DNA from: Gammaproteobacteria bacterium
GTDB lineage: Bacteria; Pseudomonadota; Gammaproteobacteria; JACCYU01
DNA length: 32,061 bases
Reading direction: 5' to 3'
NCBI GenBank assembly: GCA_013695765.1
Contig: JACCZW010000044.1
Location: forward strand, 1 to 32,061
Of the stretch, positions 1 through 32,061 are shown piece after piece; within the stretch, counting starts at the first letter, position 1, and each line of letters starts with the position of its first letter. A program made the translations under genes and the position numbers. The notes beneath the pieces are model-generated. The model was not told the DNA's origin and did no database searches. It saw only the letters and a list, made by a program, of their open reading frames with translations.

Positions 1-545
1 GTCGCCATAAAGCCATGGTCAAGGCATCCCGCACCAACTGCGCCGTCATCCGCTGATCCATGGCCCAACCGACGATGGCGCGGGAGTATAGATCCAGCAC
101 CACCGCCAGATACAGCCAGCCTTGTGCAGTCGGGATATAGGTAATATCCGCTACCCACCGTTGATTGCTACGGGCGGCGGTGAAATCTAAGCGCGAGCAG
201 ATTCTCTGCGACCGGATGGCGATGCTTCGAGTTCGTCGTCGCCTTGAACGTGCGTACCGTCCTGGCGCGAATTCCCGCTTGGCGCATGATGCGAGCGATG
301 CGGTGCCGGCCGCATGCGTCGCCCTCATCACGCAGCGCAGCGTGAATGCGCGGCGATCCATAGCTATGCCGACTGGCCCGATGCAGCGTGCGGATCTTGA
401 ACTCCAAACGCCGGTTCGCTTGCTCGCGCGCACTCATCGGACGTTGCCGCCAGCCATAATAGCCACTGCGCGATACTTGCAGGATCCGGCACAGTAAGCC
501 CACTGGGAAACCGGCCTTCTCCGCCTCGATGAACCGATACCTCAT
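1..545 (-). pseudogene. IS3-family transposase OrfB, frameshifted, truncated by window edge
   Basis: The first 118 or so codons from the ATG at 545 give the N-terminal helix-turn-helix part of an IS3 OrfB, with the family motifs SRSGYYGW and [10 protein letters not shown]. The frame is lost at about 186-193, where one extra base puts a stop at 168. Reading on in the neighbouring frame restores the integrase core: [12 protein letters not shown], with the first catalytic Asp in ADITY, followed by [10 protein letters not shown]. The remaining catalytic Asp and Glu lie beyond the window start. The protein would cut and join element ends as a DDE transposase. With the frameshift only the DNA-binding part would be made, unless the extra base is a sequencing error. 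Confidence 0.85.
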
Positions 546-824
546 GTGGACTCTTTGGCGAAGAAGACCGTCGCTTTTTTTAAGATGTCCCGCTCCATCT
601 TCAGCCGTTCCACTTCCTTGCGTAAATGCCGCACCTCTTCCTGCGTGACAAAAACGTTCTCATTCCCCGGACACGATTCAGCCTCACGCATCCAGCGACT
701 CAAGGATGTCTGGTTAACCCCCAGTTCCCTGGCTATCTGATTGGAACGCTTACCACTTGCGTTGCACCAAATCAACTGCCTCCTGCTTGAACTCCGGACT
801 GAACTTCCTGCGGCTACTTTTCAT
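542..824 (-). pseudogene. IS3-family transposase OrfA, frameshifted
   Basis: From an ATG at 824 the reading begins MKSSRRKFSPEFKQEAVDLV, the normal start of an IS3 OrfA helix-turn-helix protein. An extra base at about 758-764 then ends this frame. The next frame continues with GKRSNQIARELGVNQTSLSRW and a leucine-zipper-like tail (EEVRHLRKEVERLKMERDIL) up to the stop at 542. Without the extra base the protein would be about 93 residues, the usual OrfA length. It would bind the terminal repeats and, by -1 frameshifting, form the OrfAB fusion transposase. The downstream part could still be translated from an internal TTG at 775. Confidence 0.82.
574..581 (-). other. Likely programmed -1 frameshift slippery site of the IS3 element
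   Basis: On the minus strand the sequence reads AAAAAAAG, about 30 bases upstream of the orfA stop, inside the orfA/orfB overlap region. IS3 elements make the OrfAB fusion by -1 slippage on A-runs of this kind. The role is inferred from position and family. Confidence 0.6.
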
Positions 825-882
825 CTCTCACCTCTCTGCCTCTATTATGCTAGAAAGGTGTCCGTCGAATCAGGGGAACGTC

Positions 883-1293
883 ATGGTGTTAATTGATTTG
901 GAAGATCGGATAGATTGTCCGGGGTCGTTTGCGACATCGATTGCACGGGCCTTTGCTCACCATACCAATGTACCTGTAAGGGTGGTAGTTAAGCACTGCT
1001 GTTTCGAAAATTGGTTGATTTCTGATCCGCGAGCGCTAATGGGCGCAAGATTTAAAGTAACGAAAGCGTTTGAAAGTGCTGTTGCTCCTAACAAAGCCGA
1101 TAACGTAACTGATGCCACTCGACTGCTTAACAGTATTGCTCGCGGAAAGGACTACCATAAGCGCGCCGACGCTGTAGCGATTGCGAACAAGTTAAACCCG
1201 GACGCGATGGCGCGAAACTCCAGATCTTTCCGGAGATTGCTAAGACTACTGGGGCATGGGCAGTATTTGCGGCAAAGCAGGAATCCGGTCTAA
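883..1293 (+). pseudogene. DUF4276 family protein, 5' end removed by the IS3 element
   Basis: Starting right at the IS boundary (an ATG spans 883-885), the frame reads VLIDLEDRIDCPG, then FENWLISDP, RFKVTKAFE, DYHKRADAVAIANKLNP and NSRSFRRLLRLLGH. This run of motifs matches the central and C-terminal part of DUF4276 proteins, which are usually about 200 residues. Roughly the first third is missing. The frame stays open upstream into the IS, so a chimeric protein starting inside the element is possible but probably not meaningful. DUF4276 genes often sit beside AAA-type ATPase genes and have a TOPRIM-like look, but their biochemical role is not settled. No ATPase partner is visible here. Base composition is poorer in GC than in the neighbouring core genes, in keeping with an acquired gene. 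Confidence 0.72.
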
Positions 1294-1362
1294 TCTAGAA
1301 CGGGAACAGCAATCTAGCGAAGCCTCCCACAACAGTTGCGTAGGGTCGTACAGTTATTAGAA

Positions 1363-1884
1363 CTACAAAGGCACCGACGCCGGCGCCGGAAGCTCGTCGA
1401 AATAACCTGCGCTAACGGGCCGCGTGCTTTCGCAGCCTGAGTCATCCGGCGTCGGCTCAGCGGTTGGCTGGAACGTGATCTCCCACGTATGGATGCGTGT
1501 AATTGCCGTGACTTCTAAACACATCACGCCTACGGTAACGGCGCCTTTCGGCTCACCATAGCGGCCGACCTCGTCGGTCTCCCGTTTATGCAGAGTTACC
1601 ACCCCACTACGACCGACCTCAATTCCGCCCTGGGCATCTACATACGTCGCCCAATCGCCTGCGTCCGCAGCTAGCCGTGCCTGCTCCAATACAAGCGATG
1701 ATTCGATGAATTCTCTGAGTGTGCCAAGCTCACGCCAAACTGTAACCGGCGGCCCGCCAATCTGTTGAAACTGCCATATCCCCCACGTGGAGGCCCAGGC
1801 ATCCACGCGCTCGGCCGCCATTTTAGGGTCTTGGCCTTGCAGGTCTTCATAGCCCGAACCCATCGATGTTCTTGGCGATATAAC
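1363..1884 (-). pseudogene. Phage-type replication initiator (GPA family), 3' fragment
   Basis: This minus-strand fragment starts with [12 protein letters not shown], breaks frame at about 1850 by a two-base loss relative to the related copy at 2506-2600, and resumes with EDLQGQDPK and [21 protein letters not shown], then VTVWREL. These are hallmarks of the C-terminal part of the phage GPA replication endonuclease family. The tail keeps typical features ([15 protein letters not shown]) to a stop at 1363. It is joined on its 5' side to an IS3 fragment. It is non-functional as it stands. Confidence 0.7.
1791..1884 (+). repeat. Direct repeat copy A (GPA segment)
   Basis: About 90 bases covering the GPA segment from the active-site region to the AERVDAWAS motif are also present, with scattered differences, at about 2506-2600 in the same orientation. 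Copy A has lost two bases in the FGL-NEDL region compared with copy B. Confidence 0.75.
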
Positions 1885-2037
1885 CCCACGCAGGGCAGCG
1901 AGCGCCACCTTGGCCTTGAACTGCGCGGAATGGTTGCGTCTGGGTCGTCTCATCGTCATCTCCAGCAGCGCCAAAGCGCTCAAAACACCGATGACTTTTA
2001 TCACTTATCGACCTGCCTAAAAATCCCAGACCGGCTC
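1885..2037 (-). mobile_element. Fragment of a second IS3-family element (start of orfA)
   Basis: On the minus strand an ATG at 1959 opens [20 protein letters not shown] followed by AALRG, the start of an IS3 OrfA of a different subgroup from the element at 1-883. After about 25 codons it runs directly into GPA sequence at about 1884. Upstream, up to about 2037, the minus strand reads CCGGTCTGGGATTTTTAGGC, which looks like the end of such an element. Only about 150 bases survive. The outer limit is approximate. Confidence 0.62.
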
Positions 2038-2074
2038 TGTCTTTGGATAAGAGGCTGTAACGGCTCGCATTTTT

Positions 2075-2101
2075 TGTTATCCACAAAATCTGTGGATAAC
2101 A
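2075..2101. other. Pair of perfect DnaA boxes forming an inverted repeat
   Basis: TTATCCACA at 2077-2085 and its reverse complement TGTGGATAA at 2091-2099 each match the DnaA-box consensus exactly. They form an 11-base perfect inverted repeat around a five-base loop (AAATC). One-mismatch boxes flank them at 2042-2050 (TTTGGATAA) and 2103-2111 (TGTGGATTA). The cluster lies in AT-richer non-coding DNA between two remnants of an HUH replication initiator. It may be the relic of a phage or plasmid replication origin. DnaA binding is inferred, not shown. Confidence 0.55.
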
Positions 2102-2309
2102 GTGTGGATTACTTGAGGCAAAACCAACAAAAGTGCCGACACGCTGTGGGACTGCAAGATGCTGCGGCTGTGCATAATGCACGCTATGCAGAATAGGCAA
2201 CGCCTGCGGCAAGCCAACGTTGACTAATAAAAAGCTCTCTGACAGAGCGTGCAACCGTACAAAAAGGCGATGACGGAGTTCAACCGCGTTATGGTTGAAA
2301 GGTCTAAAA

Positions 2310-3076
2310 TCAGCGATAAGCGGCGTATGGGAAATGAGGCTGATTCGGTCGATAAATTCGTAACATGCCTCTGTCGTTCACCTGTACCTTGATAGGCATC
2401 TGCTGGCAGCCGACGGCAATTTCAGCACCAGTCCCGCCAAGCTGGTATTGATAATCAGGATCACGGCGATCCCGATAACGGAGCGCCACCCCACGCGCAG
2501 CATGGGACGCCCAGGCATCCACGCGCTCGGCCACCTTTTTAGGGTCTTGGCCTCGCAGGTCTTCATTCAGCCCGAAGCCATCGGTGTTCTTGGCGATGTA
2601 TTTGGCGATATAACCGGCCGCACTGCCACGACTCCAGTCGATGGCGACCGACTTGAAACGATGCTTCTCCGCCCCCGGTTCATCGCCATCGATCTGTAAC
2701 GCATAGTGCCGCATGATCGCCCGGACTTCTTCCGTGTGCGCGGGATGCATGAACAGCAGCAGATGCCAATGCGGTGTGCCGTCATGCTGCGGCTCACACA
2801 CTCGGAAGCCATAGACCTGAATGGCGCGGCGCTTCAACTTGGCGCGAATCTTGGCCCACTGGCGGCAAAGATATTGCTGAGCCTGTCCTGGCGTGGTCTC
2901 GTCATAATTAGGATTGCCCGGAGTTTCTTGCTAGCACTGAACGCATGTGGGAAGGACACGTCGCGGTAGAGTTCGCCTACGTCCCCCCGCTGCTTTGCAA
3001 TGGCCTCGAAACCCGCGATGCGCGTCATCAACTCCGCACGCCGCAGCTTAGGATTACTCACCGATAGCTCGGACAA
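2310..3076 (-). pseudogene. Phage-type HUH replication endonuclease (GPA family), broken
   Basis: The 5' part (3076 to about 2945) reads LSVSNPKLRRAELMTRIAGF and EAIAKQRGDVGE, typical of the region before the nuclease core. A frameshift near 2930-2960 and an in-frame stop at about 2928 follow. The next frame resumes with NPNYDETTPGQAQQYL, RIRAKLKRRAIQVYGFRV and the HUH metal-binding motif in TPHWHLLLFMHP. It goes on to GYIAKYIAKN, which holds the paired tyrosines (YxxxY) of two-tyrosine rolling-circle initiators. After AERVDAWAS the sequence departs from the family and ends at 2310. The intact protein would nick the origin of a P2-like phage or related replicon. Several lesions make this copy inactive. 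Confidence 0.72.
2506..2600 (+). repeat. Direct repeat copy B (GPA segment)
   Basis: Partner of the segment at 1791-1884. Here the FGLNEDL reading is uninterrupted. Read on the minus strand, this copy follows the N-terminal and HUH part of the gene, while copy A precedes the C-terminal part. The two remnants therefore overlap only in this segment. Confidence 0.75.
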
Positions 3077-3159
3077 TTGCTGCAGCGAGTATGGCTCGCC
3101 GTGTTAGTTAATGGCCTGCAACGATTCCAATAACGCGCGAGTTCGGGCTTTCTGCTTCC

Positions 3160-3783
3160 CTAACGGAAATACGTCAACGCTTGCTCGCCGAGAAACCATA
3201 TCGCGATGAAAATAAACACAAAATAAATTACGGTGAGAATCAGCCAGCCGATGGCGATGAATACCATCATGCCGTCCTGTTCCAGTTCGCCGATGCACAC
3301 GAACAAAATGGCCAGCGCCGGCAACAGGTTGTTAAACGGGAGGCCGAAGAACGGAATCGACATCAACAGCCCAGCTGGGATGCTTATCCAGCCAAACACC
3401 TGACGTCCGAAATCGCCCATTACCCATGCCTCGAAACGGGGACGCGTAAAGCGTTTGCATAAGCGCATTATTTTCAGGCACACGCCCAGCAGCACGTCCC
3501 AGGTTTTCGCGCTCATCCGCGTGGTGCGCACTCGCGCCGGCAGAAGCGGCGCCGGGTAGCCCCGCAGCCGCTGCCAGCCCATTGTGGCGAACGTGAGTCC
3601 GCCCACGGTTGCCAGAGGACCGAGCGAGATCGGCTGCAGGAAAGGTAAGGTCAGGACGACGCAGATGAAGCTGTAGGAAGACTTGCCGATTGCGTCGAAC
3701 ACGTCGCCGAGCGAGAGCGGTTCACGCCGCGCGCGCGCCGCGCAGTCCTCCAGCGCTGTGACCAGTGCGCCGTAATCTTGCAT
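3160..3783 (-). CDS. ExoD family membrane protein (exopolysaccharide synthesis)
   Basis: The 207-residue protein begins MQDYGALVTALEDCA and has the ExoD pattern: a short soluble N-terminal region with LSLGDVFDAIGKSSYS, then hydrophobic segments at about residues 35-70 and 125-200, with PFLQPISLGPLATVGGLTF and WISIPAGLLMSIPFFGLPFNN as family-like blocks. ExoD proteins are inner-membrane proteins linked genetically to exopolysaccharide production in rhizobia, with unclear mechanism. The gene follows uppP on the same strand with an 8-base gap, so the two are probably cotranscribed, which fits a link to lipid-carrier-dependent surface polysaccharides. No lesion is visible. Confidence 0.82.
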   Translation of the reverse strand: MQDYGALVTALEDCAARARREPLSLGDVFDAIGKSSYSFICVVLTLPFLQPISLGPLATVGGLTFATMGWQRLRGYPAPLLPARVRTTRMSAKTWDVLLGVCLKIMRLCKRFTRPRFEAWVMGDFGRQVFGWISIPAGLLMSIPFFGLPFNNLLPALAILFVCIGELEQDGMMVFIAIGWLILTVIYFVFIFIAIWFLGEQALTYFR

Positions 3784-3791
3784 GTATTCCC

Positions 3792-4592
3792 CTAAAGTGA
3801 GTAATAGCTCAGCACTACCAGACCGAACACGATCCGGTACCAGGCAAATATTGTAAAGCTGTGATTGCCAAGATAAGAGATAAGAAATCTTATCGATGCG
3901 AGCGCGCTGGCGAAGGCTGCCAGAAATCCCGCGGCGAATATCGGCAGGTCTTCGACGCGCAGGATGTCGAGATTTTTCAGCAAATCGTAGCCGGCTGCCG
4001 CAAACATGACAGGAATGGCGAGAAAGAACGAAAATTCAGCCGCGGTCTTGCGCGAGAGCCCCGCGACCAGCCCGCCCATAATGGTGGCACCCGAGCGCGA
4101 GACCCCCGGCATCAGCGCCAGCGACTGCGCGAGCCCGATCTTCAGGGCTTCGCGCCAGCTTACTTCATCCACCGTATCGACCCTCGCGCTATGCGCCAAC
4201 CGCTCGATAATCAGAATGGCCACGCCGCCCACAATCAGCGCGATCGCGACCGTCACCGGCGAAAACAGGAACCGTTTGATGCTGTCGTGAAACAGAAAGC
4301 CCAGCATCGCGGCCGGCAAAAACGCAATCGCGATATTGATCGCGAAACGGCGCGCCAGCGGATCGGAAGGCAGGCCGGTCGTGACGTGGATAAGCTTGTG
4401 GCGATAAAGCCAGCACACGGCCAGGATCGCGCCGAGCTGGATGAATATTTTGAACGTATCGGCTTGCTCGCCGTTGAAGCCCAGCAGGTCGCCGGCGATA
4501 ATCAGATGTCCAGTGCTGGAGATCGGGAGAAACTCCGTGAGCCCCTCCAGCACGCCGAGCGCCAGCGCTTTGAGTAACGTAACGAGATCCAT
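3792..4592 (-). CDS. uppP: Undecaprenyl-diphosphatase
   Basis: This integral membrane enzyme removes a phosphate from undecaprenyl diphosphate, recycling the carrier used for peptidoglycan and other surface polymers. Two conserved motifs are clear: [15 protein letters not shown] near the N-terminus (the acidic pair and the SSTGH stretch) and [13 protein letters not shown] in the second half. About eight hydrophobic segments are spread over 266 residues, the usual length. The start is placed at [10 protein letters not shown] (ATG at 4592), where the family normally begins; an ATG five codons upstream (4607) is also open. The exoD-like gene follows closely on the same strand. The gene is intact. 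Confidence 0.93.
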
Positions 4593-4660
4593 GGCGATTC
4601 CGGGCAAAAAACGGGCGCAAGGATAACACGCCGCAGTGCGCTGACTCGCGCTAAAGGCAT

Positions 4661-4752
4661 GCAGGGTGGATAAAGTCCGCGTCTTCCGGTCGACAAGCTC
4701 AAGGCAAGCTTGCCGGGCGTATCCATCGACCGGGGTGGATTACGCACACCAT
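4661..4752. repeat. Possible REP-like palindromic intergenic repeat
   Basis: In the 300-base gap between uppP and the next gene, GGGTGGATAA near 4663 is followed by CGTATCCATC and then by GGGTGGATTACG near 4734, giving several imperfect inverted matches. A perfect 12-base palindrome, GGCAAGCTTGCC, lies inside at about 4703. The style resembles the element at 27122-27202. The rest of the gap (4753-4886) shows nothing recognisable. Confidence 0.4.
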
Positions 4753-4895
4753 CCATGGCACGAATCCCCGCGGCCGAAACGCAGTGCGCCTGCGGCCTTG
4801 CTTGCGTATCATGCCCAAACTCGACGGCTGGAAAACGCGGGTGCCGCGCTTGCTCTTCCGGCCGCCGACAATCTGCGAACTACGACGGAGGAATC

Positions 4896-5693
4896 TTGAA
4901 CTATCGAGGCGTAATGATCCTGCTGGCGCTGTTGATCGGCTTGCCCGCGCAAGCCGCGACGAATGTGGATACGCGAACGGTGAATTACAAAGCCGGCGAC
5001 ACCGAGTTGCGAGGCTACCTGGCTTACGATGGCGAACAGGAACAACCGCGGCCCGCCGTGCTGGTGGTGCCCGAATGGTGGGGACTCAACGATTATGCGC
5101 GCCGTCGCGCGCGCGAACTGGCGGAGCTTGGCTACGTCGCACTGGCCGTGGATATGTACGGCGACGGCAAGGCGACGGCCGATCCCGAGCAGGCTGGCGT
5201 CTGGGCCTCGCAGATCAGCAAGAACCCGGGGCTGGGTCGCGCACGGTTTATGGCCGCGTTGCAGGCGCTTCAGGGGCAGCAAGGCGTCGATCCGGAACGG
5301 GTCGCGGGAATCGGTTATTGCTTCGGCGGTACGATGGTGCTGAACATGGCGCGCGTCGGCGCGGAATTGGATGGCGTGGTGAGTTTTCACGGTACGTTGC
5401 CGGTGGATGGCCCGCCCGCGCCGGAGCAGATCCAAGCCGAGGTGCTGCTGCTGCATGGTGGCGCCGACAGCTACGTGACGGCGACGCAGATCGCCGACTT
5501 CAAACGCCAGATGCAGCACGCCGGCGCGGACTTCGACATCATCACCTATCCCGGCGCGAAGCACAGCTTCACCAATCCCGCGGCGGACGCGGTGGCGCAA
5601 AAATACGATCTTGACGTGGGTTACGACGCGCAGGCCGAACAACAGTCCTGGCTCGAGATGCGGACGTTTCTCGTGCGAGTCCTTGGGTATTGA
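4896..5693 (+). CDS. Exported dienelactone hydrolase family protein
   Basis: This alpha/beta-hydrolase of the dienelactone hydrolase family has the nucleophile elbow GYCFGG with Cys, the Asp in GGADSYV and the His in AKHSF, which together form the expected Cys-Asp-His triad. It also has the family block PAVLVVPEWWGLNDYA. The first 20 or so residues (MILLALLIGLPAQAA) form a signal peptide, so the protein is probably periplasmic. The start is set at a TTG (4896) because GGAGG lies just before it at 4887-4891. An ATG at 4914 is the alternative but lies more than 20 bases from that site. The substrate is unknown; family members hydrolyse lactones and small esters. coaD follows after 39 bases. Confidence 0.83.
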   Translation: MNYRGVMILLALLIGLPAQAATNVDTRTVNYKAGDTELRGYLAYDGEQEQPRPAVLVVPEWWGLNDYARRRARELAELGYVALAVDMYGDGKATADPEQAGVWASQISKNPGLGRARFMAALQALQGQQGVDPERVAGIGYCFGGTMVLNMARVGAELDGVVSFHGTLPVDGPPAPEQIQAEVLLLHGGADSYVTATQIADFKRQMQHAGADFDIITYPGAKHSFTNPAADAVAQKYDLDVGYDAQAEQQSWLEMRTFLVRVLGY

Positions 5694-6509
<816 letters not shown>

Positions 6510-6562
6510 GGCGCGGCGCGCGCCTGCAGGTGCTTCGATCCGCTCGCTCTTGTCGGTTCTAC

Positions 6563-6619
6563 CAGGCTTGTTATTTCTACCCCAGGCTTGTCATCAACCT
6601 CAGGCTTGTCATTCAACCG
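6563..6619. repeat. Three short direct repeats of CAGGCTTGTyAT
   Basis: CAGGCTTGTTAT (6563), CAGGCTTGTCAT (6583) and CAGGCTTGTCAT (6601) recur with a spacing of about 18-20 bases, separated by CT-rich stretches, just before the palindromic element at 6624. They may be degenerate copies of one arm of that element. Confidence 0.6.
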
Positions 6620-6623
6620 GGAT

Positions 6624-6760
6624 CGTCATTTCGACCCCCGCGCTACGCTCGGGGCAGGCTCTGGGAGAAATCTTGCTAATGCTTGTATCGATGATTAGTC
6701 GCTTTCAAATTTTTTCCCGCGAGGTACAGACAAGGATTTCTCGCTCCGCTGGAAACGACA
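6624..6760. repeat. MITE-like palindromic element ending at the ggt start codon
   Basis: The left arm begins CGTCATTTCGACCC and runs on to GGGAGAAATCTTG at 6662-6674. The right arm, CAAGGATTTCTCGCTCCGCT plus GGAAACGACA (6731-6760), is an imperfect reverse complement of it. The two arms enclose about 55 bases of AT-richer sequence. Both outer ends have the TGTC(A/G)TTTC form common in palindromic intergenic repeats of many bacteria. No transposase is encoded. The last base of the right arm is the A of the ggt ATG chosen here. Confidence 0.68.
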
Positions 6761-8457
6761 TGTTGCGTTGCCATGCTGTAACGACCGCGTGGTTAGCTCT
6801 CATTGTGTTTGTCGCTCTGCTGTTGCCGAGCGCGAACCAGGCGGCGGAGAGTCATCCGTCCGCCGCCGCGATCGCCAGCGCGCATCCGCTGGCGACCGAA
6901 GCGGGACATGAAATTCTGCGCGAAGGCGGCAACGCCTTCGATGCCGCGGTCGCCGTGACCGCCGCGCTGAGCGTGGTCGAGCCGTACAGCTCCGGGCTGG
7001 GTGGCGGCGGCTTCTGGCTGCTGCATCGCGCGCGCGATGGCTTCGATGTCATGATCGACGGCCGCGAACGCGCGCCGCTGGCGGCGAGCCGCGACATGTA
7101 TCTGGACGATAAGGGTAACGTCCTCGAAAACCTTTCCGTCAACGGGCCGCTGGCGCCGGGTATTCCTGGCACACCGGCCGCGCTGGCGCATCTGGCGCAA
7201 AGGTATGGACGCCTGCCACTGGAGCAGTCGCTCGCGCCGGCGATTGAACTGGCCGAAGCGGGCTTTCCGGCCGATTCGATCTATCGCGAGATGGCCGCGT
7301 TCCGTCTCGACCTGCTGCGCGCACACGACGCCGCGGCTGTTGCGTTCCTGCACGACGGGCAAGTGCCAGCCGCGGGTGCGCGTATCACACAGCCGGCGCT
7401 TGCGAACACCCTGCGGCTGATCGCGAAGCTCGGGCGCGACGGCTTTTATCGTGGCGCACTTGCGCGGCAGATGGTCGAAGGCGTGCGTGACGCCGGCGGT
7501 ATCTGGCAGCTCGATGATCTGTCGAGGTACGAGATCGAGGAGCGCGCGCCGATGCGCGGACATTATCGCGGCATGGACATCGTCACCGCGCCGCCGCCTT
7601 CATCGGGCGGGGTGGTGCTGATCGAGGCGCTGAATATTCTCTCCGGGTATGATCTGAACGCGAATGACGAAGCAACGCGCACGCACCTGCTCGTGGAAGC
7701 CATGCGCCGCGCCTATCGCGACCGCGCGCAGTATCTCGGCGATCCGGATTTCGTGGATATGCCGCTGCGCATGTTAATGAACCCGACGTACGCCGCGGGC
7801 CTGCGTGCCGGCATCAATCCAGACAAAGCCACGCCCAGCGAATTACTGCCCGGCGTGCAGGCCGGTAAACCCGAGGCGCGCGACACAACGCACTTTTCGA
7901 TCATGGACACGGCCGGCAACCAGGTCGCGGCCACGGTAACGATCAATTACCCGTTCGGCTCCGGCTACATGCCGCCCGGCACTGGCGTGCTGCTCAACGA
8001 CGAGATGGACGATTTCTCCGTAAAACCCGGCACACCGAATGTTTACGGCCTCATCGGCGCGGAAGCCAACGCCATCGAACCCGGCAAGCGCATGCTCTCC
8101 AGCATGACACCCACGTTCCTCGACGACGACACGAGAACCGCGGTGCTCGGTACCCCCGGCGGCAGCCGCATTATCAGCATGGTGCTGCTGGCGACGCTTG
8201 AATTTCTGGATGGCGGCGACGCGCACGACATGGTGTCCCTACCGCGCTTTCATCACCAATACCTGCCGGACGAAATCCAGTTCGAACCGGAGGCACTGGC
8301 GCCGCAAGTCGTGCGGTACCTCAAGGCGATGGGCCACATCTTAAGCAATCAGGGCGACACCTACGGCAACATGCATGTGGTCATCCGTGACGAAAAAACC
8401 GGTAAGACAGAAGCTGCCTCCGATCCGCGAGGGATTGGGGAGGCGTTGATTCGCTGA
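6760..8457 (+). CDS. ggt: Gamma-glutamyltransferase precursor
   Basis: This periplasmic or secreted enzyme hydrolyses or transfers the gamma-glutamyl group of glutathione and related compounds. It is made as a proenzyme that cuts itself before a threonine. The cleavage site is in EARDTTHFSIMD: Thr376 (counted from the start used here) would be the nucleophile of the small subunit. The large subunit has the typical GGNAFDAAVA and GLGGGGFWLLH blocks, and later LLNDEMDDFS, GKRMLSSMTP and GTPGGSRI complete the family pattern. A signal peptide is seen (TAWLALIVFVALLLPSANQA). The start at 6760 lies at the edge of a palindromic repeat. An ATG at 6679, inside that repeat and with GGGAGA upstream, is an alternative that would lengthen the leader. 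The length (565 residues) is normal. Confidence 0.94.
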   Translation: MLRCHAVTTAWLALIVFVALLLPSANQAAESHPSAAAIASAHPLATEAGHEILREGGNAFDAAVAVTAALSVVEPYSSGLGGGGFWLLHRARDGFDVMIDGRERAPLAASRDMYLDDKGNVLENLSVNGPLAPGIPGTPAALAHLAQRYGRLPLEQSLAPAIELAEAGFPADSIYREMAAFRLDLLRAHDAAAVAFLHDGQVPAAGARITQPALANTLRLIAKLGRDGFYRGALARQMVEGVRDAGGIWQLDDLSRYEIEERAPMRGHYRGMDIVTAPPPSSGGVVLIEALNILSGYDLNANDEATRTHLLVEAMRRAYRDRAQYLGDPDFVDMPLRMLMNPTYAAGLRAGINPDKATPSELLPGVQAGKPEARDTTHFSIMDTAGNQVAATVTINYPFGSGYMPPGTGVLLNDEMDDFSVKPGTPNVYGLIGAEANAIEPGKRMLSSMTPTFLDDDTRTAVLGTPGGSRIISMVLLATLEFLDGGDAHDMVSLPRFHHQYLPDEIQFEPEALAPQVVRYLKAMGHILSNQGDTYGNMHVVIRDEKTGKTEAASDPRGIGEALIR

Positions 8458-8530
8458 TTCGGATTTGGTTGGCTTCAATGCGATTCAAAAAACATCGCGC
8501 GCTTGTCGCGCAATGTCAGGCAGTACTTGG

Positions 8531-8653
8531 TCATGTCTTGAGACACAGGTTCTTCCTGATACGCAGCGCTAGAGTATCATCGATCTCCCTGTGCCGAGGA
8601 ATCGGTTGGTTTCGGCCTGAGGGAGGATTGATATACATGTCATGGCGGCTGCC
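8531..8653 (-). pseudogene. HicA-like toxin, C-terminal fragment
   Basis: Directly after the stop of the antitoxin-like gene, and in the same frame, the minus strand reads GSRHDMYINPPSGRNQPIPR then HREIDDTLALRIRKNL, ending at 8531. This resembles the second half of HicA mRNA interferases (GSHxxYxxP, PRHxEI, LARxI). The histidine of the usual GSH motif is displaced (GSRH), and the N-terminal 25-30 residues are absent. HicA cleaves mRNA in translation-dependent fashion; this piece should be inactive. No HicB-type partner is visible. Confidence 0.55.
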
Positions 8654-8854
8654 TCAAAGCTCACGCGCTTTGTCGCTACGGTATTCCGACAGCGCCTTTT
8701 CAGATAATGCGTCGAGCTTGCCGGCAGCGGCATCGGTTTCGATTTGGGCGTCCCACGCTGCCGCGTCGAACTCTGCGAACCAATGCCGAAATTTCGCAAG
8801 CTCGGTCGAGGATAACTGTTGAACAGCTTCTTCAATTGCTTCCACATCGGACAT
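8654..8854 (-). CDS. Small antitoxin-like protein
   Basis: The 66-residue protein begins MSDVEAIEEAVQQLSSTELA and continues KFRHWFAEFDAAAWDAQIE and AAGKLDALSEKAL. This highly charged, helical pattern belongs to a widespread family of small proteins that precede RelE/ParE- or HicA-type toxins and probably act as antitoxins. The start at 8854 is preferred over a GTG two codons upstream because MSDxE is the family start. The toxin that should follow is represented only by a HicA-like fragment. The gene looks intact. Its DNA-binding or neutralising role is inferred from the family. Confidence 0.65.
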   Translation of the reverse strand: MSDVEAIEEAVQQLSSTELAKFRHWFAEFDAAAWDAQIETDAAAGKLDALSEKALSEYRSDKAREL

Positions 8855-8912
8855 GTGCACGACCCCAATCAGTGTTCATGTTTATAAGCATACTAAAGGT
8901 CATTCATTACGT

Positions 8913-9056
8913 CTAAAGCCCAATGCTAGGCAACAAAGGAGTTCCGTCCCGTGCCGTCGTTCGTAGGCGCGTTATTACGACGCGCTGTTCTTCGTACCAT
9001 GCACTGACCTCGGCAAGATCAAGCTCCGCCTCGGCAAGAACGGTTACGGTTTTAAT
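8913..9056 (-). pseudogene. RelE/ParE-type toxin, 5' fragment with ATT in place of a start
   Basis: Overlapping the end of the antitoxin gene, the minus strand reads KTVTVLAEAELDLAEVSAWY then EEQR, the exact style of a ParE/RelE toxin N-terminus. It then runs into unrelated residues and stops at 8913 after 47 codons, half the usual length. The codon where the family starts is ATT (9054-9056), with GAGG a few bases upstream. No ATG, GTG or TTG is available after the last in-frame stop. Both a lost start and a lost C-terminal half indicate an inactivated toxin. Confidence 0.68.
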
Positions 9057-9277
9057 TCTCGACCTCTTTCAATACGACGACGCACCTCGGACCAGGGTGA
9101 GCCCTCGCCGGGACTGGCTCGATATGCTTCGAGGCGCTGACGAAGCACCTCGCGATGCCACTGCGGCACCTCGATGTGGTCTGCATCACCCGCGATAGAA
9201 TCCCAGATATCTTCTATAACCGAGAGGCGCTCCGGTACAGGCAACTGCTTGATGCGGCTAATATCGACATTGCTCAT
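9044..9277 (-). CDS. Addiction module antitoxin (putative addiction module component family)
   Basis: The 77-residue product contains LPVPERLSVIEDIWDSIA followed by VPQWHREVLRQRLEAY and the C-terminal SPWSEVRRRIERG. This is the signature of the small antitoxin family paired with RelE/ParE toxins (PF09720-type). The start is placed at MSNVDISRIKQ (ATG 9277); the frame is open further upstream to 9430 but that part has no family character. The stop overlaps the remains of the toxin gene, as expected for a toxin-antitoxin pair. The antitoxin is intact although its toxin is broken. Confidence 0.8.
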   Translation of the reverse strand: MSNVDISRIKQLPVPERLSVIEDIWDSIAGDADHIEVPQWHREVLRQRLEAYRASPGEGSPWSEVRRRIERGRELKP

Positions 9278-9401
9278 GGCGAAAGTATGGACTCTCCAAT
9301 CAGGACAGACAACAGCATCTAGCGTCCTGAATTGACGATGGGGCGGAACAGGTTGGCTGCCAGGAAATCCCTTCCAGCGGGTCGATCCGCGTCCGCCCAA
9401 G

Positions 9402-9570
9402 TTAACGCTCACGCGAATAGTCGAATTCACGTTCCAGGCTCAAAACTTCGGCGACGTCTTCGATGCGCCGGTCCAGTGAGTGCCTCACTTCATCGACGTC
9501 CATGCCGGGGCAGCAGCCGCAGGTCGATGTGTAATTAGCATTCACCGCAGATGCGGTTGGGCTTGTCGCC
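9402..9570 (-). pseudogene. argE: Acetylornithine deacetylase (ArgE-like) fragment
   Basis: On the minus strand one frame reads GDKPNRICGEC, a TAA stop, then LHIDLRLLP. A shift by one base at a CCCC run at about 9507 then gives PGMDVDEVRHSLDRRIEDVA to a stop at 9402. ArgE proteins have GGDxPNRICGxCELHxDxRxLPGMxxxEL in this order, so the TAA stands where the conserved Glu of CELH should be. Only the middle of the gene (about 55 codons) is recognisable. Nothing recognisable remains between here and mutM (9571-9642). Confidence 0.62.
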
Positions 9571-9642
9571 GCGCCGAAGGTCAGGATCAGCGCATACAGC
9601 TCGATCGATGCCGGGAGTACAAGCGAGTTAGTTTAAAAAGAC

Positions 9643-10458
9643 CTAGCGCTGGCACGTTACGCAGTAAAAACTCGAACGCTGACCGATCACTCGTAGCCGG
9701 ATTTTTTCGCCACAACGGGGGCAGTCCGCGCCCGCGCGGCCGTAAACATTAAGCTCGTGCCGGAAATAACCGGGCCTGCCGTCCTCGCGCACGAAGTTTC
9801 GCAAGGTAGTGCCGCCATGCCCGATCGCGTTCTGCAGCACCTGTTTGATGCTTAACACTAGCAGGCGATAGCGAACGAGGCTGATGCGGCCAGCGGCGCG
9901 GGCGGGGTGGATGCCGGCGGCGAACAGGGATTCGCTGGCGTAGATGTTGCCCATGCCGACGACCACGCGGCTGTTCATGATGAAATCCTTTACGCTGACC
10001 TTGCGGCCGCGCGCTCGATCGAAAAGATAGTCGCCGTTGAAGTCATCGTCCAGCGGTTCCGGGCCAAGACCATGCAGAAGTGGGTGCGCAAACGGGTTGC
10101 CGTCAATCCACAACAGCGCGCCGAATCGCCGTGGATCGCGCAGTCGCAAAACCCTGCCTGAATCCAGCAGCAGATCGATGTGGTCATGTGGTTGCGGCGG
10201 TATGTTGGCGTCGATCACGCGCAGGCTGCCGGACATGCCGAGGTGCATCAGTGCCGCGCCGTTGGACGTGTGCAGCAGCAGGTATTTCGCCCGGCGCGTG
10301 ACGTCGATGATGCGCTGACCTTCAAGGTTTCGCGCCAGGTCGGTAGGCACCGGCCAGCGCAGCATGGGCTGGCGGATGGTGACATGGATTACGCGCCGGT
10401 CAATCAGATGCGCCGCGATGCCCGCGCGGGTGGTTTCGACTTCGGGGAGTTCGGGCAT
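9643..10458 (-). CDS. mutM: Formamidopyrimidine-DNA glycosylase
   Basis: This base-excision repair enzyme removes oxidised purines such as 8-oxoguanine and cuts the resulting abasic site. The N-terminus MPELPEVETTRAGI supplies the catalytic Pro2 and Glu3 once Met is removed. Lys and His residues of the family are seen in LMHLGMSGSL, and YASESLFAAGIHPAR carries the conserved helix-two-turn-helix region. The C-terminal zinc finger is complete, with CPRCG and CVTCQR. The frame is open upstream to 10536, but processing chemistry requires the start at MPELP (ATG at 10458). The length of 271 residues is standard and there are no lesions. Confidence 0.95.
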   Translation of the reverse strand: MPELPEVETTRAGIAAHLIDRRVIHVTIRQPMLRWPVPTDLARNLEGQRIIDVTRRAKYLLLHTSNGAALMHLGMSGSLRVIDANIPPQPHDHIDLLLDSGRVLRLRDPRRFGALLWIDGNPFAHPLLHGLGPEPLDDDFNGDYLFDRARGRKVSVKDFIMNSRVVVGMGNIYASESLFAAGIHPARAAGRISLVRYRLLVLSIKQVLQNAIGHGGTTLRNFVREDGRPGYFRHELNVYGRAGADCPRCGEKIRLRVIGQRSSFYCVTCQR

Positions 10459-10511
10459 AGCGCAACACGTGTGCGCCGAATCAAATCCTGCTTCTAGACT
10501 GTCATCGGAGA

Positions 10512-11130
10512 TTAGCCGAGTTCTTTGCGACTCCAAAGCATCGCTACGTCAGATGCTACGCGAGTGCCCAAAATCGTGCTCACATTTTTCACGTGTAGAC
10601 CACAGGCCAACGCCATCTCCTCTTGTCGCGCCTCTTTCCAACTGCTGGTGCGATCTGCATGCTGATATGCGGCTAGGAGATCGCCTTTTAGAAGAACACT
10701 CCAGATAGTCTGCAGATCCAGTTCACTCACATGCTCGGGCTTTGCTTGGTTTGGCGCAATCCCCGTGTCAGGGTCAAGAAACACGATTTTAGGACCTCGT
10801 ATCTTCATGATTTTTTGAGACAATGCTGGCGATATAGTAGTCTCGACGCATTGGGTGGAAAGGCTCGTCGAGTACGGTAATCAGTTTGCCGGTTTTCGTT
10901 GCCAGCCTTTGAATGTGCTTGAGGTCTGAAAAGTGGTTCCAGACTTCCTCCGGTAGGGCTACTTCGCGGTTTCCCACTTTTAGCTTCGGATCGTCAGTAC
11001 CTTGGCGTAAGTAGGCGACCTGAATGATACAAGGAATATCGAATTCGTTTGCGAGGTAAATTAAAGCACCCCATTTCACTCGATCTCGTCTGTCGCCGTA
11101 CCATAATTCTTTCAAGTTTGTATTCCCCAC
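10512..11130 (-). pseudogene. Conserved hypothetical protein split by a frameshift at an A6 run
   Basis: From a GTG at 11130 the frame reads LKELWYGDRRDRVKWGAL, then RLATKTGKLITVLDEPF and RRDYYIASIVS, and fails in a run of six A (plus-strand T6 at 10811-10816). The adjacent frame takes over with RGPKIVFLDPDTGIAP, LDLQTIWSVLLKGDLLAAYQ and ALACGLHVKNV to a stop at 10512. Joined, they would give a protein of about 205 residues. The mix of an initial YGDRRD block and a central FLDPDTG block resembles an uncharacterised bacterial family that I cannot name. Function is unknown. The break could be a sequencing slip, natural decay or, less likely, functional slippage. Confidence 0.6.
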
Positions 11131-11186
11131 GCATAGTAAATAGAAGGACGCTTAGCTCGCACGGAAAACGAATTACTTTGGCTTGT

Positions 11187-12149
11187 TTACTCCTCCGCCT
11201 CCACCAGCGTCTCCGACTGGCCAAAAATCCATGCCACCGCGAAGCCGGCCGATAGTGCGTGTTCACTCTTGAACAGCGGGCTGTCATCGAAAGCGACGCT
11301 GGAGAGATTGTCGTAGCGCAGGAACGCGCCGAACCAGATTTTGTTGAATCTGCGGCTGGTGCCGAATATCGTGCTCGCACCGCTGTAGCCGCCGTCGCCT
11401 TCATACGCCGGGCGCTGCGGTGTGGCGAATTCCGGCGCGACGCCGTAGAAGTAATCGTGATTGCGCGAATCCGCGAAGATGGGCCCCGCGCCCACGCTGA
11501 AATTCCAGCCGCCGCCAATGTCTTTGAAGTCCACCCACATTGACGGCAGCACCACCCAGCCGGCGTAATCGATCGAGGTAAAATCGGTGGCGAGCACCGC
11601 GCGTACTGGCAGTTCCAGGCGAGCCACGACGGGCGCGTCTTCATCGATCAGGAAGTATTTGAGCTGCGGCCCGAATTCGGCGGTCGGATCGATGTCGGGC
11701 AGGCCGCGACGCGCCTCGTTGTCCTCGCTGTCGACCGGCACCTAGGCGTTGATGCTCAGGTCAAGTTGCAGCCGCTCGTTCTCGAACAACACGCTGCGCG
11801 GGCCACTGCGATCGACCTTGAACCGGTCGCCACGGTAGATGAAATAGGGAAATGGCAGCACGTACGCGCTTTGCTGGTTGGCGCCGCGATAATCGGGAAA
11901 GGTCACCGGCGCAATGCCGAAGCCGGCTTCCCACAACGGAAGTTTTTCCGCGTGCGCTAATGATCCGAAAGCCAGATTAACGGCGGAATAAAAAGCGAGG
12001 GCCACCGCCTGGGCAACGTGAAATCCTCTTGCCCTTGGACGGGGGGTGAGGCGGGACTTCGTGAGGCATCGCCTCGCGCCGCCGAACGCCGGAGCGCATG
12101 CAAGCGCGAGGGCTGGGCAGGCCGGATTAAGGGTGGACGAGACCTGCAT
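11187..12149 (-). pseudogene. MipA/OmpV family outer-membrane protein with internal amber stop
   Basis: The N-terminal part has a long leader ending in a signal peptide (AVALAFYSAVNLAFGSLAHA), then LPLWEAGFGIAPVTFPDYRG, LPFPYFIYRGDRFKVDR and RLQLDLSINA. A TAG at 11742-11744 follows, and the same frame goes on with VPVDSEDNEARRGLPDIDP to the C-terminal strand AGFAVAWIFGQS. This is a full MipA/OmpV beta-barrel with a single stop in the middle. MipA in Escherichia coli scaffolds murein enzymes; many relatives are simply outer-membrane proteins. Its ATG overlaps the stop of the chorismatase gene (TAATG), suggesting translational coupling in the leftward arm of the pigment locus. Readthrough or a base error would restore the protein. 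Confidence 0.75.
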
Positions 12150-13183
12150 TAATCCGCCGCGCCCTGTCCCATATAAAGTCCCTCGATCTCCAGGCGCAGA
12201 TCGCCGCGGCAGATGTCGCCGTGCAGGATCATCACGGGGATTTCCGCAACTGTACTGTTTGTAAAGCGCGCGGCAATGGCGTCGCTGTCGACCGCGTTAC
12301 GCACGTAAACTTTCAGCAGGCTTAAATCCCGCACCGAATGTATGCCTAGCGCGTGCTGGCTGCCGGCGTGGCGCACCAGCGCGTCCAGATTGCTTAGGGT
12401 CTCGTCAACTTGCGCGAGCGTGTCGGCGGTGTGCAGCGATTCGTGGCCGACGATGCTGGCGGTACCCGAAATATACAGATGCGCGGATGCGCCCCAGCGT
12501 TTGACCACGGCGCGCGAAAACGACGGACTCTTGGGACTATAGTGCCGCGGATAGTTGAACGCGCTGACCTGCCGCGGGTTTTCCACCTGCGCGCCGGGTT
12601 CGCGCGCGGCGATAAAATAAATGACGAAGTGTCCGCCCTGCGTGCCGATGGCGCTGGCCGCCGGCAACTGCTGGGAGGTGGTCGCGCGCGTCTGCAGGGC
12701 GCCGTGGCGTCCCTGACAAAATCCTTGGTAACGCTCCAGCCCCGTCTCGCGACCATTGATGTCGGGCAGAAAATTCCATACGCGCAACGGGTGCGCAAAT
12801 CCCTGTTTGCGCGCGAAGGAATACAGACGTCGATACGCGGCAAAGGTCGCCGCGTCAAGGTCGCCGTAGTCGTCTTCCGACACGATAATCTGACCCATCA
12901 GAAGGTGCTCGTTATGGCTGAACGTGACGTCATCGCGCTCGCCGCGCGTGACTCGTTCATGACTTCGCCAGACTTCGATAAACGCATGCCCTAGCGGTTG
13001 TAACGGCACGGCGATGTGAGCGGACAGCGTGCTGTTCGCGGTGCGGTCGTCGCCGTAGTGAATCGCGGCCAGCAGATGTTCATCGTCTGCCCGCAACTCA
13101 CCCGCCCGCTCCACGGGCAGGTATGCGACCTCGAACGGCGATACGGATGCGTGTGTCACATGCTGACGGCTGGGTTCAGGCAC
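12149..13183 (-). CDS. Chorismatase (XanB2/FkbO/Hyg5-type chorismate lyase-like enzyme)
   Basis: Proteins of this family split chorismate to pyruvate plus 3- or 4-hydroxybenzoate or a dihydroxycyclohexadienoate; XanB2 supplies the hydroxybenzoate starter for xanthomonadin. Family-like blocks include VWNFLPDINGRETGLERYQGF near the middle, then SQQLPAASAIGTQGGHFVIYF, then AFNYPRHYSPKSPSFSRA and LYISGTASIVGHESLHTADT with the conserved Gly-Thr-Ala-Ser and Glu. The start is uncertain: a GTG at 13183 lies 10 bases after the halogenase stop, and a second GTG at 13162 also fits the family. About 345 residues is normal. The gene lies between the halogenase-like gene and the MipA-like gene, overlapping the latter by one base. 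Its presence makes a hydroxybenzoyl-primed polyene likely. Confidence 0.87.
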   Translation of the reverse strand: MPEPSRQHVTHASVSPFEVAYLPVERAGELRADDEHLLAAIHYGDDRTANSTLSAHIAVPLQPLGHAFIEVWRSHERVTRGERDDVTFSHNEHLLMGQIIVSEDDYGDLDAATFAAYRRLYSFARKQGFAHPLRVWNFLPDINGRETGLERYQGFCQGRHGALQTRATTSQQLPAASAIGTQGGHFVIYFIAAREPGAQVENPRQVSAFNYPRHYSPKSPSFSRAVVKRWGASAHLYISGTASIVGHESLHTADTLAQVDETLSNLDALVRHAGSQHALGIHSVRDLSLLKVYVRNAVDSDAIAARFTNSTVAEIPVMILHGDICRGDLRLEIEGLYMGQGAAD

Positions 13184-13193
13184 ACCGCGACGC

Positions 13194-14558
13194 TTAAGCC
13201 TGATCCTGCGGCGTTGTGCCGCCGCTGAACATCGAACGCGCATTTTGCCGGCGACGCAAAAATCCGCGCCAACTGCGCGCTAAATCGGCAACGAACACGG
13301 TGTAGTAAAGCCCCTTGAACAAGGTGAGCGGCACAGTGAGCGGTGTGTTGCGGAACAGGTCGCCGGCCAGTACGGAGATCACCGCTTCCTGCATGCGAAA
13401 GGTATTTTGCGGACCCATGAAAAGCCGGTGCATGGGCGGCGAGGTGAAGCGGTAGATGAACCAGGAGATCGTACGCAGGCCGCGCGTGATGCGACGCTCG
13501 TAAAGTTTGGCGAGACGCGGTGCGCTGGCGAGCCCGCGCAGACGCGCATCGATCACATCGCTGCCAAAGGCAGCGCTGTTCATGGCGAGAAACACGCCGC
13601 TGGAAAAAACCGGGTCGACGAAGGCGAACGCGTCACCCACCAGCAGCCAGCCGTCACCGTGCAGACGCGTGGCGCGATAGGAGTAATTGCCGGTGGCACG
13701 CGCTTCGCCATTAACCAGTTCCGCATCTCGCATGCGCGACTTCACGCCGGGGCAGAGTTCAATTGTCCGCCACAGGAAATCCGCCGGCTCGGTCGCGCCG
13801 CGCGTTTTCAGATACGTGGGCGCGCACACCGCGCCCACGCTCGTCATGCCGTCTTTGAGCGGGATCATCCAGAACCAGCCGTGCGCAAACCAGAAGATGC
13901 TGATGTTGCCGGCGTCGCGGCCGGACAGCCGCTCGACATTGCTGAAATGCCCGAAGATCGCCGCGCTGCCGTGTTTGGGGTTTTTTTTCTTGAACCCTAA
14001 CCGGCCGGCCAGAAACGTGTCGCGACCGGTGGCATCCACGACTTGCCGCGCCCGAAATTCCTGTGGGTTGCCTTCTTCATCCAGCGCGCGCACCTGCGCG
14101 CCATCGCCGAATTCCACGCTGGTCACGCGCACGCCTTCGCGTACGTCGACGCCCTTTCCCGCGCTGTTTTGCAGCAATAAATGATCGAATTCCGAGCGAC
14201 GCACCTCGTAAGAGTGCGGATGCTGTTTGTCCAGCGCCTCGCTAAAGTAAAAGGTCTGATCGCTATCGGTGTATTGCTCGGAGACGAAATGCGCGCCGTA
14301 TTTGGGCATGCCGATTTTTTCCACCTGCTCGAGCACGCCCAGTCGTTTCAGGATAGGCAGATTCATGGGCAGCAGCGATTCGCCGATGTGAAAGCGCGGG
14401 TGATGCGCCTTTTCCAGCAGGGTCACACGCCAGCCTTTTTCTGCCAGTAGCGTCGCCGCGGTCGAGCCGGCGGGGCCACCGCCGATGACCAGCGCATCGC
14501 ACTCGTTTTGCGCCGGATCGCGCGCTTGCAATTTTTCAGCCTGCGGAATTGGATTCAT
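13194..14558 (-). CDS. FAD-dependent halogenase-like oxidoreductase (tryptophan halogenase family)
   Basis: The 454-residue protein has the FAD-binding GGGPAGS at residues 26-32, the GES motif (HIGESLLP) at about 58-65, a lysine at 86 (MPKYGAHF) in the place of the catalytic lysine of flavin halogenases, and GWFWMIP at 227-233, which matches the GWxWxIP halogenase signature. DGWLLVGDAFAFVDPVFSSG is the second FAD motif. The ATG at 14558 is preceded by GGAGGAGG. Upstream in-frame codons belong to the divergent promoter region. Xanthomonadins are brominated, so a role in halogenating the aryl head is reasonable but inferred; related enzymes act as simple monooxygenases. It probably leads the leftward operon with the chorismatase and mipA-like genes. 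Confidence 0.85.
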   Translation of the reverse strand: MNPIPQAEKLQARDPAQNECDALVIGGGPAGSTAATLLAEKGWRVTLLEKAHHPRFHIGESLLPMNLPILKRLGVLEQVEKIGMPKYGAHFVSEQYTDSDQTFYFSEALDKQHPHSYEVRRSEFDHLLLQNSAGKGVDVREGVRVTSVEFGDGAQVRALDEEGNPQEFRARQVVDATGRDTFLAGRLGFKKKNPKHGSAAIFGHFSNVERLSGRDAGNISIFWFAHGWFWMIPLKDGMTSVGAVCAPTYLKTRGATEPADFLWRTIELCPGVKSRMRDAELVNGEARATGNYSYRATRLHGDGWLLVGDAFAFVDPVFSSGVFLAMNSAAFGSDVIDARLRGLASAPRLAKLYERRITRGLRTISWFIYRFTSPPMHRLFMGPQNTFRMQEAVISVLAGDLFRNTPLTVPLTLFKGLYYTVFVADLARSWRGFLRRRQNARSMFSGGTTPQDQA

Positions 14559-14671
14559 GTTCGCGCCTCCTCCAGTCGTTGTGGTCGGGGATTTTCTCAC
14601 AATCGGACGCCAAGTCGAGTCATGCCTGCAACTCCGCCGGAACGATCGTGTGCGGACCCACGAGCACGCGG

Positions 14672-14701
14672 TTGACTTGGCTTCGGCCCGCGCAGTATAA
14701 G
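14672..14701 (+). promoter_or_regulatory. Sigma70-type promoter for the rightward polyene operon
   Basis: TTGACT (14672-14677) and TATAAG (14696-14701) are separated by 18 bases. Each differs from consensus at one position. They stand about 57 bases upstream of the ligase start, in the gap between the divergent arms. No leftward promoter of similar quality was recognised in the same gap. Confidence 0.6.
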
Positions 14702-14757
14702 GGCGGGCAAGCGTCATTGACGGCAAAGCACCCGATTGCGTCACTAGAACGCACGCA

Positions 14758-16152
14758 TTGACCTTCTCGCACGGTTTCGCAATTGCGCCTCGACCCATGC
14801 GCCAGATCCAGATTGACGGCTTAGCGCGCACCATGACCGGCCATCTGCCGCTACTTGAATATGCCGATGCCGACGCGCCGCTGGCGTGGTGGCGCGGTGC
14901 ACTTGTAATCCGTCAGGCGTTTGTCGCGGACGTGAAACGCGTGGCGCGTGCGTTGCAGCCACCGTACTTCGTGGTCAATTTATGTGAGGATCGCTATCTG
15001 TTCCTCGTCACATTCGCGGCGGCGCTCATCCGCGGCAAGACCAACCTGTTGCCGCCCAGCCGTGTGCGCCAGGATTTGCACGACATCGCCGCGGCCTACC
15101 CGAATCATCAGACTTTGCGCGATGCCGATATCGAGGCCGCGCTCAGCGCACAAGCGCGTGTAACGGAAAGTTTCGCCACCCTTAAGATCGCGCACGATCA
15201 CGTAGCGGCGATCGCGTTCACGTCCGGCAGCACCGGCAGGGCCCGCGCGCATGAAAAGCGCTGGAGCGAGCTGGTGATGGGCGCGCGCCTTGCGGATCAG
15301 CGTTTCGGATTTCGAAGCAGAGGTGTGGCGGTGGTGGCGACGGTGCCCGCGCAGCACATGTATGGGCTAGAGACGTCCGTAATGGTGCCGTTGACCTGCG
15401 GCGTGGGCGTAGTTGCCTCAAAGCCGTTTTACGCCGAAGACATCCGCGCGGCGCTAATTTCGGTGCCGGCGCCGCGCGTGTTGATCACCACGCCCATTCA
15501 CCTGCGCGTGTGCGCGCAAAGCGGACTCAAATGGCCGCCGCTGGAATTCATTATTTCCGCCACCGCGCCCTTGAGCGAGCCGCTGGCGCGCGAGGCCGAG
15601 CGCGTGCTGGGCGCGCCGGTGAAGGAGATTTACGGCTGTACCGAGGCCGGTTCCATCGCCAGCCGGCGGCGGCTGGATGGCGATACGTGGCAGACTTATG
15701 ACGGTATGTCGATAGTCGAGACGCCGCGGGGCGTACGCTTGAGGACGCCGTACCCTCATAACCCGGAGGTCGAGCTTACCGATGTATTGACGCGGTTGGA
15801 TGCAACACGCTTCGAGCTGGGCGGCCGTCACGCCGACCTGGTGCGCATCGCGGGCAAGGGCGCGTCGCTGGCCGACCTGAATCTCAAACTTAACGAGGTA
15901 GAAGGCGTGCAGGACGCGGTATTGGTCGCGCCGGAATGCGAAGGTGACCGCAGCGCGCGGCTGATCGCGCTGGTGGTGGCGCCGGAAATCCCGGCGCGCG
16001 CGATTCTCGAAAGTTTGCGCGCGCGCATCGATCCGGCTTTCATGCCGCGGCCGGTGTACAAGGTCGAGCGTCTGCCCCGCGATACGCTGGGCAAACTGCC
16101 GCGCGCCGAGTTGCTGGCGCTTATCCAGCAGCTCCGTAGCCGCGAGCGGTAA
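14758..16152 (+). CDS. AMP-forming acyl/aryl-ACP ligase (aryl polyene type)
   Basis: This ANL-superfamily adenylating enzyme has AFTSGSTGRARAHEKRW at about residues 152-168, which is the phosphate-binding core motif. EIYGCTEAGSIASRR corresponds to the substrate-pocket and YGxTE motif, and DTLGKLPRAELLAL near the end holds the C-terminal catalytic lysine. By context it should activate the hydroxybenzoate made by the chorismatase and load it on the ACP encoded downstream, the task of XanA2 or ApeH-type ligases. The listed start is TTG at 14758. ATGs at 14797 and 14833 are alternatives and no strong ribosome-binding site decides between them. The length of up to 464 residues is usual for this short ligase type. 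It begins the rightward operon. Confidence 0.85.
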   Translation: MTFSHGFAIAPRPMRQIQIDGLARTMTGHLPLLEYADADAPLAWWRGALVIRQAFVADVKRVARALQPPYFVVNLCEDRYLFLVTFAAALIRGKTNLLPPSRVRQDLHDIAAAYPNHQTLRDADIEAALSAQARVTESFATLKIAHDHVAAIAFTSGSTGRARAHEKRWSELVMGARLADQRFGFRSRGVAVVATVPAQHMYGLETSVMVPLTCGVGVVASKPFYAEDIRAALISVPAPRVLITTPIHLRVCAQSGLKWPPLEFIISATAPLSEPLAREAERVLGAPVKEIYGCTEAGSIASRRRLDGDTWQTYDGMSIVETPRGVRLRTPYPHNPEVELTDVLTRLDATRFELGGRHADLVRIAGKGASLADLNLKLNEVEGVQDAVLVAPECEGDRSARLIALVVAPEIPARAILESLRARIDPAFMPRPVYKVERLPRDTLGKLPRAELLALIQQLRSRER

Positions 16153-16156
16153 GCGT

Positions 16157-16474
16157 GTGGCGACGCAACCGCCATCTTTCGAGACACACAGCGTCATCAA
16201 TGCCGAGCATCCCAGTCTGCCCGGCCATTTTCCCGGCGCACCCATCGTGCCGGGTGTGGTGATTCTCGATGAAGTCGCCGCGGCGTTGACGCAATGGCGC
16301 GCGGGCGCGCGTATCGTCGGCATGCCGGTGGTGAAATTCACGGCGCCCTTGCGACCGCAACAGCCGTTCACGATCAGTCTTGCGACAGGACGTGACGACG
16401 AACATCGTGTTGATTTTTCGTGCCAGGCCGAGGGTCGCACAGTCGCTGCAGGCCGGCTCGAAATCATTTGTTAG
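16157..16474 (+). CDS. Short hotdog-fold dehydratase (ApeI/FabZ-like)
   Basis: The 105-residue protein contains AEHPSLPGHFPGAPIVPGVV, the active-site loop of the FabA/FabZ hotdog family with its histidine, followed by VKFTAPLRPQQPFTI. In aryl polyene pathways small proteins of this type dehydrate 3-hydroxyacyl-ACP intermediates, working with a second dehydratase (see 19308-19799). It starts four bases after the ligase stop and ends 10 bases before the methyltransferase gene, so it is clearly in the same operon. The start is an ATP-ligase-proximal GTG at 16157. There is no lesion. Confidence 0.82.
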   Translation: MATQPPSFETHSVINAEHPSLPGHFPGAPIVPGVVILDEVAAALTQWRAGARIVGMPVVKFTAPLRPQQPFTISLATGRDDEHRVDFSCQAEGRTVAAGRLEIIC

Positions 16475-16484
16475 ATCGCTCGCC

Positions 16485-17684
16485 ATGAATCCCGCCGCAC
16501 CCGCGCCGGCCTTCGATCCCCCCGCGATGGATCCGCGCCTGACCGCGTTGCTGGCGCGGTATCCGCCGGCGATGTTCGGCGAGCGTCTGCATCACAGCAT
16601 TGAGTTGATGGAGCGTTACAGCATTGATTGGTCCATCGAACTGCTGCATCGCCTGGGCGTCATGGAGCACCTCGCGCAGTGGCAGAGTGCGGCGGCTTTA
16701 TGTCGTTCAATGGCATTCGCGCCGCGCTTTGAAACGGCGCTGACCTGGCTCTTGGAGCGGCTGCTGGAGACAGGAGGCATTACGTCGCGCGAGCACGCCG
16801 GCATGCGGCAATACCGACTTGAGCAGGCGCTGTGGGAACCGGCGCTCGCCGAGTTGCGCGCCGCCGGTATGGCCATCGATCCCGCCAATCGCGCGACTCT
16901 GAACCTGCTGGATCATGCGGCGTCGATCTATCCCGCTGTCGCGCGCGGCGAGACGACCGGCGAGCAGGCGCTGTTCGGCATGGACGGCATCCCGTTGTGG
17001 CTTGAGTATTTTCACGACGATAACACCACTTACGCCATCAATAACTGGCTTGGCGCGCTTGCCGCTGCGGATTGCGTGGCGACACGCGCCGGAATCCGGA
17101 TACTGGAAATCGGCGCCGGGACGGGCAGCGCCAGCCAGACGTTGCTGCGGACCTTGAGCGAGCGCGACCTGACACCGCGCATCGAGCGTTATGTGATTAC
17201 CGAACCCAACGCGTTTTTCCGGCGGCGAAGTCAGCGCGATCTGAGCAGGCAGTACGCGGATCTGCCGCTGGAGTTCCGTGCGCTGGACATCGATAAGCCC
17301 TGGGACGCGCAAGATGTGGCACCCGGCGGCTTTCATCTCATTTACGGGATAAACGTGCTACACGTCGCCCACGATCTGGTGTTCAGTCTGCGGCAGGCGC
17401 GCGCGTCGCTGGCGGCGGACGGCTGGCTCGTCATTGGCGAATGTCTGCGGCCCTTTGCGCGCCAGCCGATTTACGCGGAGCTGATGTTTTTGTTGCTCGA
17501 CGGCTTTAGCGATGTGAAAACCGATCTTCAGTTGCGCCCCAACGGCGGCTTTCTTACGCCGTCGCAATGGCGAACGGTATTCGCGTGCGCCGGGTTTGAT
17601 CGTGTCGAGGTCAGGCCGGACGTGGAGCGCATCCGCGAGATTTATCCGCATTTTTTCACCGGCGCCGTGTGTGGCAGCGTTTAG
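16485..17684 (+). CDS. Class I SAM-dependent methyltransferase
   Basis: The 399-residue protein has the SAM-binding motif ILEIGAGTGSASQTLL at about residues 206-221, an acidic motif II region (YVITEPNAFF) and YGINVLHVAHDLVFSL further on. An N-terminal region of about 200 residues precedes the methyltransferase fold, as in methyltransferases attached to polyketide systems. It may methylate the aryl head or the chain, since aryl polyenes are commonly O- or C-methylated. The site cannot be read from sequence. The ATG at 16485 follows the dehydratase stop closely; the frame is open further upstream within that gene. Its stop is followed by remains of another methyltransferase. Confidence 0.8.
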   Translation: MNPAAPAPAFDPPAMDPRLTALLARYPPAMFGERLHHSIELMERYSIDWSIELLHRLGVMEHLAQWQSAAALCRSMAFAPRFETALTWLLERLLETGGITSREHAGMRQYRLEQALWEPALAELRAAGMAIDPANRATLNLLDHAASIYPAVARGETTGEQALFGMDGIPLWLEYFHDDNTTYAINNWLGALAAADCVATRAGIRILEIGAGTGSASQTLLRTLSERDLTPRIERYVITEPNAFFRRRSQRDLSRQYADLPLEFRALDIDKPWDAQDVAPGGFHLIYGINVLHVAHDLVFSLRQARASLAADGWLVIGECLRPFARQPIYAELMFLLLDGFSDVKTDLQLRPNGGFLTPSQWRTVFACAGFDRVEVRPDVERIREIYPHFFTGAVCGSV

Positions 17685-17692
17685 ATTTCACC

Positions 17693-18021
17693 ATGCGTCT
17701 ACCTGATTATCGCCATGCCAGAATCCGCTGAACGCGCCTTCCAGAAATTTCGCCGCGTGCTCAAACCCGGCGGTGTCGCGCTGCTGCTGGAGATTACGCC
17801 GCCCGCCTCGCCCGCATCTCAAATATGTGATTCCTACGACGGCGCGGCTGGGACTTCCCGGCCGTGAGGCCGGCGCGCTAATGTCGTATTATTGGGCGAC
17901 CATCGAGGAATGTGTGCCGCCGGCCATAATTCTTGACGCCTTGCAGCGCGCGGACTTCGAGCGCGCGCAGCGTCACGTCGAACTCAGAATTTTCAGCGCG
18001 TACATGGCGGTTAACACATAA
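17693..18021 (+). pseudogene. UbiE-like methyltransferase remnant
   Basis: Three pieces in different frames recall the C-terminal half of a UbiE-type methyltransferase. MRLPDYRHARIR ends in a stop. ERAFQKFRRVLKPGGVALLL is the post-motif III helix and strand. After a further frame change at about 17812-17820 comes KYVIPTTARLG, then MSYYWATIEECVPPAIILDA and QRHVELRIFSAY. The N-terminal SAM-binding half is missing. The order of pieces matches the family, and such a gene is frequent in aryl polyene clusters, so this is probably a decayed cluster member rather than chance similarity. Confidence 0.7.
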
Positions 18022-18063
18022 GGTCCGTATGAGTTACATTCAGATAGATAGGAGGAGCCGTAA

Positions 18064-18333
18064 ATGGAAGTGAGACTCTCGCCCGCCGAGTTGGAGGTGG
18101 CCGGCCTGATTATCGAGACGCTGAATCTGGAAGACGTGACTGCGGCCGAGATCGAGCCGGACGCGCCGCTGTTCGGCGACGGGCTGGGGCTGGATTCAAT
18201 CGACGCGCTGGAGTTATCGCTGATGGTTTCCAGGCGCTACGGCATTCAGATGCGCTCCGACGACCCGGACAATGCGCTCACCTTTGCCTCGCTGCGCGCG
18301 CTGACCCGTCATATTGAAGCGCATCGTAATTAA
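18064..18333 (+). CDS. Acyl carrier protein of the polyene pathway
   Basis: An 89-residue acidic protein with the phosphopantetheine site GLGLDSIDALEL; Ser45 would carry the prosthetic arm. The flanking sequence EIEPDAPLFGDG before the site is typical of ACPs in aryl polyene and flexirubin clusters. A strong ribosome-binding site (AGGAGG, a few bases before the ATG) marks the start. It would hold the aryl starter and the growing polyene chain for the ketosynthase, reductase and dehydratases of this locus. Many aryl polyene clusters have two ACP genes; only one is seen here. Confidence 0.92.
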   Translation: MEVRLSPAELEVAGLIIETLNLEDVTAAEIEPDAPLFGDGLGLDSIDALELSLMVSRRYGIQMRSDDPDNALTFASLRALTRHIEAHRN

Positions 18334-18387
18334 CAGCAGCCGGCAGCGTCCCGTCCGGAACGCACGGCCGGCACGCGCCTCAAGCAA

Positions 18388-19294
18388 ATGATGCAGCAAA
18401 ATCTGCACGCACGTCGCTGGCTGGATTTGCCGGAGCGCGGCACGCCCGCGATGCTGCGGGTAATCCACTGGATCGCGATGCACATCGGGCGCTGGGCAGC
18501 GCGCGTGCTGCTGTATCCGATCGCGTTGTACTTTCTGTTCAGGGCGCACGAGGCTAGACGCGCGTCCTACGATTATCTGTGCCGCGTGCGCGGGCGCCCG
18601 GCCCGCTGGTGGCACGTGTTCCGCCACATTTACTGTTTCGCGGCCACCATTCTGGATCGCGTCTATCTGCTGCAGGGCAATTTCGCGTGCGTCGACGTAC
18701 GCGTGCATCACAAAGAAACTTTCACCGGCAGGTAGACAGCGGCAAAGGCGCCATTTTGCTCGGCTCGCACCTGGGCAGTTTCGAAATGTGCGCACCCTGG
18801 GCGTGTCGCATCAGCACGTCCCGCTGAAGGTGCTGATGGATACCGAGCACAACGGCAGCATCACGCGCTTTCTGCACGCGCTCAACCCCGACATTGCCGC
18901 CACCGCCATCGACGCGCACCGGCCGGATACTTTGCTCAACGTCAAAGAGAGCGTGGACGCGGGCTTCATGATCGGCGCGCTGGGCGATCGACCCACCGGC
19001 GACCGTAAAACGCTGCGCTGCGAATTCCTGGGCGCGCCAGCGGCGTTTCCAGTCGGCGCCATCCAGCTCGCCGCCATCATGCAATGCCCGGTTATTCTGT
19101 TTTTCGGGCTTTATCGCGGCGGCAACCGCTACGACGTGCATTTTGAACTGCTGACGGAAAGGGTTTCGCCGGATCGCGCGACCCGTGCGCAGGACATAGA
19201 ACGCTGGACGCGAGCGTACGTTAAGCGGCTGAAACATTACACCCGCGCAGCACCGTATAACTGGTTCAATTTTTATCCATTCTGGGATGATTGA
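18388..19294 (+). pseudogene. LpxL/HtrB-like lipid acyltransferase with two frameshifts
   Basis: Three consecutive frames together give one lysophospholipid-type acyltransferase. The first (from ATG 18388) has WIAMHIGRWAARVLLYPIAL and RHIYCFAATILDRVYLLQG and fails at about 18720-18735. The second continues GKGAILLGSHLGSFEM, including the block that matches the family H-x4-E/D-like active site (SHLGSFE), and fails at about 18785-18795. The third carries VPLKVLMDTEHNGSI, IGALGDRPTGDRKT and PVILFFGLYRGGNRYDVHFE to the end at 19294. Each break looks like loss of one base. In polyene clusters such enzymes are thought to transfer the acyl product to a lipid-like carrier in the inner membrane. As written, the gene is inactive. 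Confidence 0.8.
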
Positions 19295-19307
19295 TCTGGG
19301 ATGAACC

Positions 19308-19799
19308 GTGCAGGGATATAAAGAGGCAACGGCGCGCCTGCCAGTCGGCAAGGACGAGATCCGTACGCTGATCCCGCACGCCGGCGCGATGTGCCTGCTG
19401 CATGCGGTGCTTGCGTGGGATGATGAATCGATTCATTGCACCAGCGATACGCATCGCGCCGCGGACAATCCCCTGCGCCGTGAAGGGCATCTGTCCGCGT
19501 TGCACGCCTTCGAGTATGGCGCGCAGGCCGTGGCCATCCACGGCGGACTGCGCGCACGCGCCGCAGGCATCGCATTGCCATCGGCTTATCTGGCGGGCTT
19601 ACGCGCGGCGCATCTGCATGCCGATTATCTGGACGCTTTCGAACAATCGCTGACCGTGCATGCCACGCGTGTATTCGGCGACACTGGCAACGCAATCTAC
19701 GTCGCTCGAATTACCGCCGGTGAAACTTTGCTTGCCGAGGCGCGTATCACCATCATGTTGCGCACGGGGAGAATGTGGCGGCGTGGTCCGCGACAGTGA
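19308..19799 (+). CDS. Second hotdog-fold dehydratase (ApeP-like)
   Basis: The 163-residue protein has LIPHAGAMCLLHAVLAW, the start signature of the ApeP-like hydroxyacyl-ACP dehydratase group, then HLSALHAFEYGAQAVAIHGG with the conserved helix of the hotdog fold. In known aryl polyene pathways this protein works with an ApeI-type subunit, here the product of 16157-16474. The start is GTG at 19308; no strong ribosome-binding site is visible. The LolA-like gene starts inside its last codons (GTGA overlap at 19796-19799). There is no lesion. Confidence 0.82.
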   Translation: MQGYKEATARLPVGKDEIRTLIPHAGAMCLLHAVLAWDDESIHCTSDTHRAADNPLRREGHLSALHAFEYGAQAVAIHGGLRARAAGIALPSAYLAGLRAAHLHADYLDAFEQSLTVHATRVFGDTGNAIYVARITAGETLLAEARITIMLRTGRMWRRGPRQ

Positions 19800-20431
19800 A
19801 GCGACCCCTGCGTAGCATTTTGGGCATGCATTCGCGCGCGTGGTTATTGGCCGCGACCGGCGTAATGTTGTCGCTCTGTCTGCTCGCCCCGCTCGCATTC
19901 GCGGGCGGAGCGGGTGGCGAAAAATTTTCGCTCGAAACCCTGATGCGTGCGCTGGCCAAAGTGCGCAGCATCGACGCGGCGTTTCGCGAGAACCGGGTAG
20001 TTGAAATCCTCAACGAACCGGTCATTTTGACCGGCATCCTGCGCTATCGCGCGCCGGATTACGTAAAAAAACAGGTGCTGCTGCCGCGTCGCGAGAGCAT
20101 CGAGATCAACGCCGAAGAGCTTTATATCGATACACCCGAAACCGGCCAGCGGCGACTGCGGCTGGACGATTACCCGGCCATCGCGGTCCTCGTCGAATCG
20201 TTCCGCGCCACCCTGGCGGGCGATGTCGCGAGTCTCAAACGCTATTACCGCACCGCCCTCAGCGGTACGTTCGATAGCTGGCGGCTGCGCCTGGTGCCCG
20301 CCGATCCGGCCATGGCGGAGCAGGTGAAATCCGTCGCGATCAGCGGCCGACACGCGCGTGTGCTCAACATAACCACCATCGAGACCGGCGGCGCGCGCAG
20401 TGTTATGACCATCACACCCACGAATCGCTAA
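19796..20431 (+). CDS. LolA-like periplasmic carrier protein
   Basis: The 211-residue protein has a signal peptide (AWLLAATGVMLSLCLLAPLA then FAGGAGG). The mature part has the LolA pattern: SLETLMRALAKVRSIDAAFRE, an early helix followed by strands with TGILRYRAPDYVKKQ and DTPETGQRRLRLDDYPAI. LolA carries lipoproteins across the periplasm. LolA-like proteins of aryl polyene loci are thought to help move the lipid-linked pigment to the outer membrane together with the MMPL exporter, whose gene follows. The GTG at 19796 overlaps the stop of the dehydratase gene; ATG 19826 is an alternative start nearer the signal peptide. Confidence 0.83.
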   Translation: MKRPLRSILGMHSRAWLLAATGVMLSLCLLAPLAFAGGAGGEKFSLETLMRALAKVRSIDAAFRENRVVEILNEPVILTGILRYRAPDYVKKQVLLPRRESIEINAEELYIDTPETGQRRLRLDDYPAIAVLVESFRATLAGDVASLKRYYRTALSGTFDSWRLRLVPADPAMAEQVKSVAISGRHARVLNITTIETGGARSVMTITPTNR

Positions 20432-20545
20432 AGCACTTGCGACTGGCTCGGGTCACACCCAACATTATTTCCGTTGCGCGAATTCAGTGGGCTGTCTATG
20501 CGTCGGCGATAAGCGCGCTGCGCGACCGCGCGTTTGCGCGCCCGC

Positions 20546-22876
20546 ATGCGTCGTAGTCGCCGGTTCGCAAGTGTGTCGCTGTGGCTGGCGGCGCTGCTTG
20601 TCTGTGTGTGGCTGGTGGCGACACAGGTGACGGTCTCCACCGATCTCGATGCGTTCATGCCAGCCGACGGCGATGCCGCCGACCTATTGTCCCAGCTGCG
20701 CGAAGGCCCCGCGCAGCGTCTGATCCTGATGGGTATCACCGGTAGCAGGGAGCAAACGCGTGCAACGATCAGCGCGGAGTTGGCCGCGGGTCTGACGAAA
20801 ACCGGCCTGTTTACGCGCGTGGCGAACGGCGAGAATCTAATGGATGCGGGCGCGCAGCGCCTGCTGTTCTCGCACCGTTATCTGTTGAGTCCCCGCGTCG
20901 GCGCGCGCGGTACCGCCCCGTTTGACGCGGAATCTTTGCGGGAAGCGCTGGAATCTCGCTTACAGGAACTGCGTTCGCCCGTGCCGGTCACCGACTCTAG
21001 CAGTCTGACGGCCGATCCCACGCGCGAATTTTACGCGGTGCTGCAATCCTTAAGCAGCGGCGAGCGACCCGAGACGCGGCGCGGCGTCTGGGTTTCGTAC
21101 GATGGCGCACGCGCGCTGTTGCTCGCCGAAACGAAGGCAGCCGGGCTGGATCTGGACGCGCAGGGCAAGGTGGTTAAGGCAATCGAGACGGCATTTTCCG
21201 AAGTCACAGCGAATCACCAGGAAGCCCGTCTGGAACTGAGCGGCGCACCGGTATTCGCGACCGTCTCGCAAAACACCATCCGGTCTACCGTGACGCGTCT
21301 CTCCACCGCGGCCAGTATAGCCACCGCCCTGATTCTGCTGCTCGCCTACCGTTCGGGTCTGGTGCTGCTGCTGGCCACCGTACCGCTGGCGAGCGCGATG
21401 CTGGTGGCGGTAGTGACCGCGAGTCTCGTGTTCGGTGAGATCTTCGGCATCACGCTCGCATTCGGAATGACTTTGCTGGGGGTGGCGATGGACTACCCCG
21501 TGCACGTGTTCAGTCACCGCCGCCCTGATGAGCCTGTGGACAGCACCCTGCGGCGTGTGTGGCCCGTGCTGCGGCTGGGGGTTATCAGCACCGCGCTGGG
21601 TTACACCGCGATGGTCACCGCCGATCTGCCCGGCCTCAAGCAACTCGGTGTATTCGCGATCGCCGGTCTGCTCACTGCCGCGGCGGTAACGCGCTGGGTG
21701 TTGCCGGCGCTGTTGCCGGCCGGCTGGACGCCGACGCACGCCGGCGCGGGGGCGTGGATGGACCGGACACTCAAACCGCGGTCGTGGCTCGCGCTGTCGT
21801 TGCTGATGGCCTGCGTTGCCGGATTGATCGTTACCGCGCGGTCCGACCCGGTACTGTGGGAAAACGATCTGGCGCGCTTAAGTCCGATACCCGCCGCCGC
21901 GCTGGCCGTGGACAGGCAACTGCGACGCGGCCTGGGCGCGCCGGAACCCGGCGATCTCGCGATCATTACGGCGCCGGATGCGCAAACCGCTCTGGTGCGC
22001 AGCGAACGGCTGGCGGTGCGGCTTAAAGGCTTTATTGATCGCGGCGGGCTGCAAGATTACGACATGGCGGCGCGTTATCTGCCGAGTGCGCGCGCACAGC
22101 GCGCGCGGCAGGCGGCGTTGCCGCCACCGGATATATTGCGCGCCGACCTCGAACGTTCGCAGACCGGCCTGCCGTTCAAGACTGGCTCGTTCGAACCGTT
22201 TTTGCGCGATGTGCAGCGCGCACGCACGGCCGCGCCGCTGGAACTGAACGACATCCAGGGTAGCGCGCTGGGGGCGCGAGTAGAATCGCTGTTATACGCG
22301 CGTGACAATGAATGGGTGGCGCTGGCGCCGCTCTCGGGCGTCAATAACGGGAAAGCATTGGCAGCGTGGTTCGCCGAGCGGCCGGTCTGGGTGAAGTATG
22401 TGAATTTGAAAGCGGCCACCGGAAATCTCATGGCGCATTTTCGCGATACGGGCATCAATCGTTTCGCCTGGGGCGCGGTGTTGATCGTTGCGCTGCTGGC
22501 GGCGGGCCTGCGGGACTGGCGCATGGTGCTCGCCGCCGTAGCGCCGGTGGCGCTCGCCGTTATGGTGACGGTGTGCGCGCTGCTTGCGTTGGAGCCTGGG
22601 GGTCTCACTCTGTTTCATATCGTGTCGCTGCTGCTGGGGGTGGGCATCTGCATCGATTACAGCCTGTTTTTCAGTCATGCCGGCATTGAGGCGCGGCGTC
22701 ACACCCTGCACGCGGTGCTGGTGTGCGGCGCGTCCACCCTGGTCGTGTTCGCCATGCTCGCCATGTCCTCTATCCCCGTGCTGCGTGCGATCGGGCAGAC
22801 GGTGGCTATCGGCGTGTCGGCTAGTTTTCTGCTCGCGCTGGTGCTGGCGCCGCAACTGACGCGGCCGAGACCATGA
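20546..22876 (+). CDS. MMPL/RND-family exporter of the polyene pathway
   Basis: The inner-membrane exporter of about 776 residues has the two-fold RND-like layout. A first transmembrane helix (LWLAALLVCVWLVAT) is followed by a large periplasmic domain. A helix bundle comes next at about residues 245-420, with IFGITLAFGMTLLGVAMDYP carrying the conserved acidic residue before YP. A second periplasmic domain and a second bundle follow, with FHIVSLLLGVGICIDYSLFF. The Asp residues in MDYP and IDYS fit the proton-relay positions of this family. In aryl polyene clusters it probably exports the acylated pigment lipid to periplasmic LolA-like protein. Start ATG 20546; the stop overlaps the next gene (ATGA at 22873). 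Confidence 0.88.
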   Translation: MRRSRRFASVSLWLAALLVCVWLVATQVTVSTDLDAFMPADGDAADLLSQLREGPAQRLILMGITGSREQTRATISAELAAGLTKTGLFTRVANGENLMDAGAQRLLFSHRYLLSPRVGARGTAPFDAESLREALESRLQELRSPVPVTDSSSLTADPTREFYAVLQSLSSGERPETRRGVWVSYDGARALLLAETKAAGLDLDAQGKVVKAIETAFSEVTANHQEARLELSGAPVFATVSQNTIRSTVTRLSTAASIATALILLLAYRSGLVLLLATVPLASAMLVAVVTASLVFGEIFGITLAFGMTLLGVAMDYPVHVFSHRRPDEPVDSTLRRVWPVLRLGVISTALGYTAMVTADLPGLKQLGVFAIAGLLTAAAVTRWVLPALLPAGWTPTHAGAGAWMDRTLKPRSWLALSLLMACVAGLIVTARSDPVLWENDLARLSPIPAAALAVDRQLRRGLGAPEPGDLAIITAPDAQTALVRSERLAVRLKGFIDRGGLQDYDMAARYLPSARAQRARQAALPPPDILRADLERSQTGLPFKTGSFEPFLRDVQRARTAAPLELNDIQGSALGARVESLLYARDNEWVALAPLSGVNNGKALAAWFAERPVWVKYVNLKAATGNLMAHFRDTGINRFAWGAVLIVALLAAGLRDWRMVLAAVAPVALAVMVTVCALLALEPGGLTLFHIVSLLLGVGICIDYSLFFSHAGIEARRHTLHAVLVCGASTLVVFAMLAMSSIPVLRAIGQTVAIGVSASFLLALVLAPQLTRPRP

Positions 22877-23730
22877 GCAGTTTAGATCCATCATCGTCAG
22901 CCGGACTGTCGCGGCATGCCTTGCTCGCGAGGCCCACGCCGTTATGGCTTTGTCTGCTGCTGAGCGCGCACGTCGTCGCGTTGCTGCTGGTGTTTTTCTG
23001 GCCGTCGCTGTGGCCCGTGGCGCTCGCCCTGGCGGTAGCCAGTCACGCGAGCCTGTTCGTGGCCAGCGTGCTGCCGCGCGGACGTTGGCTTGGTCCCAAT
23101 CTGCGCCGTTTGCCCGTCAGCGCCGGCCGTGCGGTCGCGCTCACCTTTGACGACGGGCCGGACCCGGAAGTCACTCCGGAGGTTCTGCGCATCCTGGCCG
23201 CACACGGCGCGCGGGCGACCTTTTTCTGCATTGGCGAACGGGCGCGCGCTTGTCCCGAGACCGTGCGCGCGATCATCGAGGCCGGCCACTACGTAGAAAA
23301 TCACAGCGATCGTCATCTGCCCTGGTTCGCGTTTATGACGCCGCGCGCGATGCGGCACGAGATCGCGAACGCACAGGCGCGGCTGACGCAGTTGACCGGT
23401 CGCGCACCGGCATACTTCCGCGCGCCGGCCGGCATGCGCAATCCCGCCACCGGCCTGGTGCTCGCCGCGCTGGAACTGCGGCTGGTGAGCTGGACGCGGC
23501 GCGGGTTCGATACCGTCACGCGCGATCCGGCGCGGGTACTCAAGCGGTTGCTGCGCAATGTCGCGGCGGGTGACATTCTGGTGTTGCACGACGGCGCCTC
23601 CGCACGTGGCCGTGACGGTCAGCCGGTGGTGCTGGAGGTTCTGCCGCTATTGCTGCAACGCCTGGAGGCTGAGGATCTGCATGTGGCGCCCATCCCGCCG
23701 CCCGCCAGGTCCGCTTTACGCGCGCCATGA
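22873..23730 (+). CDS. Membrane-anchored polysaccharide deacetylase (NodB homology)
   Basis: Two N-terminal transmembrane helices (PLWLCLLLSAHVVALLLVFF and a second at about residues 38-55) precede a NodB domain. The domain has ALTFDDGPDPEVTPEVL with the catalytic and metal-binding aspartates, then VENHSDRH with the HxxxH zinc pair, then YFRAPAGMRN and the late DILVLHDG histidine block. Such enzymes remove N- or O-acetyl groups from carbohydrates. Its place in this operon, overlapping its neighbours by four bases on both sides, suggests that a glycosylated or carrier-linked pigment is trimmed outside the membrane. That substrate is an inference. Confidence 0.85.
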   Translation: MSSLDPSSSAGLSRHALLARPTPLWLCLLLSAHVVALLLVFFWPSLWPVALALAVASHASLFVASVLPRGRWLGPNLRRLPVSAGRAVALTFDDGPDPEVTPEVLRILAAHGARATFFCIGERARACPETVRAIIEAGHYVENHSDRHLPWFAFMTPRAMRHEIANAQARLTQLTGRAPAYFRAPAGMRNPATGLVLAALELRLVSWTRRGFDTVTRDPARVLKRLLRNVAAGDILVLHDGASARGRDGQPVVLEVLPLLLQRLEAEDLHVAPIPPPARSALRAP

Positions 23731-24887
23731 ATCGTACCGTCAAAGTCCGCCAGCGAGTGCGGCGTCATCCGGTGGCGAAGATGTATTACCGCCTGCGCAC
23801 GCGGCGCGATACACCGCGGCAACGGGCGCTGGCGGTGTTTATGGGTGTTGTGGTCGGCTGCACCCCGTTGTACGGGCTGCATATCTTCATGTGTCTGGCG
23901 CTGGCACGACTCACCAATGTCAACGGTATAACGACGTATCTGGCGGCGTTCGTCAATAACCCGCTGACCGCGCCGCTGATTTTTTATCTTTCGCTGGGCA
24001 CGGGGCACTGGCTGTTCATGGGCGAGTGGCCGCGGCTTAGTTGGGACGAGGCGCGCGCGGCCGGCATGTGGCATCTGGGCCGGCATATAGTGGTGGGCAG
24101 CCTCATTATTGGGTTGGTGCTGGGTGTGGTCTGTGCCGCGCTGGTGTACTGGGTCAGCAAGCCCCCGAGGGAAGAAACGCCGGCGCAGCAGTTGGTCGAG
24201 TCCACCGCGCGCCGGTATCTGGATACGGGCATATTCAACTGGGAGTTCGTGCGCGGCAAGCTGACTTACGACCCGCTTTATCTTGGCTTGCTGAAGGAGA
24301 ACATGCTGCCGCGGCAGGGACGGCTGCTGGACCTCGGCTGCGGGCGCGGTCAGTTACTGGCGCTGCTCGGAGCCGCCACCGGAATGCACGCGCGCGGAAT
24401 ATGGCAGCCGGAGTGGCCCGCGCCGCCCGCTAATCTGACCCTGGCGGGTGTCGATATGCACGCCCGACACGTCGGCGTCGCGCGCGAGGTGCTCGCCGAT
24501 CGCGCCGAGCTGCGCACCGAGAACCTGGCGACGTATCAGCCGCCTCCCTGCGAAACAGTCACGTTACTGGATGTGCTGTTTTATATGTCGCCATCCGCGC
24601 AGCAACAGTTGATCGCGCGGGTGCATGCCGCTCTGGCGCCGGGCGGACTGCTGCTGATCCGCGAACCCGACATGGCCGCGGGCGCGCGCTTTACGGTGAC
24701 GCGGCTCGCCGAGGCGTTTTACGGCCTGTGCCGCGGCCGTTTCAAACAGCGTTATCATTACCGTGCCGCCGCTGAATGGACCCACTTGCTTGCAGACGCC
24801 GGATTCAGCGCCAAACCGCGCCCCATGTCCGCCGGCACGCCGTTCGCCAATGTCTTGATCGAGGCGCGCAAACGGCAAACACTTTAA
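23727..24887 (+). CDS. DUF2062 membrane domain fused to a class I methyltransferase
   Basis: Residues 1 to about 150 form a DUF2062 domain: MYYRLRTRRDTPRQRALAVF then GVVVGCTPLYGLHIFMCLAL, NNPLTAPLIFYLSLGTGHWL and a further membrane segment VGSLIIGLVLGVVCAALVYW. After a linker, LLDLGCGRGQLLALLG (about 201-216) gives a SAM-binding motif I, followed by TVTLLDVLFYMSPSAQQQL and LAPGGLLLIREPDM. The protein is therefore a membrane-tethered methyltransferase of 386 residues. It overlaps the deacetylase gene by four bases, and the ketosynthase gene starts 10 bases after it. It may methylate the lipid-bound aryl polyene at the membrane. The substrate is not known. Confidence 0.83.
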   Translation: MNRTVKVRQRVRRHPVAKMYYRLRTRRDTPRQRALAVFMGVVVGCTPLYGLHIFMCLALARLTNVNGITTYLAAFVNNPLTAPLIFYLSLGTGHWLFMGEWPRLSWDEARAAGMWHLGRHIVVGSLIIGLVLGVVCAALVYWVSKPPREETPAQQLVESTARRYLDTGIFNWEFVRGKLTYDPLYLGLLKENMLPRQGRLLDLGCGRGQLLALLGAATGMHARGIWQPEWPAPPANLTLAGVDMHARHVGVAREVLADRAELRTENLATYQPPPCETVTLLDVLFYMSPSAQQQLIARVHAALAPGGLLLIREPDMAAGARFTVTRLAEAFYGLCRGRFKQRYHYRAAAEWTHLLADAGFSAKPRPMSAGTPFANVLIEARKRQTL

Positions 24888-24896
24888 CGTAATGTC

Positions 24897-26168
24897 ATGT
24901 CGATACCGCCGTTAGCGATCTCCGCATACACGCTGGTCAACGCCTTGGGGCGCGGCGTCGATGGCACGGTCACGCGTCTGCTCGACGGCGTGAGCGGTTT
25001 GCGGCCGTGCGATTTCGAGCATGCTGACCTGCCGACCTGGATTGGGCGCATCGACGGTTTGGAGGACGAGCCGGTGGATCGGGACTTCACCGCATACGAT
25101 TGCCGCAACAATCGTCTGGCGCGCGTGGCCCTGCTGCAGGACCGCTTCGCTACCGCGATCGCGGTAGCGCGCGCCCGCGTGGGCGCCAACCGCGTGGGCG
25201 TGTTCGTCGGCACCAGCACTGCCGGCATTCTGGAGACCGAACACGCGTATCGCGGCTTTGTGGAGACCGGCGTGCTGACACAATTCAGCTATCGCCATAC
25301 TCAGGATATTTTTTCGGTGGCCGATTTCACCCGTGCGTATCTTGAACTCGAAGGTCCGGCGGTGGGCATTTCCACCGCATGCTCCTCCAGCGCCAAGGTG
25401 TTCGCAAGCGCCTATCGCTACCTGCGCGCGGGGCAGTGCGACGCGGCCGTGGTCGGTGGCGTGGACAGTTTATGCCTGACCACCTTGTACGGTTTTCATT
25501 CCCTGGAACTGACCTCCCCGCAACCCTGCCGTCCCTGGGACGCGGCGCGCGACGGACTCAGCATCGGCGAGGCAGGCGGTTTTGCACTGCTGGAGTGGCG
25601 CGCTGTATTCGCCTCATCGGGTGGCGACAGCGAGATCATCAACAGCATCTGTACGGCCCTGGCGCGGCCACAGCGCGCGGTGTCGCCCACGCAGTTTCAC
25701 AACTCGGTGCATAACAGCCCGGCCGGTTACTGGGCGATCGCCACACTTTGTCACAGTTCGTCGGTGAGTCTGTCCGCGTACGATGGCAGCTTCGCCGCCG
25801 GCCTGCTGGAGGCGGTCACCACGGCGCTGGTGGAGGGCGGGCCGGTGTTACTTGTCGCTTACGATTATCCGCCGCCAGAGCCGTTGTCTCAGGTACGCGG
25901 TTTTTGCGCGCCATTCGCCGCGGCGATGTTGATCGATGCGCGCCCGGGCCCACGCGCCATGGCGAGCTTTGACATTGCGCTCGCACGCGGAGAGCGGGAA
26001 GATCGGATGCGCGACAAAGAACTCGAAAGCCTGCGCACGGGCAACCCGGCGGCGCGCGCGTTGCCGCTGTTGGAAGCCATCGCGCGGCAGGAGGCGCGGC
26101 GGGTGGTGCTGCCGTATCTGCCGGACACGCGGCTGGCGGTGGAGGTGCGACCCGCGGATGGCTATTGA
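24897..26168 (+). CDS. Chimeric beta-ketoacyl-ACP synthase / chain-length-factor protein
   Basis: Residues 1 to about 234 are the first half of a ketosynthase: VGVFVGTSTAGILETEHAY, VGISTACSSSAKVFASAYR with the active-site Cys162, and DGLSIGEAGGFALLEW. At about residue 235 (base 25599) the protein switches in frame to the C-terminal half of the chain-length-factor family (Ketoacyl-synt_2 type): VFASSGGDSEIINSICTAL, SPTQFHNSVHNSPAGYWAIA, LSAYDGSFAAGLLEAV and LLVAYDYPPPEPL. The ketosynthase part that normally carries HGTxT and the second histidine region is missing. The total of 423 residues is close to that of one normal ketosynthase, so a folded product is not excluded. In known aryl polyene systems KS and CLF are separate genes forming a heterodimer. 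Here a deletion seems to have joined them. Confidence 0.8.
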   Translation: MSIPPLAISAYTLVNALGRGVDGTVTRLLDGVSGLRPCDFEHADLPTWIGRIDGLEDEPVDRDFTAYDCRNNRLARVALLQDRFATAIAVARARVGANRVGVFVGTSTAGILETEHAYRGFVETGVLTQFSYRHTQDIFSVADFTRAYLELEGPAVGISTACSSSAKVFASAYRYLRAGQCDAAVVGGVDSLCLTTLYGFHSLELTSPQPCRPWDAARDGLSIGEAGGFALLEWRAVFASSGGDSEIINSICTALARPQRAVSPTQFHNSVHNSPAGYWAIATLCHSSSVSLSAYDGSFAAGLLEAVTTALVEGGPVLLVAYDYPPPEPLSQVRGFCAPFAAAMLIDARPGPRAMASFDIALARGEREDRMRDKELESLRTGNPAARALPLLEAIARQEARRVVLPYLPDTRLAVEVRPADGY

Positions 26169-26198
26169 CGCTTGCAAAAATGGTTAACACTCAAGCTC

Positions 26199-26278
26199 TG
26201 TCATTCTGAGGCCGAAGGCCGAAGAATCTGCCGTTCTACAGAGCAAAAAGCAGATGCTTCACTTTGTTCAGCATGACA
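26199..26278. repeat. 80-base palindromic intergenic repeat (TGTCATTCTGA type)
   Basis: The left arm TGTCATTCTGAGGCCGAAGG and on to GAATCTGC is an imperfect reverse complement of the right arm GCAGATGCTTCACTTTGTTC plus AGCATGACA. About 18 bases lie between the arms. It encodes nothing and sits between the KS chimera and fabG. Similar in style to the element at 6624-6760. Confidence 0.72.
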
Positions 26279-26384
26279 TCTCTGTTAAGCACTTATGCAA
26301 GGCTCAATAATTCGCGAGTGTCCTTGAACCTTATATCGAGACAAAGCCTGGCGTGGGCAGAGCCGTGGGAACTCGCACCTGTGA

Positions 26385-27125
26385 ATGACGATGACTGAAC
26401 CCGCGCTCAGGCGCGCACTAGTGACCGGAGGCAGCGGCGACATCGGCGCGGCGATCTGCCGCCGACTGGCGCGCGATCGCATGCACGTAGTGGTACACGC
26501 ACACCGCAATCTTGAGCGCGCGGAAAGTCTGGTCGCGGAGATCGCCGACGCGGGCGGTTCCGCCGAGATAGTCGCCTTCGATGTAACGCAAGGCGAATTA
26601 ACCGCCGAACGCCTGCGGACACTTTTGGAAGCAGGTCCGATTCAGGTGCTGGTCAGCAACGCCGGCGGTTATCACGACGCGCCGATGGCGGGCATGAATC
26701 AGGCGCAGTGGCGTTATCCGATCGATGTTTCGCTGCATGGCTTTTTCAACGTCGCCCAGCCGCTGCTGTTGCCCATGATGGCGACGCGCTGGGGACGCAT
26801 CATCGCCATATCCTCGGTGGCTGGCGTTATCGGCAATCGCGGCCAGACTAATTACGCGGCCGCCAAGGCCGGCCTGTCCGGCGCGGTCAAGTCGCTGTCG
26901 CTGGAGGTCGTATCGCGCGGGATTACGGTCAACGCGGTCGCGCCAGGCGTGATCGCGGGCCACATCACTGCGCGCGCATTCGCGGCCGATGCCATCAAGA
27001 AAATGGTGCCGATGAAGCGCGCGGGCACGCCGGACGAAGTCGCCGCGCTGGTCGCATTTCTGGCCTCGAACGACGCTGCCTATATTTCCGGGCAGGTTAT
27101 CTCCATTAATGGCGGAATGGCGTAG
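26385..27125 (+). CDS. fabG: 3-oxoacyl-ACP reductase (FabG-like SDR)
   Basis: A 246-residue short-chain dehydrogenase with the NADP-binding motif ALVTGGSGDIGAAICRRLA, NAGG in LVSNAGGYHD, the catalytic Ser in IAISSVAGVIGN and the YxxxK pair in TNYAAAKAGLSGAVKSLSLE; the C-terminus VISINGGMA is typical of FabG. It reduces 3-ketoacyl-ACP to the 3-hydroxy form, which the dehydratases of the locus then dehydrate, giving the polyene. It is separated from the upstream genes by a 217-base gap with a palindromic repeat, so it may have its own promoter, though none was recognised. The start at ATG 26385 or 26391 makes little difference. The gene is intact. Confidence 0.88.
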   Translation: MTMTEPALRRALVTGGSGDIGAAICRRLARDRMHVVVHAHRNLERAESLVAEIADAGGSAEIVAFDVTQGELTAERLRTLLEAGPIQVLVSNAGGYHDAPMAGMNQAQWRYPIDVSLHGFFNVAQPLLLPMMATRWGRIIAISSVAGVIGNRGQTNYAAAKAGLSGAVKSLSLEVVSRGITVNAVAPGVIAGHITARAFAADAIKKMVPMKRAGTPDEVAALVAFLASNDAAYISGQVISINGGMA

Positions 27126-27202
27126 GCTGGGTTAGCGGCGTGAGCAGCGTAACCCCGCGGCACCGCATGGCGGATTACGGCCGCTGGCTTAACCCACCTT
27201 AC
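27122..27202. repeat. REP-like palindromic repeat (GTAGGxTGGGTTA type)
   Basis: GTAGGCTGGGTTAGC at 27122 and GCTTAACCCACCTTAC ending at 27202 are imperfect inverted copies at the two ends. Smaller inverted matches lie inside (GCGTAACCCCG, CGGATTACGG). The left end overlaps the fabG stop codon. No coding capacity. Confidence 0.65.
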
Positions 27203-27224
27203 AATCAGGAGAGGCAGTAATCGC

Positions 27225-27998
27225 GTGCGCGCTACGGTAGTGATCCCCGCACACAACGAGGCCGCGGCGATCGCCGACATCGCGCGGCGCACACGGGCGT
27301 TCGTCGAATCGGTCATCGTCGTGGACGATGGTTCCAGCGACGACACTGCAGCACGCGTAAATGATCTCGGGGTGATCCTGCTGCGCAACGGCGCTAACCT
27401 GGGCAAGGCGGCAAGTTTGTGGCGCGGCATGCAATGCGCGCTCGAAGCGGGCGCCGAGGCGGTCATAAGCCTGGATGGCGACGGGCAGCATTGCCCCGAA
27501 GACATTCCGCGCCTGCTGGCAGCGGCGGCGCTGCATCCGCACCGCATCGTTATTGGTGCGCGCCTGCGCGGGCGCACGAACGCGCCGTGGCCGCGCCTGT
27601 TCGCCAATCGCTTCGCTGATTTCTGGATCTCGTGGGCGGCGGGGCATCGCATTTTCGATTCGCAGTCCGGGTTTCGCCTCTACCCTGCGGCGCTGCTCGT
27701 AAGGATGGAAATCGCGCATGACCGCGCGCATGGCTTCGTGTTTGAAAGCGAGATCCTGATCGAGGCCGCGCGTCTGGGCTTCCTCAGCACGCAGGTCAGG
27801 ATCGATTCCATCTACATTGGCGCGTCGCGCGCCAGCCATTATCGCGCGGTAGTGGACACCTGGCGCATCACGCGCATGGTGGCGATGAAACTCATGCGGC
27901 GCGGACTTTATCCGCGCGGCCTGATCCGGATACTGCGCACGCGAGCCCGGCTCGTCGATGTCCAGCCGACGCGTGTAAGCTCTGACCCCCGCCGATAA
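27225..27998 (+). CDS. Family 2 glycosyltransferase
   Basis: The 257-residue GT-A fold protein starts VVIPAHNEAAAIADIARR and has VIVVDDGSSDDTAAR with the nucleotide-binding aspartates, then AVISLDGDGQHCPEDIPRLL with the DxD-like metal site and DSQSGFRLYP further on. There is no membrane helix apart from weak C-terminal hydrophobicity. Enzymes of this kind transfer sugars from nucleotide sugars to lipids such as polyprenyl phosphate. Aryl polyene loci usually contain such a gene, so it may glycosylate the pigment precursor. A good ribosome-binding site (AGGAGAGG) lies about 10 bases before the GTG at 27225. It may be the last gene of the pigment locus, since minC follows. Confidence 0.85.
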   Translation: MRATVVIPAHNEAAAIADIARRTRAFVESVIVVDDGSSDDTAARVNDLGVILLRNGANLGKAASLWRGMQCALEAGAEAVISLDGDGQHCPEDIPRLLAAAALHPHRIVIGARLRGRTNAPWPRLFANRFADFWISWAAGHRIFDSQSGFRLYPAALLVRMEIAHDRAHGFVFESEILIEAARLGFLSTQVRIDSIYIGASRASHYRAVVDTWRITRMVAMKLMRRGLYPRGLIRILRTRARLVDVQPTRVSSDPRR

Positions 27999-28151
27999 CA
28001 AGCGCGGCGCAATCAAGGGCAATTCCGGACATCGCTACGACCGGCGCACGGTTCCCGCGTGCGTGCCCGCTGCGGTTGCAAACACAAAGTAATGTGCCAC
28101 AATGCGTCGCCAAGTATTCGGCACACATATAACTACATTTCTAATTTTTGG

Positions 28152-28910
28152 GTGAACAGCCTGCAAAAATCCACGCAGAGACCTCCATTCGAATTAAAAG
28201 GGCGCATGACCAGCCTTGCGATCATGCGCCTGTTCAGTGACGATCTGAGCGCTATCGGCGAGCGTTTGCGCAGCCAGATCAAGCAGGCGCCCTCGCTGTT
28301 CTACGGCGCGCCGCTGGCCATCGACATGAGCGCGCTGGAAACGCCCGAACTGGATCTGAACGCGCTGACTGTGATGTTGCGCGAGCAGGGTCTGGTGCCG
28401 GTCGCGATTCACGGCGGCGGCAAGGCGATGCGGGGACAAGCCGGCAAGTGCAATCTCGGCGTGCTGGAGTGGACGGAACCCTCCGCCCCGCCCGCCGCGA
28501 ACGGCTCCGAGCCGGTTGCCAAGTCGCCGCAAGACACCCGCCACGAGGCTTCGCCGGTAGCGCCGGCGCCCGCAGCCAAAAAGACCTCGACTATGCTGAT
28601 CACGCAGACGGTGCGCTCCGGCCAGCACATTTACGCGCGCGGCGGCGATCTGCTGATTCTGGGGCAGGTAAGCGCCGGCGCGGAAGTCATCGCGGACGGC
28701 CACATTCACGTGTATGGCAAGCTTCACGGCCGCGCGCTGGCCGGGGCTCAGGGCGATGGCACGGCGCGCATCTTCGTGCAAAGCCTGGAAGCGGAGCTGA
28801 TCGCGGTGGCGGGCGTGTACCGGGTGAGCGAGGAGCTGGACGAAAGCCTGCGCGGCGCCGCTGTGCAGGCTTATCTGCACGATGAAAATCTGATGCTGGA
28901 ACCGTTGTAA
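28152..28910 (+). CDS. minC: Septum site-determining protein MinC
   Basis: MinC inhibits FtsZ assembly away from midcell and acts with MinD at the membrane. The N-terminal domain (PPFELKGRMTSLAIMRLFSD, about residues 10-30, through LREQGLVPVAIHGG) and the C-terminal beta-helix domain (TVRSGQHIYARGGDLLILGQ, GAEVIADGHIHVYGKLHGRA, then RIFVQSLEAELIAVAGVYR) are both complete. A Pro/Ala-rich linker of about 50 residues joins them. The start is placed at a GTG (28152) giving MNSLQKSTQRPP, because the FELKG strand must be included; the frame is open further upstream to 28059. At 252 residues it is normal. minD follows after a 229-base gap with its own promoter. Confidence 0.94.
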   Translation: MNSLQKSTQRPPFELKGRMTSLAIMRLFSDDLSAIGERLRSQIKQAPSLFYGAPLAIDMSALETPELDLNALTVMLREQGLVPVAIHGGGKAMRGQAGKCNLGVLEWTEPSAPPAANGSEPVAKSPQDTRHEASPVAPAPAAKKTSTMLITQTVRSGQHIYARGGDLLILGQVSAGAEVIADGHIHVYGKLHGRALAGAQGDGTARIFVQSLEAELIAVAGVYRVSEELDESLRGAAVQAYLHDENLMLEPL

Positions 28911-29042
28911 CCGTTGGGGCATTCGAAACGCCGTTCGGCTGGCCCTGATCGAGCGGCATCCGCGTGCGACCCACGCGTAACGGTGAACTTAGAGCTTCAT
29001 AATATAGAGATCCGCTGCGCCTTAAATCACAAGATATAGTGG

Positions 29043-29071
29043 TTGACATTGCCGTGTGAACACAATATAAC
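29043..29071 (+). promoter_or_regulatory. Sigma70-type promoter upstream of minDE
   Basis: TTGACA (29043-29048, perfect -35) and TATAAC (29066-29071, five of six) are separated by exactly 17 bases. Transcription would begin near 29078, about 60 bases before the minD start, so minDE can be expressed independently of minC. Confidence 0.72.
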
Positions 29072-29102
29072 CGCGAGTAAGGTGTCGTTTTGCATGCAAA
29101 CC

Positions 29103-29120
29103 GGGCCGCGGCCGCGGCCC
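29103..29120. other. Perfect 18-base GC palindrome in the minD leader
   Basis: GGGCCGCGGCCGCGGCCC is its own reverse complement. It lies in the predicted 5' leader, 9 bases before the GGAG ribosome-binding site of minD. A stem here could hinder ribosome access. Its lack of a loop makes a strong RNA hairpin less certain. Confidence 0.6.
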
Positions 29121-29139
29121 TCAACCGTTGGAGATGGCC

Positions 29140-29958
29140 TTGGCTAGAATTATCGTTTCAACTTCCGGCAAGGGTGGGGTCGGCAAGACAACCACCAGCG
29201 CCGCCTTCGCCACGGGGCTTGCGCTGCGTGGCCATAAGACCGCCGTAATAGACTTCGACGTGGGTCTGCGCAACCTGGACCTGGTGATGGGCTGCGAGCG
29301 GCGCGTGGTGTATGACTTCGTCAATGTCATCAATAAAGAGGCCACGCTCAGACAGGCGCTGATCAAGGACAAGCGCGTGGATAATCTTTCGATACTCGCG
29401 GCCTCGCAGACCCGCGACAAGGACGCGCTGACCCTGGCCGGCGTGGAACGCGTGCTCGATGAGTTGCGGGAATCGTTCGATTACGTGGTGTGCGATTCGC
29501 CCGCCGGCATCGAGAAGGGCGCGCATCTGGCGATGTATTTCGCGGACGACGCGCTGATCGTGACCAACCCGGAAGTCTCCTCCGTGCGCGACTCCGATCG
29601 CGTGCTGGGGCTTTTGGGCAGCAAGACCAAGCGCGCGTCCAACGGCGGTGACGCCATCACCGAACACCTGATTCTCACGCGCTACTCTCCCGCGCGCGTC
29701 AAGGCCGGCGAGATGCTCAAAGTCGAGGACGTGCAGGACATCCTCGCCATCCCGCTTTTGGGTGTGATTCCCGAGTCGGCCTCAGTGCTCACCTGTTCCA
29801 ATCAGGGCACGCCCGTAATTCTCGAAGAGAACAGTGACGCGGGTCAGGCGTACAGCGATCTGGTGGACCGGTATCTGGGCGAAGAGAAAGCGCATCGCTT
29901 TATCCACGAAAAGCGGCGCGGCCTGTTCAGCCGCATGTTCGGGGGGGCGAGCGCGTGA
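29140..29958 (+). CDS. minD: Septum site-determining ATPase MinD
   Basis: MinD is a membrane-associated ATPase that recruits MinC and oscillates under the control of MinE. The deviant Walker A motif SGKGGVGKTT is near the N-terminus. IDFDVGLRNLDLVMGCERRV, VCDSPAGIEKGA (Walker B-like) and the C-terminal amphipathic tail KRRGLFSRMFGG, the membrane-targeting sequence, are all present. The start is set at TTG 29140 because GGAG stands six bases before it and the family begins MARIIV; an ATG at 29134 is almost on top of the ribosome-binding site. The resulting 272 residues are normal. Its stop overlaps the minE start. Confidence 0.95.
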   Translation: MARIIVSTSGKGGVGKTTTSAAFATGLALRGHKTAVIDFDVGLRNLDLVMGCERRVVYDFVNVINKEATLRQALIKDKRVDNLSILAASQTRDKDALTLAGVERVLDELRESFDYVVCDSPAGIEKGAHLAMYFADDALIVTNPEVSSVRDSDRVLGLLGSKTKRASNGGDAITEHLILTRYSPARVKAGEMLKVEDVQDILAIPLLGVIPESASVLTCSNQGTPVILEENSDAGQAYSDLVDRYLGEEKAHRFIHEKRRGLFSRMFGGASA

Positions 29959-30257
29959 TGCGATTTCTGGATTTTTTCCGCCACGCGAGAGGCGACGCCA
30001 CCGCGCCGGTCGCCAAGGAGCGACTGCAGGTCATTGTCGCCCACCAGCGGCGGCATAAAGACGCGCCGGAATATCTGGCCCGTCTGCAGAAAGACATTCT
30101 GGCCGTGATCCGCCGCTACGCCAAGGTCGCCGACGACGCCGTGGACGTACAGGTGGAACGCTCCAACGGCTGCGAGGTGCTGGAGCTGAACGTCACCCTG
30201 CCGGACGAAGGCATACACCTGCCGGCGCAAAGGCAGCGGCAGCGACGGGGAAAGTAG
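29958..30257 (+). CDS. minE: Cell division topological specificity factor MinE
   Basis: MinE stimulates MinD ATPase activity and confines the MinC/D inhibitor to the poles. The 99-residue protein starts MRFLDFFRHAR, the membrane-binding N-terminus. It has AKERLQVIVAHQRR (the MinD-contact helix/strand) and YLARLQKDILAVIRRYAKV followed by the topological specificity domain with VDVQVERSNGCEVLELNVTL. It overlaps the minD stop (TGATG). The C-terminal tail is basic and slightly longer than usual. It is the last gene of the min group. Confidence 0.94.
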   Translation: MRFLDFFRHARGDATAPVAKERLQVIVAHQRRHKDAPEYLARLQKDILAVIRRYAKVADDAVDVQVERSNGCEVLELNVTLPDEGIHLPAQRQRQRRGK

Positions 30258-30329
30258 TTCGTCAGTCCGGCCCTATGCGACTCAAGGACCGGCGGCACGA
30301 ACATATACAACCAGGCAATGGGGGCGATC

Positions 30330-30887
30330 GTGAAGAGAACATGCCTGTTCGTGGCGCTGCTGTGCTGCCTGGGCGCCGCGCAGGCGCAGGAAGACCCGCA
30401 AGACAGTTGCGGCGGCATCCTCGAGCTTTATGAACAGGGCGACGTCAACGCCGCGCTGGAGGAAGCCGGCTGGTGCGTGGAGGCGCTGGAACAGGCGCAG
30501 ATGTCCATGCAGGGCGATGCCTTTCCGGCGGAGGTCGTCGGCTGGAAGCGTAACTCGCTGGATCAGAACGAGGCGCTGGGCATGGCCATGACCGAAGCCG
30601 CATACAGCAAGGACGAGCAGAGCATCACCGTGAGTCTGATGGGCGGCGCGGGCGGCGGCTTTCTGGGCAGCCTCGCGCAGATGGGCATGATGGCAGGCGG
30701 GACCAGGATGCGCCTCGGCGACTATACCGGCGTGGCGATGACTGAAACAGGTGGCGGCGGCACCGTCACCGTGCCGCTGGAAAACGGCGGGACCTTAAGC
30801 TTCCAGTCGTCACAGGCAGGCAGCGATTCCTTGGAGGAGTTCGCCACCGCATTTCCTATCGCCGCGCTGGACAAGGTGAGCGAGTGA
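30330..30887 (+). CDS. Secreted protein of unknown function
   Basis: A signal peptide (KRTCLFVALLCCLGAAQA, probable cut before QEDPQ) is followed by a mature protein of about 165 residues. It contains CGGILELYEQGDVNAALEEA (a possible helical, TPR-like stretch with a first Cys and a second in GWCVEAL), a Gly/Met-rich hydrophobic centre (SLMGGAGGGFLGSLAQMGMM) and a beta-rich end. I do not recognise the family by name. It is likely periplasmic or membrane-attached. The start is GTG 30330, with ATG 30318 as an alternative. It lies 72 bases after minE on the same strand. No lesion is seen. Confidence 0.7.
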   Translation: MKRTCLFVALLCCLGAAQAQEDPQDSCGGILELYEQGDVNAALEEAGWCVEALEQAQMSMQGDAFPAEVVGWKRNSLDQNEALGMAMTEAAYSKDEQSITVSLMGGAGGGFLGSLAQMGMMAGGTRMRLGDYTGVAMTETGGGGTVTVPLENGGTLSFQSSQAGSDSLEEFATAFPIAALDKVSE

Positions 30888-30921
30888 ATGCGGTGAGTCG
30901 CTAAGCTGAACTCACCTTCCC

Positions 30922-31247
30922 CTGAACGTCGACGGCAAACCTTACAACACCGACGCGGAAGGCTATCTCGAGGATATCGACGCGTGGACCCCCGAAGCTG
31001 CGCGTGCGATGGCCAGCCACGACGACCTGATCCTCACCGCCGGGCACTGGGAAGTCATTAATATCCTGCGCGAGTATTACCACGAATACGGCGTCGCGCC
31101 GTCGGTGCGAGTGCTGGTTCGAGCAGTCGGCGAGCGCCTGAGTCCGGATAAAGCCAAGAATGCCTACCTTTACCGGCTGTTTCCCGAAGGCCGGTCAGGC
31201 AGGCGTGTGGCTACGCGGGGCTGCCCAAGCCGACCGGATGCGTCTAA
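30922..31247 (+). pseudogene. DsrC/TusE family sulfur-relay protein, no normal start and frameshifted end
   Basis: The frame reads LNVDGKPYNTDAEGYLEDID, then WTPEAARAMASHDDL, TAGHWEVINILREYYHEYGV and YLYRLFPEG, an almost complete DsrC/TusE protein. At GGCCGG (31189-31194) one C seems to be missing. Adding it back gives QACGYAGLPKPTGCV and a TAA at 31245-31247, the normal C-terminus with two cysteines 10 residues apart (DsrC type). At the 5' end the nearest upstream stop is only a few codons away and no ATG, GTG or TTG lies between, so only a CTG at 30922 could serve. DsrC carries trisulfide or persulfide sulfur in sulfur oxidation or sulfite reduction, TusE in tRNA thiolation. Confidence 0.75.
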
Positions 31248-31359
31248 GAACATTGCGTAACGATAAGCAAATTATTTTAGGGTAAATACTTAAATCTATT
31301 CATGATTAGCGGACATTTGGCTGCATGATCTTGTCGTCTACTTGGGCTTAGGAGTGGTA

Positions 31360-31923
31360 GTGCCGTTCTACCAATACGACAGTGAGGAACATCGGGAGCG
31401 TGCTGATGCGGTTCTCACTAGACTTGGCAAGTTCGTTGTGGCGTTCGAAAGAATCAGTGCGGGTATGCGCAGCTGCATCTGCTGCGCGTTCACAAGGGAA
31501 GGGCTGAAGAACCAGGGTCTGTGCCAAGCACTCATAAACGGAAAAGCCGCGGCAGGCGTAAGAGAAGCGCTTGGAAGTATCTTTACGGAACTTCGTGATC
31601 AGGATGAGGCCGATCGGGCCTGCGTCAAGAACTTGCTGGGGCGGATAGCCTCCCTCGCGGAAAAGCGAAATACATTGCTACACGCAGAGTGGCACCTGAA
31701 TTATGACTATGAAGGTGCAACGGATGACTTCTTGGCTTTCGCCATGAAACTCGGATCAAGTCAAAAGCACGGTGCCTACTTCGAAGGAATGGACGTCAAC
31801 GTCATTAGGCTCGAGGAGCTTATCCGCGAGGCGCTGGAAATACAGGTTCTCGTGGACCGGCTTGGAACATGCTTGAATCAGCGAGGACTCAAGGTAAGCG
31901 ATATGTTGAGCCGCCCGCTATGA
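31360..31923 (+). CDS. HEPN-like hypothetical protein
   Basis: The 187-residue, mostly helical protein has no signal peptide. It begins at a GTG (31360) with GGAG five bases upstream, giving PFYQYDSEEHRERADAVLTR, which is preferred over the open TTG at 31342. The central block SLAEKRNTLLHAEWHLNYDY contains RNxxxH, the motif of HEPN RNases and HEPN-like proteins, in a helical setting that fits. Lower GC and different codon use from the min genes, and the IS30 remnant just downstream, suggest acquired DNA. I cannot name the family. A nuclease or abortive-infection role is only a possibility. Confidence 0.55.
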   Translation: MPFYQYDSEEHRERADAVLTRLGKFVVAFERISAGMRSCICCAFTREGLKNQGLCQALINGKAAAGVREALGSIFTELRDQDEADRACVKNLLGRIASLAEKRNTLLHAEWHLNYDYEGATDDFLAFAMKLGSSQKHGAYFEGMDVNVIRLEELIREALEIQVLVDRLGTCLNQRGLKVSDMLSRPL

Positions 31924-31960
31924 GCCTCTGCTTTATATCAACTTTGAACTGCAACATTGA

Positions 31961-32061
31961 TCAATTTGCATAGAAGCACTCCTGAGGGGTTTTGAAGGCG
32001 AGTCGCTTTCGAGGTCTTAGGTTCAGTTGGTGTGCGATGGCATTACATTGATGTTGGCTGA
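31961..32061 (-). mobile_element. IS30-family transposase, C-terminal end, cut by window edge
   Basis: On the minus strand the frame reads SQHQCNAIAHQLNLRPRKRL and AFKTPQECFYAN to a stop at 31961. The LNxRPRKxLxFKTPxE block is the C-terminal signature of IS30-family DDE transposases. The bases after the stop (31936-31960) include GCAGTTCAAAGTTGAT on the minus strand, which is likely part of the terminal repeat. The rest of the element lies outside the window, so its integrity is unknown. Confidence 0.8.

Follow-up and report, generated by a model that had tools for sequence, protein, structure and literature searches.

Does the open reading frame at 24897-26168, which begins as a ketosynthase (KS) and ends as a chain-length factor (CLF), encode a natural single-chain hybrid enzyme, or is it the dead scar of a deletion between two neighbouring genes? 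The window analysed here, 32,061 nucleotides long, is the entire contig C44 of genome G000 (3.13 Mb, 164 contigs, 99.3% complete); G001, the only other genome of the same genus returned, served as the reference for the deletion. The initial annotation had offered both readings, and it is the dead scar that finds support: KS and CLF form an intact syntenic pair in G001, the window is cleanly short of 778 bp with 2 bp of microhomology at the join, none of the relatives shows such a chimera, and another gene of the cluster is broken too. Very probably, a recent loss of 778 bp turned two genes of a xanthomonadin-like aryl-polyene cluster, itself decaying, into a deletion-fusion pseudogene. The parts of the fused frame are as follows.

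24897-26168, + strand: fused KS-CLF open reading frame, 423 aa, ATG start, no internal stop; N-terminal half of a KS and C-terminal two thirds of a CLF.
24897-25599, + strand: KS part (ApeO-type), codons 1-235, with Cys162 (TACSSS) and the GEAGG block; a complete N-terminal thiolase half.
25599-25600, + strand: junction left by the deletion, lacking 778 bp that are present in G001 (C40:15446-16223), with a 2-bp GC microhomology.
25600-26168, + strand: CLF part (ApeC-type), from about residue 87 to the end; start codon and first 85-86 residues gone.

That a KS passes into a CLF in one open frame is borne out by the Pfam profiles, with PF00109 (ketoacyl-synt, the N-terminal domain) covering residues 7-233 of the fused frame and PF13723 (Ketoacyl-synt_2) covering residues 235-366, the latter matched over profile positions 52-175 of 223, and no stop intervening. 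Cys162 and the GEAGG block, both named in the initial annotation, are present in the KS part, and the chimera therefore retains the N-terminal thiolase half with its active-site cysteine (PF00109, Cys162 in TACSSS). Pfam gave no match to PF02801 (Ketoacyl-synt_C) in the 423-aa fused frame, and the NCBIfam model NF006618 (PRK09185, a beta-ketoacyl-ACP synthase subfamily) aligned with residues 4-235 only, scoring 271.8 bits where the cut-off is 407. The near-normal length of the product, remarked on in the initial annotation, is the mere sum of two remnants, 235 and 188 residues (the G001 KS has 395), and no sign of a restored fold. Each half is an ordinary member of the families represented by the ApeO:ApeC pair (PDB 6QSP, 7F28): the KS half is 34% identical to ApeO (6qsp_A, structure match), and a sequence search with the CLF part finds ApeC chains. 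ApeO and ApeC are, however, two complete proteins, whereas in the window the C-terminal half of the KS and the N-terminus of the CLF have been deleted and the remnants joined.

The deleted segment was measured by comparison with the nearest intact cluster, that of G001, which has the gene order of the window and two separate, undamaged genes, the KS at 14743-15930 (395 aa) and the CLF with its end at 16807. Apart from a few places, blastn blocks between the window and G001 cover the region continuously. At the join, the first of two successive blocks runs to 25599, equivalent to G001 15445, and the second starts at 25598, equivalent to G001 16222. In a side-by-side alignment, identity is high up to the join on one flank and from the join on the other, the two overlapping by 'GC' with no repeat at the breakpoint beyond these 2 bp. 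Together, the blastn blocks and this alignment place the join between 25599 and 25600, confirming the earlier estimate of a position near 25599. With the 778 bp, the KS gene has lost its last ~161 codons, which include the whole of Ketoacyl-synt_C, and its stop; the CLF gene has lost its first 85-86 codons, and the short spacer between the two genes is absent as well. On either side of the gap, the KS part shows 86% amino-acid identity to the G001 KS and the CLF part 87-89% identity to the G001 CLF. Illegitimate, microhomology-type end joining probably removed the 778 bp across the end of the KS gene and the start of the CLF gene, and the in-frame join would then be a one-in-three chance requiring no further explanation. 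The locus resembles deletion-fusion pseudogenes in general, in which neighbouring genes are joined by a short-homology deletion and a second gene of the pathway is inactivated, differing in that the join happens to stay in frame.

The missing segment was not found elsewhere in the G000 assembly, where only its 46- and 39-bp edges were recovered, at the join. G000 yielded neither a second CLF nor a second KS of the aryl-polyene type, the one further KS picked up being a FabF-like housekeeping protein on contig C53; G000 thus shows no separate CLF gene whose product could dimerise with a KS, as an ApeC-type CLF does. With neither partner encoded elsewhere in the genome, aryl-polyene elongation should be abolished, and the condensing step of the pathway should be dead in the window's organism. 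The xanthomonadin-like cluster of Lysobacter enzymogenes, of the same pathway type, likewise has adjacent genes for a KS and a half-size CLF (ORF17 and ORF16); these are intact, and deletion of either the KS gene or the CLF gene (ORF16) abolished pigment (PMC3691225), the outcome predicted for the window's organism.

We then consider the rest of the cluster. KS, CLF, ketoreductase, dehydratase, acyl carrier protein, ligase, exporter and acyltransferase genes occur together in the window, as in an aryl polyene or xanthomonadin-like cluster, the dehydratase match being weak. The gene set consists of a ligase, a hotdog protein, a methyltransferase, an acyl carrier protein, an acyltransferase, an ApeP-like protein, a LolA-like protein and an MMPL exporter, together with a polysaccharide deacetylase, a DUF2062-methyltransferase, the fused KS-CLF, a ketoreductase and a glycosyltransferase. 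The principal genes around the fused frame are listed here.

14758-16152, + strand: AMP-binding ligase, probably for aryl-starter activation, intact.
18064-18333, + strand: acyl carrier protein, intact (NF006617, PF00550).
18388-19294, + strand: LpxL-like acyltransferase, broken by 1-bp deletions at 18716 and 18789 (DNA alignment to the intact G001 gene, 4764-5672).
19308-19799, + strand: ApeP-like hotdog dehydratase, a weak match (PF22817, E=0.003, below the curated cut-off).
20534-22876, + strand: MMPL-family exporter, intact.
23727-24887, + strand: DUF2062 and SAM-methyltransferase open reading frame, intact, directly upstream of the KS.
26385-27125, + strand: ketoreductase (ApeQ/FabG-type), intact.

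Neither of the two acyltransferase deletions (18716, 18789) lies within a long homopolymer, and the frame of this gene is unbroken in G001; in nearly all related clusters the match to it runs through in one piece (locus L078 gave two). Over the ~14 kb aligned to G001, and the 778-bp deletion aside, frame-breaking indels inside genes occur only in the acyltransferase. Every other cluster gene compared is intact, which counts against a reading of decay; the frameshifts in the acyltransferase suggest relaxed constraint on the pathway in this lineage, and real decay accounts for two independent lesions in one pathway better than chance error does.

What doubt remains concerns mainly an assembly or consensus error, in which the true chromosome would carry an intact KS and an intact CLF and the 778 bp would have been dropped in assembly. 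This we consider unlikely: G000 is a draft of 164 contigs, and the junction is known from one assembly of the species, but collapse happens at long repeats and the join shares only 2 bp, the missing segment lies on no other contig of an assembly that is 99.3% complete, and the ~14 kb of aligned flanks contain no other frame-breaking indel inside genes, the acyltransferase excepted. A strain variant is likewise possible.

Taking the junction as a genuine deletion, we asked what its product could be. The initial annotation had envisaged a KS that borrows the missing half of its fold from the CLF; the identity of the CLF part stands, but its role as a substitute for the C-terminal KS half does not, since PF13723 is an N-terminal-domain family (PMC8358021). 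In aryl polyene CLFs the first thiolase domain is mostly kept, and the second is almost lost save a few strands (PMC8358021); the Lysobacter homologue has been described as resembling the N-terminal half of a CLF (PMC3691225). The structure papers and our fold search agree that the aryl polyene CLF is equivalent to the N-terminal half of a thiolase, which the retained KS part already provides, and not to the missing half, so the CLF cannot supply the lost second half of the KS. MAFFT placed the CLF rows on the N-terminal half of the KS, and narrow alignments of KS and of CLF, compared profile to profile, gave no significant match. Complementation of the fold by the CLF was rejected on the published structures and the Pfam profile, which both place it, like the retained KS part, in the N-terminal half.

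The residues lost point the same way. PF02801 lies at 244-352 of the G001 KS, and H290, K319, H324 and G381-G384 (G001 KS numbering), invariant in 19 KS sequences, all fall inside the deleted segment, leaving the chimera without the C-terminal half that bears the HGT and GHT histidines, the lysine and the GFGG loop. The CLF part is also incomplete as a Ketoacyl-synt_2 domain of the ApeC type, its profile match starting at position 52 of 223 in the chimera versus 16 in the G001 CLF; the chimera enters the CLF domain at strand 86-91 of the G001 CLF model, and the first strand and helix of the domain are gone. An AlphaFold model of the chimera, which counts as supporting evidence only because its alignment is shallow (24 rows, none across the join), reached a pLDDT of 71.1 and a pTM of 0.58, with residues 237-282 around the junction near 40, and did not form a complete KS fold. 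Compared with KS structures in the PDB, this same supporting model gave best TM scores of ~0.37-0.41 over ~240 columns at ~8 A rmsd and matched only half of any KS, lacking the complete two-domain thiolase fold. The intact G001 CLF was modelled with a pLDDT of 89.7 and a pTM of 0.89, its best fold match being ApeC (6qsp_B). The 423-aa product would probably be unstable or inert, because it consists of the N-terminal half of a KS and a second, beheaded N-terminal half, without the catalytic His, Lys and GFGG elements and without a free CLF partner.

A functional single-chain hybrid that keeps Cys162 and serves as a KS of a new kind, an acyl-binding protein or a decoy is in our view very improbable. 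The open frame, the Cys162 motif and intact conserved residues speak for it, as do low dN/dS values in both halves; set against these are the missing PF02801 half and with it the His/His/Lys set, a CLF part that is a second N-terminal half lacking its first strand and helix (PMC8358021), a poor model with a low-confidence junction, occurrence in a single genome and a broken acyltransferase in the same cluster. Even less credence attaches to its specific form, a chimera translated as a stable single chain with an acylatable Cys162 that works in the pathway without the C-terminal half of the KS. The natural hybrid borrowing a CLF half, as first envisaged, is thus not borne out by the CLF structures (PMC8358021, PMC3691225), the absent PF02801 or the model. 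Were such a hybrid active, the view that no KS can do without both of its thiolase halves would be overturned; the evidence is against it.

The substitution patterns can be accommodated by a deletion-fusion pseudogene if the loss is recent. Pairwise dN/dS between the window and G001 is 0.09-0.33 over all genes (KS part 0.19, CLF part 0.21, C-terminal part of the acyltransferase 0.11). Such low values by themselves show no decay and fit only a recent loss; they compare two lineages, and most of the divergence can predate the deletion, which also weakens them as support for a functional hybrid. Conserved columns are changed about equally in the window and in G001, at 3/67 and 4/67 in the KS and at 1/33 and 1/33 in the CLF. 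Changes polarised with three outgroups showed no clear excess of amino-acid change on the window branch (13:7, 11:7 and 9:8 in the KS part; 6:1, 2:4 and 3:2 in the CLF part), and accelerated evolution on that branch was rejected on this basis. The intact conserved residues in both halves and the lack of a clear excess of changes indicate lesions that are recent on the time scale of the divergence from G001.

The distribution of the fusion is narrow. From a scan of GTDB contigs the best 80 loci were kept, and at every locus with both halves adjacent (~85, those from a genome search included) the KS and CLF lie in separate open reading frames, the window alone being fused. The gap between the matched KS and CLF parts is nearly always ~700-780 bp, with two loci near 1.0 kb. 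In a class-wide sample of 369 genomes, 83 had matches at E<=1e-25, and among these 83 only G000 covered query residues 1-423 in one frame; the same junction was found neither in the best 80 loci of the GTDB scan nor in the 369 class genomes. The intact arrangement is present in G001 and at the ~85 other loci, and in the family member G002 the end of the KS and the start of the CLF are likewise separate; G002 also looks broken, but on contigs of 3.4-3.8 kb that are too short and noisy to carry a conclusion. On this sequence comparison, two separate genes are the ancestral state, and the fusion is confined to G000. That the fused gene is ancestral and gave rise to separate KS and CLF genes in the other lineages is scarcely credible, as no support for it was found, relatives near and far have the complete two-gene arrangement with an extra 700-780 bp that encodes the KS C-terminal half and the CLF N-terminus, and G002 too has the two ends separate.

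As a broken gene, the fused frame has little importance beyond annotation, where it risks being filed as a full-length 'beta-ketoacyl synthase', and cluster-mining tools would call an aryl polyene producer although the elongating KS:CLF is gone. It also offers a small example of recent pigment-pathway loss in a gammaproteobacterial lineage.

Several further features of the window were observed. The DUF2062 membrane domain is joined to the SAM methyltransferase in one open reading frame (23727-24887) in G001 as well. Directly after the fused frame lies a ~143-bp dispersed, MITE-like repeat (26172-26314), with seven further partial matches at 75-90% identity on six other G000 contigs; the spacer between CLF and ketoreductase in G001 is only ~60-90 bp, and no repeat like it aligned there. 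At 20437-20574, the window has 137 bp versus ~3.6 kb in G001 (L022:6815-10405), a stretch that carries a DUF3015-like open reading frame, an Lnb_N/DUF7840 gene read in two frames and an alpha/beta hydrolase, and that has no match elsewhere in G000; the difference reflects either loss in G000 or gain in G001. Near the start of the window, a truncated phage replication protein (2310-2837, - strand) matches the Phage_GPA profile at 231-320 only, and the adjoining open reading frame at 1363-2004 repeats part of that protein behind a transposase-like start; the pair has the look of a prophage or IS insertion in decay.
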